DNA from: Psychromonas antarctica
Lineage (GTDB): Bacteria; Pseudomonadota; Gammaproteobacteria; Enterobacterales; Psychromonadaceae
Assembly (NCBI RefSeq): GCF_022267535.1
Contig: NZ_JAHNZV010000011.1
Coordinates: forward strand, 1-64,000
Length of the DNA: 64,000 bases
Direction: 5' to 3'
Part shown: piece after piece, positions 1 to 64,000 of the stretch
Layout of the letters: each line of letters opens with the position of its first letter
Numbering within the stretch: the stretch's first letter is position 1
Made by a program: the position numbers and the translations under genes
Notes under the pieces: model-generated
The model's input: only the letters and a program-made list of their open reading frames with translations
The model's database searches: none
Told to the model about the DNA's origin: nothing

Positions 1-269
1 GCCAGAGGTTGAATCACCTTGTTCGACGTTGGCCAATGAGGGAATTTCCCCGTAGATAATCGTTTGGTCATCAGCCAAAAACCAGTGCCGTCATAAGCAA
101 GTGCTCGTATCATGGTTTTATTACGGTTAATAAAAACAAACAATGTCCCTGATCGAGGTTCGGCCAATAATCTGCTGCGGCAAACGGCAGCGAGACCATC
201 AATCCCTTGACGAAAATCGGCGGGCTTGGTAGCCAATAAAATGTGAGTGTCGGCGGTTAAATGGATCAT
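1..269 (-). CDS. tnpB: IS66-family accessory protein TnpB (partial, runs off window)
   Basis: The complement of this stretch translates without a stop from an ATG at 269 to the window edge. It begins MIHLTADTHILLATKPADFR and continues with RQGIDGLAAVCR and GTLFVFINRNKTMIRALAYD, which is the hallmark N-terminal half of the IS66 Orf2 protein (TnpB, about 115 residues). TnpB is needed for IS66 transposition, but its biochemical role is not settled. The start overlaps the tnpA stop as ATGA, a coupled arrangement typical of IS66 elements. The transposase TnpC would lie to the left, outside this window. Confidence 0.93.
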   Translation of the reverse strand, partial: MIHLTADTHILLATKPADFRQGIDGLAAVCRSRLLAEPRSGTLFVFINRNKTMIRALAYDGTGFWLMTKRLSTGKFPHWPTSNKVIQPL

Positions 270-625
270 GATTTCATTTCCTGGATCATTGCAGTGATCA
301 GACTCAAGGAAATATCACCGCAAAGGGTAAGTTGCTCGCCATGACGAAAATGCAGTTCCAAATTGAGTGATTTATGTTGTACGCTTGAAGAAAGCGGAAG
401 GTGAACGAATGGAGCAGGTTTATTCACCACTTGAAGTGACTCTGTCCACTGTTTTAGCTGAGTACCGCTGATTCGTAATGCCGAAGTAATTCGGCTAGAA
501 GAATAATTATCTAGCAATGCGACCGCTTGTTGACGTAAAAGGGCTGGTGTTTGACGTCCATTTTTATGGTGACGCCACTGCTCAAATGCAGTAATAACGC
601 TACTAAGTTGCTCTGGATTTGACAT
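266..625 (-). CDS. tnpA: IS66-family accessory protein TnpA
   Basis: This 119-residue protein looks like the short first ORF of IS66 elements. Its N-terminal half is a helical segment with residues such as FEQWRHHKNGRQTPALLRQQ followed by a helix-turn-helix-like stretch around residues 40-62 (SSRITSALRISGTQLKQW). The C-terminal part is a short beta-rich tail that gives way to the downstream tnpB by an ATGA overlap. The pairing with tnpB supports the call more strongly than the sequence of this ORF alone, since IS66 TnpA is poorly conserved. The role is accessory to transposition. Confidence 0.85.
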   Translation of the reverse strand: MSNPEQLSSVITAFEQWRHHKNGRQTPALLRQQAVALLDNYSSSRITSALRISGTQLKQWTESLQVVNKPAPFVHLPLSSSVQHKSLNLELHFRHGEQLTLCGDISLSLITAMIQEMKS

Positions 626-693
626 AATTAAGTCCTGATGGATGAGTTACCCGTATTAAATCAGAACAAAAAATGGAAGTTGAGCTACGCTGC

Positions 694-1035
694 CGTAAGC
701 TCACGCATTATAAACCAGCGGTTTTCATTTGCACTGTGACAAGGGTATTCAAAATAAAATGACTTATGGCGCTTTTATTCTATAACGCTTCGAATACCAT
801 TCCCCGCTTGTGTACCAAAATCATCGCCTATTTTAGAGGCTTTATTACATTATTCTATGTAGTTCACACCACGCCAGTCATCACCTACAACACAATCATT
901 ATTATTTGCAAATGCAGTCCAGCTTTTATTTACAAATTGAATATCGCCGACTTCATCGATGACAACAATATGTTCAGTAATTGAGTCAAGAACTAGACTT
1001 AAAAACGCGTACGTATTCTCCATGCTAAGCCTCAT
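694..1035 (-). pseudogene. Decayed PAS-domain protein, cut off by the IS66 element
   Basis: From the ATG at 1035 (or the ATG at 1023, which has GAGG eight bases upstream) one minus-strand frame encodes the start of a PAS sensor domain. Segments read LDSITEHIVVIDEVGDIQFV, NKSWTAFANNN and WRGVNYIE. The same frame then hits TAA at 850-852, continues with CNKASKIGDDFGTQAGNG, hits a second TAA at 775-777, and continues again with FYFEYPCHSANENRWFIMR, all in PAS order. After that the homology stops next to the IS66 end. Proteins starting this way are usually diguanylate cyclases or other signalling proteins, but the output domain is gone, so the original function is unknown. Confidence 0.85.
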
Positions 1036-1199
1036 TACTCATAAGATAACAACACACTACAATATTGAATAAAAGTGTACTTTCATTATTACGGGCAGTG
1101 GGTAAATAAGCAAATGCTGTAGCATTTTTTGTAGTACACCTTTGACAGATAAACGGTATAATATAGATAGTTTTTTTCTTTACTTTAGAGGCCTTTGTT
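1036..1199. promoter_or_regulatory. Leader of pyrD with TATAAT box
   Basis: This gap lies between the PAS remnant and pyrD. A TATAAT hexamer is at 1157-1162, and a TTGACA at 1142-1147 sits too close to it to be a matched -35 box. The pyrD ribosome binding site GAGG is about 8 bases before the ATG at 1200. Promoter placement is therefore only partly supported. Confidence 0.4.
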
Positions 1200-2210
1200 A
1201 TGTTTTATCGAATAATGCGCAGTTTTTTATTTATGTTTAATCCCGAGAAAGCACATAATTTATCATTAAAGCAGCTTAAATTAACGCACGGTACGATTTT
1301 GGATCTCTTTTATCGCCAAAAAGTACAGCAGCGTCCGGTTGAAGTGATGGGATTAACATTTCCTAATTCGTTGGGGTTAGCTGCTGGTCTTGATAAAGAT
1401 GGTGAATGTATCGATGCTTTCGGTGCAATGGGGTTTGGTCATATTGAAGTCGGTACGGTAACACCCGTTGCTCAACCGGGTAATGCATTACCGAGATTAT
1501 TTCGGGTATTAGAATCAGAAGGCATTATTAACCGCATGGGGTTTAATAATCGCGGCGTAGATAATTTAATTGCCAATATAAAAGAGAGTGATTTTGAAGG
1601 CGTGATTGGCATTAATATCGGCAAAAACTTCTCTACACCAGTAGAAGAAGGAAAAAATGATTATTTACTCTGTATGGATAAAGTTTATCCCTATGCAGGT
1701 TATATTGCGGTCAATATTTCATCCCCTAATACTCCTGGATTACGCTCATTACAGTATGGTGAAGCACTCGATGATCTATTAGATGCCTTAAAAACACGTC
1801 AAACAGAGCTCCAAGAAAAGTATAATAAATACGTGCCTATTGCACTCAAAGTGGCTCCTGATTTAAGTGATGAGGAAATTGCAGCTATTGCGTTATCGTT
1901 GCTTAAATATAATATAGATGGCTTAATTGCAACTAATACAACGCTTGACCGTGAAATAATTAAAGGCATGTCACATGCCGGTGAAGCTGGTGGTTTAAGT
2001 GGCCGTCCACTGCAAAGCAAAAGTACACTTGTGATTGCAAAATTTGCCGCGCACCTCAAAGGTCAGATCCCTATTATTGGTGTAGGGGGTATTGATGGCG
2101 TGATAGCGGCTAAGGAAAAAATAGATGCCGGTGCAAGTTTGGTACAAATTTATTCTGGTTTTATCTATCACGGCCCACAGTTGGTTAAACAGATAGTTAA
2201 TAATATTTAG
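1200..2210 (+). CDS. pyrD: Dihydroorotate dehydrogenase (quinone), class 2
   Basis: PyrD oxidises dihydroorotate to orotate in pyrimidine synthesis and passes electrons to the quinone pool at the inner membrane. The 336-residue length equals the gammaproteobacterial class 2 enzyme. The N-terminal helix (residues 1-40, [14 protein letters not shown]) is the membrane-associating extension of class 2. FMN-barrel motifs follow: [47 protein letters not shown] with the catalytic serine region, and IIGVGGIDG near the C terminus. The gene stands alone and ends in a strong terminator shared with the convergent rlmG. Confidence 0.97.
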
Positions 2211-2232
2211 TAGCAAAGACAACAATAAAAAT

Positions 2233-2263
2233 AAAAAAGGCAACTCAGTGAGTTGCCTTTTTT
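2233..2263. terminator. Bidirectional intrinsic terminator between pyrD and rlmG
   Basis: A perfect stem (GGCAACTC / GAGTTGCC, loop AGT) is flanked by six A on the left and six T on the right. It can therefore stop transcription from both convergent genes. Confidence 0.92.
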
Positions 2264-2288
2264 AATAGGGCAGATGCGTTAAGGAAGA

Positions 2289-3437
2289 TTAGTCTTCTTT
2301 TACGGCACGTAGAATAACAAATTTTTGATTTTCAGATACCAGTTCACAATTCCCAAAAATACGCTCTAACTTATCTTGGTAATCGAGATGACGATTGCCC
2401 ACGATAACCAGCTCTCCGCCATCGACTAAACAGAAACGCGCATCATTAAACATGCTCCAAGCAATATTGTCAGTAATCGCTTGTTGCTGATGAAAAGGGG
2501 GGTTACATAGGATAAGATCGTAGGTTTTGGGCTTAAAACCAACTAGTCCATTATTAACCACAAAGCGAGCATTTTCACTTTGATCTTCAGGCAAGTTCTT
2601 GGCCATATTAATACGGGCAGAGTCAATCGCCATATAAGATTCATCAATAAAAGTGACTTGTGCATTAGGGTAAGCCTCTGCCGCTGCCATACCCACAATA
2701 CCGTTACCACAACCTAAATCAACAACTTTAGAGAAGGGGCCTTCCGGTAAGTTATCCATTAAAAAACGGCCACCGATATCAAGATGGTTACGTGAAAATA
2801 CGTTCGCATGATTATGGATTTTCCACTGTTGTTTTTCAATTTCCCAAGTAATAGCTATCTCTTTTTCGGGAATGTTTTGTTGTTCAACTAAACTGAAAAT
2901 TAAGCGTGATTTCTTTTTAGCCAGTGATGTTTTAGTGCTGCCAATATACTGTTCAAAAAGCGCAAGTGTGGAGTTATGAATCATATTCACTTTACCCGCA
3001 GCCACAATAATGGTTTCAGGGGTGATTACTTCACGCAATTTTTGCAAGAGAAATTCAAGATAAGAGAGTGTTTTAGGGATCTTAATTAACACTATTTTCA
3101 CATTGCTTGGAAAGTTTTGTAAGCTGTCTTGGACAACAATATTCTCTTCCGAGCAATTATTACGCTGCATATTAAGTTTAATTGAGCTCAGGGAAATGTA
3201 AGAGTCGGAAATAGCTGTGCGTTCGATTTCTTGAAAATAACAACTTAATGCGCCAAAACTATCATTGATTAATAGCATTTGCTCATCAGCGCCAAGATGT
3301 TTCCCAAGCTCATTATCAGTAAAGTAGTTAATCAGGTATTCATCAGCAGAATCCCATGCTTGTAACGTTTCTTGCTTGTTTCTTGGATGACGATGCAGAA
3401 CCAGTGTTTGTTCTGCAATGTTCAATGTTTCATTCAT
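2289..3437 (-). CDS. rlmG: 23S rRNA (guanine-N2)-methyltransferase RlmG
   Basis: RlmG methylates N2 of guanine 1835 of 23S rRNA using S-adenosylmethionine. The 382-residue protein has the two-domain layout of the RlmG/RsmC family. The N-terminal half (1-190) is a degenerate methyltransferase-like domain. The C-terminal half carries the SAM-binding motif VVDLGCGNGIVGMAA at about 240 and the catalytic LILCNPPFHQQ motif at about 308, where the NPPF box marks guanine-N2 methyltransferases. The N terminus, with TLVLHRHPRNKQETLQAWD, is typical of RlmG rather than RsmC. It is monocistronic on the minus strand. Confidence 0.93.
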   Translation of the reverse strand: MNETLNIAEQTLVLHRHPRNKQETLQAWDSADEYLINYFTDNELGKHLGADEQMLLINDSFGALSCYFQEIERTAISDSYISLSSIKLNMQRNNCSEENIVVQDSLQNFPSNVKIVLIKIPKTLSYLEFLLQKLREVITPETIIVAAGKVNMIHNSTLALFEQYIGSTKTSLAKKKSRLIFSLVEQQNIPEKEIAITWEIEKQQWKIHNHANVFSRNHLDIGGRFLMDNLPEGPFSKVVDLGCGNGIVGMAAAEAYPNAQVTFIDESYMAIDSARINMAKNLPEDQSENARFVVNNGLVGFKPKTYDLILCNPPFHQQQAITDNIAWSMFNDARFCLVDGGELVIVGNRHLDYQDKLERIFGNCELVSENQKFVILRAVKED

Positions 3438-3553
3438 AGAATTTTTGCCTAAATAAGTGTAATAAAGTAATAATAATTCATTTTAACTTGCTTCGGCACT
3501 TTAGGAAATTGATATTATCCACATACAAATAATTACTTTAATGGAGCGTTATT

Positions 3554-4606
3554 TTGTTCAATATACGAACATACTTTAAGAATAATAAAAAAATACTACC
3601 GAGCTTATTGGTTCTTTTCAGTTTAACCGCTTGTGATGGGATTTTTGAGTCAATTATCGATGACTTGGAATCTATGGAAGACGCTGTTTGCGAGACTGAC
3701 ACCACCACCGTTGACTTCAAAAGAGTGGGTTATTGGAATGGTAATGATAGGGATAATCTAGATGATGTAGATTATTCACAGTTAACATATCTTTTTTATA
3801 CTTATTTGACAGTTAATGCAGATGGGAGTCTAAACGATTTTGATGTTGATGAAGAAATGGAGGGTTTTATTTCAGACGCTCGCACGGCAGGAGTCACTGT
3901 TGGGATTTCTATTGGCGGACCTGGTTACGCTAGTACTTTTGAAACTATTGCTAACTCTTCCTCTATTACTAGTACATTTGTAAATAATGTTATTACGTTC
4001 CTTGAAGATAATGATCTTGAAGGGGTTGATCTGAATTGGCAGACACCATCGGATGATGAAGGAGAGCTTTTTGAAGATTTAGTGGAAGATCTCTCCGAGG
4101 CGTTATGGGATGACGGTTATTTTTTTAGTATATCGGTTATTTCCGGCGTCGGTGATGATGAAGATCTTGCAGACGTGATTGACCGCTCGGTGTTTGATTA
4201 TGTAGATTTTGTAAATGTTAGGGCTTTTGATACGGATAATAGTGATGATCTCCACTCATCTCAGCAAGATGCCATTGATGCCATTGATTATTGGACTGGA
4301 CGTTGTCTTATTCAAAATAAATTAGTCCTTGGTATCCCCCTTTATTCGGCTGGCGATAGTGTCGACACTTACGCTGACATTATTGATTTCAAACGTGCAG
4401 ATGCTTGTACAGATGAAAGTCAAGATCGCAATTATAATGGTATTCCAACAGTTATCTATAAAACCAATTATGCACTGAGCTATGCAGGTGGTGTGATGCT
4501 CATGTCACTTGAGGAAGATACTTATAAGGACAGTTTACTTGAGTATTCATTATTGAATGTGATGAGTGAAACCGCATTAGGTGAGACAGTGACTCTCTGC
4601 GACTGA
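3554..4606 (+). CDS. GH18 chitinase-like lipoprotein with lost catalytic residues
   Basis: The product is a 350-residue predicted lipoprotein. A basic N terminus and hydrophobic stretch (KKILPSLLVLFSLTAC) end in a lipobox with Cys at about residue 27. The start is TTG at 3554, chosen because GGAG lies 7 bases upstream and the signal peptide begins there; the ATG at 3541 is out of frame. The body follows a GH18 barrel: KRVGYWNGND, YSQLTYLFYTYLTVNADGS, GVTVGISIGG, then the active-site strand, and GGVMLMSLEED at the end. In active GH18 enzymes the strand carries DxxDxDxE; here it reads EGVDLNWQ (4021-4044), so the middle Asp is Asn and the acid Glu is Gln. The protein is very acidic. I infer a sugar-binding or remnant role rather than chitinase activity. 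Confidence 0.8.
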   Translation: MFNIRTYFKNNKKILPSLLVLFSLTACDGIFESIIDDLESMEDAVCETDTTTVDFKRVGYWNGNDRDNLDDVDYSQLTYLFYTYLTVNADGSLNDFDVDEEMEGFISDARTAGVTVGISIGGPGYASTFETIANSSSITSTFVNNVITFLEDNDLEGVDLNWQTPSDDEGELFEDLVEDLSEALWDDGYFFSISVISGVGDDEDLADVIDRSVFDYVDFVNVRAFDTDNSDDLHSSQQDAIDAIDYWTGRCLIQNKLVLGIPLYSAGDSVDTYADIIDFKRADACTDESQDRNYNGIPTVIYKTNYALSYAGGVMLMSLEEDTYKDSLLEYSLLNVMSETALGETVTLCD

Positions 4607-4982
4607 GATTCTTTATTCTATGCGCCGGATTAATACTAAAAACGACGGCGCAAATCCACTGTGATTTCCTTCTGTTTTTGGTGTGATAGCGTCTTGGTTT
4701 GTACATTTCTAGCTGTAATTGTGTGGGTTTATTTTTCTGGAGTGAAAATCATATTTGATTTGTCCGGGGGTCTTTGTTTATTTGAATTTAATTTTACCCC
4801 ATGCCTTTATAGTGAATGAAAAATTACTTATTGCAGCGCTTTATGTGATCCATAAATTCATTTGATTATTTGCCATGCTATGTGCTCTAACTATTCATTA
4901 TCTATAATGATCAAGGGTTTAATAAATAAAAAATGACTATTTTCTCTAATTACTAATTATTGCTGGTGTAACAGCATAATGA
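4607..4982. other. Intergenic region, no gene seen
   Basis: This 376-base stretch after the GH18-like gene contains no coding frame that I can support. A hairpin-forming pair GCGCCG / CGGCGC at about 4622-4651 lies just after the gene but lacks a T run. The right edge holds a possible decayed signal peptide (LIIAGVTA followed by stops) belonging to the pseudogene that comes next. Confidence 0.5.
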
Positions 4983-5370
4983 ATGAGTTTTGCCACTGAA
5001 ACTATTCAACTGGGTGTGGAGTCAGGTTATGCACCATTTGAAATCAAAAAGCTAGATGATTTACTGGCAGGTTTTGATATCGATTTGCTAATAAAATTTG
5101 TAAACGCATCGAAGTACAGTACAGTTGAATTGAGAGTGACTTTCAGCTGTTGCTGAAAGCGGAAAAAATAGATGTGATTTTATCTTCTATGTCGTTAACG
5201 CCTGTACGACAAGAAAAGATTGCCTTCTTAACAACTTTTGTAGCATAGGTGATGTTCGCAAGGTTATACACAGAAAGTGAGGTGACATATTCTCAAGATC
5301 GAAACGACAATCGGGGGTGTATATACAGATAATCAAATGCCACTTTTTTTTGTGACAAAAGCGGAGCATA
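4983..5370 (+). pseudogene. Decayed periplasmic amino-acid-binding protein (ABC transporter SBP)
   Basis: Three plus-strand frames together read like the N-terminal lobe of an ArgT/ArtJ-type solute-binding protein. Frame one from 4983 gives ETIQLGVESGYAPFE and LAGFDIDLLIKFVNAS. After a frameshift near 5138 a second frame gives DFQLLLKAEKIDVILSSMSL and TPVRQEKIAF, ending at TAG 5246. A third frame near 5292 gives KIETTIGGVYTDN. This order (ligand pocket, GFDIDL, KAxKIDxIxSSMS, PxRQ) matches the family. No transporter genes adjoin it. The gene cannot make an intact protein. Confidence 0.8.
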
Positions 5371-5413
5371 ATAGCCCCTCTTTTTTTCTCCCTACTTTTT
5401 AAGGTGTTAATTC

Positions 5414-6007
5414 ATGCCCATTAAAACAAGCTTGTTAGAGCGAAGTAACTCTGCATGTGAACTCTGTAGTGCAACTGATAATCTTTCTGTTTATGCCGTA
5501 CCACCAGCCTCAGAGCCAAATTCAGATAAATCGGTATTAGTATGTGACACTTGTTTATCACAAATAGAAAAAAATAGTGAACTCGATAATAACCATTGGC
5601 GTTGTTTAAATGACAGTATGTGGAGTCAAGTACCTGCTGTACAGGTAACCGCATTTCGCATGTTAACGCGTTTAGCTAAAACTGAAGGCTGGGCGCAAGA
5701 CTTGCTTGATATGATGTATATGGAAGACGAACAGAAAGCTTGGGCTGATTATGGTGTTGCCGCTGATAATATTGAGGCTGTAGCGCCTACCCGTGATTCA
5801 AACGGTAGTGTTTTAGTCGCTGGTGATAACGTTACATTAATTAAGGATTTAGATGTCAAAGGCGGTAATTTCACCGCTAAACGTGGTACCCCGGTACGTA
5901 ATATCGCATTAACGGATAATCCTGAGCATATTGAAGGGCGGGTAAATGGTGTGCGCATTGTTTTATTAACATGTTATCTTAAGAAAATGCCTGTATTTGA
6001 AGATTAA
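5414..6007 (+). CDS. yjdM: PhnA/YjdM family zinc-ribbon protein
   Basis: The protein is 197 residues long. Its N-terminal half has a zinc-ribbon arrangement with Cys pairs CELC (residues 15-18) and CDTC (about 44-47). The C-terminal PhnA domain shows DSNGSVLVAGDNVTLIKDL, then VRNIALTDNPEHIEGRVNG and a final LLTCYLKKM, the typical ending of the family. Older names link it to alkylphosphonate use, but the family has no proven phosphonate role and no phn genes are nearby, so the function should be treated as unknown. The ribosome site AAGGTG lies about 8 bases before the ATG. It is monocistronic. Confidence 0.9.
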   Translation: MPIKTSLLERSNSACELCSATDNLSVYAVPPASEPNSDKSVLVCDTCLSQIEKNSELDNNHWRCLNDSMWSQVPAVQVTAFRMLTRLAKTEGWAQDLLDMMYMEDEQKAWADYGVAADNIEAVAPTRDSNGSVLVAGDNVTLIKDLDVKGGNFTAKRGTPVRNIALTDNPEHIEGRVNGVRIVLLTCYLKKMPVFED

Positions 6008-6048
6008 AATGGCTAACCGCTAACCTCATAAGTGCTTTGTGCTTTTTT

Positions 6049-6106
6049 AACCCATATTGTGATTTACCAGAGAAACTCTAAAGGTAATTACAGGTGGGTT
6101 TTTTTA
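6049..6106 (+). terminator. Intrinsic terminator after the PhnA-family gene
   Basis: AACCCA pairs with TGGGTT, and the inner TGTGATTTACC pairs with GGTAATTACA with one bulge. The long stem is followed directly by a run of T at 6099-6105. Confidence 0.7.
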
Positions 6107-6168
6107 TACTTGTCCGTTTATCACAGTCATTTCATAGCAGTAAAAAAGCGTAAGTTGGCTGAGGCGTC

Positions 6169-6208
6169 TTTTTACAGTCATTAACGAACCCGTTAACGGC
6201 TGTAAAAA
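6169..6208. repeat. Inverted repeat between yjdM and rhlE
   Basis: The arms TTTTTACAGTCATTAACG and CGTTAACGGCTGTAAAAA pair over 18 bases with two mismatched positions around a four-base loop AACC. There is no T run after the stem on either strand, so it is not a standard terminator, although it could still slow rhlE transcription. Confidence 0.7.
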
Positions 6209-6253
6209 AAGGGCAATAAAACGGTATTGCTCTGCCATTTTCGTTTATGCTAG

Positions 6254-7555
6254 TTATCTCTTTTTTCTGTTTTTTGCTTTAGCTCGACGGATAGCTGCCG
6301 GCGTGTTTTCTTCTTTTTTACGCGCGATCATTTGGTTGCGCTCTTGCGTCGCTTTATAACGGCTTTTCTTAAGAGGCTGATCGGATTGGTTGTTGTACTG
6401 AGCGGGTAGTTCGCTGTCCAATTCATAACCGGGATAAACAATGCGCTCAAATTTACGACCTATCAAGGTTTCAATATTATCTAAAAACTGTTCATCTTTA
6501 GGGCTCACTAATGAAATCGCGGCACCAGTTTTACCTGCGCGGCCGGTGCGGCCAATCCTATGAATATAATCTTCAGCTAAAAACGGTAAGTGGAAATTCA
6601 CCACATGGGGCAGATTTGGAATATCTAAACCGCGCGCTGCGACATCAGTTGCGACAAGCACGCGGACGCTACCTTCAGTAAATTTTTCAATCGCTTTGTT
6701 GCGTGCACCTTGGGTTTTATCGCCGTGACATAAAGCAGCTTTTATACCATCAAGCTGGAGTTCTTTTGCCAATAAGTTTGCACTCTCTTTTGTACCTGCA
6801 AATACGAGCACCTGCTTCCAGTTTTTGACGCCGATAAGTTCTGAGAGTAGCTCTCGTTTTCGTGTTTCTGATACCCAATAAACTTGTTGTTTTACTTTGC
6901 CAGAGGTGGAGTTTTGTGGCGAGATATCCAGCGTTTTCGGCGTGTTTAATAACTGTTTCGCTAAGGTTTTTACCTTGTTGGAAAAAGTGGCCGAAAACAT
7001 TAATGTTTGATGCTTTTGCTTGATCACATCCATTAATTGTTCAATATCTTTTAAAAAGCCCATATCCAACATTCGATCAGCTTCATCTAAGACCAAATGC
7101 TTTACATGGGAAAGATCGACATTTCTTAAGGTAACATGTTCAAGTAGTCGGCCGGGGGTAGCGACCAAAATATCAACGCCACTTTTAAGCATTTTTGTTT
7201 GCGGGCCGACATTGACGCCACCACATACAACGCCTGAACTCAGTGGTAAAAATTCACTGTACTCTTTGATGTTGTTAGCGACTTGCAGGGCTAGCTCACG
7301 TGTTGGCGTTAAAATAAGCGCTCGGATAGTGGTATTATTAGCTTTTTTGTCACTCAAGCTTTTAGCCACGAGATCTAAAATAGGTAGAGCGAAAGCGGCT
7401 GTTTTACCCGTCCCTGTTTGTGCACTTGCGAGCAGATCCGAACCACTACGAATAAGCGGGATAGCTTGTTGCTGGATAGGGGTTAGGTTTTTATAACCAC
7501 ACGCTTTTACCGCTTTTAATAATTCCGAAGATAAACCTATCGCATCAACACTCAT
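6254..7555 (-). CDS. rhlE: DEAD-box ATP-dependent RNA helicase RhlE
   Basis: The 433-residue protein carries the full DEAD-box motif set in order: Q motif GYKNLTPIQQQAIP (about 20-33), motif I ASAQTGTGKT, Ia PTRELALQ, Ib TPGRLLEH, motif II VLDEADRMLDMGF, motif III FSATF, IV VLVFAGTKESA, V VATDVAARGLDIPNL and VI HRIGRTGRAGK. The stretch CGGVNVGPQTKMLKSGVDIL and the short basic C-terminal tail (about residues 395-433, ending RRAKAKNRKKR) fit the RhlE subfamily, which acts in ribosome maturation and RNA turnover. RhlE-type helicases are often cold-relevant. It is monocistronic. Confidence 0.92.
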   Translation of the reverse strand: MSVDAIGLSSELLKAVKACGYKNLTPIQQQAIPLIRSGSDLLASAQTGTGKTAAFALPILDLVAKSLSDKKANNTTIRALILTPTRELALQVANNIKEYSEFLPLSSGVVCGGVNVGPQTKMLKSGVDILVATPGRLLEHVTLRNVDLSHVKHLVLDEADRMLDMGFLKDIEQLMDVIKQKHQTLMFSATFSNKVKTLAKQLLNTPKTLDISPQNSTSGKVKQQVYWVSETRKRELLSELIGVKNWKQVLVFAGTKESANLLAKELQLDGIKAALCHGDKTQGARNKAIEKFTEGSVRVLVATDVAARGLDIPNLPHVVNFHLPFLAEDYIHRIGRTGRAGKTGAAISLVSPKDEQFLDNIETLIGRKFERIVYPGYELDSELPAQYNNQSDQPLKKSRYKATQERNQMIARKKEENTPAAIRRAKAKNRKKR

Positions 7556-7781
7556 CAGACCACCACTTATTCAAATAACGTAAACAAAAATTAAGGGCGC
7601 GAGTATAACAGTACCAATGGCGATAGCAGTTAATAATATTTAAAAATATCCCAACTTCTTATTGTTAGACCATTAAGCGGCGAATTATTGATTAGTTACC
7701 ATTTTCCAGATAATCTACTCTTTAATGTTGGTTGTTTTATGTGCAATATGTCCTACAACTATCAACATTAAGGGGATCAAT

Positions 7782-7912
7782 ATGAAAATGATCCGATCAA
7801 CTGTTACCGCGTTGTCACTTTATTGGCGCTTGGTATTGCAGGTTGTTCGCCTAGCTCGCACATAGAAACGAATTATTTAACGTTACCAAGGCTTTTTCAT
7901 TATACGAAATAA
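7782..7912 (+). pseudogene. Frameshifted small lipoprotein gene
   Basis: After a good ribosome site (AGGGG at 7771-7775) an ATG opens MKMIRSTVTALSL, then the frame reads through unsuitable residues to a TAG. If one T is restored in the TTT run at about 7820, the protein becomes an intact lipoprotein: a signal peptide with lipobox LGIAGC, then SPSSHIETNYLTLPRLFHYT and a stop. The slip is in a homopolymer, so it could be a recent mutation, a phase variation or a sequencing error. Function is unknown. Confidence 0.6.
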
Positions 7913-8141
7913 CCTCCTACCTATGCGGCAATAACCGCAGGCTATCTCGCATTGCTTTTTTGCTGAACAATTTTTGGCTGTTTTTATGGTTGCGGTCATT
8001 ATTGGCGGTTATGTGGCGTATTATTTTACATTGAGAGTTTTATCTACAATCACGCTTTGGCCTACAAGATCGCAATTATAAAATACAGATAAGACGCTGC
8101 TTATAATAGAATCGTTTTTTATTCACTATAAAGGCTCGGTT
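7913..8141. other. Region with possible decayed membrane segment
   Basis: Short hydrophobic frames appear here (YAAITAGYLALLF, then after a shift MVAVIIGGYVAYYFTLRVL), which may be remains of a membrane protein. They have no clear start or family signature, so I do not call a gene. Confidence 0.3.
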
Positions 8142-9836
8142 ATGGAACTGATTTTCTCGCTGCTACAGCAACTTAGTGTGTATTTAGTTATCGCTTATCT
8201 ACTCAGTAAAACACCGCTGTTTATGCCTTTGACCACGGTGTCCGGCCATTTGTCTCAACGCATCGCTTGTTATGTTGTATTTAGTCTGTTTTGTATTCTT
8301 GGGACCTATTTTGGCCTGTCCATTGAAAATGCAATTGCCAATACGCGCGCTATTGGCGCTGTGATGGGCGGCTTACTCGGCGGTCCCTTAGTTGGATTTG
8401 CGGTGGGATTAACAGGGGGACTTCATCGCTATTCAATGGGCGGTTTTACAGACACAGCTTGCGCCATATCAACCACGGCCGAAGGCTTATTGGGCGGGTT
8501 AATTCATAGCTATTACGTGCGTCGTGGTTTAGTGGATAGAATATTCCAACCGAGTGTCGCATTTGTTATTTTATTGCTTGCTGAAATGATGCAAATGTCC
8601 ATTATACTGATTGTTGCAAAGCCATTTGATCTTGCATTACATCTGGTACAAGCGATTGCTTTACCGATGATAGTTGCTAATGCGTTTGGCGCAGCACTGT
8701 TTATGAGTATTATCCAAGATAGAAAAGCGATTTATGAGAAATACTCAGCTGCTTTTTCAAGTAAAGCCTTAAAAATAGCAGAGCGCTCTGTGGGAATTTT
8801 AAGCCAAGGGTTTAATCAACAGAGTACTAAAGAGATAGCACAGATTATCTATGAGGAAACGGGGGTTGGAGCAGTATCTATTACCGATAGAGAAAAAATC
8901 CTCGCCTTTATTGGGATTGGTGCGGATCATCATCTGCCAGGCACCACTATCTCTTCTGATTTTACCAAGCAAGCGATTGAGAATTGTGAACTGATCTATG
9001 CTGACGGTTATGAAATTCCCTATCAATGTTCACTGCATAATAAATGTAAATTAGGATCCGCATTGATTATTCCGTTGCTTGGCGGCGAAGATAAAGTACT
9101 TGGTACGATTAAGCTTTATGAGCCTAAACAAAAACTGTTTTCCACTATCAATTTAACATTGGGTGAAGGACTGGCCAAGTTATTATCTAACCAGATCTTA
9201 ACTGGACGATATATCGAACAGCAGCGATTATTAATGCAATCTGAGTTACGGCTGTTACAAGCGCAGGTTAATCCCCATTTTCTGTTCAATGCATTAAATA
9301 CTATAAGCGCAGTTATCCGTCGAGATCCCAATAAAGCTCGAGACCTTATTCAACAGCTGTCACTATTTTTTCGTTGTAATCTTAAAAACAATATCGAGTC
9401 AGTGACAATTAAAGAGGAACTTGCACATATTCGTGCCTACCTTGAAGTGGAACTAGCACGTTTTTCGGATCGCTTGCAGGTTGAATTTTTAGTGGATCCG
9501 AATCTTTTGAATCTGCTGGTACCGACATTTACATTACAACCTCTAGTGGAAAATGCGATTAAACACGGTACGGCAACGTTATTAGAAAATGGAAAAATAG
9601 AAATTAAGGGTGAATTAATCACAAGGAAAGAGCAAAAATTTGTGCTGTTGCAGGTTATTGATAATGCGGGTACTTACCAGCTAAAAGAAAATGACAGTGG
9701 ACTTGGTTTACAAATTGTCGATAAGCGTCTGAAAAACCGATTTGGAGAGTTATACGGTTTGCAAATGCTTTGTGAACCGGGGATATCTACGACAGCCAAA
9801 CTACTTTTCCCACTAGTTGAAAATAGGGTGATATAG
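8142..9836 (+). CDS. btsS: LytS/YehU-type sensor histidine kinase (BtsS)
   Basis: BtsS is the membrane sensor of a LytS/LytTR system, and in E. coli it responds to external pyruvate. The 564-residue protein is close to E. coli BtsS (561). Residues 1-190 hold about six hydrophobic helices (5TM-LYT sensor) with GALMGGLLGGPLVGF-like glycine-rich segments. A GAF-like region spans about 220-350. The His-kinase region follows with the phospho-acceptor motif LQAQVNPHFLFNALNTIS at about 378-395 and an ATPase domain with LQPLVENAIKHG and DSGLGLQIVDKRL. The response regulator gene starts 3 bases after the stop, and the candidate target transporter is next, which supports a pyruvate-type signal. Confidence 0.9.
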   Translation: MELIFSLLQQLSVYLVIAYLLSKTPLFMPLTTVSGHLSQRIACYVVFSLFCILGTYFGLSIENAIANTRAIGAVMGGLLGGPLVGFAVGLTGGLHRYSMGGFTDTACAISTTAEGLLGGLIHSYYVRRGLVDRIFQPSVAFVILLLAEMMQMSIILIVAKPFDLALHLVQAIALPMIVANAFGAALFMSIIQDRKAIYEKYSAAFSSKALKIAERSVGILSQGFNQQSTKEIAQIIYEETGVGAVSITDREKILAFIGIGADHHLPGTTISSDFTKQAIENCELIYADGYEIPYQCSLHNKCKLGSALIIPLLGGEDKVLGTIKLYEPKQKLFSTINLTLGEGLAKLLSNQILTGRYIEQQRLLMQSELRLLQAQVNPHFLFNALNTISAVIRRDPNKARDLIQQLSLFFRCNLKNNIESVTIKEELAHIRAYLEVELARFSDRLQVEFLVDPNLLNLLVPTFTLQPLVENAIKHGTATLLENGKIEIKGELITRKEQKFVLLQVIDNAGTYQLKENDSGLGLQIVDKRLKNRFGELYGLQMLCEPGISTTAKLLFPLVENRVI

Positions 9837-9839
9837 GCA

Positions 9840-10568
9840 ATGCTAAAAGCAATTGTTATTGATGATGAATTATATGCTCGAGAAGAATTAATTGCGTTAT
9901 TAAAAGAAACGCAGCAAATTGAAATTGTGGCATCTTGTCATAATGCGATTGAGGGGCTGCAGAAAGTAAACTGCTTAAAACCCGATGTTATTTTCTTGGA
10001 TATTCAGATGCCACAAATAAGTGGCTTAGAAATGCTGAGCATGCTTGATCCTGATACGATGCCAAAGGTTGTGTTTGTCACGGCTTACGATGAATATGCA
10101 CTAAAAGCCTTTGAAGATAATGCCTTTGATTATATTTTAAAGCCAGTGGAACCATCGCGGTTAGCGATCACACTGACGCGTTTAAAGTCTATTGTTGGGC
10201 CGACTGATTTCACTCCACTGTTGCAAAAACAGCTAGAATTAATCCCTTGTGCAGGCTATAACCGCATTTTATTACTTAAACCCGAGGAGATAGAACTCGC
10301 TTATTCTGATCAATCGGGTGTGCATGTGATCTGCAGTGCGGACTTGAAAAATGTAAATTCAACCACTTGTTCGCTTAGTTTAAAAGTACTTGAAGAAAAA
10401 ACTTGCTTGATCCGCTGTCATCGTCAGTATTTAGTCAATCCCACTGCCATTCGTGAAATCAAGCTGTTAGATAACTCTTTGGCTGAAATTATTACCTGTA
10501 ATGGCGCTATTGCACCCGTTAGCCGACGTTATTTAAAAGCATTAAAAGACCGTTTTTCTCTTTCATAG
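9840..10568 (+). CDS. btsR: LytTR-family response regulator (BtsR)
   Basis: This 242-residue protein is the partner of the upstream kinase. The receiver domain (1-120) has the acidic pair IDDE, the phospho-acceptor Asp in VIFLDIQMPQISG at about residue 58, the conserved Thr in VVFVTAYDEYAL and the Lys in YILKPVE. The LytTR DNA-binding domain covers about 140-240, with KTCLIRCHRQYLVNP and PVSRRYLKALKDRF, both hallmark blocks. LytTR regulators bind upstream of one or a few target promoters. The next gene, a CstA/BtsT-type transporter, is the obvious candidate target. Confidence 0.93.
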   Translation: MLKAIVIDDELYAREELIALLKETQQIEIVASCHNAIEGLQKVNCLKPDVIFLDIQMPQISGLEMLSMLDPDTMPKVVFVTAYDEYALKAFEDNAFDYILKPVEPSRLAITLTRLKSIVGPTDFTPLLQKQLELIPCAGYNRILLLKPEEIELAYSDQSGVHVICSADLKNVNSTTCSLSLKVLEEKTCLIRCHRQYLVNPTAIREIKLLDNSLAEIITCNGAIAPVSRRYLKALKDRFSLS

Positions 10569-10663
10569 AGAGCATCCGCTGCACTTTAATCAGATTGACG
10601 CAAAACCACTCAAGGTTTGCAGCTGCCGTTTAATCTCCTATATGACCACTGCCTTTTTTAAAG

Positions 10664-10699
10664 AGTGAAGCTGTCACTATAACGGGTAGAGTGCTACCC
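10664..10699 (+). promoter_or_regulatory. Two palindromes upstream of btsT, possible operators
   Basis: AGTGA-AGCTG-TCACT lies at 10664-10678 and GGGTAG-AGTG-CTACCC at 10684-10699, side by side in the btsR-btsT gap. Both are perfect inverted repeats. Binding by BtsR or another regulator is an inference; the first resembles but does not match a CRP site because the spacer is five bases, not six. Confidence 0.35.
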
Positions 10700-10773
10700 A
10701 TAACAGTTTGCTCAGACATTACACCTATCAAAGCTGTTATCCCTTTTATAATGTGAACAATGGAGAGAATAAT

Positions 10774-12267
10774 ATGCTTTGGTTTCTGTTTTGTGTGGCT
10801 CTTTTACTCGGTGGATACTTTATCTACAGCAAAATAATAGAAAAGGTTTTCGGCATTAAAACGCAGCGCACAACGCCTGCTTATAGTAAGCAAGATGGTG
10901 TCGATTTTGTGCCAATGAGTAAAAACAAAGTTTATCTGGTGCAGTTACTCAATATTGCTGGTGTTGGTCCAATATTTGGCCCTATTATGGGCGCATTATA
11001 TGGGCCTGCCGCTATGTTATGGATAGTACTGGGTTGCGTGTTCGCTGGTGGCGTGCATGACTATTTTTCGGGTATGTTATCGATACGTAATGGTGGGGCA
11101 TCTGTTCCCACTATTACCGGTAAATACTTAGGTCAAGGGGCAAAACATTTTATGAATATATTTGCTCTGATCTTGTTATTACTGGTCGGGGTGGTATTCG
11201 TTTCTGCTCCTGCTGGCATGATAACAAATTTAGTCAATCAACAGACTGACTTAGCGATGCCGATGATTACCATGGTGGTGATAATTTTTGCTTATTATAT
11301 GATAGCGACCATTGTGCCGATTGATAAAATTATTGGTCGTTTCTATCCTTTTTTCGGTGCTTTATTAGTATTTATGTCGGTTGGCCTGATCGTCGCATTA
11401 GTATTCTCAAGCGAGCATACTTTATTGGGTGATTATGAAATAAGCCAGATGTTCAGCAATATGAATCCCAATGATATGCCATTATGGCCTGCGCTGTTTA
11501 TTACTATCGCATGCGGAGCGATTTCAGGTTTCCATGCGACACAATCTCCATTAATGGCGCGCTGCCTTGAAAATGAAAGTAATGGTCGTTTCGTCTTTTA
11601 TGGCGCGATGATAGGTGAAGGGATTATCGCACTTATTTGGTGTGCGCTGGCTCTCTCCTTCTTTGGCTCTGTTGGGGCATTATCCGAGGCAGTGAGTGCA
11701 GGTGGACCTGGTGCCATTGTTTATAATACTTCAATCGGTTTATTGGGTGGATTCGGTGGCATTGTGGCTTTTCTCGGCGTGGTTATTTTACCAATCACAT
11801 CAGGTGATACTGCATTTCGCTCGAGCCGTTTGATCCTTGCTGAATATTTCAATTTGGGACAAAAATCTGTTCGCAACCGTTTGTTAATGGCGATGCCTTT
11901 GTTTGTTCTAGGGGCAATATTAACCCAAGTTGATTTTGGTATTATCTGGCGTTATTTTGGTTTCGCCAACCAAACAACAGCAGTAATGATGTTATGGACT
12001 GCATCTGCTTATCTACTTCGTCATAATAAATTCCATTGGATTAGCACCGTGCCAGCTATGTTTATGACTACAGTATGTATCACATTTATCCTCAATAACA
12101 GTACGCTAGGGTTTGGCTTGGCGATGAATATCTCAACGGCTGTTGGTATCTTTGCTATGTTAATGATCACCACTTACGTCATTAAACGTTCGCAAGGTAA
12201 GCATATTGAAGATGAGCCGGTTGAGACAAGCACTGTAGGTAAAAAGAGCATAGAAGTGAAAGTGTAG
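10774..12267 (+). CDS. btsT: CstA/BtsT-family transporter (probable pyruvate or peptide carrier)
   Basis: The gene encodes a 497-residue inner-membrane protein with many hydrophobic helices. Conserved CstA-family blocks include AGVGPIFGPIMGALYGPAA, GGVHDYFSGMLSIRNGG, ISGFHATQSPLMARCLENE and FGFANQTTAVMMLWTASAYL. The ATG at 10774 is preferred over the upstream start at 10708 because GGAGAG lies 6 bases upstream. E. coli BtsT and CstA are about 700 residues, so this is the short form lacking the long C-terminal part. E. coli BtsT is a pyruvate/proton symporter induced by BtsSR; adjacency to btsSR here supports the same role, but substrate is not provable from sequence. Confidence 0.82.
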   Translation: MLWFLFCVALLLGGYFIYSKIIEKVFGIKTQRTTPAYSKQDGVDFVPMSKNKVYLVQLLNIAGVGPIFGPIMGALYGPAAMLWIVLGCVFAGGVHDYFSGMLSIRNGGASVPTITGKYLGQGAKHFMNIFALILLLLVGVVFVSAPAGMITNLVNQQTDLAMPMITMVVIIFAYYMIATIVPIDKIIGRFYPFFGALLVFMSVGLIVALVFSSEHTLLGDYEISQMFSNMNPNDMPLWPALFITIACGAISGFHATQSPLMARCLENESNGRFVFYGAMIGEGIIALIWCALALSFFGSVGALSEAVSAGGPGAIVYNTSIGLLGGFGGIVAFLGVVILPITSGDTAFRSSRLILAEYFNLGQKSVRNRLLMAMPLFVLGAILTQVDFGIIWRYFGFANQTTAVMMLWTASAYLLRHNKFHWISTVPAMFMTTVCITFILNNSTLGFGLAMNISTAVGIFAMLMITTYVIKRSQGKHIEDEPVETSTVGKKSIEVKV

Positions 12268-12315
12268 CGTTATGCGGGGAAAACCTACATTTTGACAAAG
12301 CTGTAAAAATATTGA

Positions 12316-12346
12316 GGGCTATTCGAATGATGAATAGCCCTTTTTT
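12316..12346 (+). terminator. Intrinsic terminator after btsT
   Basis: GGGCTATTC (12316-12324) pairs perfectly with GAATAGCCC (12332-12340) and is followed by six T. Confidence 0.93.
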
Positions 12347-12498
12347 ACAAAGAAATAAGCAGTATGGAAAATCCTACTAACGTTATATATGCACTCTATT
12401 TATAAAAAATTGCTTTATTTATAGACAACTAACATTAGTATTTTGCTGATTGTTGTACGATAATTAACGGCAAGACTATTTAATGAATGGGGTAATTA

Positions 12499-12771
12499 AT
12501 GGATATTTCCGGAACATCGAATCTTAGTAATCAGTCAACAGCGTTATATCGCAATGAACCAAATAGTTCAACTCTAGAGTCTATAGCGGTCCAAAATCAG
12601 CAACAATCTCAAAGTGTTGATAAAGTGACAACTGAGCAACCAGTACAAAAAACTATAAAATTAAATCAAGATATTGTTAATGAGCGTGTATCTGAGCATC
12701 AGTCATTATCTTCAGGAAATATGATGGCTGCGGATGAAGCGGTTGGTAGTTTAATTGATGTGCGTGTTTAA
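12499..12771 (+). CDS. Small hypothetical protein, polar and glutamine/serine-rich
   Basis: I do not recognise this 90-residue protein. It has no signal peptide or membrane helix. Residues 1-60 are rich in Ser, Asn, Gln and Thr and look unstructured; the C-terminal 15 residues (MMAADEAVGSLIDVRV) look like a short ordered motif. The ATG at 12499 has GGGG about 9 bases upstream. The stop lies 12 bases before the start of the next gene, a HExxH protein with a similar polar N terminus, so the two are probably cotranscribed and translationally linked. Low-complexity composition makes homology hard to judge. Confidence 0.65.
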   Translation: MDISGTSNLSNQSTALYRNEPNSSTLESIAVQNQQQSQSVDKVTTEQPVQKTIKLNQDIVNERVSEHQSLSSGNMMAADEAVGSLIDVRV

Positions 12772-12783
12772 TTTTTTGTATTG

Positions 12784-13683
12784 ATGAATATATCGGCGAA
12801 TAGTGGCCTACTACAAGTTTTAAACCGAACCCCTGTTTTACTAAATAAGACAGAGGCTTCTAATATTGCGTCCGATCATTCTGTTACTAAAACTAATCCA
12901 ATAACATCAAGTACTCCTCCTGTAGCTGAAATTTCAGATATTTCTTCGCAAAGTTCTGATAAAAATATAACTTACGATAGAGCCATCAATAAGCGATCAG
13001 AAAATAGCGATTTAGGTAGGGAAAATAGTCAGCAAAGCGATAGTCCTAACAGTATTGAGTCGCAAAATCCACAGTCAACAGAGAGAAACGTAACAAAAGA
13101 AGACCAGCCTGATGGTGGTGATCAGGCGCAATACAGTGATCTTGAATTAAAACAGATTAGCAATTTAAAATCACGTGATACAGAAGTAGAGGCTCATGAA
13201 AGAGCTCATTCAGCTGTTGGCGGGCAGCATGCAGGATCACCTAGTTATAGCTATCAGACTGGACCAGATGGGGTGAAATATGCTGTCTCGGGGGAGGTTT
13301 CAATTGACACATCACGAGTGCCGAATGATCCGCAAGCAACATTGCGTAAAGCCACTCAGATTAAAGCGGCTGCATTAGCACCCGCTGAACCTTCGAGTCA
13401 AGATAAGCGTGTCGCAGCTAAGGCGGATCAAATAGCCGCCCAAGCTCGCAGTGATATTTTTCAAGAGCAACAAGGGAATGGCCGTAAAACAAATATATCA
13501 ACGGCTAATTATGAAACCTCTGTGCCGGAACATTTTGCAAGTCATCAATATTTGGCTGAGGACAATTTAGCCAAGGACAATGATATACAGAAAGAATTAA
13601 ATGTGCGTATTCAACAGATTAAAAACCTTTACCAAAATTCGTCAACGGATAAAATCCGAACGACTTTTCAGACGGAAATATAG
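12784..13683 (+). CDS. SprA-related putative metalloprotease (HExxH)
   Basis: The 299-residue protein has a long polar, disordered N-terminal half (1-115) and a conserved C-terminal domain. That domain begins LELKQISNLKSRDTEVEAHE and includes HERAH (a HExxH zinc motif) followed by GGQHAGSPSYSYQTGPDG, VSGEVSIDTSRVPNDP and AALAPAEPSSQDKRVA, the signature blocks of the SprA-related family. Members are called putative metalloproteases from the motif alone; I know of no firmly established substrate. No signal peptide is visible. I use the ATG at 12784; a TTG directly before it is the alternative. The upstream small gene is likely in the same operon. Confidence 0.8.
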   Translation: MNISANSGLLQVLNRTPVLLNKTEASNIASDHSVTKTNPITSSTPPVAEISDISSQSSDKNITYDRAINKRSENSDLGRENSQQSDSPNSIESQNPQSTERNVTKEDQPDGGDQAQYSDLELKQISNLKSRDTEVEAHERAHSAVGGQHAGSPSYSYQTGPDGVKYAVSGEVSIDTSRVPNDPQATLRKATQIKAAALAPAEPSSQDKRVAAKADQIAAQARSDIFQEQQGNGRKTNISTANYETSVPEHFASHQYLAEDNLAKDNDIQKELNVRIQQIKNLYQNSSTDKIRTTFQTEI

Positions 13684-13719
13684 ATTTTTACAAAACGTTA
13701 TTGTTTTTTGAAAAAGAGT

Positions 13720-13896
13720 TTGACTTGTATCGCTTAATCTATATAATTCAACACAGCAAAAAGAAAGCCTCTTGTTTACATTCTCCATAACGTTGTTTTA
13801 TTAATAATACCTCGCTCTGTAGTTTTTAAGTTCCAGTCTGTTTTTACGCTATTCAGCCTTTAAAGGCAATTTAAATTACAATTTTAGGATATTATT
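13720..13896 (+). promoter_or_regulatory. Promoter and long 5' leader of the cold-shock gene
   Basis: TTGACT (13720-13725) and TATAAT (13742-13747) are 16 bases apart, a near-consensus sigma-70 promoter. Transcription would start near 13755, leaving a leader of about 140 bases before the ATG at 13897. Leaders of this length are typical of cold-inducible cspA-family mRNAs, where they change fold with temperature; that behaviour is inferred here. Confidence 0.75.
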
Positions 13897-14106
13897 ATGT
13901 CAGAGAAAGTACAAGGAACCGTTAAGTGGTTCAACGAAGCAAAAGGTTTTGGTTTTATCGAGCAAGCATCTGGTCCAGATGTATTCGCTCACTTTAGTGC
14001 AATTGCTAGCGAAGGTTTTAAAACTTTAGCTGAAGGCCAAAAAGTAGAATTCACTGTTAGCCAAGGCCAAAAAGGTCCTCAAGCTGATAGCATCGTAGCG
14101 ATTTAA
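13897..14106 (+). CDS. cspA: CspA-family cold-shock protein
   Basis: This 69-residue protein is a single cold-shock domain that binds single-stranded RNA and DNA and can melt RNA structure. The start [20 protein letters not shown] contains the RNP1 motif KGFGFI, and VFAHFSAI is RNP2, with Ala where many paralogues have Val. The ATG is preceded by TTAGGA about 9 bases upstream. The very long leader and strong promoter point to cold or growth-phase control. A genome normally has several paralogues, so the gene symbol marks the family and not a proven orthologue. Confidence 0.93.
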
Positions 14107-14152
14107 TTCACTATGATCTCTTAGCTCCGATATGGCGCTAAATGAACGTTAT

Positions 14153-14185
14153 AAATGGTAATCCTTTGGGACTACCATTTTTTTT
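14153..14185 (+). terminator. Intrinsic terminator after the cold-shock gene
   Basis: AATGGTAATCC pairs with GGACTACCATT with one mismatch around a TTTG-type loop, followed by a run of T at 14178-14185. Confidence 0.88.
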
Positions 14186-14685
14186 GCTTGTAAAAGCAGG
14201 GAAAGTGAGCCATTGTCATGGATAAAGGTCTTGTGCTCATTATCTATTCATTTATACTTATTAATTATAATGCTAGCTTGCTGATTTATTTCAAAATCAT
14301 CTCAAAGGCTTAGTGCAATGAATACTTTGCTTTCATCCGTTTTTTCTCCACCTAACTAGATTATTTAATTAGTCAGATTGCTAATATTGCGGTTAAATCT
14401 TGACTTAACCTCACCCCGTTAGGGAAAATAAACGTATCACGCATTGCTGTTACCAAAGATACCCTCTGATATTATGTGCTTGTAGATACCCACCGCACGC
14501 TCAAAAAGCGGCTGCAACCGCTCAAATTTAATAGTATCGCTTTATACATTAGCTGTATTAATTTAGAGTTGATTGGAATTAAGTTGTATTCTCCTCTTTA
14601 TTGTCTTTTAATTAGAATCTATTTTATTTTTAACTAAATAACCTTAGCTTGGGATAAAAAAATCCATACAGTATAACTATTCCCG
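14186..14685. other. Long intergenic region, no gene seen
   Basis: About 500 bases without a supportable coding frame. One readable stretch near 14480-14640 (VDTHRTLKKRLQPLKFNS in the plus strand) has no start or family match I can name. A short inverted repeat AGCGG/CCGCT lies at 14508-14523. Otherwise I see only AT-rich sequence. Confidence 0.5.
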
Positions 14686-14689
14686 TGTG

Positions 14690-14805
14690 TTTCTGTGTTA
14701 ACTCCGCTACCAATAGCGTAGCTATTGCTACGCTTTTTTTCCTTGAATCACACAAAACCATTAACAAAATCTGTAGGATGTTAGCTTTTAACTTTATGAT
14801 ATTAA
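14690..14805. repeat. Dispersed repeat, copy 1 (contains a terminator-like hairpin)
   Basis: This stretch resembles 18596-18712. Shared pieces in the same order are TTTCTGNGTTAACTC, CTATTGCTACGCT, then CCTTNAA and AACTTTATGAT. Within this copy AGCGTAG (14715-14721) pairs with CTACGCT (14728-14734) followed by seven T, so it can act as an intrinsic terminator. The second copy has lost the T run. Confidence 0.6.
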
Positions 14806-14854
14806 ATATTATTTAGCTTTCTTTTTTCCAATTTTAGGTTAAATAACGTGATGA

Positions 14855-16267
<1,413 letters not shown>

Positions 16268-16304
16268 CCGCTAATTATATACAATTGATCTAAGCATAAA
16301 GTGC

Positions 16305-17900
16305 CTATGAGCTACAGGAAAGTATAGAGCATCCCACTTTTTGGTGCGCCCAATCAGGTCGTTTTCTAGCATAATTTTGGTTTCCCTCTTGCTCTTGGTA
16401 GGGATTTTGCAAAATACGTTGTAGTTTTAAAATTTCACTAAAATCACCTTGTTCGGCAAGCTCAATCGCTTGCTGCGCGATGTAATTACGCAACACATAG
16501 AGAGGATTGATTTGATTCATTGCTTTTGCGCGTTTACTTTGTGTCAATCCGTCCTCATTGAGGCGTGCTAAGTAGCGTTTTAACCACGCCCTGAAATCTT
16601 GTCGATACGGATCATCAAGCGCTGACTGCTGGTAATAACAGGGGGATAATAGTGCAAACCATTGGCTGTGTGATTGCAGATCCAGATCATCGGGAAGATT
16701 AGCAAGTAAACGGTAAAAGAGCGTCATATCCGTTTCAACGGCTAATAATAGTTTTTCTAATGATTGAAAAAGATGTAAATCTGCCGCGCCTTGGTAAGCT
16801 TTTAGACCTAATTTTGCAGCCATCATGTCACACCATTTTTGCTGATAATTAACCGCATAATCACTTAGAATGGTTTGCAGCGGTTCAGCCTCTCCTATAA
16901 GTGGGAATATTGCGTTTGCCAGCTGGAAAAGATTCCATTGACTGATCTGTGACTGATTACCAAAGCGGTAACGTTTTTCTTGGGCATCTGAGCTGTTGGG
17001 CGTCCAATTCAAGTCAAAATTATCAATCCAACCATAAGGACCGTAATCAATCGTTTCACCAATAATCGACATATTATCGGTGTTCATCACACCGTGAACA
17101 AAACCGACACGCATCCAATGTACTATCAGATCGCTAGTACGGTCACAAATTTCGCTAAACCAGTTAAGGTAAACGTGTGTAGAAAACTCCCTATCTTCAG
17201 AAAGTAAATGAGGGAAATCGGTTTTGATACAGTGCTGAACTAATTGCGTAAGTAGCGTTTCATCACCTCGAGAGGCGGGCAGTTGAAAACTGCCAAAACG
17301 TAAAAATGAGGAGGATACACGACACACAATGGCGCAAGGCTCATATGCAGCATTGCCGTCATACATTTTATCGCGTAATACTTGCTCTCCGGTTAAAGAT
17401 AAACTTAATGCTCGCGTAGTGGGCACACCCAAATGGAACATTGCTTCGGAGCATAAAAATTCACGGATTGATGAACGTAATACCGCCATACCATCAGCGT
17501 GACGTGAATAAGGCGTTTTACCGGCACCTTTAAGTTGTAGGGTTTGGTAGCCTAACGTTGAAGTTACAAGCTCGCCAAGGTTGATCGCTCTGCCATCACC
17601 GAGCTGCCCAGCCCATTGCCCAAACTGATGGCCTCCGTAGCATAGTGCATAGCTTTGCATACCCGGTAACAGATCATTACCAGTCATCACTTGGGTAAAT
17701 TGAAGTGATTCAATATCGTCGTTTGAAAACCCTAATTGTGCGGCTAATGGCTGCGTAACGGTAATTAAATGCGGCGCAATAGTTTTAAACGGCGTTACAA
17801 ACGAGTACGCGGCGTTTTCTACACTGCGGCAATCATTTTCAGTTTGTGCATCCGCCGGTAAATTGTTAATAAAGCGGTTGTCAAAAGAGAGGTTATTCAT
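16305..17900 (-). CDS. selO: Protein adenylyltransferase SelO (YdiU)
   Basis: SelO is a pseudokinase-fold enzyme that transfers AMP from ATP to Ser, Thr or Tyr of target proteins and is linked to redox stress. The 531-residue protein holds GDGRAINLGELV, QLKGAGKTPYSRHADGMAVL with the conserved Lys and Arg, SSIREFLCSEAM, and HGVMNTDNMSIIGETIDYGP with the metal-binding Asn and Asp. The C terminus ends CSILSCSS; the terminal Cys occupies the position of selenocysteine in eukaryotic SelO. The length exceeds E. coli YdiU (478), mainly in the middle and C-terminal part. It converges on the GH1 gene and is monocistronic. Confidence 0.95.
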   Translation of the reverse strand: MNNLSFDNRFINNLPADAQTENDCRSVENAAYSFVTPFKTIAPHLITVTQPLAAQLGFSNDDIESLQFTQVMTGNDLLPGMQSYALCYGGHQFGQWAGQLGDGRAINLGELVTSTLGYQTLQLKGAGKTPYSRHADGMAVLRSSIREFLCSEAMFHLGVPTTRALSLSLTGEQVLRDKMYDGNAAYEPCAIVCRVSSSFLRFGSFQLPASRGDETLLTQLVQHCIKTDFPHLLSEDREFSTHVYLNWFSEICDRTSDLIVHWMRVGFVHGVMNTDNMSIIGETIDYGPYGWIDNFDLNWTPNSSDAQEKRYRFGNQSQISQWNLFQLANAIFPLIGEAEPLQTILSDYAVNYQQKWCDMMAAKLGLKAYQGAADLHLFQSLEKLLLAVETDMTLFYRLLANLPDDLDLQSHSQWFALLSPCYYQQSALDDPYRQDFRAWLKRYLARLNEDGLTQSKRAKAMNQINPLYVLRNYIAQQAIELAEQGDFSEILKLQRILQNPYQEQEGNQNYARKRPDWAHQKVGCSILSCSS

Positions 17901-18045
17901 GGCATTGGTTTCTTTTAATAGGACAACAATGAATAGTATAGTAATTTACTAGGTTATTTAACGCAAGTGCAGTGCAAGTCGTTTATGCGTAACTAAAAAC
18001 AGCTGTTATAATCGCTCTTATTATCAATAATTAAGTCTGAAACCG

Positions 18046-18549
18046 ATGAAAGTACTTGAGTATATCAATCATTATCCCGTTAATATCGTGGAGCAAGTGA
18101 GATCGCTAATCGAAAAGAATAAGCTCAGGGATTATTTAAAAAGCAAATATCCGTATAAACATGCTATTAGCAGTGAAAAAGCGCTCTATGACTTTGTGTT
18201 GGACTATAAAAAACGTTATTTAAAACAGTCTTCACCTATTAGCAAAGTCAGTTACGATTCTAAGTTACAACTAGTAAAGCATGCGTTGGGCACCCATACC
18301 TATATCTCACGTGTGCAGGGCGGTAAGTTAAAAGCGAAACAGGAGATCCGTATCGCTAGCTTGTTTAAAGAAACGCCGCAAGCGCTATTGGATATGATTG
18401 TGGTACACGAGTTGGCGCATCTTAAAGAGAAAGATCACAACAAAGCGTTTTATAAATTGTGCTTACATATGCTACCTGATTATTATCAGTTAGAGCTTGA
18501 TACGCGTTTATTTCTGATTGAATATGAGCTTAATGGATCACTTTATTAG
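18046..18549 (+). CDS. YgjP-type metal-dependent hydrolase (M48-like)
   Basis: This 167-residue protein has the zinc motif VVHELAHLKEKDHNKAFY at about residues 123-140, with HExxH plus a third His six residues on, as in the YgjP/WLM family. The preceding block RIASLFKETPQALLDMIVVHE is also typical. Members are predicted zinc metallopeptidases of unknown substrate. It has no signal peptide, so it is likely cytoplasmic. The gene stands alone, divergent from selO across a 145-base gap. Confidence 0.85.
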   Translation: MKVLEYINHYPVNIVEQVRSLIEKNKLRDYLKSKYPYKHAISSEKALYDFVLDYKKRYLKQSSPISKVSYDSKLQLVKHALGTHTYISRVQGGKLKAKQEIRIASLFKETPQALLDMIVVHELAHLKEKDHNKAFYKLCLHMLPDYYQLELDTRLFLIEYELNGSLY

Positions 18550-18595
18550 TAACTTCAGCTCCGGATATGCAGATCGATATCGTTCCGCAATTTAC

Positions 18596-18712
18596 GTGTT
18601 TTTCTGCGTTAACTCAGCTGTTAATAGCTCCCTATTGCTACGCTGAGTCACCTTAAACTAGACAAAAGCATCAACATGGTATGTTGTGAATATTCAACTT
18701 TATGATCTTAAA
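18596..18712. repeat. Dispersed repeat, copy 2
   Basis: Diverged copy of 14690-14805 in the same orientation: TTTCTGCGTTAACTCAGCT, AATAGCTCCCTATTGCTACGCT is present in two pieces, then CCTTAAAC and CAACTTTATGATCTTAAA. It lies between the YgjP-type gene and oleD. Confidence 0.55.
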
Positions 18713-18748
18713 GATAAATTCGTTTTCATTATTTCGAGTTGAGGTTAG

Positions 18749-19798
18749 TTACCTTAGGGCTGCTTTGAGTTTTTCCATGCCCTGCTCGATACTGACTAGA
18801 GGTTGGTAACCTAGGTCGTCTTTTGCTGACCGGATATCAAAATAGTGACTGGTTGAAAGTTGACGAGCGACAAAACGGGTCATCATGGGCTCTTGTTCTT
18901 TTCTAAGGCCTAAATAGATCCATTCTAATAATGTGCCCAGACCATAGGCAAGCCATGCAGGTACGCGTTGAGTAACGGGAGCAAGTCCTTTACAGGCTAA
19001 TATCTTATTAAGCATATCTGCCATCAAAATAGGCTCATCATTACTTATAAAATAAGGTTTACCAGCACAAATAGGGGACGCTTCATTGAGTTTAACTGCA
19101 GCCAAAAGATGTGCGTAAACTGCGTTATCTATGTAAGTCGTATCTACCAGTTTATCAACTTTCCCTACTAATTTTAGTTTACCCGCGGCTGCACGTTGCA
19201 ATACTCGTGGCGCTAAGTGTGGATCGCCAGGTCCCCAGATAAGGTGAGGGCGAAGTGCAACGGTTTTTAGCATTGCCCCATTAGCATTTAATATATGCTG
19301 TTCTGCAATCGCCTTAGATAAACCATAAAAATTTAAAAACTGGACCGCATAAGGTGTAGATTCATCAATACCATTTTCATCAGCACCGCCGAAGGTAACA
19401 CTAGGTGTGCTGGTATAAACTAAGCGTCGGATATCAAGAACTCGACAAGCTTCAATAATATTCTTAGTGCCGCAAACGTTAGCTTGAAAATAGGATGCTT
19501 TACTGCCCCAAATTCCGGCTTTTGAGGCAACATGGAAAACCACATCGGATCCGCGCATCGCTTCTAGTACAACTTGTTGTTCAGCAATATCACCTCTAAT
19601 TAATATTACACCGATTGCTCTTAAAGCTGGATAATCTGAACGAGCAAAACCGACCACTTCAATATCAGCAGTGCGTAGATGACGGCATAATGCATAACCT
19701 AAGAAACCGCCAGCACCAGTGACAAATACCCGTTTTACCTGAGATGATAATAACGTTAAAACCGTTTGTTGTTTCTCATCTAAAGCATTAAATTGCAT
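18749..19798 (-). CDS. oleD: OleD, 2-alkyl-3-ketoalkanoic acid reductase
   Basis: OleD reduces the beta-keto acid made by OleA to a beta-hydroxy acid with NADPH, the second step of long-chain olefin synthesis. It is an extended SDR: nucleotide motif VFVTGAGGFLGYALCRHL near the N terminus, DVVFHVASKAGIWG, catalytic YGLSK at about 190, and RPHLIWGPGDPHL. The ATG at 19798 gives 349 residues and starts 7 bases after the oleC stop; a TTG at 19819 would overlap oleC by 14 bases. It is the last gene of the oleABCD operon, which makes the function secure beyond the generic epimerase fold. Confidence 0.9.
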   Translation of the reverse strand: MQFNALDEKQQTVLTLLSSQVKRVFVTGAGGFLGYALCRHLRTADIEVVGFARSDYPALRAIGVILIRGDIAEQQVVLEAMRGSDVVFHVASKAGIWGSKASYFQANVCGTKNIIEACRVLDIRRLVYTSTPSVTFGGADENGIDESTPYAVQFLNFYGLSKAIAEQHILNANGAMLKTVALRPHLIWGPGDPHLAPRVLQRAAAGKLKLVGKVDKLVDTTYIDNAVYAHLLAAVKLNEASPICAGKPYFISNDEPILMADMLNKILACKGLAPVTQRVPAWLAYGLGTLLEWIYLGLRKEQEPMMTRFVARQLSTSHYFDIRSAKDDLGYQPLVSIEQGMEKLKAALR

Positions 19799-19805
19799 TT
19801 TGCTA

Positions 19806-21485
19806 TTATTTCTGTCCAATGCGTTTATTCACCTGTTGCTGAGCCCAAACTGCCAATTTTTCACGGTAAATTTTTGCATTATGGCGGATATCCATAGGAA
19901 AACCCGAATGGATCAAAAAGTGCTTGATACCAACTGTCTGAGGATACCTTTTCGCGATAAAGGTCAATTCATTAAAGAGTTTAATTGAACTTTCTGATGG
20001 TTCATTGAGCAGCTCAATACATAACAGAGGCACGGTTTGTTGTTCATATTCAACGGCCACTAATGCGCTGCGCTTGATGGCAGAATGCGTATTAAATATA
20101 CGTTCACAAGGGATTGAGAAATAGCTTTTAACTTGCTTTTCAAAGGTTGCATGTACGGCATGAGATTTACGCCCGCACATCCATAATCTGGCATGTTCAT
20201 CAAGATAACCAAGATCACCCATACGGTGGCGGACATTATCACCATCGAATATTTTACTGGCAGCGGTTGCGTTCTCTCTATTGTAATAGCATCTACTCAC
20301 TTGCGGCCCACTCACTACAATTTCACCAATTTCATAAGCGGGTAAATTAAGCCCGTCTTGCCATTGGGCAATAATCAAGTCGCTGTCTTCAATAATGGCT
20401 ATATTGGTGCCTTGTACAGGTAAACCAACACAGATACCGCCGCCTGTATCAGTAATAGCTTCTGTTCTAAGCAATTCTAGGCTACCAATTTTACTAATAG
20501 GCAGTGATTCAGTGGCGCCATAAGAGTTAATGATTTCAACGCCTTTATTAAGCAATTTAGTAAACCGCTCTATTGAGGGTAGCGTTGCGGGTGCGCCTGC
20601 CGAGATAACACGTTTAAGCGTGTTTAATTTAATTCCAGTGACGATTCCTGCCTGGCCTAATCGCTCTATTAACGCTGGATTGGCAAATAGATTCGTACAT
20701 TGATATTTTTCGATGGCAGCAAATATATTATCAGGATTGACGGTGATCGGCTTGCTGGCATCCATATCAGGTACAATAGAAGCCATTCCAAGAGCTGGGC
20801 CAAACAGAGAAAACAGTGGGAAAGTGGCTAAATCTCGCTCGCCATTTATAATACCGTAATCATGTTTTAACAGTTCTATCTGAGCTTCAAACATCGCATG
20901 GCTATAAATAACCCCTTTGGGGCTGCCAGTACTGCCGCTAGTAAAAAGGATTGCAGCCATTTGCTGCGCATCAAGTCCGACCATCGGATAGGGATCTACT
21001 GTCACATATTTTTTAAGTAAATGATTTAAACTGCTTCCGCCCCAAAAACTCAATCCTGCTACCGTAATATTATGTTTAATGGTCGATTTTCCCCAACCAA
21101 ACAGTCGTCTAGCAATATGTGCTTTGGGGATACCGATAAAGACATCCGGTGCAGCTTCATTAAAACACTGCTTAAGATTTTTAGTACCCATGCCGGGATC
21201 AACCAAAATAGGGATGATGCCTGCTTTAAACAGGGCAAAAGTAATGGCAAAAAAATCAATACTTGGCGTGACCATCAAAACCGCTTTGTCACCGCTTTTT
21301 ATGCCATATTGATTAAATGCAAAAGCGATTTGGTCACTGCGTTGATTGAGTGTGAAAAAATCAATCTCTTGATAGCGAAGTGTATTAAATTTTCTCTGTT
21401 GAACCGCAACTGCAAGCCCAGTCGGGATCTGCTGTGCTGCATCCACAAGGTGCCGGCAAAGATTGGCATGTTTGCTATTTTGCAT
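19806..21485 (-). CDS. oleC: OleC, beta-lactone synthetase
   Basis: OleC belongs to the AMP-dependent acyl-CoA synthetase fold but uses ATP to turn the 2-alkyl-3-hydroxy acid from OleD into a beta-lactone. Visible motifs are the ATP-binding loop [16 protein letters not shown], then INSYGATES and [19 protein letters not shown] for the C-terminal subdomain. I chose the ATG at 21485 (559 residues), which places [14 protein letters not shown] near the start as in relatives; an ATG at 21533 would add 16 residues but has no ribosome site. Its stop lies close to or inside the start of oleD. Position between oleB and oleD confirms the assignment. Confidence 0.9.
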
Positions 21486-21569
21486 AAATATCTGCGTATC
21501 TGACTTAAATAATTGAATGAATATTATCGCCATTAGGATGCAATGGCGATGGAGATAAAGATCGACTGT

Positions 21570-22451
21570 TTATGGATTAGCCGTCATAAATTTTTCAATG
21601 AGAAGAATAACCTCGTCACTGGCATCTTCAAGAATATAATGGCCGCAATCAGCAAATTCGTAGACGTTCGCATGGGGCATTTTTTTCTTCCAAAGGTCTA
21701 AGAAATGTTTATCGAAAATAAAGTCTTTTAAACCCCAGCAGATAATAGTCGGTACCGTTTGCAAGTGAACTAGACTTTCATCAATATCAGATACTAACTG
21801 ATAGCTTTTGTCCTTCGCCAGAAGTGGAATATCCTGCACAAAGCGTAGTGTAGAAATACGATTTTTCCATGAGTTAAAGGGCATGACATAAGCTTGACGG
21901 ATCGCTTTGGGCATCGCTTTACGTTTCACTCCTATGTGAGATGCAATGGCAGAGAATGCATTAAAACCGCGCACCAACAATGTACCCAATAGAGTATTAC
22001 GGCAAATCCATAAGGCGATCGGGAATTTTTTTGTTTGTGGGAGATGAAAAGCACCGGTATTTAAAATAACTAATCGTTTGATCCGTTCTGGATAACGTGC
22101 TGCGTAACCCAGACCGATCATGCCGCCCCAATCATGTACGACTAAGGTGATATTTTCATTTATCTGCAGCGTGTCCAGCAATGCTTCTAAATCATCAATA
22201 CGGCTTTTAAGTGTGTATTGATAATCTTTATCACCGGGTTTATCAGATAAACCACAACCGATATGATCGGGTACAATACATTGATAATTTTTGCTCAGTG
22301 CTTGCACTAAATTACGGTAATAAAAAGACCAGCTTGGGTTGCCGTGCACCATCACAACGGGATCTCCAGAGCCTTCATTTAGGTAATGATATTGCTGTCC
22401 GTTACGTGTTAAAAAATTGCGTTTAAAAGGAAATAAGCTCTCAAAATTCAT
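21570..22451 (-). CDS. oleB: OleB, alpha/beta hydrolase, beta-lactone decarboxylase
   Basis: OleB resembles haloalkane dehalogenases but removes CO2 from the beta-lactone made by OleC, giving the cis-olefin. The 293-residue protein has the oxyanion stretch VMVHGNPSWSFYYRNLV, the nucleophile Asp in LVVHDWGGMIGLGYA at about residue 109, the acid region IICWGLKDFIF, and the catalytic His in ADCGHYILED near the end. It begins one base after the oleA stop, so the genes are cotranscribed and probably coupled. It is a separate gene here, not fused to oleC as in some Gram-positive clusters. Confidence 0.92.
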   Translation of the reverse strand: MNFESLFPFKRNFLTRNGQQYHYLNEGSGDPVVMVHGNPSWSFYYRNLVQALSKNYQCIVPDHIGCGLSDKPGDKDYQYTLKSRIDDLEALLDTLQINENITLVVHDWGGMIGLGYAARYPERIKRLVILNTGAFHLPQTKKFPIALWICRNTLLGTLLVRGFNAFSAIASHIGVKRKAMPKAIRQAYVMPFNSWKNRISTLRFVQDIPLLAKDKSYQLVSDIDESLVHLQTVPTIICWGLKDFIFDKHFLDLWKKKMPHANVYEFADCGHYILEDASDEVILLIEKFMTANP

Positions 22452-22452
22452 A

Positions 22453-23502
22453 CTACCACTCCACGCCTAACATCATGCAGTTTAAACCACTGCCAATTCC
22501 TAAAAAGCTGACATTATCACCTTTGGTTAAGAACCCCTGATCATGAGCCATTGCCGCGGTTACGGGTAAGGAAACCGTGCCCATATTACCTAGTTTTTGA
22601 TAAGTGGGAAATTCTTTATAAGCAGGAATATTTAATGCAGCCAACACCTGTTTTTGATTAGCAGAACCCACTTGGTGACAGATTACTTTATCTACCTGTT
22701 CAACCTCCCAATCACGCTGACTTAAAAAATGTTTCCAAGTGTCATGTGCTAAAGCCACTCCTTCTTTAAGTAGCGGTACCGCATTCGTACGCATAAATTC
22801 ACGGTGCAGTTTCAGGCCAACCTCTTGTAATCCCCATTTACACAAATCATGATGTTCTGGGGCCGAAAGATGACTGGCACCTAATAATTGATGTTGACGT
22901 GAATTTTTTAACGGTAAGCTACCATCCGTAAGTAAAACCGCCACCGCGCCTGAACCACCGGTTAAGGTTGCTAAAGACTGAGAGAAATTCTGAATAGTTG
23001 GATTTTCAAGCATATTATCAATAGTGATATCGACAATATGGCGGGCTGATTCGCAAGAAACAACGAGTCCCGCTTTAATTTGACCTAGTTCGATGCGGTT
23101 GGCGATATCCAAAATGCCGGATAGCACACCTAAACAAGCATTACTGATATCGTAGATAGCAGTATTTTTATTAACACCTAACTCGGCTGCAATACGGCAA
23201 GCTGTTGCGGGTTCATGTTGATCTCGGCAAACCCCCGTATAAATTACTGCGCCAATATCATTTATATTAATGGCAGTTTCAGTGATAGTTTTATTTGCAG
23301 CAGCAATCGCACCATCTGATAAACGATGATTAGCTGGCCACCAACGACGCTCCTGAATGCCAGTTAAAGCGGCAAGTTGGCCCATAGGAATACGTAGCTT
23401 TTGATACAAAGGCGCCAGACGCGATTCTAATTCGGTGCTTGAAATAATATGTGGTGCCAGTTCATAAGCCAGGCTATTGATATAAACGCGGGAATATTTC
23501 AT
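22453..23502 (-). CDS. oleA: OleA, head-to-head acyl condensing thiolase
   Basis: OleA joins two fatty acyl-CoA molecules by a decarboxylation-free Claisen condensation, giving a 2-alkyl-3-keto acid that commits carbon to olefins. The 349-residue protein is a KAS III-fold thiolase: nucleophile Cys in DISNACLGVLSGILDIAN at about residue 124, catalytic His in VDKVICHQVGSANQKQ at about 285, and Asn in GNMGTVSLPVT. The start MKYSRVYINSLAYELAP matches known OleA rather than FabH. It opens the four-gene operon, 160 bases upstream of the mnmC end, with a weak ribosome site. Confidence 0.93.
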   Translation of the reverse strand: MKYSRVYINSLAYELAPHIISSTELESRLAPLYQKLRIPMGQLAALTGIQERRWWPANHRLSDGAIAAANKTITETAININDIGAVIYTGVCRDQHEPATACRIAAELGVNKNTAIYDISNACLGVLSGILDIANRIELGQIKAGLVVSCESARHIVDITIDNMLENPTIQNFSQSLATLTGGSGAVAVLLTDGSLPLKNSRQHQLLGASHLSAPEHHDLCKWGLQEVGLKLHREFMRTNAVPLLKEGVALAHDTWKHFLSQRDWEVEQVDKVICHQVGSANQKQVLAALNIPAYKEFPTYQKLGNMGTVSLPVTAAMAHDQGFLTKGDNVSFLGIGSGLNCMMLGVEW

Positions 23503-23664
23503 TAAACTGCTTTATTTCTCATCTGTTTCACTTTTAAAAGGGCACTATTTAATCTTACCCTTAAATCGAGGGCGTAGATTAACGCAATTCTTAATTTTAA
23601 CAAAGGGCTATCCGCAAAGAATCATCGCTTTTCACCTGTTTGCTACATGTGTCTTTAATATTTA

Positions 23665-25680
23665 TTAAAATTTTAGCGGTTTCCCTTTTTTTAAATAATT
23701 CAACCATTGCCGATTTCCTTGCAGTGAATTTAGAATTTCACTGCTCAAAGGTAAGGGTTCGTGGTTTATCTGGGCGGCTAACATTTCTGCTAGTAAAGGG
23801 GCCGTGCATAATCCGCGCGATCCTAATCCGGTCAACATATAAAGGTTTTTATGGAAAGGGGCGTTAGCAAGGGGGGGGGATTTCTGTACGTCAGGATAAA
23901 ACGTTGTGGTCGCGCGGTAATCGGGTATTGCGCCTACATAGGGGAAGTGGTCACGTGTGCTACAGCGAATACCAACATTAGCTTTATTCCCAGAGATATC
24001 AATGTCGTCGACCCAAACCTTATCTGGGATACACTTCGCCAGTTTTTGTTTGTTGTCGTCTTGTTCCTGAACTGAAAAGCATTGATCAGTTGTATGGCGT
24101 TTAAATGTTGCGCCCATACAATGTTGTTGGTTATTTTCAGGGGTAAGATAACCTTCGTGGCAAAGTGTCACCTGTAATTTATCAATAGTGTTATTTGTTG
24201 GTATGTGACTAACTTGGCCGCGTGCCGCAGAAAGTGGAAGCGCTTCGCATTGCTTAAAATCTAAAGTATCAAAACCAGTCGTTAATACTAACAGTTGATG
24301 ATCAACGTGTTTATCAGCGAAATTTAGCTGCCAGCTATGCGGATTTTGCGAAAATGAGTTCAGCTTGTGATTAAAGTGGATAGTTAAGTTACCCGATTGC
24401 TGCGCTTTATCAAATAGAGCGTTTACCATCTGCTTCGGGCTTAACCATCCTGCAAGGGGGTAATATAAGGCACGCTGGCCAATATCTATATGAGCAATCG
24501 AGTTACTTTGCATTGCCGATTTTTGCACGACAAGTTCAGTTGGGAATTGCCCCAGTAATATTTTATCTAATTTCTTTGCCGATATTGGATCATAATAGAG
24601 TTGTAGTAGACCTGAGAAGTCAAATGCAAAAGGATTGGATTGCGCTAACTGCAGCACATAATTTCGTGCGAATAAAAAAGCATTGGTGAAAAACTGGCTA
24701 AGAGCAGAGTGGTGACCGTTTAACAGAGGGTACAAAGCAGCTTGTTCATTACCTGATGCGCCGTGAGCCAGTGATGCATCTTTGCAATAAAGCGTGACCT
24801 TAAAACCACGTTTTATCAAGGCAAGCGCTAGGCAAGCGCTGCTAATGCCTCCACCGATAATGGCGATATCACGTGTTGGACTGTCGGCAGCTGCACGGTA
24901 ATTGGCGCCATATGTTGGTACTTTCAGATCTGCGCGTGAAAATTGTCCAATTAGCATCTCCCTTTTTTTGCCATAGCCTTTACGTTTTTGCATAGCAAAG
25001 CCGGCATTGATAAGCCCTCTGCGCACAAAACCTGCGGCAGTGAAAGTAGCAATAGTAGCATCCGTTTTGCAGCTATCCGCTATCTGCTTAAACAGTTGCT
25101 CACTCCACATCTCAGGATTTTTACTGGGCGCAAAGCCATCTAAGTACCAGCAATCAAAAATCCCAGCATCATAAAGGTAAAGCGCGGGTAGCATCTCTTT
25201 AACATCGCCAAGCCAGAGATCCAAGGTGATATTAAACTCATTCAGTGTAATACGGTGGCAACCGGTTAATGCCAGCGGATATTGGTCGAGCAATGGTTTA
25301 ATAAAATAGTCTAATACAGGCCAGCGGTTGAGGGCACTTTGTAAATCTTGTTTATTTAGAGGGAATTTCTCGAAACTACTGAAATGCAGACGTTGCAGCT
25401 GCGCTGCTGGATGACTTTTTTGGAACGCTTGAAACTCTAAGCAGGTTATTAAGAAATTAAGACCGGTACCAAATCCTGTTTCTGCAACGGTAAATAATGG
25501 TTCACTGCAATCTAACCAGCGTTGCGCTAAGTTATTGCCTTGTATAAAAACATATAAAGATTCGTTTAATCCTTGCTCAGTATTAAAATAGACATCTTGA
25601 AATAGCTGTGAAAATGGTTCGGACTGATCAGACCAGTTTATTTTCGCGTGCGTAATTAATTTGTTTTTGTCTTCAGACAA
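23665..25680 (-). CDS. mnmC: Bifunctional tRNA modification enzyme MnmC
   Basis: MnmC finishes the mnm5s2U34 wobble modification in tRNA. The N-terminal half (1-250) is the SAM methyltransferase, with [17 protein letters not shown] and [15 protein letters not shown]. The C-terminal half is the FAD-dependent oxidase, starting at about 270 with the dinucleotide motif [18 protein letters not shown] and [14 protein letters not shown], and ending with [20 protein letters not shown]. The 671-residue length matches the fused enzyme (E. coli 668). The start is TTG with GGGAA about 9 bases upstream. It is divergent from fabB, the arrangement also found in E. coli. Confidence 0.96.
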
Positions 25681-25801
25681 GATATATTTCCCATATTGTG
25701 CAATGATATTTAAGTTTTAAATCGGTGTGCCTTGAATTAATAATAAATGGCTACATTTTGATCATCATATAATTAGTCCCTCAAGCAATAAAGGCTTAAT
25801 A

Positions 25802-27016
25802 ATGAAAAGAGCAGTAATTACAGGTATCGGTATTGTTTCTAGTATTGGTAACAATAAAGAAGAAGTTTTGGCATCACTTAAAAGTGGTAAGTCCGGCATT
25901 ACATTTTCAGAGCAGTTTGCTGAGATGAAAATGCGCAGTCAAGTTTGGGGAGACTTAAAAATTGAGCCAAAAGATCACATTGACCGCAAAATAATGCGTT
26001 TTATGGGTGACGCAGCTGCTTATACTTACCTTTCGATGCAGCAGGCCATCGCTGATGCGAACTTGCCAGATGAAATGGTTTCTAATGAACGAACGGGCTT
26101 AGTTGCAGGCTCTGGTGGCGGTTCGTCTAAAAACCAAGTTGAAGCTTGCCAAATCATGAAAGATAAAGGCGTACGTCGAGTCGGTCCTTATATGGTACCG
26201 CGTACCATGGCGAGTACAACATCTGCCTGTGTCGCGACACCCTTTAAAATTAAAGGTATCAATTACTCCATGAGTAGTGCCTGCGCGACCAGTTCACATT
26301 GTATCGGTCATGCGCTTGAACAGATCCAACTGGGTAAGCAAGACATTGTTTTTGCTGGTGGTGGCGAAGAACTGGATTGGACAATGGCTTGTGAATTTGA
26401 CGCAATGGGCGCGCTTTCAAGCAAATACAATGACACACCTGAAAGTGCATCGCGCACCTACGATGCCAAACGTGATGGTTTTGTTATCTCCGGTGGCGGC
26501 GGTATCGTTGTCGTTGAAGAGCTTGAACATGCGCTTGCCCGTGGCGCAAAGATTTATGCTGAAATCGTAGGTTACGGAGCAACGTCTGACGGTTACGATA
26601 TGGTTGCACCATCGGGTGAAGGTGCGGTGCGTTGTATGCGTCAAGCACTTGCAACAGTTGAGGGGGATGTTGATTATCTCAACACTCATGGTACTTCGAC
26701 ACCTGTTGGTGATGCGAAAGAGCTAGAAGCCATTAATATTGTTTTCCCTGAGAAAGCGCCAAAAATCAGTGCTACTAAATCTCAAACGGGCCATGCGCTC
26801 GGAGCGGCAGGTGTTCACGAGACTATCTATAGCTTACTGATGATGGAAAATGACTTTATTTCACCATCAATTAATATCGAAGAGCTTGATGAGAAGGCGG
26901 TAAATCTGCCTATTGTTGCTAATAAAGCGATTGATGCAAAATTAAATATTGTGATGTCAAACAGCTTTGGTTTCGGCGGTACAAACGCAACATTGGTATT
27001 TAAACGTTACTCGTAA
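25802..27016 (+). CDS. fabB: 3-oxoacyl-ACP synthase I (KAS I)
   Basis: FabB elongates acyl-ACP and is required to extend the cis-unsaturated intermediate made by FabA. The 404-residue protein carries the nucleophile Cys in [20 protein letters not shown] (about 163), the His residues in [12 protein letters not shown] and [13 protein letters not shown], and the closing [17 protein letters not shown]. The start [18 protein letters not shown] is typical of KAS I. It lies opposite mnmC across a 121-base gap and ends in a strong terminator. With fabA at 37981 it gives the cell the anaerobic unsaturated fatty acid route. Confidence 0.97.
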
Positions 27017-27039
27017 CGGTTTAATACAGGTCATATTTT

Positions 27040-27064
27040 AAAAGGAGCTTTTTGCTCCTTTTTT
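27040..27064 (+). terminator. Intrinsic terminator after fabB
   Basis: AAAAGGAGC and GCTCCTTTT pair around a TTTTT loop, with further T following. Confidence 0.92.
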
Positions 27065-27082
27065 CGTTGTTAGGATAATAAA

Positions 27083-28234
27083 ATGAATATTTATATTGAT
27101 GAAAATATTCCCTATGCAAAAGAATTTTTTACTGAATTGGGGCAGCTGCATTTTTTTTCAGGCCGAGGCGTGACGGCGGAACAACTCCAAGATGCCGATA
27201 TACTGCTGGTTCGCTCAATTACGCAAGTTAATGAACAACTACTTTACCTCAATAACAGTCTTAAATTCGTAGGAACGGCGACCATTGGTACCGACCATAT
27301 AGATACTGCTTATTTAAAAAGTAGAGCGGTTAAATTTAGTAGTGCACCGGGTTGCAATAAAATATCGGTCGGCGAATATATTTTAAGCAGTCTACTTGTA
27401 TTAGCTGAACAGCAGCAATTTGAGTTAACGGATAAAAAAGTCGCTATTGTCGGCGCAGGCAATACCGGAACGGCGGTTGCGGATCTTTTACTCGCACTGG
27501 GTGTGAGTTATCTGCTTTATGATCCACCTTTGCAGTTAGCGGGTGATAAACGCGAGTTTTGCTCTTTTGCAGAGGTGCTAAGCGCTGATATTATTAGCTT
27601 ACATGTGCCTAAAACAGCAGTAGGGCCATTCCCTACTGTGCATCTCTTTGATGAGGCCGTGTTACGAAAGCTTAATAATAAACAGATTTTAATGAATGCT
27701 TCTCGTGGTGAGGTCATTGATAATCAGGCTTTGCTTAAACTTGCGCAACAAGGGATGATGCCAACATTAGTGTTAGATGTGTGGGAAAACGAACCCAATA
27801 TCAATAAAGATCTCCTCCCCTTTGTTGATATTGCAACGCCTCATATTGCAGGTTATAGCCTAGATGGAAAAGTGCGAGGCACGGAGATGCTTTACCATGC
27901 TTTATCTACTTTTCTGATGCGCAAGCCGAAGCTCAGTGCCAATGAGTTTGTCGCTTTGCCTGCTATTAACGCAGTTTCTATCTCTCAAAAGCTGGATCAA
28001 AGTTTATTAAAATCATTAATGCACCTTATTTTTGATGTTCGTCGAGATGATGCCTTATTTCGGCAGATTATTGATAGCGTTGACGGTTTTGATACTATGC
28101 GCAAAACTTACCACGAACGACGTGAATTATCGACATTGACAATTCACTCAAGCGTAAAACAAAATAGATTACTGCAGTCGTTAGGTTTTTCTACCAACGA
28201 GCTCAATAACATAAAGGATCAACATGAAATCTGA
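27083..28234 (+). CDS. pdxB: Erythronate-4-phosphate dehydrogenase
   Basis: PdxB oxidises 4-phosphoerythronate in the deoxyxylulose-5-phosphate dependent route to pyridoxal phosphate. The 383-residue protein starts MNIYIDENIPYAKEFF, shows FVGTATIGTDHID, the NAD-binding motif KVAIVGAGNTGTAVADLLLA at about 115, LHVPKT with LMNASRGEVIDNQALL, and the catalytic His in IATPHIAGYSLDGK. The C-terminal 100 residues are the PdxB dimerisation domain. The 3' end overlaps usg by 11 bases, the same coupled order as in E. coli. Confidence 0.96.
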   Translation: MNIYIDENIPYAKEFFTELGQLHFFSGRGVTAEQLQDADILLVRSITQVNEQLLYLNNSLKFVGTATIGTDHIDTAYLKSRAVKFSSAPGCNKISVGEYILSSLLVLAEQQQFELTDKKVAIVGAGNTGTAVADLLLALGVSYLLYDPPLQLAGDKREFCSFAEVLSADIISLHVPKTAVGPFPTVHLFDEAVLRKLNNKQILMNASRGEVIDNQALLKLAQQGMMPTLVLDVWENEPNINKDLLPFVDIATPHIAGYSLDGKVRGTEMLYHALSTFLMRKPKLSANEFVALPAINAVSISQKLDQSLLKSLMHLIFDVRRDDALFRQIIDSVDGFDTMRKTYHERRELSTLTIHSSVKQNRLLQSLGFSTNELNNIKDQHEI

Positions 28235-29300
28235 ATATAATATCGCCCTAATTGGTGAATTAAACGGCTCGATGGAAATAACGCTCGAAGTACTGGCTGC
28301 GCGAAACTTCCCTGTGGCAAAAGTCTTTCCTTTAGTAAGTGGCGGGCAACTGTTTACCAGTGCACCTATCGATGAATCTGAAAACGAGTTTGATGATGAG
28401 GAGCTTGAGCCTCAAGCGAATACGGTTATGTTTGCGGGAAAACCACTGGATGTGATTGATCTCGATAACTTTGACTGGCAAAAAGCGGATATAGCACTTT
28501 TTTTAACGGATACAGAAACCACGTTAAAATGGGCTGATATAGCCAGTGAATATTGTGTGGTGATAGATAATAGTGGTGCATTCTTAGCTGATGAGGCGGT
28601 GCCATTAGTGCAGATAGGCGTCAATGACGATAGTCTTGGAGGCTATGCTCAAACTAACAAAATAGCGATTCCAAGCAGTGAAAGTGCGCAACTAGCTATT
28701 GCAATTAAACAGCTCCATCAGGAAGTGGGCTTACTGCGTGTAAGCGTATCGAGTTACCATTCGGTTTCCGCATCAGGTAAAGCTGGGGTCACTACGTTGG
28801 CTGGGGAAACCGCGCGTTTGTTAAATGCGAAAAGTGTTGAACCATCTCTTTTCCCACAACAATCTGCGTTTAATGTTTTCCCGCAACTAGGCGATCTTAA
28901 TGCAGAGGGTATTAGCTTAGGTGAGTTGCGCCTAGTTAACGAGATTCGCACTTTATTAGGGGATCCATCAATTATTGTTTCATCAACACAAGTTGTTGTA
29001 CCTATGTTTTATGGTTGTGCGCAAGCTGTACACTTGCAAACTCACTATCCTGTGGATTTAGAAGAGGTCGCACATGCCCTTCACCATAGTGATGGAATAA
29101 GCCTATCAAAATCCGTTTGTGACTATCCGGACATGATAAGTGATGTAATAGGCCATGCTGATGTCAAAATTGGTCGTTTACGCAAAGATGTTTGTGATGC
29201 TAATGGCATTAATTTATGGGTGTGTGCAGACAATGTCTATTTTGGTATTGCCAGTAATGCAGTCAAAGTTGCTGAAAAACTTATCCAAACCTATTTATAA
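28224..29300 (+). CDS. usg: USG-1 protein, aspartate-semialdehyde dehydrogenase-like without catalytic Cys
   Basis: This 358-residue protein has the aspartate-semialdehyde dehydrogenase fold: N-terminal Rossmann region NIALIGELNGSMEITLEVLA, a middle block VSSYHSVSASGKAGVTTLAG and the C-terminal PMFYGCAQAVHLQTHYPVD. Where true Asd enzymes carry the nucleophile in a PNC[ST] motif, this protein reads IAIPSSESAQLAIAI, so the Cys is absent. This is usual for the Usg subgroup, whose function is not known. It overlaps pdxB, suggesting a shared message. It should not be annotated as Asd. Confidence 0.9.
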   Translation: MKSEYNIALIGELNGSMEITLEVLAARNFPVAKVFPLVSGGQLFTSAPIDESENEFDDEELEPQANTVMFAGKPLDVIDLDNFDWQKADIALFLTDTETTLKWADIASEYCVVIDNSGAFLADEAVPLVQIGVNDDSLGGYAQTNKIAIPSSESAQLAIAIKQLHQEVGLLRVSVSSYHSVSASGKAGVTTLAGETARLLNAKSVEPSLFPQQSAFNVFPQLGDLNAEGISLGELRLVNEIRTLLGDPSIIVSSTQVVVPMFYGCAQAVHLQTHYPVDLEEVAHALHHSDGISLSKSVCDYPDMISDVIGHADVKIGRLRKDVCDANGINLWVCADNVYFGIASNAVKVAEKLIQTYL

Positions 29301-29462
29301 AACGCACAAGCCTTAAATAAAGTGGGCTAGGTCGCAATTCTAGCCTTACTTGTTCTTTTATTTTACGGCTTGTGAGTAGGCTGGTTTATTATTTATCGCT
29401 AATCGAGTCTATTGTTAACTGTTTTATTTGCCTTAACTTTTTATATTAACCAAGGAATGAAT

Positions 29463-31658
29463 ATGAAGCGCTTCCTGCTTACTCTTGTATGCTGCTCCCC
29501 GCTAGTTTTTTCTTCACCCAGCAGTTTTAGTCTTGTTTTGACCGGACCCAGTGGGGAACAAGCGCTTTCATATGAGCAGTATGGGCCAATTACTTCTATT
29601 GAAACGTTATGGGGTATATCGACAAAATTCCGACCTGATAATTCAGTGTCTATCCAACAAACTATGGTCGCCGTATACAAACTTAACCCCTATGCATTCT
29701 ATCAGGGAAATATTAACAAACTGATCCCTGAATCACTTATTTCAGTGCCGTCGCTTGAGTTTATTAAGGGACAGACAAATAAAGAAGCCGCAGCATTAAT
29801 CGCTAAATACTCGCCGCCACAAAAGACGCCTCTTACGAAATCAAAAATAAAATCGCAACCGGCAGTAGAGCCGACAGTGACAATCCCCCAAGAGCCGATC
29901 ACAAAAAATAATCAGGCTGAGGTGGATCAATTAAACGCCGATAATTTAGCGGGTAAAAAAGAGTTAATAGTCGCGGAAAATAGATCTGCTGCGCTGCAAA
30001 ATGAATTAAATATTGTTAATGAGCAATTTTTGGTCGCGACAGAGACCAATCAAAGTTTAAAACTTAAATTGCAGCCTCTTCAAGATGAACTATCGGCTTT
30101 AAAAAGCGAATCGGATGCATCATTATTAATTAACCAACAACTACAAGAAACTATTGATGACTATCGTGCACAACTTGATGCTGTAGAGGCTCGTCCTTTC
30201 AGTGGTGGCGGCTTATTAAATGAACTATTGCGGTTAATTACTTCGTCATTAACCAATTTGCTGATTACTATATTCTCCCCACTTTTATTATTGGTGGCTG
30301 TTTTTGTGGTTATAACGCGTATCAGATCTAAGCGTTTATTTGCCGAACAAGAGAAGGAACTGGCTGAATCAACTGCAATTTTAATGGAGCAGGCCGGTCA
30401 GTTTGATGCTTTATTAACAGATGATAATTCACAGGAGCTGGAAGAAGAGTTGGACTTCACTGATGATGCCGAACTTGATTCAGTAGACGCTGATCAACAG
30501 CCGCCAAAAGCACGTGATAATGATGAAGCGATAACATTAGAAGATGAAATAGAAAGTATTGATCTGTCCGATTCTGCAGATAATGATTTTGATGTGGTTG
30601 ATTTAACAGATGAAGATGATTCTCAAACAACAGAGGATGATCCTTTTGGCATCGGTGCACTGGTTGCTCAAGAAGATCTTATTTCAAGTACTGATTTGGA
30701 TGATACAGAATCGCAAACAGATGAAGATGATCCCTTTGGTATCGGTGCATTGGTCGAAGAAGGGGATATAAGTCTAACTGAGAACAAACCTCAAGCAATT
30801 TCTGAGGCAGAGCAAGCTGATTTGGATTTGGCTGCAGAATGGGAGTCTCAACTTGCGGCTGAAGAAGAGGTAAAGCAAAATGATGTTGTGGAGAAAGAGG
30901 AATCAAACGAAGATTCAACTGCAGCATCATTTGATATTGACGCTTTTATCGATGAAACCGAGAATAGTTTACCCGCAGACGATGAACTAGCGACTGATGA
31001 GGTAGAAGAGACCCCCGATTCGGATTTGACAGCGTCTGAAGCTGCGTATGTAGAGCAGATAAAAGCGGATGATTTAAGCGGCCCCACTGCGACTGAAGAC
31101 GCGTTATCTGAATTTGAAATTGCTGATAGCGATGAGGTTATTAGCGGAGGTGCAAACGAATCAGAGCCGGTAACAGATGATACTGATCAAGCCGTTGTTG
31201 AACTAGATGAAAATCAACCATTTGATGCGTCTGCTTTAGATAATTTGACAGAAGATCAAGTGGCAAACGAGCCTGCATCAGAAGATATAAATGATTCCTT
31301 CGCAAAGCAGCTGAGTGATGTTGCCTTTAATGAAGATGCTCCCCTTCCTAAAGTTGATTCTAAACAAAAAAATGATTTTATCGCGATTGAAACATTATTA
31401 GAAGATAGTGATGATGTCAGTAAAAATGAGCCTTACGCAGAGTTAGATCTAGATTTTGACGATTTTCCAGATGTTGTAAATGCCGGAGAGGAGGTTGATA
31501 TTGATGATGATGATATAGGCACTCAGCTAGACCTAGCGCGTGCTTATTTAGAAATAGATGATAAAGTAGGGGCCAAAGAGATCTTATTATCTATTATCGA
31601 TATAAGTAATGGTGAGCAGCGTAGCGAGATTGATAAGCTACTCATTCGCCTTAAATAA
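29463..31658 (+). CDS. fimV: FimV/HubP-type polar landmark protein
   Basis: FimV-family proteins mark the cell pole and organise chemotaxis, flagellar or type IV pilus machinery. I start at the ATG at 29463 (731 residues) because AAGGA lies 6 bases upstream and it opens a signal peptide (MKRFLLTLVCCSPLVFS). A LysM-like peptidoglycan-binding domain follows (GPITSIETLWGISTKFRP to LISVPSLEF), then a coiled coil near 150-240 and a membrane helix at about 265-290 (LLITIFSPLLLLVAVFVV). The cytoplasmic part is extremely acidic with repeated EDDPFGIGALV units. The last 50 residues (IGTQLDLARAYLEIDDKVGA) are the conserved FimV C-terminal domain. Confidence 0.92.
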   Translation: MKRFLLTLVCCSPLVFSSPSSFSLVLTGPSGEQALSYEQYGPITSIETLWGISTKFRPDNSVSIQQTMVAVYKLNPYAFYQGNINKLIPESLISVPSLEFIKGQTNKEAAALIAKYSPPQKTPLTKSKIKSQPAVEPTVTIPQEPITKNNQAEVDQLNADNLAGKKELIVAENRSAALQNELNIVNEQFLVATETNQSLKLKLQPLQDELSALKSESDASLLINQQLQETIDDYRAQLDAVEARPFSGGGLLNELLRLITSSLTNLLITIFSPLLLLVAVFVVITRIRSKRLFAEQEKELAESTAILMEQAGQFDALLTDDNSQELEEELDFTDDAELDSVDADQQPPKARDNDEAITLEDEIESIDLSDSADNDFDVVDLTDEDDSQTTEDDPFGIGALVAQEDLISSTDLDDTESQTDEDDPFGIGALVEEGDISLTENKPQAISEAEQADLDLAAEWESQLAAEEEVKQNDVVEKEESNEDSTAASFDIDAFIDETENSLPADDELATDEVEETPDSDLTASEAAYVEQIKADDLSGPTATEDALSEFEIADSDEVISGGANESEPVTDDTDQAVVELDENQPFDASALDNLTEDQVANEPASEDINDSFAKQLSDVAFNEDAPLPKVDSKQKNDFIAIETLLEDSDDVSKNEPYAELDLDFDDFPDVVNAGEEVDIDDDDIGTQLDLARAYLEIDDKVGAKEILLSIIDISNGEQRSEIDKLLIRLK
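30634..30762 (+). repeat. Repeated DDPFGIGALV units inside fimV
   Basis: The unit SQT-EDDPFGIGALV occurs at about 30622-30667 and again at 30713-30754, 90 bases apart, with a matching acidic spacer. It is part of the acidic cytoplasmic region of FimV. Confidence 0.8.
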
Positions 31659-31694
31659 TTTTTACGGCTTCAATTTGAAGTGTTTGATGAAAAT

Positions 31695-31720
31695 AGAAAA
31701 CCAGCAATGCTGGTTTTTCT
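31695..31720 (+). terminator. Intrinsic terminator after fimV
   Basis: AGAAAACCAGC and GCTGGTTTTTCT pair around AAT, with T run within the descending arm. Confidence 0.85.
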
Positions 31721-31741
31721 ATATTAAAGAAGAGTGAGCAG

Positions 31742-32752
31742 ATGAGACCCTTAATTTTAGACCTGCATAGTGTTGAGTTGCAAGCTGAGGAAAAAGAGAT
31801 ATTGAGCCATCCTCTTGTTGCTGGAATTATTTTATTTACCCGTAACTTTGTCGATGTTAAACAATTAAAGGAGCTTGTTCAACAAATACGATTTTATGCA
31901 CGTAATGAGATATTAATCGGAGTTGATCATGAAGGGGGACGAGTACAGCGCTTTAGAGCTGGATTCACAGAACTTCCTTCGGCGGGCACTTTACTTGAAT
32001 TCAACAAGCTAGAAGAAGCGAAAAATTTAGCCTTTACTAGTGCTTGGGTGATGGCGAGTGAGCTTATTGCTTGCGATATCGATATGAGTTTTGCGCCTGT
32101 AGTCGATTTGAACGGTATTTCAGATGTCATACAAAAGCGCGCTTTTTCCTCTTCTGTTGATTCAACAACCCTATTGGCTGAAGCCTATATAAAAGGAATG
32201 AAAGCGGCTGGCATGTGCTCAACGGGCAAACATTTTCCGGGTCATGGCAGCGTCAAAGCGGATTCACATATTGACTTGCCAGTAGATAACCGCCCTAAAG
32301 TGGATATCTTTAATAAAGACATTTTACCTTTTAGTCAGCTCATTCAGCGTGGATTACTTGATGCTGTGATGCCATCACATGTTGTCTACCAGCAATGCGA
32401 TGACCTGCCTGCTGGCTTTTCTTGCTACTGGTTGCAACAGGTGTTGCGTCAACAACTGAACTTTAATGGTGTTATTATTAGTGATGACTTATCTATGCAT
32501 GGGGCTAGCTTTGCTGGGAATCATTTAAGTCGCGCAATCAATGCAATCAATGCAGGTTGCGATCTTATTTTAGCCTGTAACGACAGCAAGGGTGCTATTT
32601 CTATAATGGATAATTTAAATGTACCCAAACAACGTGAGTCTGTTGTCAATAAGCTACGTTATACTCACAATCAGATTGCTTTTCCTTTACATAAAAATCC
32701 AATTTGGATAGAAAACAGTCAAAAGCTAAAGCGGTTTGCAGAGCGCCTCTAA
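31742..32752 (+). CDS. nagZ: Beta-N-acetylhexosaminidase NagZ
   Basis: NagZ is the cytoplasmic GH3 enzyme that removes N-acetylglucosamine from anhydro-muropeptides during peptidoglycan recycling. The 336-residue protein shows GIILFTRNFVD, IGVDHEGGRVQRFR, MSFAPVVDLN, the flexible-loop motif GKHFPGHGSVKADSHIDLP with the catalytic His, and the nucleophile Asp in GVIISDDLSMHGAS at about 245. The start MRPLILDLHSVELQAEE is slightly shorter than E. coli. Order nagZ-ycfP-ndh is the same as in enterobacteria, which supports all three calls. Confidence 0.97.
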   Translation: MRPLILDLHSVELQAEEKEILSHPLVAGIILFTRNFVDVKQLKELVQQIRFYARNEILIGVDHEGGRVQRFRAGFTELPSAGTLLEFNKLEEAKNLAFTSAWVMASELIACDIDMSFAPVVDLNGISDVIQKRAFSSSVDSTTLLAEAYIKGMKAAGMCSTGKHFPGHGSVKADSHIDLPVDNRPKVDIFNKDILPFSQLIQRGLLDAVMPSHVVYQQCDDLPAGFSCYWLQQVLRQQLNFNGVIISDDLSMHGASFAGNHLSRAINAINAGCDLILACNDSKGAISIMDNLNVPKQRESVVNKLRYTHNQIAFPLHKNPIWIENSQKLKRFAERL

Positions 32753-32887
32753 TTAGTTAATGCCAGCGCTTGCACTCTAACTAAATATCCATAAACTAAT
32801 AAGTAATTTATTAAAGTTATAACTCCATATTTTTATAAAACAAATCGCTAAATTTACTATTAGAATAATAAAGGCGGGAATAATTAA

Positions 32888-33427
32888 ATGATCATTTATC
32901 TACACGGCTTCGATGCAACTAGTCCTGGTAATCATGAAAAAGTGATGCAATTAAAATTTATCGATGATGATGTTCGTTTTGTGCATTACAGTACCATCCA
33001 CCCGAAACATGATATGAGCCATATTTTAAAAGAGGTTCATAAGCATATTCAAAGTAGCGATGACAAATGCCCCATTATTTGTGGTGTTGGACTGGGGGCA
33101 TTTTGGAGTGAGCGAATCGGATTTTTATGTGGCATTAAACAAGTTATCTTTAATCCCAACCTGCATCCAGAAGATAATATGGTTGGGAAAATAGAATGGC
33201 CTGAAGAATATTTAGATATTGAGACTAAATGTGTGAGTGATTTTCGCAGACAAAACACACAAAACTGTCTCTGTATTCTGTCAAAAACCGATGAGATGAT
33301 TGACTCGGGGCAAAGTGTTCATGAGCTTTGTGAGTACTACGAAATTATTTTTGATGAAAAACAAGGCCATAAATTCCAGGATATATCCCACCATCTGCAA
33401 ACAATTAAAAAATTTAAACTGCTATAA
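32888..33427 (+). CDS. ycfP: YcfP family alpha/beta-hydrolase-like protein (UPF0227)
   Basis: The 179-residue protein begins [18 protein letters not shown], the unmistakable start of the YcfP family, and has the esterase-like elbow [15 protein letters not shown] at about residues 73-87. In that elbow the usual nucleophile Ser (GxSxG) is Leu or absent in GVGLGA, so activity is doubtful. A late His in [10 protein letters not shown] resembles the catalytic His position. Function is unknown. It sits between nagZ and ndh as in E. coli. Confidence 0.93.
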
Positions 33428-33447
33428 TTTACTTTTAATTACAACAA

Positions 33448-33477
33448 AAAATAGATTATGCTCTATTTTTTGTTGCT
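33448..33477 (+). terminator. AT-rich terminator after ycfP
   Basis: ACAAAAAATAGA pairs with TCTATTTTTTGT around TTATGC. The T-rich descending arm gives an intrinsic terminator shape that could work in both directions. Confidence 0.75.
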
Positions 33478-33558
33478 TTCCTGCATTAACAACTTGTTGT
33501 AATAAAATAACTAAAAAAGCACAAAGCAAACCATTTTAGTGTTTTTTTACTTAACATC

Positions 33559-33573
33559 TGTAACATAGTTACA
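33559..33573 (+). promoter_or_regulatory. Palindrome upstream of ndh, possible operator
   Basis: TGTAAC-ATA-GTTACA is a perfect 6-3-6 inverted repeat about 125 bases before the ndh ATG. It does not match the FNR or PdhR sites known for E. coli ndh. The bound regulator, if any, is unknown. Confidence 0.35.
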
Positions 33574-33697
33574 TTTTCTTGTGATATAGTTCGATAATAT
33601 TATTTAATATATTCAATTACACTCGTATTTTTTTACTCTCCTCTGCGTGATGATAAAGAGTGTTAATGTAATTGTATCTATCAAAATCGAGGTTTGT

Positions 33698-34984
33698 ATG
33701 TGTAAAATTGTTATTGTTGGTGGTGGGGCCGGTGGTCTTGAACTTGCAACTGAATTAGGGGATAAGTTAGGACGCAAAAACAAAGCGCAGATCACCTTGG
33801 TTGATAAAAACAGAACCCATCTGTGGAAACCCTTATTACATGAAGTTGCGGCTGGCTCTCTAGATGATGGTATTGATGCACTAAGTTACCGAGTGCATGC
33901 AAAAAATCATGGCTTTCATTTTAAGCTTGGTGAAATGGCGAATATTGACCGCAAAACTAAGATCATCAAATTATCGAAATTAATTGATCAAGATGGTACG
34001 CAAATATTGCCTGCAAGTGAACTCCATTATGACATTCTGGTGATGGCGCTTGGTAGTGTCAGCAACGACTTTAGGACAAAAGGGGTCGCAGATAACTGTA
34101 TCTTCCTTGATAGCCCGCAACAAGCCAAAAAGTTCCACCATCTTATGCTCAATAAATATTTACAGTTGGGCGAGCAGCAAACCAACCAAGTCAGTGTGGC
34201 GATTGTTGGCGCTGGCGCAACGGGGGTTGAATTGTCTGCGGAACTTTACAATTCATTGCAGCAAGTCTCAAGTTATGGTTTCGAACATATAAAACCAACA
34301 GATCTCAAAGTAAGTTTAGTGGAAGCGGGGAATAAAATATTGCCGGCATTGCCTGAACGGATATCTGCTTCTGCTCATCGTGAGTTGCAAAAGCTAGGCG
34401 TTGATGTCCGTACTAATACAATGGTGACTGAAGCAACGGAGCAGGGGTTATTGACTAAAACAGGCGAACTGATCGAAGCAGATCTGATTGTTTGGGCCGC
34501 TGGCATTAAGGCACCTGATTTTTTAAAAGAGATCGCCGGTCTTGAAACAAATCGAATTAATCAGTTAATGGTTAAAGACACCTTGCAGACTACCTTCGAC
34601 GAATCTATTTACGCGATTGGTGATTGCGCTAGTTGCGCATTACCTGGTGGTGGGTTTGTACCTCCTCGAGCTCAATCAGCTCATCAGATGGCATCCTTAG
34701 TTGCAAAAAATATTATTGCGAGTATGAAGAATAAGCCACTATTATCATATAAATACAAGGACTATGGGTCACTCGTTTCATTAAGTAACTACAGTACGGT
34801 TGGCAGTTTAATGGGAAATTTAATGAAAGGGTCGATGAAAATTGAAGGGCGTTTAGCGCGTCTAGTTTATATTTCTCTTTACCGTATGCATCAAGTGGCA
34901 CTTCATGGCTTCGTGCGTACCGGATTAATTGTATTAGTCGAGCGAATTAATCGCGTATTACGACCTCGCCTTAAACTCCATTAA
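33698..34984 (+). CDS. ndh: Type II NADH:quinone oxidoreductase
   Basis: NDH-2 passes electrons from NADH to quinone without pumping protons. I use the ATG at 33698 (428 residues, E. coli 434), which follows GAGG at 5 bases and opens directly into the FAD motif [19 protein letters not shown]. Further motifs are [15 protein letters not shown], the NADH motif [18 protein letters not shown] at about 166, [15 protein letters not shown] and YAIGDCASC for FAD binding. The C-terminal 90 residues contain the amphipathic membrane-binding region ([20 protein letters not shown]). It is the end of the nagZ-ycfP-ndh block, but with its own leader. Confidence 0.96.
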
Positions 34985-34995
34985 GAAAATAAAAT

Positions 34996-35045
34996 AGGCA
35001 GGTCGTAGTTAAGACTGCGAATGACGCAATCGAACGTACCTGCCT
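34996..35045. repeat. Inverted repeat after ndh
   Basis: AGGCAGGT (34996-35003) and ACCTGCCT (35038-35045) are exact inverted arms 34 bases apart. There is no T run, so this is only a weak terminator candidate. Confidence 0.45.
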
Positions 35046-35127
35046 GTGAATATAGCAATTCGACTAATTATGTATGCATTTGTACTTGTTAAAATGAATG
35101 TTACCTTGGTTATTTATTCTTATAAGA

Positions 35128-35297
35128 ATACCAATCCCGTTAATTAAGTTTCCAAATTTACCCAGTCTCTACAACATCATGATATAACGCTATTTTTATC
35201 ATCACAGAAATCATTCCAAGTCCGACAACATTGATCCACGATATCCTACTCCAATAATAGTATCTATTTTAGATCACATAATTAACGGAATTGGTAT
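35128..35297. mobile_element. MITE-like element with ATACCAAT...inverted ends
   Basis: The left end ATACCAATCCCGTTAATTAAGT and the right end, read in reverse complement as ATACCAATTCCGTTAATTATGT, match at 20 of 22 bases. The 170-base element between them has no coding frame. Ends reading TATACCAATTCCGTTAAT are familiar from short non-autonomous repeats in marine gammaproteobacteria. Flanking TTATA/TATAAG sequence may be part of the target site. Confidence 0.75.
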
Positions 35298-35366
35298 AAG
35301 AGCAACTGGGAAGTGCAATTAACATAGCGCCTCCCAGCAGGAAAAAACAGAAAAGATAATCAGATC

Positions 35367-35828
35367 CTAATGATGCCGTATAAAACTCGCTTTCAGGTGC
35401 TTGCTACGAATCGCGTATAAAAATATCCAAATAATGGCGACCAGCTGTATCGATGCGAACGGTGAATATTGAAAATGGTCAATGGATAGATAATAAATTT
35501 GCAGCGTAAAGTCACTAATAATGCTTAACAGTAAAAAGGGATATCCTAGTTGCCACAATCTGGAAAGCCGACGATGCTTATCATGATCTCTGCCTGATAA
35601 AATAAATAGTGGCAGAGCAATAAAACCAGATATTAACCCCAAATAAAAATAACCTGTAACAGGATAGAAAAGGGCTAATAAGCTATCTCCTGTGTTGCGA
35701 GAAACAACAGAAATCACCAGTAGCACCCAAGTTCTTGCCAAAAAAAGCAAGCTAATATGGAAGAATAGCGGTGCTTTTAGATTGCCTGACTCGGTGTAGT
35801 GTTGAAGCGCAAAAATATTAATAACATC
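35367..35828 (-). pseudogene. DUF2919 (YfeZ-like) membrane protein gene, frameshifted
   Basis: From about 35750 down, the frame encodes LFLARTWVLLVISVVSRNTG, then ALFYPVTGYFYLGLISGF and two to three more hydrophobic helices, a DUF2919/YfeZ pattern. The family's N-terminal block is present just upstream but in another frame: YTESGNLKAPLFF at about 35764-35802. The break is at a GGG run (35759-35761); removing one base joins the two as LKAPLFF-HISLLFLART. A likely ATG at 35828 needs another shift at the A5 run 35812-35816. With both repaired the protein would be about 153 residues, near YfeZ. As it stands it is broken. Confidence 0.7.
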
Positions 35829-35907
35829 ATTCCATTGTCGATTGGATATATATCCGTTAGCATTTTAGATGCAAAAAGCCGCCTCTGGGCTTGCTCCATA
35901 GGCTGCG

Positions 35908-35939
35908 ACATTCGATAAGGGATAGCCCTTATCGAATGT
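35908..35939. repeat. Perfect 14-bp palindrome with four-base loop
   Basis: ACATTCGATAAGGG (35908-35921) and CCCTTATCGAATGT (35926-35939) are exact inverted arms around ATAG. Flanking GCG/CGC bases can extend the stem. It lies between sppA and the DUF2919 remnant and next to a GC-rich stretch that also pairs (GCCGCC with GGCTGC at 35878-35906). No T run follows it. Confidence 0.85.
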
Positions 35940-36005
35940 TGCGCTTGTCTTGGTGTTCGAGCTAACAATTGATAAATGCATTTTGATTGATAACGATTAC
36001 AAGTC

Positions 36006-36032
36006 ACAAGAGGGGCATAATACCCCTCTTGT
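36006..36032 (-). terminator. Hairpin just after sppA
   Basis: ACAAGAGGGG pairs exactly with CCCCTCTTGT around a seven-base loop, 7 bases past the sppA stop. The U tract is missing, so it may protect the 3' end of the message or terminate weakly. Confidence 0.55.
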
Positions 36033-36038
36033 ATTGAC

Positions 36039-37889
36039 TTATTTTATCATACACATAGGGCAGTAAGCGTAACGACCTTGGGGATCATTAAACTTTGTCA
36101 ATAGTGCTGTTTGTGATTGCAGCGCACTAATCGTTTGCTGTAGAAGGGGACTGATCTGCACACTTTGAGGTACGAACTGCACCGCCGAGATAAATATCTC
36201 ATTGAGTAATTGTTGTTTTGCAGACAGCGTTGGTTCAAGTTCCTGTATATCATATTGGCCTAGCCCTGCTAATATTGCAGCTTGGTCGATAGCATCTTGC
36301 AATCCCCCTAGCTGATCAACAAGACCGCTCTGTTTTGCATCAGTACCTGTCCATACACGCCCTTGTGCGACATTATCAACCTCTTGCAATGTCATGCTGC
36401 GACCTTCTGCTACGACTGTTAGAAACTGCTGATAGCCGTGTTCAATCCCTATCTGCATAATTTCAGCAAGTTCGGGATTCAGTGCGCGTGTTGGGTCTAG
36501 CGCCGATAGTTCACTTGTTCCCACACCATCATTATATATGCCCAATTTATTGAGGGCTTTATCTGTGCTGGCATACATGCCAAAAATGCCAATTGAGCCG
36601 GTTAAAGTTGATGGATATGCAACAATATAATCAGCTGCTGATGCTATCCAGTAACCGCCAGATGCGGTTACGCTGCCCATTGAGACGACCACTTTTTTAC
36701 CCGCCTTTTTTAATGCTAATACTTGCTGGCGAATCTTTTCAGATGCAAAAGCGCTACCACCCGGTGTATCAAGACGAATAACAACCGCTTTTATCTGTTT
36801 ATCGTTAAGCGCTTTGTCTAATAGTGCATTAAAGCTCTCTGATCCTATCGCATCTATTTTTTGCGTTCCTGTTAAAATTTCACCACTGCCATGAATCAAT
36901 GCTATTTGGTCATGGTTGCCCGTGCTTTGATATAAGCGAGGTAACGTCGATTGATAATCTGCATAACTCAATAAAGTAAAATCAATAGCGGCATCTTTTG
37001 CTTGTTCTTTAAGTTTATTGATTACTTCAAAACGATTATTTAGAAAATCGACTAAACCGACTTGCTTTGCGTAGAGTGCAGTATCCCCTCCCGCATTTTG
37101 TAGCGCTGATTTTAATTGTGCGAGAGACGGTGACAACGATTGAGGGGTGATGTTACTTTTATCTTTACGCTCATTAATCACCGTATCAATATAATTCGTC
37201 CATAATTGGTTTAACCAATGACGATTTGCTAACTTACTCTCTTCTGACATGTGATTTTGAGTGAAAGGTTCGACAAAAGATTTATAGGTACCGACTTTAA
37301 ATATATGTGGAGTAATGAGGAGGTTGTCTAACACTTCTTTAAAATAGAGACGGTATACTGAAAAACCTTGTAAAAAGACTAACCCTTGCGGATTGAGGTA
37401 AATATGATCGGCAAAACTGGCTAACAGGTATTGCGTTTGTGAATAGTTATCAGCAATCGCGTTAACCGTTTTCCCCTTTGCTTTAAACGCATTTAGCGCG
37501 TCACCAATATCGCTAAGATGGTTAAAACTGGCGCTATTTAAAGCATCTAATTCCAATAAGATGCTTTTAATTTTAGGATCATTTCCGGCGTGATGGATTA
37601 CTTGGATAACTTCATCAATTTGATATTCAGTCAGTTGTGACTGTTCAGATGACATTAGCTGTTTTGACAGTTCAGAAGAGAAGTCCAGAGGTTGTTTTTG
37701 TTCAACAATATTACCACTGAAATTTAGATGCAGGATTGAATTGTCGGCGATGACAATTTCTTGTTCGTCGGCATTAATGGCGATAACAACGAGTAATATG
37801 ATAATTAAAAAAAGGGCATTAATAACCAATAAACGGGTGAAATTGATCACACTAGCAACTGTTTTTAGCCATGAATAGATTGATTTCAT
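36039..37889 (-). CDS. sppA: Signal peptide peptidase SppA, 67K type
   Basis: SppA is an inner-membrane serine protease facing the periplasm that degrades cleaved signal peptides. I start at the ATG at 37889, with AAGGAT 6 bases upstream, giving 616 residues (E. coli 618). The N-terminal anchor is LLVINALFLIIILLVVIAI. Two tandem S49 domains follow. The catalytic Lys lies in KVGTYKSFVEPFTQNHMS at about 200 and the catalytic Ser in GSVTASGGYWIASAAD at about 400, the Lys/Ser dyad split across the domains. It is monocistronic on the minus strand. Confidence 0.96.
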   Translation of the reverse strand: MKSIYSWLKTVASVINFTRLLVINALFLIIILLVVIAINADEQEIVIADNSILHLNFSGNIVEQKQPLDFSSELSKQLMSSEQSQLTEYQIDEVIQVIHHAGNDPKIKSILLELDALNSASFNHLSDIGDALNAFKAKGKTVNAIADNYSQTQYLLASFADHIYLNPQGLVFLQGFSVYRLYFKEVLDNLLITPHIFKVGTYKSFVEPFTQNHMSEESKLANRHWLNQLWTNYIDTVINERKDKSNITPQSLSPSLAQLKSALQNAGGDTALYAKQVGLVDFLNNRFEVINKLKEQAKDAAIDFTLLSYADYQSTLPRLYQSTGNHDQIALIHGSGEILTGTQKIDAIGSESFNALLDKALNDKQIKAVVIRLDTPGGSAFASEKIRQQVLALKKAGKKVVVSMGSVTASGGYWIASAADYIVAYPSTLTGSIGIFGMYASTDKALNKLGIYNDGVGTSELSALDPTRALNPELAEIMQIGIEHGYQQFLTVVAEGRSMTLQEVDNVAQGRVWTGTDAKQSGLVDQLGGLQDAIDQAAILAGLGQYDIQELEPTLSAKQQLLNEIFISAVQFVPQSVQISPLLQQTISALQSQTALLTKFNDPQGRYAYCPMCMIK

Positions 37890-37980
37890 TTCATATCCTT
37901 GTAAAAAAAGAAGGTAAAAATAAAGCACTGGATATTCGCATATACAGTGCTCTAATAAACGTCATGTAAGCGCTATAATA

Positions 37981-38520
37981 CTAGAAGTTCGACGTATCAA
38001 CAAAGAGACCTACTTTGAGATCTTCAGCGCTATAAATCACTTTACCGTCAACTTCAACAACACCATCCGCAATACCCATAACAAGCTTGCGCATAATTAA
38101 ACGTTTTATAGTAATACGGTAAGTTACTTTTTTAGCTGTAGGTAATACTTGACCTGTAAATTTAACATTACCGACACCTAATGCGCGACCTTTACCAGGA
38201 CCTCCGCTCCAACCAAGGAAGAAGCCTACTAGTTGCCACATAGCATCAAGACCGAGACAACCGGGCATAACCGGGTCACCTGGGAAGTGGCATTGAAAGA
38301 ACCATAACGCTTTATCAATATCTAATTCAGCAATTAATTCGCCCTTACCGTGCTCACCGCCATCCGATGTGATGGATATAATACGGTCTAGCATGAGCAT
38401 ATTATCAACGGGAAGTTGACAGTTGCCTTCGCCAAACAGCTTACCTTGACCACATTTCACTAATTCTTCTTTGTCGTAAGAGTTTTTCCCCAACTCTTTT
38501 TGGGATAGGGTTTTAGTCAT
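37981..38520 (-). CDS. fabA: 3-hydroxydecanoyl-ACP dehydratase/isomerase
   Basis: FabA dehydrates 3-hydroxydecanoyl-ACP and isomerises trans-2 to cis-3-decenoyl-ACP, the branch point for unsaturated fatty acids without oxygen. The 179-residue protein (ATG at 38520; a GTG at 38526 is the alternative) has the active-site His in [20 protein letters not shown] and the Asp in the same block, and the start region [18 protein letters not shown] typical of FabA and not FabZ. It lies just upstream of sppA on the same strand and downstream of the Lon-type gene, as in E. coli. Confidence 0.97.
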
Positions 38521-38668
38521 AATCACTTATCTTGTAATAGAGAGAAATTGCTGCGGCATTGGAAACACTTGATTTTCAATACCATAAAAATTTTATGCTG
38601 CCGTACTTTATATGACAGGCTACTAACAATCAACTTTAATCAAAATCTTGTTGTGTGTAATTACTTAT

Positions 38669-40303
38669 CTAGCGAAATAAAGCAAGGCATCTATTTAATA
38701 CGCTATTTTCTTGTTCATCTTCTTTATTAAGCTCTTCAATACGCTTGTGGATGCGTATTACGATCTCGTTGAATGCTAGTTTCATGGAAAGAGGAAAAGC
38801 TTCTTGGCAATGATCAATTCCATAAATATTAATTTTTTTACGGCTTATTAACTTCAGTGTCTCTACCTCTAAAGTGAGGTTAATTTGATTCGCTTTAGGA
38901 ATTAAAATAGTGACGGGCTCACTGAGAAGGCCGAGCAAAAATAAGCGCGTGACGGCTTTGATTTTTTGATTGACCCCGCCTATCGCTAACACATTACCAT
39001 GTTGATCTAATGAGCCTGTTACGAATAAATTTTGTGATATAGGCGTCTGTGCATAACAAGAAGTAACCGCGAGAAAGATGGCTAAAGAGGCGCTGTCCCC
39101 ATCGCTTTCTTGATAAGACTGCTCAAAGACTACGTTGCATGACAATGGAAAATGTTGAATATGGGTGAAAAAATGGTTTAAATACCCCTGTACAATTAAG
39201 ATGCTTTTAGCATGTATGTTGCCTGCTAACTCTACTTTGCGTTCAACATCAACGATTTCTCCATCGCCCAACATATCACTCGCTGATATTCTAAAAATTT
39301 CACCAAACTCGGTAGGGTAACCCATTAACTCAACAACCGACATTCCATTTATCTGACCAATTTCCTGACCTTTAAGCTGAATTTTAAGCTGTTTTTCTAA
39401 TAAAGCTTGGTCACTAAAATTTTCGACCAAAGATTGTGATTGCACTTGGATATCAAGTGCTTTTTGCAGGCTATCGGCTGAAAGAAGTGATTCTTCAGTA
39501 TTAAAAAGTTGACCATAACGGAGTAGATTTTCAATTAATTCGGGTGCAAATAGAATTTTTTTCTGGTGTTCACATTGGCTCGACAGATGATGAAAGAGTA
39601 ATGCCAGTGCTTGTGTTGATATTGGCATTAAATTGCGCTTTGCGATTAGTTTAAGGCAATAATTGTGTAGCGCATGAATATTTTTATCTGTTGATTTTAT
39701 GTCGCTTGATAACTCAGTAAACAAAGATCCAACGAGATTGTATTCAGGATCAATTTGAGCCAATTCATCAAGTTGGTAACGGTTTGCAACTAAAATAATT
39801 TTGGTTGTTATTTCTTGCGATGGAGCGAGGGGGTATTGACCTTTTAGTTTGTCGCCATTTACCGCTGAGGTAGCAGGCAATTTACGATCAATTAAAAAAG
39901 CTTTAAGTAAAAACCATAAATTTGGATTAACTAGCAATGGGCTTATGTGTAGGATCAAGCTGCCATGGTTAAAATTATAAATTTCACCTTGTAGGAAATC
40001 GATCTCTGGTTCTTTGAGTAAACTTAGTCGCCCAAAAAGTCGCTGCTGATCGTAATTCTGCAGTGCAAGTTGCTTATGGTTGTTGTCAGTTGACTCAGTG
40101 ATAACTGCAACAGCTGCTTGCCAAAAGCGCGCATTGAAAATGAGCAAGGGTTGAGGTAGAAGCATAAAATGCTGAACAAGCTGCGAAACAATGGGGAATA
40201 TTGATAGCCAATTGTCTTCCTCAGCAGAGGGGGTAGATAATTGAGAGATAAAATCGGGAGTACATTGCTTTACCGTTAATGGTGTTAACGCATTATCGTG
40301 CAT
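38669..40303 (-). CDS. Lon-type peptidase LonB/YcbZ-like
   Basis: This 544-residue protein (ATG at 40303; longer starts are possible) ends in a Lon S16 protease domain. The nucleophile Ser is in QESDGDSASLAIFLAV at about 430 and the Lys in GGVNQKIKAVTRLF at about 475, preceded by VVELMGYPTEFGEI. The N-terminal half is only loosely AAA-like; I see no clear Walker A loop, which is also true of YcbZ-type proteins. The neighbour fabA is the same as for ycbZ in E. coli. The cellular substrate is not known. Confidence 0.82.
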   Translation of the reverse strand: MHDNALTPLTVKQCTPDFISQLSTPSAEEDNWLSIFPIVSQLVQHFMLLPQPLLIFNARFWQAAVAVITESTDNNHKQLALQNYDQQRLFGRLSLLKEPEIDFLQGEIYNFNHGSLILHISPLLVNPNLWFLLKAFLIDRKLPATSAVNGDKLKGQYPLAPSQEITTKIILVANRYQLDELAQIDPEYNLVGSLFTELSSDIKSTDKNIHALHNYCLKLIAKRNLMPISTQALALLFHHLSSQCEHQKKILFAPELIENLLRYGQLFNTEESLLSADSLQKALDIQVQSQSLVENFSDQALLEKQLKIQLKGQEIGQINGMSVVELMGYPTEFGEIFRISASDMLGDGEIVDVERKVELAGNIHAKSILIVQGYLNHFFTHIQHFPLSCNVVFEQSYQESDGDSASLAIFLAVTSCYAQTPISQNLFVTGSLDQHGNVLAIGGVNQKIKAVTRLFLLGLLSEPVTILIPKANQINLTLEVETLKLISRKKINIYGIDHCQEAFPLSMKLAFNEIVIRIHKRIEELNKEDEQENSVLNRCLALFR

Positions 40304-40437
40304 TGTGTTTTCGATGTGTTGTTTATCAACTGAATAATTTATCGGCAAAGTAGCAACTCTAAAATAGATGATTATATGTAGTACAACTCCGTGATGCAAT
40401 GAGTATGGTTAAATACTCATTGGCAATTACTCATCAT

Positions 40438-40827
40438 TTATAATTTATAATCATTATATTTCTGTTTTTGATATAACTTTTCACAGGTTAAGCAACGCTG
40501 TGTTGTCGGCTCATTATTAAGTCGTTGTATATCTATTTCATCTTCGCAGTCTGCGCATAAACCATATAAACCGATAGCAATATTATTAAGTGCGGCATCA
40601 ATGCTTCTCATTGCCGAAATCTTATGAGAAATAGAAGGAATTTCAATTTTTATCGCCATATCAAGTAGATCATCTGACGCAAGTTTTTCTAATTTATTTG
40701 CGGCTAAGTTATGACTGGTATGATTTGAGCGCATTAAAATATCTGTCATTTCATGACGCAGCTTATCAAAGGAATTTAAAAGGGATTGCTGGTACTGATT
40801 TAGTTGTGCTTCACTGATATGTTGCAT
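40438..40827 (-). CDS. DksA/TraR-family C4 zinc finger protein
   Basis: The 129-residue protein has a helical N-terminal part (QYQQSLLNSFDKLRHEMTDI) and a C-terminal zinc finger with CADC at about 97-100 and CLTC at about 117-120. The layout matches small DksA-like proteins that enter the RNA polymerase secondary channel. The block IDAALNNIAIGLYGLCADC is the family signature directly before the finger. It is shorter than DksA (151), so it is a paralogue rather than DksA itself. It could modulate stress or stringent responses; this is inferred from the family. Confidence 0.85.
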   Translation of the reverse strand: MQHISEAQLNQYQQSLLNSFDKLRHEMTDILMRSNHTSHNLAANKLEKLASDDLLDMAIKIEIPSISHKISAMRSIDAALNNIAIGLYGLCADCEDEIDIQRLNNEPTTQRCLTCEKLYQKQKYNDYKL

Positions 40828-41146
40828 AAAGACTCACCGTAACAAAATTATTCCCTTATGTTAAAGTTAGACGCGGTGTAAGCTAATGATTTAAGTCAAT
40901 TTCCGACATATTTTCGGCACTGATTTAATCTCACTTGATATAGATCACGTTTGTTTTTTGTTGATTAATTTTTTATCATCGATGGTGATAGCAAAAATAG
41001 ATTAACGGTGAGGCTTTGATATGTCCTGCTAATGTTGAATCTTGGCGTAACTTTTTAGGTATTACGCCTTAATCCTCCTCATTAGTGATTTATGCTGGCT
41101 AATCTGCCGATAAACGTGATTACTAACGAGTGCTTGTGGTTCTAAT
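40828..41146. other. Intergenic region, no gene seen
   Basis: About 320 bases without a coding frame. A small palindrome TATCA-TCGATGG-TGATA is at about 40974-40990. Nothing else is supportable. Confidence 0.5.
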
Positions 41147-41923
41147 TTACCATTTTTTCTTATCTTGAAAGATAACATCAAGATCGTCTTTCTTTTCTTT
41201 CTCTTTCGCTCTAATTGCTTCTAGCTCTTTATCACTGTGTTTCACTAAATAAGACTTTATCTCATTCTTTGTCTCGAGTAGCTGAAGCTGTTTTTTCTCA
41301 AGGTAACTATCTTTATCTGGAATGTTGTCAAGAATAGAAATTAACTTGTTGATCATCTGATTAGCACTGCCGAATTGTTTGCTCATTTTTGCATTAATAA
41401 TTCGCTTAATACTGTTCTCTAAATTGATTTTTAATTGCATTAGCTCTATGCGATGATCTTCTGAAACAAAAATTTCAGTATTTATTTTTCCTTTCGCGTG
41501 TTCAGAGCGAAGCACGGCTCTTATTTTCTTGGTTACTTGTAATAATTGTAAAGCTTCTTTATCCGTTTCGGGAGTACGAAAAATGCTCTCATCTGGAGGG
41601 GTATAGTTAGTTCGTACTTGCTCTATTTGCGCATCGGTGTTTTTAAGATGCTCGCGAATTTGTAAACTGTCTGGAGAGCTTTTTACCATTCGCATTAGCG
41701 CATTACGTATCCTGTTTTGCAGGATTAATAGCAGGGATTTACTGAAGGGCATTCGTGTCGCATTGAGCAGCAGTTCATCCACTTCGGTGATTACGGCGCG
41801 TTGTTTGCTGATCGCGATTCTTCTTTCGGCTTCAATCTTTTGCTTATATTGTTGAATCATATTGTAGCCAATTAAAACAAACAGTAATAAAGCAATCAGT
41901 GATAAAATTAGTGGGAATAACAT
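41147..41923 (-). CDS. Membrane-anchored coiled-coil protein of unknown function
   Basis: I do not recognise the family. The 258-residue protein has one N-terminal membrane helix (LFPLILSLIALLLFVLIGYNM) and otherwise long charged helices with heptad-like leucines, probably coiled coil in the cytoplasm. The C terminus is very rich in Lys, Glu and Asp (AIRAKEKEKKDDLDVIFQ). It follows an orphan histidine kinase gene by 70 bases on the same strand, so the two may be one operon and one signalling unit. No enzyme motif is visible. Confidence 0.7.
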   Translation of the reverse strand: MLFPLILSLIALLLFVLIGYNMIQQYKQKIEAERRIAISKQRAVITEVDELLLNATRMPFSKSLLLILQNRIRNALMRMVKSSPDSLQIREHLKNTDAQIEQVRTNYTPPDESIFRTPETDKEALQLLQVTKKIRAVLRSEHAKGKINTEIFVSEDHRIELMQLKINLENSIKRIINAKMSKQFGSANQMINKLISILDNIPDKDSYLEKKQLQLLETKNEIKSYLVKHSDKELEAIRAKEKEKKDDLDVIFQDKKKW

Positions 41924-41993
41924 AGGCTCTCGTAAAACAAATTAATTAGGTTAGATGTCACTGCAAATAATGCATTCAATGACGTAGTGTGCA

Positions 41994-42680
41994 TTAAGGT
42001 AGCCGTAAGGTAAATAAACTTCCGCCAGATTCAATTTTATTTTCTAGTAAAATGTGACCTTGCAACTGCTTGTTTTTGTGCTCCGCGGCTATTCGCTGCG
42101 CAAATAATAGACCTAAACCACTTCGTCCTTTACTGGCATTAAATGGTGCATTTGTGGTGTTATTGATGGCCAGCATATGGTCAGGATAACCTTCACCATC
42201 ATCGTCTACCTGTACATTGAGATAGTGATTATCCATAAAAGCACGCAATATTATACTTTTTTTTGTATGTCGAAGTGCATTAATAAAAATATCACCGATT
42301 AAGTAGGTGATTAAATCTAGATCAAAATAGGCTGTTAAATCAGGATCTACCTCTAATAAAATTTTCACATGATGACTATTCAAATAAAGCCGATTTCTGT
42401 CGAGTACTTCTTGAAACATCTCGGCGACAGAATGCTCTTCTATATAAATAGGGAGTTGATTTTGCTCATCTCGATACAAAGCGAGCAGTTGCATTAAGCC
42501 CCCGTTAATTCTTGATGTTTGGTAATGCAGATCAGCGAAAGCTTGGTGTTGTTTGGAAGTTAAATTATCTGCTAGATCTAAGTTTTCAATAGATTGTAAT
42601 AACATAAAAAGCGAATTTTTCATGTCATGCGCACTGGTTGCCAAGATGGTGCTGAAATCAAGTTCACTAGGTTTGTTCAT
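41994..42680 (-). CDS. Orphan sensor histidine kinase, cytoplasmic, no sensor domain
   Basis: The 228-residue protein is almost only a kinase core. The phospho-acceptor His is in TILATSAHDMKNSLFMLL at about residue 18, and the ATPase domain shows the N box GDIFINALRHTKKS (about 130), DDDGEGYPDHM and SGLGLLFAQRIAAEH. It has no membrane helix and no PAS, GAF or HAMP domain, so the input must come from another protein. No response regulator gene adjoins it. The gene downstream encodes a membrane-anchored coiled-coil protein that might be the partner. Confidence 0.88.
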   Translation of the reverse strand: MNKPSELDFSTILATSAHDMKNSLFMLLQSIENLDLADNLTSKQHQAFADLHYQTSRINGGLMQLLALYRDEQNQLPIYIEEHSVAEMFQEVLDRNRLYLNSHHVKILLEVDPDLTAYFDLDLITYLIGDIFINALRHTKKSIILRAFMDNHYLNVQVDDDGEGYPDHMLAINNTTNAPFNASKGRSGLGLLFAQRIAAEHKNKQLQGHILLENKIESGGSLFTLRLP

Positions 42681-42772
42681 AAGAACCTCTGCATCGGTTT
42701 TGCAAAATACTATTAGTATGAGAGATATACGTTAAATATCAAGTAGGTAAAGTAGCGCTTTCTGTTTATTAG

Positions 42773-43798
<1,026 letters not shown>

Positions 43799-43834
43799 CC
43801 CAATAAATAACGCGCTTAACAAGCGCGATATTTT

Positions 43835-45259
43835 TTACACTTCGTTTCTATTTAGTGCTGACAGGCAGGGTAAAATCCTGCTGACTTTATCAAAACACTC
43901 TTGATATTCTTGCTCAAAAATAGAGTCTGCAACTAGTCCGCCACCCGCCCAGCAATATATTCTATGATTGTCACATATCAATGTTCTGATTGCGATATTC
44001 ATATCCATCTGCCCGCTACCGTTAATATAGCCAATACTGCCACAGTAGGTGTGGCGTTTATTAGGTTCTAATTCTGCAATAATTTCCATTGCTCGTATTT
44101 TCGGTGCGCCAGTAATCGAACCGCCCGGAAAGCAAGCCCTGAGCAGATCCTCTGTGCTGCAATGTGCTGCTAATTTACCTAAAACAGTACTGACTAAGTG
44201 ATGTACAGCTGGAAAACTTTCAATAGCAAATAATGTCGGAACACGCACGCTGCCGGCGTCACATACTCGCCCAATATCATTGCGCAGGAGATCAACGATC
44301 ATTAAATTTTCAGCACGATCCTTTGGTGAGTCAGCCAATGCTTGTCGGCTGACTTCATCTTCTCTTTTATTTTCACAACGTGGTCGGGTGCCCTTGATAG
44401 GTTTACTTTCAACAATACCTTTATTTAATTTCAAAAACCGTTCGGGTGATAAAGATAAAATAACCTGTGAAGGTAAGCGTAAAAAGGCGCCAAAAGGCGG
44501 CTTGTTATCAGCAAATAGTGCTTGATAAGCCTGATATTCATCACCTTGGTAAGCGGCTTCAAAGCGCTGTGCCAAATTAACTTGATAACAATCCCCACTG
44601 AGTATGTAGTCCTGAATACGTTTAAATTTTGCCTGATAAACGAGCTTGTCCATATTGGCTGACCAGCTCTCTCTCAATCTAAATAGCGGTGTCGAAGATC
44701 TTTGGTCGCATTGTTCTTTTAACCAATCAAAGCGATCTAACCACAAGTCTTCTACGTTTTGGTCACTATTTTGGGATTTATGTGAGAGCAGGTAAAATTG
44801 AGCGTCCTGATTGTCGTAGACTAACGCCCAATCATAAAAGCCAAAAGCCATCACGGGTAAATCGAGCCCCTGAAGTTTATCGGCATTATTTATCTGTTCA
44901 ATTTGATAGCCAAGTTCATAGGCCATATAACCAACTGCACCGCCCGTAAAGGGCAGATATTGCTCTGTCGTAATGTCTTCAAACAAAGTACTGCGCAGTG
45001 TGCTGAGTAGTTCAAAGGGATCTTGATTGTGCACCGAGTGATGCTGGTTTTGTACTATTTGTGTTTCGTTAGTGAATGTTTGTAGAGTAGCGATGGGTTG
45101 GGCACTGTAAATTGACCAACGACTATCGATATGAGCTGTGTCTGCTGATTCTAATAAAACCCCCCAGTCAAGAGCAGCAATACGAGCTTTAAAATTAGAA
45201 AATTCACTCGCGGTTAATAAAATAGGTTTAATAAGTAGGTCAGTCGTGCAATGCGTCAT
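43835..45259 (-). CDS. pabB: Aminodeoxychorismate synthase component I
   Basis: PabB converts chorismate and ammonia to 4-amino-4-deoxychorismate for p-aminobenzoate and folate. The 474-residue protein shows GAVGYMAYELGYQ, CYQVNLAQRFEA, LSLSPERFL, and PIKGTRPR, where the Lys forms the enzyme intermediate in PabB and TrpE has Ala. Then come AENLMIVDLLRNDIGRVC, HHLVSTVLG, and FPGGSITGAPKIRAMEII. The glutamine amidotransferase subunit PabA is not in the window. It is convergent with cysB and divergent from fumA. Confidence 0.95.
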   Translation of the reverse strand: MTHCTTDLLIKPILLTASEFSNFKARIAALDWGVLLESADTAHIDSRWSIYSAQPIATLQTFTNETQIVQNQHHSVHNQDPFELLSTLRSTLFEDITTEQYLPFTGGAVGYMAYELGYQIEQINNADKLQGLDLPVMAFGFYDWALVYDNQDAQFYLLSHKSQNSDQNVEDLWLDRFDWLKEQCDQRSSTPLFRLRESWSANMDKLVYQAKFKRIQDYILSGDCYQVNLAQRFEAAYQGDEYQAYQALFADNKPPFGAFLRLPSQVILSLSPERFLKLNKGIVESKPIKGTRPRCENKREDEVSRQALADSPKDRAENLMIVDLLRNDIGRVCDAGSVRVPTLFAIESFPAVHHLVSTVLGKLAAHCSTEDLLRACFPGGSITGAPKIRAMEIIAELEPNKRHTYCGSIGYINGSGQMDMNIAIRTLICDNHRIYCWAGGGLVADSIFEQEYQECFDKVSRILPCLSALNRNEV

Positions 45260-45393
45260 AGTTTTTCGAATTTAGGCAACAGTTTTATAATAAATAGGTT
45301 GGCGAATATTAAGATGAAGATTAACATTCTCTGTATACTCAAGCCACTTATAATCACTTAGCTTAGTTTTATTTAAGTAAATCGGAGTTTCAT

Positions 45394-46935
45394 ATGACGA
45401 TGATTAAACAACAAGACTTTATCAATAGCATAGCCAATGCATTACAGTTTATCTCCTATTACCATCCAGTTGATTTTATACAAGCGATGCATAAAGCCTA
45501 TCAGGCAGAACAAAACCCTGCGGCCAAAGATGCCATTGCGCAGATTCTGATTAATTCGCGCATGTGTGCCGAAGGAAAACGGCCAATTTGCCAAGATACA
45601 GGTATTGTGGATGTTTTTGTAAAAATAGGGATGAACATTTCTTTTGCAACCGACTTAACAATCCAAGAGATAGTGGACGCGGGGGTGCGCAAAGCTTATA
45701 CGGATCCAACTAACCCGCTGCGCGCTTCGATTGTGAGTGATCCTGCCGGCGAACGTAAAAATACTCAAGATAATACTCCCGCGGTTGTCCATGTTGAAAT
45801 GGTGCGTGGCGATACAGTTGAGGTGACGGTTGCGGCTAAAGGTGGTGGCTCTGAAAATAAATCTAAGATGGCGATGTTAAATCCATCTGATTCGATTGCC
45901 GATTGGGTTGAGCAGATGCTACCTTCCATGGGGGCCGGTTGGTGCCCGCCGGGGATACTTGGAATTGGTATCGGTGGCACCATAGAAAAAGCCGCACTGT
46001 TAGCGAAAGAGTCATTAATGGCAGCGGTTGATATCACCGACCTACAGCAACGAGAAATAACCGATAGTGACAATTTGAGCGCTGATGAAAAGTTGCGTTT
46101 GGAGATCATGCGCCGTGTTAATGCTTTGGGTATTGGAGCACAAGGCTTAGGCGGCTTAACTACAGTTTTAGACGTTAAAATTAAAAGTTATCCAACGCAT
46201 GCCGCTTGTAAACCGGTGGTCATGATCCCTAATTGCGCGGCGACAAGGCATCTTCATTTTACGCTTGATGGCAGCGGAGAAGCCCAGTTTACGCCTCCTC
46301 AATTAAGTGATTGGCCCTTAATTACTGATGCTGTCGGAGACGGATCACATCGTGTTAATCTTGATGAACTTAATAAAGTTGATATTACCAACTGGAAAAG
46401 CGGCGATACCTTGTTGCTTTCTGGGAAAATCTTGACCGGCCGAGATGCCGCGCATAAACGTATTCACGAGTTGGTTACCTCGGGTGAAGGTTTGCCTGCT
46501 GGTGTTGATTTTAACGGCCGATTTATTTATTACGTAGGTCCCGTTGATGCTGTGGGAGATGAGGTGGTTGGGCCTGCAGGACCAACCACAGCAACCAGAA
46601 TGGACAAATATACAGACTTTATGCTTGAGGAAATGGGGCTGTTCGGCATGATAGGTAAATCTGAGCGAGGACAAAAAACAGTTGAATCCATTGCGAAACA
46701 CAAATCTGTCTATTTAATGGCTGTCGGTGGGGCTGCCTATCTGGTCTCAAAAGCAATAAAAAAATCCCGCGTGGTGGCATTTGCCGATTTGGGAATGGAG
46801 GCTATTTATGAATTTGAAGTTAAAGATATGCCAGTTACCGTGGCGGTTGACAGTGATGGAAATAATGTACATGCGCAGGGGCCGGCTATTTGGAAGCTAA
46901 AAATTGCGGAACTTGATAGAAAATTATCTAAATAG
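45394..46935 (+). CDS. fumA: Fumarate hydratase class I (iron-sulfur)
   Basis: This [4Fe-4S] enzyme interconverts fumarate and malate. The 513-residue length is that of two-domain class I fumarases (E. coli FumA is 548). The alpha part holds GKRPICQDTGIVDVFVKIG with a cluster Cys, GGGSENKSKMAML, and GIGGTIEKAALLAKESL; the beta part holds AAHKRIHEL, YYVGPVDAVGDEVVGPAGPT and the C-terminal KLKIAELDRKLSK. GGAG sits 6 bases before the ATG. It stands between pabB (divergent) and aspC. FumA/FumB/TtdAB-type class I proteins cannot be separated from sequence alone. Confidence 0.92.
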   Translation: MTMIKQQDFINSIANALQFISYYHPVDFIQAMHKAYQAEQNPAAKDAIAQILINSRMCAEGKRPICQDTGIVDVFVKIGMNISFATDLTIQEIVDAGVRKAYTDPTNPLRASIVSDPAGERKNTQDNTPAVVHVEMVRGDTVEVTVAAKGGGSENKSKMAMLNPSDSIADWVEQMLPSMGAGWCPPGILGIGIGGTIEKAALLAKESLMAAVDITDLQQREITDSDNLSADEKLRLEIMRRVNALGIGAQGLGGLTTVLDVKIKSYPTHAACKPVVMIPNCAATRHLHFTLDGSGEAQFTPPQLSDWPLITDAVGDGSHRVNLDELNKVDITNWKSGDTLLLSGKILTGRDAAHKRIHELVTSGEGLPAGVDFNGRFIYYVGPVDAVGDEVVGPAGPTTATRMDKYTDFMLEEMGLFGMIGKSERGQKTVESIAKHKSVYLMAVGGAAYLVSKAIKKSRVVAFADLGMEAIYEFEVKDMPVTVAVDSDGNNVHAQGPAIWKLKIAELDRKLSK

Positions 46936-47024
46936 ATCTATTTTTTATTGATTGAGAAACAAGAAATGGTATAACACTATTTACAAAATACTGTTGTGTT
47001 ACTGATGTTAATGAAGGAATAATC

Positions 47025-48215
47025 ATGTTCGAACAAGTAAGTATGGCGGCTGCGGACCCTATTTTGGGGTTAACTGATGCATTTAAAAAAGATCCTCGTG
47101 TTGATAAAATTAACTTAGGGGTCGGTATTTACAAAAATGAAAGTGGCTTTACACCTATTCTAGCAACCGTTAAGGAAGCTGAAAAACGTCTGCTTGCTGA
47201 AGAGACTACAAAAAGTTACTTATCTATTGAAGGGACAGCTGCTTATAGCGCTGCGGTGCAAAAACTTTTATTCGGTGAAAATGCTGAAATTATCAGCTCA
47301 AACCGCGTTCGTACGGCACAAGCTCCCGGGGGTACTGGTGCATTACGTATCGGCGCTGATTTTGCCGTTAAAAAATTAGGCATTAAGAAAATATGGGTAA
47401 GCAACCCCACATGGGCAAACCATGAAAATGTGTTCGCTAGTGCAGGACTCAAGGTTGCTAAATATGATTACTATAATGCACAACGCAAAGAATTAGATTT
47501 TGATGCGATGATTGCCTCACTGCAGACGGTTGAAGTGGGTGAACTTGTGCTTTTTCATGGCTGTTGTCATAATCCGACCGGTATCGACCCGACGATTGAG
47601 CAGTGGGAAATACTGGCAAAATTAGTCGCCGACTTGGGTGCTATTCCATTTTTCGATTTTGCATATCAAGGCTTTGCCAAAGGTGTTGAGGAAGACGCAC
47701 AAGGTTTACGTATTTTTGCTCAATATAATAAAGAATTATTAATTGCAAATTCATTCTCTAAAAACTTTGGTTTATACAATGAACGTGTTGGCGGTATTTC
47801 ATTAGTGGCTGAAGATAGCGATATTGCAGAGTCTGCATTTAGCCAAATTAAAGCCTGCATTCGCTCAAACTATTCAAACCCGCCGGCACATGGTGCGGCG
47901 ATCGTAACCACAATCCTCAATGATCCCGCTCTTTATAAACGCTGGGAACAAGAGGTAGCTGATATGCGTGAACGTATTCAAGAGATGCGCGATCTGTTTG
48001 TTGCTACATTGAAAGAAAAAGGGATAAGCGGCGATTACAGTTTTATTATTCGTCAAAATGGCATGTTCTCTTTTTCTGGTTTGTCAGTTGAACAAGTCAA
48101 TCGACTCAAAGAAGAGTTTGCTGTATATATCGTTGGCTCGGGTCGAATCTCGGTGGCGGGTATGACCAAAAATAATATGCAGCCACTTTGCGATGCATTG
48201 GCAAAAGTAATTTAA
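47025..48215 (+). CDS. aspC: Aspartate/aromatic aminotransferase AspC
   Basis: AspC transfers amino groups between aspartate or aromatic amino acids and 2-oxoglutarate using PLP. The 396-residue protein has the length and layout of E. coli AspC. Key parts are [13 protein letters not shown] at the start, [61 protein letters not shown], the PLP Lys in [15 protein letters not shown] at about residue 246, and [12 protein letters not shown]. It starts 89 bases after fumA and ends in a terminator. TyrB is the close paralogue, but the start and loop sequences favour AspC. Confidence 0.93.
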
Positions 48216-48253
48216 AGGATACTTTAGCTTACTAAAATTGCTGAAATTTTAAC

Positions 48254-48276
48254 AAGGTTGTCTAGGCAACCTTTTT
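48254..48276 (+). terminator. Short intrinsic terminator after aspC
   Basis: AAGGTTG pairs with CAACCTT around TCTAGG, followed by TTT. Confidence 0.7.
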
Positions 48277-48315
48277 CATTTTCAGCGCGGTTATTTCAGT
48301 TGTGTAAAGAGAGCT

Positions 48316-49668
48316 ATGAGTCGTCGAATTGAACAGAGTTTATTATTTCTAAATAATATGAAGAAAATCCCACTTTCAGCGCAATCGGTTGACTGTCTTT
48401 TTTCATCTAAATCTTTTAAAGAAAAACTATTATGGCAAATAGGGAATGCCAAACAACGCATCTATTTAGCAGCTTTGTATCTTGAAGCCGATGCTGCAGG
48501 TGAAGAGATCTTAATGGCGCTCTATCAGGCCAAAAGAGAGAGGCCCGCGTTAGATATCGTTGTTTTTGTAGATTTTCACCGTGCACAACGTGGTTTAATT
48601 GGTGAAAAGAAAGCGGTATCCACTAATACAACTTGGTACCAAGAGGTTGAAAAAGCGCATGCGCTAGGTGTGAAAATACTCGGCATTCCGGTTAAGCGCA
48701 AAGAGCTGTTTGGCGTACAGCACCTTAAAGGTTTTATTTTTGACGATAGTGTGCTTTATAGTGGCGCTAGCTTTAATAATATTTATTTACATTCTAACGA
48801 TCGGTATCGCTATGATCGTTATTGGATATTTGAGAATCGTGAGCTTGCTGATTCGATGGTACGCTTCTTAAAAAATGAAATTGTCAGTAGCGGGGCGGTT
48901 GCCAACTTAAATGCCCCCTTGGTACCCAAAATTGCAGATCTAAAGATGGCGCATAAACAGTTCGCTAAAAACCTAAAACAAGCATCCTACAGTTACCAAG
49001 GGGAAGCTTTACCTGGCACTTTATCTATTGCGCCACTGTGTGGTTTAGGTGCGCGAAATAATAAACTTAATAAGTGCATTCGAAAAATGCTGCAAAGCAC
49101 TCAAAATGAGCTTGTCATTTTTACGCCTTATTTTAATTTGCCCAGAGCACTTGCAAGAGACATTAGCGCATTATTGAAACGGGGCGTTAAATTAACCATC
49201 GTGGTCGGTGACAAAACCGCTAATGACTTTTATATCCCAGAGGGGCAGCCATTTAAAACCATCGGTGGGTTACCTTATCTTTATGAAAGCAACTTAAAAT
49301 ATTTCGCTCAAAAACATCAACATTGCTTGCAAAGTGGTCAGTTGAAACTACATCTATGGAAAGACGGCAGTAATAGTTTTCATTTGAAAGGGATCTATGC
49401 AGATAATCGCTTTGTGATGCTTACTGGACATAATTTGAATCCACGTGCATGGCGCTTAGATCTTGAAAATGGCTTACTAATCGACGATCCGGAGCAGGCG
49501 CTAAAAGGATTATTAGACCAAGAGCTTAACGAAATACTGAAAAATACGCTCACCATTACAGCAGCGAAACAGATTGATGGTGTCGAAAACTACCCTGAAC
49601 ATGTTAAAAAATTATTATTAAGGATGCGAAGAATTAAAGTAGACCGATTGGTTAAAGGTCTTATTTAG
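48316..49668 (+). CDS. pssA: CDP-diacylglycerol-serine O-phosphatidyltransferase
   Basis: PssA makes phosphatidylserine, the precursor of phosphatidylethanolamine. The 450-residue protein belongs to the phospholipase D superfamily type I synthases (E. coli 451). Both HKD motifs are visible, FGVQHLKGFIFDDSVLYSGA at about 136 and SFHLKGIYADNRFVMLTGHN at about 360, along with VIFTPYFNLPRALARDI and DKTANDFYIPEGQPFK. The C-terminal basic block KLLLRMRRIKVDRLVKGL is typical. The ATG has AGAGAG about 4 bases upstream. It precedes the 4.5S RNA gene. Confidence 0.95.
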   Translation: MSRRIEQSLLFLNNMKKIPLSAQSVDCLFSSKSFKEKLLWQIGNAKQRIYLAALYLEADAAGEEILMALYQAKRERPALDIVVFVDFHRAQRGLIGEKKAVSTNTTWYQEVEKAHALGVKILGIPVKRKELFGVQHLKGFIFDDSVLYSGASFNNIYLHSNDRYRYDRYWIFENRELADSMVRFLKNEIVSSGAVANLNAPLVPKIADLKMAHKQFAKNLKQASYSYQGEALPGTLSIAPLCGLGARNNKLNKCIRKMLQSTQNELVIFTPYFNLPRALARDISALLKRGVKLTIVVGDKTANDFYIPEGQPFKTIGGLPYLYESNLKYFAQKHQHCLQSGQLKLHLWKDGSNSFHLKGIYADNRFVMLTGHNLNPRAWRLDLENGLLIDDPEQALKGLLDQELNEILKNTLTITAAKQIDGVENYPEHVKKLLLRMRRIKVDRLVKGLI

Positions 49669-49949
49669 TACTACAGGCCACTCTCTTTTTAGGGGCTTTA
49701 TGGCCATTATGGTCAGTGTATTTGTGTCGTTGTTGGTATCGTTATAGTGTCTCTTCATCTTTCCTTTACAAACCTCAATTTTCCGATTGAGGTTTTAATT
49801 TATTTAGCGGAAGGGCTCTCGTTGAGTATTATTTTATCGACTTGGAAAGTGACCTTAACGCTAAGTAAATTCTTCATTGCCTGATATTGTAAAAAAACGA
49901 ATGAAATGATGGTTAATTAAGCACTTGAAACTGAAACAGTAAATAGCGG
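49669..49949. other. Intergenic region between pssA and the 4.5S RNA promoter
   Basis: No coding frame is supportable. A loose repeat pair GGGGCTTTATGGCC / GGCCATTATGG at 49692-49713 lies just after pssA but without a T run. The remainder is AT-rich. Confidence 0.45.
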
Positions 49950-49977
49950 TTGAATTCTTCGTTTTGATACGTATAAT
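49950..49977 (+). promoter_or_regulatory. Promoter of 4.5S RNA
   Basis: TTGAAT (49950-49955) and TATAAT (49972-49977) are 16 bases apart. Transcription would begin near 49984, leaving a leader of about 35 bases before the mature RNA, comparable with the leader that RNase P removes from E. coli precursor 4.5S RNA. Confidence 0.65.
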
Positions 49978-50018
49978 TCCGTTCATCAAGTCGAACACGG
50001 TTTGATAATAGTGACAAT

Positions 50019-50127
50019 GGTAGGCTTCTTGGTTCTTCGCATTGATAACTTATTAACCTGGTCAGAGCCGGAAGGCAGCAGCCATAGTAGGTGATTCAAG
50101 TGCCGAGGGTTTGCTGGGAAGTCTACC
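50019..50127 (+). ncRNA. ffs: 4.5S RNA, signal recognition particle RNA
   Basis: The conserved Ffh-binding domain is present: CAGAGCCGGAAGGCAGCAGCC with the GGAA tetraloop, followed by GTGCCGAGGG. The ends GGTAGGCTTC (50019-50028) and GAAGTCTACC (50118-50127) pair to close the long hairpin, giving about 109 nt against 114 in E. coli. It is transcribed on the plus strand between pssA and lpxM. The ends are set by base pairing and could be off by a few bases. Confidence 0.95.
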
Positions 50128-50173
50128 ACCCACCTCAAATTTAATCATTATTAGCTTCTTTAAAGGTCTAATT

Positions 50174-51139
50174 ATGACGCTTTACAGCTCCCGTTTTGAT
50201 ACATCTCTTAAAGCAAAACATTTTATGCCTAAATATTGGGGCACTTGGTCGTTACTGGGTTTTTTATATATCTGCAGCTACTGCCCGATCAAAATCCGCG
50301 ATCGCTTTGCCGCTTTTGTGGTAGATAAACTCTATAACGCTAGCTTTTTGAATAAACGTAAAAAAATCGCATTCACCAACCTCAGTCTATGTTTTCCAGA
50401 ATACACTCAGCAGCAGAAAGAATCCCTCATGCGTGAAAACTTGCGAGCTGTTGCGCAAATATCCCTATCGTTGGGTGAACTTGCATTCAGAAGTCAGTCT
50501 TTTTTAGTTAACCGTGTCAATATGATCGGTGAGCATTATATCAAACAAGCTGAGGCAAAAAAGCAAGCCATTATATTCTTAGGCCCACACTGCTATGGTA
50601 TTGATTTTGCTGGCGTAGCTGCTATTGCTGCGAGGGGATATGCTTTGTCGAGTATGTTTAACGACTATAAAAATCCGATATTTGACTGGTTTGTAACCGG
50701 TTATCGTACCCGTTTTACTAAGCTCGTCGGAAAGGGCATGTTGTACCATCGCAGTGAAGGTCTAAAACCGGCTATTAAAAGTTTGCGTGATAAAGCCCAT
50801 TTCTATTATTTACCTGATGAAGATCACGGCAGAGATCACAGTCTATTTGCTAACTTCTACGCCACTCAGAAAGCCACGTTGCCGATAATCGGACGCCTAG
50901 CCAAACTAGGACGTGCGGTTGTGATCCCTGTTTATACCTCATATAACGCAGCGACATCTAAGGTTGATGTTATTTTTCATGCGCCGCTGGACGACTTTTC
51001 TAAGTTAGACGAGCAGGCGCAGACTGAATTAATGAATCGAGCCATTGAAAAACTGATCGACGAGAACCGCGCACAATATATGTGGGCGCTAAAATTATTA
51101 AAAACCCGCCCTGAAGTGGGCTTGAAAATCTATAAATAA
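50174..51139 (+). CDS. lpxM: Lipid A acyltransferase LpxM
   Basis: LpxM adds the last secondary acyl chain to lipid A at the inner membrane. From the ATG at 50174 (AAAGGT upstream) the protein is 321 residues, close to E. coli LpxM (323). An upstream frame from 50111 lies inside the 4.5S RNA and is not used. A hydrophobic anchor (WSLLGFLYICSYCPIKI) is at the start. The HX4D catalytic motif is GPHCYGIDFAG at about 137, and PDEDHGRDHSLFANFYATQK is diagnostic of LpxM over LpxL. GRLAKLGRAVVIPVYTSYN follows. Confidence 0.9.
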   Translation: MTLYSSRFDTSLKAKHFMPKYWGTWSLLGFLYICSYCPIKIRDRFAAFVVDKLYNASFLNKRKKIAFTNLSLCFPEYTQQQKESLMRENLRAVAQISLSLGELAFRSQSFLVNRVNMIGEHYIKQAEAKKQAIIFLGPHCYGIDFAGVAAIAARGYALSSMFNDYKNPIFDWFVTGYRTRFTKLVGKGMLYHRSEGLKPAIKSLRDKAHFYYLPDEDHGRDHSLFANFYATQKATLPIIGRLAKLGRAVVIPVYTSYNAATSKVDVIFHAPLDDFSKLDEQAQTELMNRAIEKLIDENRAQYMWALKLLKTRPEVGLKIYK

Positions 51140-51174
51140 CAGTGAAAAGACTGCCCATTAGAGTATGTTAACTT

Positions 51175-51912
51175 TCACTGGGCGTTAAAACGCTGACCCG
51201 TTACCGCTCTGCTTTCATCACTTAGTAGATAAATATAACTCCCCATGATTTGTTGTGCTGTTTTTAACAGCGAACTGTTTTCCGCTGGATAAGCATTAGC
51301 CCGCATTGTCGTTCGTGTTGCACCCGGATTGATAGCATTAAAGCGCAAATGACTGTTTTCATATTCGTCAGCTAATATCTGCATCATGCCTTCAGTGGCA
51401 AATTTTGATACGCTATAAGCTCCCCAATAAGCGCGGCCTTGATTGCCTACTGCTGATGTTGTGAATAGGATAGAGGCCGCTTCAGCAAGCGTTAAAACAG
51501 GAATTAATGATTTAGTTAGCAAATATTGCGCGCTAACATTGGTTTGCATCACCTCATCCCAGAGGGCTTTTTCAATCTGTGCAAAAGGGCCTAATACCCC
51601 CAATTGACTGGCATTATGAACAAGGCCGTCAAGCTTTCCGTATTCACGCTGAATAGTGTCGGCTAAATCTTTGTAATGCTGCTCTGTCGCGCCCCTTAAG
51701 TCCAAGGGCAAAATAGCGGCTTGGCATTTGTCCAATGCGGCTATTTGATCATAAACAGCCTCCAGTTTGGATACCGTTTTGCCTAATAAAATAACAGTTG
51801 CGCCCAACTTTGCACATTGCAGTGCCAATGTTTTACCAATTCCTGCTCCGGCACCCGTAATTAGAATTGTTTTGCCTATTAAACAATCTGGCTGCATTTG
51901 ATATTTGTTCAT
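51175..51912 (-). CDS. yciK: YciK family short-chain dehydrogenase
   Basis: The 245-residue protein has the SDR cofactor motif TILITGAGAGIGKTLALQCA, the Asn in LVHNASQLGVLGPF, the catalytic Ser in ILFTTSAVGNQGRAYW and YSVSKFA with the Tyr and Lys at about 160. These blocks match the YciK subgroup, and the divergent neighbour sohB-topA is the same as in E. coli. The substrate is unknown. Its 3' end converges on lpxM. Confidence 0.92.
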   Translation of the reverse strand: MNKYQMQPDCLIGKTILITGAGAGIGKTLALQCAKLGATVILLGKTVSKLEAVYDQIAALDKCQAAILPLDLRGATEQHYKDLADTIQREYGKLDGLVHNASQLGVLGPFAQIEKALWDEVMQTNVSAQYLLTKSLIPVLTLAEAASILFTTSAVGNQGRAYWGAYSVSKFATEGMMQILADEYENSHLRFNAINPGATRTTMRANAYPAENSSLLKTAQQIMGSYIYLLSDESRAVTGQRFNAQ

Positions 51913-52041
51913 AAATCATCTCATTTTCATAAATAAGTGGGAATATTAACTTTTTTTGCACAAAAGTCTCAATCTCTTTGTGTCAACGAATTCTTTTTGT
52001 CATGATATGCTAGGTCTATCTTATTAATAAGGAATATAAAT

Positions 52042-53085
52042 TTGGAATTTTTATCGGAATATGGTCTCTTTTTTGCGAAAGCGTTGACCTTTATCATCAC
52101 CGTGGTGATCACACTCGTGGCTGTCATCGCGATCGTCAGCAAGCAAAAAAATAAAAAAGGCGAATTAGATTTAACTGATCTGTCCGAGCAGTTAAAAGAG
52201 ACAAAAAAATCAATTGAAGAACAGTTATTGACTCCTCATCAGAGAAAAGTACGCCATAAAAAGGAAAAAAAGGCACAGAAAGAAAAAGATAAGCAAGCAA
52301 AAAAAGCCGCTAAAGACGGTGCCGATGAGGGTTTGCCACAACTGTACGTTATCGACTTTAAGGGTAGTATTGATGCCAAAGAGGTTGTTTCGTTACGGGA
52401 AGAAGTGACGGCTATCTTAAGTGTTGCGACTGAGAAAGATGAGGTTTTTGTACGCCTTGAAAGCGGTGGTGGCATGGTTCATGGCTATGGCTTAGCGGCA
52501 TCGCAATTACAACGTATTAAAGATCATCATATCCCATTGACAATATCTGTTGATAAAGTGGCTGCCAGTGGCGGATATATGATGGCATGTATTGCAGATA
52601 AAATAATTTCAGCACCTTTTGCAATAGTGGGTTCAATTGGCGTCATTGCACAAATCCCGAACTTCAACCGATTACTCAAAAAACATGATATTGAATTTGA
52701 GCAGTTAACTGCGGGTGAATATAAACGTACACTTACTATGTTTGGCGAAAATGATCAGGTTGGGCGCGACAAGTTCAAGCAAGAGTTGCAAGAAACTCAC
52801 GAATTATTCAAACAATTTGTATCTACCCATCGCAGTCAACTTGATATTGATAAAGTGGCGACAGGGGAACATTGGTATGGCTTGCAGGCTATCGAGCGAA
52901 ATCTAGTCGATAAGATATCGACCAGTGATGATTATTTGGTTTCGCAATTAGATAATCGCCATATCATACAAATTAAATATACGCAGCGCAAAAAACTAGC
53001 CGACAAATTGGGGCATGCAGCTTCAATTGCAATCGAAAATAGTGTGTTTAAATTATTACAGCTAAACAGCAATCGTTTATTTTAA
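52042..53085 (+). CDS. sohB: Inner-membrane peptidase SohB (S49)
   Basis: SohB is a periplasmic serine protease of the SppA family. The 347-residue protein starts at TTG 52042, chosen because AAGGA lies 8 bases upstream and EFLSEYGLFFAKALTF matches the family start. One membrane helix (IITVVITLVAVIAIVS) is followed by a highly basic linker, then LYVIDFKGSIDAKEV, RLESGGGMVHGYGLAASQL, the catalytic Ser in DKVAASGGYMMACIAD at about 178 and Lys in TAGEYKRTLTMFGEND at about 230. It lies between yciK and topA, and a terminator separates it from topA. Confidence 0.95.
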   Translation: MEFLSEYGLFFAKALTFIITVVITLVAVIAIVSKQKNKKGELDLTDLSEQLKETKKSIEEQLLTPHQRKVRHKKEKKAQKEKDKQAKKAAKDGADEGLPQLYVIDFKGSIDAKEVVSLREEVTAILSVATEKDEVFVRLESGGGMVHGYGLAASQLQRIKDHHIPLTISVDKVAASGGYMMACIADKIISAPFAIVGSIGVIAQIPNFNRLLKKHDIEFEQLTAGEYKRTLTMFGENDQVGRDKFKQELQETHELFKQFVSTHRSQLDIDKVATGEHWYGLQAIERNLVDKISTSDDYLVSQLDNRHIIQIKYTQRKKLADKLGHAASIAIENSVFKLLQLNSNRLF

Positions 53086-53115
53086 TAATTGATTGATTTT
53101 TATGCTATATGCTAC

Positions 53116-53142
53116 GCCAACTTCGATATGGTTGGCTTTTTT
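53116..53142 (+). terminator. Intrinsic terminator after sohB
   Basis: GCCAAC and GTTGGC pair around TTCGATATG, followed by six T. Confidence 0.9.
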
Positions 53143-53278
53143 AGTGTATTTCTCTGTTTATTGAAAAAAAAATTTGCTATTCGTGGTTACTTTCGCTTAT
53201 ATAAAAAGAAAGTTCACTAGATGAATTGAAAATTAGATTTTCACCCTCGAATACGACTACTTTAGGTATAGAAGAATT

Positions 53279-55930
53279 ATGAGCAAATCACTTGTTATTG
53301 TGGAGTCTCCCGCAAAAGCAAAAACAATCAATAAATATCTAGGTAAAGATTTTATTGTTAAATCGAGTGTTGGACATATACGCGATCTGCCGACTAGCGG
53401 CAGTGCTAAGCAAAAAATTGATGCCAAGACCAACAAGTCATTAGCAGGTCTGACACCCGCTAAAAAAGAGAAAGAAAAAAACAAACGTGCACAGGAAGCG
53501 CTTGTGACGCGTATGGGGATTGATCCCAATAATAACTGGAAAGCGCATTACGAAATATTACCAGGCAAAGAAAAAGTTGTCAGCGAGCTGCAGAAGCTAG
53601 CTAAAGATGCACCTATTATCTATCTCGCAACGGATTTGGATAGAGAGGGTGAGGCAATTGCATGGCATCTACGGGAAATACTCGGTGGTGATGATGCTAA
53701 GTATCAACGTGTGGTGTTTAACGAAATTACAGAAAGTGCGATTCAAGAAGCTTTCCAACACCCCACAGAGTTGAATATTGATTGTGTTAAAGCACAACAA
53801 ACGCGCCGTTTCTTAGATCGGGTTGTTGGGTTTATGCTGTCTCCACTGCTGTGGAAAAAAGTGGCACGCGGATTATCAGCGGGTCGAGTACAATCGGTAG
53901 CGGTACGTTTACTCGTTGAACGCGAACGATTAATTAAAGCATTTAATCCCGATGAATATTGGGATCTCCATGCCGATGTACAAAGTGCTGACAAAACTGA
54001 TTTACGTTTAGAAGTATTTAAAGAAGATGGGAAATCATTTAAACCGACCACAGAGAAGCAGACGTTTACTGCAGTTGAAGCCTTAAAATCAGCACAATAC
54101 AAATTACTCTCTCGTGAAGACAAAGCAACGCAAAGTAAAGCCAGCGCGCCGTTTATAACGTCCACATTGCAACAAGCAGCCAGCACCCGTTTAGGTTTTG
54201 GTGTTAAAAAAACCATGATGCTTGCACAACGTCTTTATGAAGCTGGGCATATCACTTATATGCGTACGGATTCTACCAACTTAAGCAAAGAAGCCGTTGC
54301 CTCGGCACGGGATTATATTGCGGATGAATTCGGCAAAAATTATTTGCCGAAAGAAGCTCAGGTCTACAGCAGTCGATCCGGGGCTCAAGAGGCTCATGAA
54401 GCGATTCGTCCTTCTGATGTTAATCAACTTGCAGCCTTTCTTAATGATGTTGACAGAGATGCACAGCGCTTATATGAATTGATCTGGCGTCAATTTTTAG
54501 CTTGCCAGATGTTGCCCGCACTTTACGATGCATCCACCTTGATTATTGCGGCAGGTAATTATCAATTACGAGCGAAAGGTCGTACGTTGCGTTTCGCGGG
54601 ATGGACCAAAGCACAACCCGTTGCGAAAAGTAAAGTAGATGAAGTACAACTGCCCGATTTAGCGGTTGGTGATCTATTAAATCTGATTGAACTTGATCCT
54701 AAACAGCACTTTACGAAACCACCGGCTCGTTTTTCTGAAGCCGCATTAGTTAAAGAACTTGAAAAATTAGGTATTGGACGACCATCAACCTATGCAAGTA
54801 TCATTTCAACAATCCAAGACAGGGGTTACGTAAGAGTTGATAAGCGCCGTTTCTATGCTGTTAAAATGGGTGAAATTGTCAGCGATCGCTTGAGTGAAAA
54901 TTTTGTTGAGCTGATGAGTTATGATTTCACGGCGCAGATGGAAAGAAATCTAGATGCGATAGCCGAAGGTAAAGCGAGTTGGACCGATGAATTAGATCGC
55001 TTTTATAAAGATCTAACCAATTTATTAGAGAAGGCAGAACTTCCCGTCGATGAAGGGGGAATGCGCCTTAATGAGCCGGTAATTATTGAAGACGTCAGAT
55101 GTCCGACATGTGATCGTGCAATGGGCATTCGTACCGCGTCTACGGGCGTGTTTTTAGGCTGTTCGGGTTATGCACTACCACCAAAAGAGCGCTGTAAAAC
55201 GACTATTAATCTTATTGATGGTGAAGAAGCTATTGATATTTTAAGCGCAGAAGATTTAGAAACCGCTGCATTAATGGCCAAAAAACGTTGTCCAAAATGT
55301 GAAATGGCGATGGACAGTTATCTTATTGATGAAAACCGCAAATTGCATGTTTGTGGTAATAATCCACTTTGTGACGGCCATCTCGTCGAACAAGGCGAAT
55401 TTAAAATTAAAGGTTATGACGGCCCACTTGTTGAATGTGATAAATGTGGCAGTGATATGCAGCTAAAAGATGGCCGCTTTGGTAAATATATGGGCTGTAC
55501 CAACGAGGAATGTAGCAACACTCGCAAAATTTTACGCAGTGGCGAAGTTGCACCACCAAAAGAAGATCCAGTTCCTCTACCAGAATTAGAATGTGAACAA
55601 AGTGACGCGTATTTTATTCTAAGAGATGGCGCTTCAGGCCTCTTCTTGGCAGCAAATACCTTCCCTCGTTCTCGTGAAACGCGTGCACCTAAGGTTGCGG
55701 AGCTTATTCGATTTAGAGATAGAATTTCTCCTAAGTTCTATTATCTAGCTGATGCCCCACAACAAGATCCTGAAGGCAATCTCGCGGTGGTACGTTACAG
55801 TCGTAAAAATAAAGAACAGTATGTGATGACCGAGATAGAGAAGAAGGCGACGGGTTGGACAGCTAAATTCAGCGATGGTAAATGGATCGAAGAGCAAAAA
55901 GCCAAAAGAGTAGTGAAGGAAAAGAAATAA
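53279..55930 (+). CDS. topA: DNA topoisomerase I
   Basis: TopA relaxes negative supercoils by nicking one strand. The 883-residue enzyme (E. coli 865) shows the TOPRIM start [71 protein letters not shown] and the active-site Tyr in [14 protein letters not shown] at about 327. After residue 600 there are three four-Cys zinc ribbon domains ([28 protein letters not shown]) and a final basic region. It is monocistronic with a long hairpin terminator. Confidence 0.97.
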
Positions 55931-55942
55931 TTTTACCCTTCT

Positions 55943-55984
55943 TTTGTAATATAAAGGTAGCTTGCGCTACCTTTGTATTACAAA
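55943..55984 (+). terminator. Long hairpin terminator after topA
   Basis: TTTGTAATATAAAGGTAGC pairs with GCTACCTTTGTATTACAAA with one mismatch around TTGC. The U tract is only the TTT inside the arm, so its strength is uncertain. Confidence 0.7.
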
Positions 55985-56123
55985 TAAACATGTGATCACA
56001 CGCTAAAAAAAAACAACCATATCTGTTATTTGTTGAACTCATTCATACTTATTCATGTTACAAACCACACTCTCGCTCAGACAGACTAATTTAATATTAA
56101 TTAAATATTAAAGAGAGCTGTTT

Positions 56124-56618
56124 ATGTGCTTGTACTCATTACTAAGTGAATTTGATCGTAAAGTAATTCTATTTACTTACGAAAAAAGAGGTGGTATCCA
56201 AAAACTATTACCTTTTGATGTGTTCACTGAGGAAGATCGCTCTTATATTTTAACCGAAGGGGAGTATATTCTCTGGGAATTAGAAAAAAGAAAACTCTTA
56301 GAAAGTGAAATTATAGCGCATTCATGGCTTGTTACTTCCAAAAATAACACCCCTTTACTCCTAAAGTTCGATAACAACAACCAGCTAAATATAAGTAGTT
56401 TATTTGATAACGACCATTATGTTGGGAAGTGGCACTTAGAGCGGGGTATTTTAAAAGTTTATTTCAATTATCAAAATCACGGCTATGATATAAACATCAT
56501 CGCAAACAATAGCCGATCCATCCACTCTGCCTTACAAATAATCGATGATTCCTGGATAGATATTTTAAAAGCGGTACCTTTAAGTCATGCTAAATATGGG
56601 AAAGCCTTGATTGATTAA
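56124..56618 (+). CDS. Hypothetical protein, 164 residues
   Basis: I do not recognise this protein. It has no signal peptide, membrane helix or known motif. The N-terminal half is helical and charged (SLLSEFDRKVILFTYEKRGG, DVFTEEDRSYILTEG) and the C-terminal half is beta-rich with aromatic residues (DNDHYVGKWHLERGILKVYF). The ATG has AGAGAG about 6 bases upstream, and codon use resembles its neighbours, so it is probably a real gene. It lies alone between topA and glgC. Function is unknown; a ligand-binding or regulatory role would be a guess. Confidence 0.7.
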   Translation: MCLYSLLSEFDRKVILFTYEKRGGIQKLLPFDVFTEEDRSYILTEGEYILWELEKRKLLESEIIAHSWLVTSKNNTPLLLKFDNNNQLNISSLFDNDHYVGKWHLERGILKVYFNYQNHGYDINIIANNSRSIHSALQIIDDSWIDILKAVPLSHAKYGKALID

Positions 56619-56766
56619 ATAATTGTTATCGTAATTTCACCTAATCAATGATCTACATAGGTCTACAACAAAAATACAAATATTATTTGTGTTTAGCTCG
56701 CTTTTATTTCAACGATTATAAGTGAATATTAGCGCAGTGGATTAACGAAGTACGCAAGGATCAATA

Positions 56767-58026
56767 ATGAATCAGCATATTGGATTATTAACTCGGGATA
56801 CGGTTGCAGTCATTCTTGCCGGTGGTAAAGGAAGTCGTTTAAAACAGTTAACAGCAGATCGCGCTAAACCCGGATTGCCTTTTGGAGGGAAATATAAAAT
56901 AATCGATTTTACATTATCTAATTGTATGAATTCAGGGATCCGAAGGGTGGACGTATTAACCCAATATAAATCATCAGAGTTATTAGATCATATACAAAAA
57001 TCTTGGAGTCATATGCCCTGGGAGCTAGGGGAATATGTCAATATTGTGCCAGCACAGCAGCAGATTGATGATCAATGGTATAGAGGCACCGCTGATGCTG
57101 TCTATCAAAATTTAAGAAAATTACGTAAAGAGGAATGTAAATATGTATTAATATTAGGTGGTGATCATATTTATAAAATGGATTACAGCCGTATGTTACG
57201 CGAACATGCTAAACATAATTCAGATATTTCAATTGCCTCTATTCCAGTCGATAGTCAATGCGCTAGCTCATTTGGTGTTTTGAATATTAGCGTTGATATG
57301 AAAATCATCCAATTTCAAGAAAAACCCAAAGTACCCGCAGAAATACCCGATCAACCAGGAAAATCATTAGCTTCTATGGGCGTTTATATTTTTAATTTTG
57401 CAATCCTAGAAAAACTACTTGTAGAAGATGCCAACTTAGCGGAGTCACTGCATGATTTTGGTTATAACATTATTCCTAAAGCGATTGTTGACTACCATGT
57501 TAGCGCTTATATCTTTGACAGTGAAGGTTGCGCAGATGTTCAAGCTTATTGGAAAGATGTCGGCACTATCGATCAATATTTTGAAGCCAATTTAGATTTA
57601 GTGAAAATTGATCCTGAATTAAATTTATACGATAAACACTGGCCCATCTATTCCTTTCAACAGCAGCTACCCGGTGCAAAATTTATATTCAACGATGAGG
57701 ATTGTCGTGGGCAGGCGATAGACAGCGTTGTTTGTGCGGGCTGTATTATATCGGGCGCGACTGTTATCAATTCACTTTTATCTACCTGCGTAAAAATAGA
57801 AAAACATAGCTATTTAAGTCATTGTATTATACTACCTAATACAAGGATTGGTGAACATTGCAACCTTTACAATTTAGTGCTTGCTGAAGATTGTATTCTT
57901 CCTGATGATATAAGAATCGGCTTTGATTATGAGATCGATAGCAAATATTTTGAAATATCAGAAAACGGAGTGCGGCTTGTCACCCAAGATATGATTAATA
58001 GCTATGTTAAGGCAGAGAGACAATAA
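56767..58026 (+). CDS. glgC: Glucose-1-phosphate adenylyltransferase
   Basis: GlgC makes ADP-glucose for glycogen synthesis. The 419-residue protein has the nucleotide motif AVILAGGKGSRLKQLTADRA with KPGLPFGGKYKIIDFTLSN, WYRGTADAVYQNL, ILGGDHIYKMDY, and the glucose-phosphate site FQEKPK and DVGTIDQY. The left-handed beta-helix tail covers about 300-419. No glgA, glgB or glgP lies nearby, so it is an isolated gene here. Bacterial GlgC is usually allosterically controlled; the N-terminal basic residues around the motif fit that. Confidence 0.95.
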   Translation: MNQHIGLLTRDTVAVILAGGKGSRLKQLTADRAKPGLPFGGKYKIIDFTLSNCMNSGIRRVDVLTQYKSSELLDHIQKSWSHMPWELGEYVNIVPAQQQIDDQWYRGTADAVYQNLRKLRKEECKYVLILGGDHIYKMDYSRMLREHAKHNSDISIASIPVDSQCASSFGVLNISVDMKIIQFQEKPKVPAEIPDQPGKSLASMGVYIFNFAILEKLLVEDANLAESLHDFGYNIIPKAIVDYHVSAYIFDSEGCADVQAYWKDVGTIDQYFEANLDLVKIDPELNLYDKHWPIYSFQQQLPGAKFIFNDEDCRGQAIDSVVCAGCIISGATVINSLLSTCVKIEKHSYLSHCIILPNTRIGEHCNLYNLVLAEDCILPDDIRIGFDYEIDSKYFEISENGVRLVTQDMINSYVKAERQ

Positions 58027-58308
58027 GTTTTATCATATCAGGCTGCTTTTAACGCTATGAGCGATACCTTTTAGCATTGTAAATACAAAATCAGCAAGCG
58101 AGGAGACAATGCTCGGCACTTTTGTAACAATTTCGCTTAATCCTATCGTTTTTGGGATTGACGTCTTCAAGCGATCCACCGATATTGTGCGCTTATAAAC
58201 GCACTTACAAAAATAGGCTAGCTGCTGGTGCTATTTGTCTTCCTGATTTTGCATCTTGACTGATAACGGGTATATACTGCACGCTTTGAAATTTTAGGGT
58301 AAAAATCA
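58027..58308. other. Intergenic region, no gene seen
   Basis: About 280 bases between glgC and truA. I see no coding frame, no clear terminator and no repeat here. Confidence 0.5.
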
Positions 58309-59094
58309 ATGCGGATTGCACTAGGTATTGAATATGATGGCGCGGCTTACTATGGCTGGCAACGTCAAAAAGAGGTTGTATCAGTACAAGAAGAGCTTGA
58401 AAAGGCGCTTTCAGTCGTCGCTAATCATACGGTGACGGTCAATTGTGCTGGGCGGACAGATGCCGGTGTTCACGGTACTGGGCAAGTGGTCCATTTTGAC
58501 TCGCAAGCGATTCGCAAAGATGTCGCATGGACACTCGGAGTTAATGCTAATCTGCCTGATGATATTGCCGTTCGTTGGGTAAAACATGTTGATCAATCAT
58601 TTCATGCGCGCTTCAGTGCAAGCGCACGTCGTTACCGGTATATCATCTACAATGGTGCATTTAGGCCCGGTATTTTAAGGACGGGATTAAGCCATTACCA
58701 TACCCCACTAGATGCATCGATGATGCAAGAAGCAGGTCAATATATCCTTGGCCAGCATGATTTCACCTCCTTTCGTGCCCTTCATTGCCAAGCCAATAGC
58801 CCTGAACGTTGTATTGAGTATATTAAAATAGTCCGTCGCAGTGATTTTATTGTTATTGATATTAAAGCAAATGCATTCCTGCACCATATGGTGCGCAATA
58901 TTGCCGGTAGCTTAATTGAAATTGGACGCGGTAATCAGCCCGTTGATTGGTTAAAAACATTACTTGAATATAAAGACCGAGCCAAAGCAGCCGCGACTGC
59001 AAAGCCTGGTGGCTTGTATCTTGTTGAAGTAGATTACCCGAAAGAGTTTGATCTTCCTAAGCCGCCTTGTGGGCCTCTGTTTTTAGATCTGTAG
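58309..59094 (+). CDS. truA: tRNA pseudouridine(38-40) synthase
   Basis: TruA makes pseudouridine at positions 38-40 of tRNA anticodon arms. The 261-residue protein shows [20 protein letters not shown] at the start, the catalytic Asp in [19 protein letters not shown] at about residue 50, and [23 protein letters not shown] and [13 protein letters not shown]. It starts a run of genes truA, folC, dedD, cvpA, purF on one strand. In E. coli dedA and accD lie between truA and folC; here they are absent. Confidence 0.96.
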
Positions 59095-59146
59095 TTTTTG
59101 AAAATAGTATTTTTGCTTAGCCTGAAATAAAGAGTGTTGATAATTT

Positions 59147-60409
59147 ATGCAAAAAGATTTAAATGAATGGTTGGCGTATTTAGCGCAACTTCATCACTGC
59201 GAAATTGAATTAGGCCTGACAAGAGTTTCAAAAGTAGGAACAGATCTTGATTTAATTCATTTTGATGCCACGGTCATTACAGTGGCAGGGACAAATGGCA
59301 AAGGGACGACCTGTGCTTTTCTGGAAGAGATCCTCATACAAGCAGGCTATAAAGTGGGGGTTTATAGCTCTCCTCATATTCTTCGCTACACTGAGCGTTT
59401 ACGAATAAACCATAAAGAGCTTAGCGAAAAAGACCATTGTCAGGCATTCACTAAAATTGAAGCAGCACGAGGTGATACCTCTCTGAGTTATTTTGAATAT
59501 GTTACATTAGCCTGTTTGCAGCTGCTAAAAGAGGCCAAATGTGATTATATTCTATTGGAAGTTGGCCTTGGAGGACGTTTAGATGCGACCAATATGGTGG
59601 AATCTGATATTAGTGTCGTGACCACAGTTGCAATTGATCATACTGATTGGTTAGGTGACGATAGAGAGAAAATCGGTTTTGAAAAAGCGGGGGTGTTTCG
59701 AGCCAACAAGCCCGTCATTTGTGGAGAATTAAATCCTCCGCAGTCATTAAGAAATTATGCCCAACAAATAGCGGCAGATATTATTTATGCCAATAAAGAT
59801 TTTTGTTTTGAAAGCCAAGAAAACAGCTGGTCATGGGTGGGTAAAAAATCCATTGCCGATTTGAGCAAGACATTGATGCCGATGCAAAACGCCTCTACTG
59901 CCTTAGCCGTTATTGAAGCCCTAAACCTTAATATTAGTGATGCATTAATTCGCTCTTCATTAAAGAATGCGAAACTGGCAGGGCGATTGCAAAAAATACA
60001 GACAGAGGAACGGCCTGACATTTATCTTGATGTTGCCCATAACCCGCAATCTGCACTCTATTTAGCAAACCAACTGCAACAACTCAAATTAGCTAAAGGT
60101 CCAAACTGTAAAGTATTTGCCATTATCGGGATGCTAAAAGACAAAGATATTACCGGGACATTTGAACAGATTAACGAACAAGTTAATGAATGCAATCTTA
60201 TTAGCCTCGCTGGCGACCGTGGAGCATCGAGTCAGGTCCTGTTGCAATATTATCAAGCAAGTAAAAATAGGCAAGCTAGTGTACATTGTTTTGAAAATGT
60301 CGAGTCAGCTTATAAAAGTGTCCTTAACAAGGCCGGTTCATCTGATATAATCGTCATATTTGGTTCTTTCTTTACGGTTTCCGATTTTTTAACTTTTTCA
60401 CAAGGGTAA
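59147..60409 (+). CDS. folC: Bifunctional folylpolyglutamate/dihydrofolate synthase
   Basis: FolC joins glutamate to dihydropteroate and extends folate polyglutamates. The 420-residue protein has the P-loop VAGTNGKGTTCAFLEEIL at about 47, the Omega-loop YSSPHILRYTERLRIN, LLEVGLGGRLDATN, VVTTVAIDHTDWLGDDREKI and the C-terminal LDVAHNPQSALYLAN. Start is ATG 59147 with a weak ribosome site. The stop lies 3 bases before dedD, whose ribosome site is inside folC. Confidence 0.95.
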   Translation: MQKDLNEWLAYLAQLHHCEIELGLTRVSKVGTDLDLIHFDATVITVAGTNGKGTTCAFLEEILIQAGYKVGVYSSPHILRYTERLRINHKELSEKDHCQAFTKIEAARGDTSLSYFEYVTLACLQLLKEAKCDYILLEVGLGGRLDATNMVESDISVVTTVAIDHTDWLGDDREKIGFEKAGVFRANKPVICGELNPPQSLRNYAQQIAADIIYANKDFCFESQENSWSWVGKKSIADLSKTLMPMQNASTALAVIEALNLNISDALIRSSLKNAKLAGRLQKIQTEERPDIYLDVAHNPQSALYLANQLQQLKLAKGPNCKVFAIIGMLKDKDITGTFEQINEQVNECNLISLAGDRGASSQVLLQYYQASKNRQASVHCFENVESAYKSVLNKAGSSDIIVIFGSFFTVSDFLTFSQG

Positions 60410-60412
60410 TAC

Positions 60413-61006
60413 GTGGCTACTCAGTTTAAAAATAGACTAGTTGGGGTGACTATTTTAGTTGCTTCTGTTGTTATCTTTTTACCCTCTATTATTGATGGTA
60501 AAAAAACGGCTTATGAAGATGAGTTTGTTGCAACACCCATAAAACCTCAACTTAAAGCCCATACCCTTGCTGATTCGCAAGGGACTATTAATAGCCTATC
60601 TTCTGACCTCAAAAAGCAAAATGTGACCGATAATAAGGCACAAGTTGAGGCTGAAAATGGGCAGTGGGAAGTAGCTGAAATAGCGCCAACGGCAACTATC
60701 GATGCGCTTGAGGAAGAGCAAAATATTCAACCTAAATCACCTCAAGCACAGGCGCTTGAAAGCGCATGGACAATTCAACTTGGTGCATTCCAAAATGCTG
60801 ATAATATAAATTTATTACTGAAAAAGCTCCACAAAGCTGGCTTTCAGGCGCATACGGTGCCGACTGAAGTGATTGATGGTGAGTTGACGCGAGTTTTTGT
60901 CGGTCCAGATGTGTCCAAAATAAAACTTGAAAAACAGTTATCCCATTTAAAACGTTTAACACAATTACAAGGAAAAATAATCCCTTTTAATGCTGTTGAC
61001 CCTTAG
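60413..61006 (+). CDS. dedD: DedD-type SPOR-domain division protein
   Basis: DedD is a small membrane protein of the septal ring. The 197-residue protein begins at GTG 60413 with AAGGG 6 bases upstream. A short basic start (FKNRLVGVTILVASVVIFLP) is one membrane helix, a polar linker follows, and the last 80 residues form a SPOR domain (WTIQLGAFQNADNINLLLKK, FVGPDVSKIKLEKQL) that binds denuded peptidoglycan at the division site. It follows folC by 3 bases and precedes cvpA, the conserved order. Confidence 0.92.
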   Translation: MATQFKNRLVGVTILVASVVIFLPSIIDGKKTAYEDEFVATPIKPQLKAHTLADSQGTINSLSSDLKKQNVTDNKAQVEAENGQWEVAEIAPTATIDALEEEQNIQPKSPQAQALESAWTIQLGAFQNADNINLLLKKLHKAGFQAHTVPTEVIDGELTRVFVGPDVSKIKLEKQLSHLKRLTQLQGKIIPFNAVDP

Positions 61007-61088
61007 ATTCTTTGCAGCATTTTATTTTTAATTCTGCTAGAATGCGCTCGTTTGTAGCCTACAGTGAATATAAATATTAAGGACAACA
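61007..61088 (+). promoter_or_regulatory. cvpA leader with weak PurR-like site
   Basis: A TAGAAT box precedes a 16-base stretch around 61042-61058 (ATGCGCTCGTTTGTAG) that shares the right half, CGTTTG, of the PurR operator. Only about nine of sixteen positions match. E. coli cvpA-purF is PurR-controlled, so the site is plausible but weak. Confidence 0.3.
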
Positions 61089-61583
61089 ATGAGTTGGTTT
61101 GACCTCGCCATTCTTGGCATTATTGCACTTTCGTCGCTTATTAGCTTAATACGAGGATTCACCAAAGAAGCTATTTCTCTTATTACCTGGTTTGGCGCTT
61201 TTTTTATCGCCAGCAATTTTCACCCTAAAATTTCCCCCTATTTAACACAACTCAGCGACCAATTAATTCGTAATTCAGTCGCTATCGCCATCCTATTTGT
61301 TGCTGTCTTATTATTGGGCGCATTAATAAATTATATTGTTAGTCGACTCGTCTCAGTGACCGGATTGTCAGGCACTGATCGCATCATTGGTATGCTTTTT
61401 GGTGCTATCCGAGGTGTTTTGATTGTCAGTGCTGTACTCTTTTTTATAGATACTTTTACCGCTTTTAATGAAGCTAAATGGTGGGCGGAATCAACCTTAA
61501 TACCTGAATTTGGTATTATCATTGAATGGTTTTTTAATCATATTGGGAACTCATCGAGCTTTTTGAATAACTTCACAAAATAA
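61089..61583 (+). CDS. cvpA: CvpA family membrane protein
   Basis: CvpA is an inner-membrane protein needed for colicin V export in E. coli and for envelope stress resistance in other species. The 164-residue protein has four hydrophobic helices ([64 protein letters not shown]) and the family block [20 protein letters not shown]. The ATG is preceded by AAGGA. It is followed by purF after 155 bases. Confidence 0.93.
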
Positions 61584-61738
61584 ATTTAGTGGAAATGATG
61601 ACCCCGTCATTGACGATTAATTAATGATGGGCTCTTGGTATATAAGCATGATCAACCAGTTCTTCATCGTTGTGTGTCGGACTGAAAAATATATTTAAAA
61701 TTGATTATTAACTAACTAAAAAATAAAGGCGTTAATTT

Positions 61739-63253
61739 ATGTGTGGAATTGTTGGAATCGTAGGCTCAACGGCAGTTAATCAAAGCATTTATGATGCATT
61801 GACAGTATTACAACACCGTGGGCAGGATGCGGCTGGTATTGTTACCATCGCAGATGATAATTTTAAACAGCGCAAGGCAAATGGGTTAGTTAAAGATGTT
61901 TTTGATTCTAAGCATATGCAGCGTTTAAAAGGCAATATCGGTATCGGCCATGTACGTTATCCAACCGCTGGTAGCTCTAGTGCTGCTGAAGCGCAACCTT
62001 TTTATGTTAACTCACCTTGGGGACTCGCATTAGCACATAACGGTAACTTAACCAATGCAACTAGTTTGCGTCAGTCTTTAATCAAGTCGCGCCGTCATAT
62101 TAACACCACCTCAGACTCTGAAGTATTATTAAATATCTTTGCTGCAGAGCTTGATGAAATGCAGGGGGATAAACTTACCCCAGACGATATTTTTAATGCA
62201 GTTAGTGGAGTGCATAAGAAAGTTATCGGTGCTTACGCTGTCGTATCGTTAATGATTGGTCATGGTTTAATTGCATTCAGAGATCCCGATGGCATTCGAC
62301 CGCTTGTATTAGGCTCACGCAGGACAGATGAGGGGGATATGGAGTATATCGTCGCTTCTGAAAGTGTCGGTTTAGATACCATCGGCTTTAAAGTGATGCG
62401 TGATGTTGAACCAGGAGAAGCGGTATTCATTACCGAAGATCGGCAGTTATTCACCAGACAATGTGCAGAAAAAACAAGTTTACATCCGTGCATCTTTGAA
62501 TATGTTTATTTGGCACGTCCCGATTCCACCCTAAGTGGTATTTCAGTTTATGAAGCGCGCTTAGAGATGGGCCGTAAATTGGGGGCAAAAATAAAACGTG
62601 AATGGGCAGATATTCATATTGATGCTGTGATCCCTATTCCTGAAACATCTAATGATATTGCCCTACAAATGTCCATTGAACTCGGCCTTCCATACCGCCA
62701 AGGTTTTGTTAAAAACCGTTATATTGGTCGTACGTTTATTATGCCAGGGCAAACACAACGTCGTAATTCAGTGCGTCGTAAACTCAATCCGATTAATACA
62801 GAGTTTAAAGATAAAGCGGTCTTATTAGTTGATGACTCGATTGTACGTGGTACAACATCTGAGCAGATTGTTGAAATGGTGCGTGATGCTGGTGCCACAA
62901 AAGTGTATCTTGCTTCTGCAGCACCACAAGTTTGTCATCCCAACGTTTATGGGATAGATATGCCAACAGCATCGGAATTAATTGCTTATAAGCGTAGTGT
63001 TGAACAAATTAGCGATTGTATTGGCACTGATGGACTTATCTTCCAAGATCTGCAAGATTTAAAAGATGCAGTCGGTAAACAAAATCCGAATGTTGACGGC
63101 TTTGAATGCTCTGTTTTTGATGGCGTCTATGTCACTGGGGATATTGATCAAGGCTACTTTGATTACCTCGCTAGTTTGCGAAGTGAAGATGCTAAGAACG
63201 TTCAAGAGCAAAGAGAAGAGATTGCTAGCTTAGAGATGCACAACGAATCATAA
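61739..63253 (+). CDS. purF: Amidophosphoribosyltransferase
   Basis: PurF starts purine synthesis by moving ammonia from glutamine to PRPP. The 504-residue protein (E. coli 505) begins MCGIVGIVG with the nucleophile Cys2, then [23 protein letters not shown], and LAHNGNLTN for the glutaminase half. The phosphoribosyl half has the PRPP loop [19 protein letters not shown] at about 360 and [16 protein letters not shown]. It ends the truA-to-purF block. Confidence 0.97.
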
Positions 63254-63288
63254 TATTTCATGCTTATGCATTCAACTCAGGTAACAAC

Positions 63289-63416
63289 GAAAAACTGAGA
63301 CCACAGAGGACACAGAGTTAAAGGGGGAAAACATAAAAGCTTATAACTTCTGTATTGTCTTTTCTTTTCTCCGTGTAGCGCGTAACGCCTCTGTGCGCTC
63401 TGTGGTAGTTATTTTT
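63289..63416. repeat. Large inverted repeat with CACAGAG arms
   Basis: ACCACAGAGGACACAGAG (63300-63317) pairs with CTCTGTGCGCTCTGTGGT (63389-63406), and similarity continues outward. The 70-base middle has no coding frame. Repeats reading CCACAGAGG-CACAGAG are a known kind of short palindromic element in gammaproteobacteria, so this is likely a REP/MITE-like copy. Confidence 0.75.
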
Positions 63417-63493
63417 ATGTAAATGTAATACGCCCATTAACCAGAGTCATCTACATAGCATGTAATATTTTTAACTGAGTTCTAAACTAAAAA

Positions 63494-63624
63494 CACAACC
63501 TGTTGTGTTTTTTTTCAATAAAATTTACAATTTTAACTTTATAAAAAGCCACAACCTGTTGTGTTTTTTTTTCAATAAAATTTACAATTTTAACTTTATA
63601 AAAAGTAATAGCCTGTTGTATTTA
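63494..63624. repeat. Tandem repeat, period 56-57 bp, each unit with a terminator-like hairpin
   Basis: Two full copies start at 63494 and 63550, and a decayed third begins at about 63606. Each unit has CACAAC-CT-GTTGTG followed by 8 or 9 T, then the AT-rich stretch AATAAAATTTACAATTTTAA. The copies differ by one T and in the third by point changes. The hairpin plus T run resembles an intrinsic terminator for purF, here duplicated. Confidence 0.9.
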
Positions 63625-63650
63625 AAGGGGGAAATAAGACCTGCACACAT

Positions 63651-63676
63651 AAAAAAGCCAACATAAAATGTTGGCT
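63651..63676 (-). terminator. Intrinsic terminator of asnS
   Basis: Read on the minus strand, AGCCAACAT and ATGTTGGCT pair around TTT and are followed by six T (the A run at 63651-63656), 26 bases past the asnS stop. Confidence 0.92.
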
Positions 63677-63701
63677 TGTGTATTTTATTTTCTAATCTTA
63701 A

Positions 63702-64000
63702 TCAGAAATCAGCGCTGCCAGGGGCACGAGGAAAGGCAATTACATCGCGGATGTTTTGCACACCGGTCACATAAGAAACTAAACGCTCGAAACCAAGACC
63801 GAAACCAGCATGGGGAACTGTGCCGTATTTACGCAGGTCACGGTACCAACTGTAGTCCTCTTTATTGAGGCCCATCTCTTCAAGACGTTTATCCAGAGCT
63901 TCAAGATTTTCTTCACGTTGACTACCGCCGATGATTTCACCTATACCGGGAGCGAGGACATCCATTGCGGCGACTGTTTTGCCATCAGCATTTAATTTCA
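63702..64000 (-). CDS. asnS: Asparaginyl-tRNA synthetase, C-terminal part (runs off window)
   Basis: The last 99 or so codons of asnS lie on the minus strand; the frame stays open to the window edge ([17 protein letters not shown]), so the 5' end is outside. Class II synthetase motif 3 is present as [15 protein letters not shown], and the protein ends [16 protein letters not shown], the standard AsnS ending. [18 protein letters not shown] is the dimer/active-site block. It charges tRNA-Asn. Confidence 0.96.

Follow-up and report, generated by a model that had tools for sequence, protein, structure and literature searches.

The 64,000-nt stretch of Psychromonas antarctica DNA analysed here (the window) carries a complete oleABCD cluster of the type coupled to polyunsaturated fatty acid (PUFA) synthesis. 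Its OleA very probably joins two 16:4n-3 chains derived from a Pfa synthase, which would make the hydrocarbon hentriacontanonaene (C31:9) the end product. The expected product can be named because the genome carries the PUFA synthase; for substrate, chemistry, product and cold response we infer by analogy with published work, mostly on Shewanella. Both the pathway and its link to Pfa are already in print, Psychromonas included, in the portions of the reports available (PMC6463001, PMC3098273), and the cluster in the window is a further, ordinary and expected example. The four genes are intact and lie on the minus strand at 18749-23502 in the order A-B-C-D, with oleB and oleC as separate genes; these coordinates from the ORF list match the complete cluster in canonical order announced in the preliminary description. 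The features discussed below are as follows.

oleA, 22453-23502, minus strand: 349 aa, thiolase-fold condensing enzyme with Glu97, Cys123, His276 and Asn306; Trp223 in APEHHDLCKWG
oleB, 21570-22451, minus strand: 293 aa, haloalkane dehalogenase fold group with an HDWGG elbow; predicted to act as the beta-lactone decarboxylase
oleB-oleC spacer, 21486-21569, minus strand: 84 nt, with a 10-pair hairpin
oleC, 19806-21485, minus strand: Shewanella-type olefin beta-lactone synthetase, 559 aa if begun at the ATG at 21485 (longest ORF 575 aa from 21533)
oleD, 18749-19798, minus strand: Shewanella-type 2-alkyl-3-oxoalkanoate reductase, 349 aa if begun at the ATG at 19798 and 356 aa if begun at the TTG at 19819
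mnmC-like gene, 23665-25680, minus strand: located upstream of oleA, with Methyltransf_30 and DAO domains; a neighbour conserved by synteny in Psychromonas, outside the pathway
fabB, 25802-27016, plus strand: beta-ketoacyl-ACP synthase I, syntenic neighbour
fabA, 37981-38526, minus strand: in the window

Only 1 nt separates the end of oleA from the start of oleB. The oleC ATG at 21485 is common to the three nearest relatives, TTTATGCAA, and the curated OleC model begins at residue 23 of the 575-aa version, in agreement with that ATG; oleC therefore probably starts at 21485 rather than at 21533, leaving a gap of 84 nt behind oleB. A 14-nt overlap between oleC and oleD arises only with the TTG start at 19819, while from the ATG at 19798 the two genes are separated by 7 nt. 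Because it hinges on the TTG, an overlapping junction was not adopted here. The junctions, described earlier as tight or overlapping, are thus tight between oleA and oleB and between oleC and oleD, and that description fails for oleB and oleC.

Two of the enzymes passed curated NCBIfam equivalog models of the Shewanella type, OleC with 942.1 bits against NF045785 (cut-off 850) and OleD with 588.5 bits against NF042423 (cut-off 580). OleA scored 514.9 bits against the 3-oxoacyl-ACP synthase III model NF006720 (cut-off 285) and aligns end to end with the solved OleA of Xanthomonas (3row, 3s21 and others; E value about 5e-52). For the comparison of OleA sequences, 80 of 110 relatives were kept, and the alignment has 80 rows, consisting of 79 loci and the window, with locus L080 left out. 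All 80 aligned rows have Glu97, Cys123, His276 and Asn306, and we take these to be the catalytic residues, Glu97 being the one contributed by the partner subunit. Cys123 corresponds to the published catalytic Cys of OleA (PMC6463001). The gene in the oleB position encodes an alpha/beta hydrolase, for which the NCBIfam matches included no curated OleB model; the best of them were haloalkane dehalogenase models below their cut-off (156.7 vs 241 bits). Its identity to the corresponding gene between oleA and oleC is 69-85% in other Psychromonas and 71-76% in Shewanella. Its identification as OleB is a prediction from place, from fold group and HDWGG elbow, and from orthology.

The ratio pN/pS between the window and five other Psychromonas, a rough measure since synonymous sites are near saturation, was 0.06-0.16 for oleA, 0.17-0.24 for oleB, 0.18-0.39 for oleC and 0.21-0.37 for oleD; against two of the nearest relatives (L008 and L009) the ole genes gave 0.06-0.23. 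As the ratio is low in each of them, all four genes are, on this comparison of sequences, under purifying selection. Together with model E values down to 8e-284 and a gene order repeated in related Psychromonas, these low ratios place the cluster beyond chance.

A search of the genome for pfaABCD, as the preliminary description had suggested, was positive, with pfaA, pfaB, pfaC and pfaD in one run on contig C168. PfaA (2619 aa) scored 3570.5 bits against TIGR02813 (cut-off 1010.1), PfaB (819 aa) 194.5 bits against TIGR02816 (cut-off 144.3), and PfaD (531 aa) 661.7 bits against TIGR02814 (cut-off 449.25). PfaC (1919 aa), which has no model of its own, was assigned by place, size, and KS and FabA-like domains. 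These genes, along with the OleC and OleD models, support the earlier assignment to a pathway for head-to-head olefins, of the PUFA-coupled kind known from marine bacteria. Ahead of pfaA on C168, at a distance of 56 nt, lies a gene for 268 aa (L087, 8817-9623) with weak similarity to IS481 transposases (78.1 bits, cut-off 224); we consider it a possible candidate for PfaR, a regulator of pfa. A phosphopantetheinyl transferase (PPTase) on contig C237 (L094, 8338-9129) passes the general PPTase domain model TIGR00556 and is the sole match to PF01648 in the genome, a search which found no separate AcpS; we infer that this PPTase is PfaE. At a distance of 2.9 kb from it lies an orthologue of PfaT, a 134-aa thioesterase (L094, 12057-12461) that, among solved structures, matches the ORF6 thioesterase 3r87/4i45 best (E value 1.7e-74). 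The other 4HBT_2 gene in the genome is YbgC. Psychromonas was among the genera in a published analysis of PfaT, and its pfaT was reported to be unlinked to pfa or ole (PMC6463001).

In the proposed pathway, polyunsaturated chains would be built by the Pfa synthase, whose genes lie on another contig, and OleA would take two 16:4n-3 chains, probably straight from the acyl-carrier domains of Pfa, and form a beta-keto acid by head-to-head coupling. OleD would then reduce this acid, OleC would close the beta-lactone, and OleB would remove CO2 to yield C31:9, which probably enters the membrane and rises in the cold. Several published results, as far as the available text of the source extends, bear on this scheme (PMC6463001). 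In Pfa-bearing species OleA was reported to condense exclusively the predicted Pfa-derived 16:4n-3, despite the presence of type II fatty acid synthesis (FAS); C31:9 is lost from S. oneidensis when pfa is mutated; E. coli given oleA and pfaA-E makes a 31:8 ketone; and in two Shewanella the level of C31:9 goes up at low temperature. What C31:9 does physiologically is still described there as obscure. The co-occurrence of pfa and ole, as well as the presence of C31:9 in Geobacter bemidjiensis, has also been reported (PMC3098273, in part PMC4882568). The preliminary description left the product open. As a prediction this is too cautious, since C31:9 is documented for this gene combination; as a statement of fact it is fair, given that Photobacterium profundum SS9 has oleABCD and pfa, yet no detectable C31:9 (PMC6463001).

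The closest characterized systems are those of Shewanella (S. oneidensis MR-1 and S. pealeana), which are Pfa-coupled with C31:9 as product. They share gene set and order with the window, OleA is 82-84% identical to that of the window at 18 Shewanella loci, and pfaABCD is present in the genome of the window, too. In contrast to Shewanella, the cluster in the window adjoins mnmC and fabB and has a hairpin-bearing spacer before oleC, and its product is a predicted one. The ole clusters of other Psychromonas (e.g., P. ossibalaenae, P. aquimarina and P. marina) resemble it in both location and order; identity to their OleA is 95% for one Psychromonas metagenome-assembled genome (MAG), 82-93% for most others, and 75% for one MAG (L038).

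Within the genus, a family search covering 24 genomes found OleC over the cut-off in 21 and just under it in two, namely G019 (841 bits) and G018 (a 460-position fragment at a contig end); OleC was not found in G020, a genome 51% complete. PfaA was over its cut-off in 23 of the 24. Psychromonas, with ole and pfa close to universal among its genomes, would be well suited to tests of the role of C31:9. The wider sample of the order had 394 genomes in both the OleC and the PfaA search; the two were taken as one set because number and handles agree, although most rows without a match were unlisted. OleC was present in 61 genomes (E value at most 1e-150), with 55 over the curated cut-off and six under it (G018, G019, G034, G058, G077 and G096), while PfaA was present in 82, always over the cut-off. 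In G034, G058, G077 and G096 ole and pfaA are 4-5 kb apart. Across the order ole is nested within pfa: both were found in 60 of the 61 OleC genomes, which are not independent trials because ole occurs in 6 of the 115 genera sampled and reflects shared descent, and PfaA was found in 22 of the 333 genomes without OleC, G020 among them. Only one genome, G009, has ole without pfaA.

PfaA was also sought in the genomes of 49 of the 80 OleA loci, five gammaproteobacterial and 44 outside the Gammaproteobacteria; the 31 loci left out include most of those from Psychromonas and Shewanella, and L080, which by its contig name is from the same assembly as L041. A PfaA-like match was present in 37 of 40 genomes whose OleA is at least 47% identical to that of the window, although 12 of these 37 matches fell short of the cut-off, with E values of at most 1e-100, and could represent PKS-like genes of another kind. 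None was found in the nine genomes whose OleA is at most 44% identical.

Residue 223 of OleA (window about 22834-22836, minus strand) follows much the same division. It is Trp in 36 of the 37 Pfa-paired OleAs tested (Cys in one), in the three OleAs of this clade whose genomes gave no PfaA match, and in 30 further rows from genomes outside the PfaA test, whereas the nine outer-clade sequences, for which PfaA was found in 0 of 9 genomes, have Gly or Ser. On a tree of 56 of the 80 rows, built with a quick method, the pfa label needs four changes and Trp223 about one event. We thus regard Trp223 as a candidate marker of Pfa-paired OleAs or of their substrate class, and not as proof of function. 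Should the marker hold, clusters for polyunsaturated olefins could be separated from ordinary ones by sequence.

A stronger form of the proposal, in which the Pfa synthase of Psychromonas chiefly feeds OleA, with C31:9 and not docosahexaenoic acid (DHA) as the main product and with Trp223 marking and perhaps shaping the partnership, is tentative and on balance doubtful. In its favor are the presence of OleC (two just under the cut-off) and of PfaA each in 23 of 24 Psychromonas genomes, and the finding that the Psychromonas investigated had no or only trace DHA, as stated in the parts of the sources available (PMC3098273, in part PMC4882568). Against it, C31:9 producers have been reported to make eicosapentaenoic acid (EPA) or DHA as well (PMC4882568), and Trp223 amounts to about one event in the tree.

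It is quite improbable that OleA of the window mainly condenses saturated and monounsaturated chains from type II FAS, that is from FabA and FabB, and so makes olefins ranging from monoene to triene, the situation in Xanthomonas and Stenotrophomonas. Both fabA and fabB do lie within the window, as the preliminary description noted, but their proposed role in supplying precursors to OleA is unsupported. The exclusive use of Pfa-derived 16:4n-3 reported for Pfa-bearing species (PMC6463001) argues against it, and the adjacency of fabB is a feature of the location in Psychromonas. There, mnmC is upstream of oleA at 17 of 17 loci and fabB lies beyond mnmC at 15 of 17, the other two (L007 and L038) having short upstream flanks, whereas a search for six flanking genes at 18 Shewanella loci found none of them, a few flanks being short (e.g., L032). 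Xanthomonas campestris has an oleABCD of its own, and its OleA, whose substrates are type II FAS chains (PMC6463001), is similar to that of the window in its thiolase fold, as judged from sequence, and in its catalytic residues, but has nine residues fewer after the segment of Trp223 and a Gly at that place. The OleA of the window falls in the clade with PfaA-like matches in 37 of 40 genomes, rather than in the outer clade with 0 of 9.

The exceptional genome G009, which belongs to Psychromonas sp. CD1 (locus L036; 1.7 Mb, 79% complete), would fit condensation of FAS chains better. Its ole and pfa genes were examined at L089 (8177-12877) and L090 (4975-13195). It keeps an intact oleABCD under selection no weaker than in relatives, its ole pN/pS being much like that of another relative at similar distance (L010-L036 compared with L010-L018), and it has pfaB (706 aa), pfaC (1017 aa) and pfaD (530 aa), while pfaA was not found in this 79% complete genome. 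Beside pfaB, however, ligA is cut to 439 aa, which hints at problems of assembly or decay, and the absence of pfaA could be an assembly error. A literature search found no paper for the exact phrase 'Psychromonas sp. CD1'. The points counting against the preferred reading of a Pfa-fed OleA making C31:9 are the precedent of SS9, ole in G009 with no pfaA detected, the basis of the OleB assignment, and the shared descent behind the genome counts.

That the cluster is intact and usually yields little or no hydrocarbon, for instance because a hairpin between oleB and oleC lowers the expression of oleC and oleD, we consider very improbable. The case for such low output is the precedent of SS9 (PMC6463001) and the 84-nt hairpin spacer, since at all 14 further Psychromonas loci inspected the start of oleC, or an ATG in frame with it, is 0-3 nt from the oleB stop or overlaps oleB. 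Purifying selection on all four genes argues against it, and the hairpin has no clear U run after it, so that a terminator is only putative. The hairpin of the window has 10 pairs and ends 40 nt before the oleC ATG; those of the three nearest relatives (L007, L008 and L009) have 12 pairs and end 38 nt before it, in the same place. Its letters in L007 largely differ from those in L008 and L009, and those in the window differ again. As the position is kept and the arms have changed, pairing outlives sequence in this small clade, and we note the hairpin, as a minor lead, as specific to the window and its three nearest relatives among the Psychromonas loci examined. The spacer measures 77-78 nt in L007 (3159-3236) and L009 (10934-11010) and 338 nt in L008 (10934-11271). 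In the latter, from P. ossibalaenae, the hairpin is preceded by a MITE-like insertion that is about 260 nt long and has inverted ends.

Scans of the window for promoters (14 sites vs 15.0 expected from shuffles) and for terminator-like elements (7 vs 4.8 expected) were uninformative. A tRNA scan of the window found none, and an Rfam scan found nothing in the ole cluster, its single match in the window being the small SRP RNA at 50026-50123. Among 15 simple stems in the window, the longest, at 35904-35943 and 55943-55984 (16 and 18 pairs), are probably terminators or small repeats.
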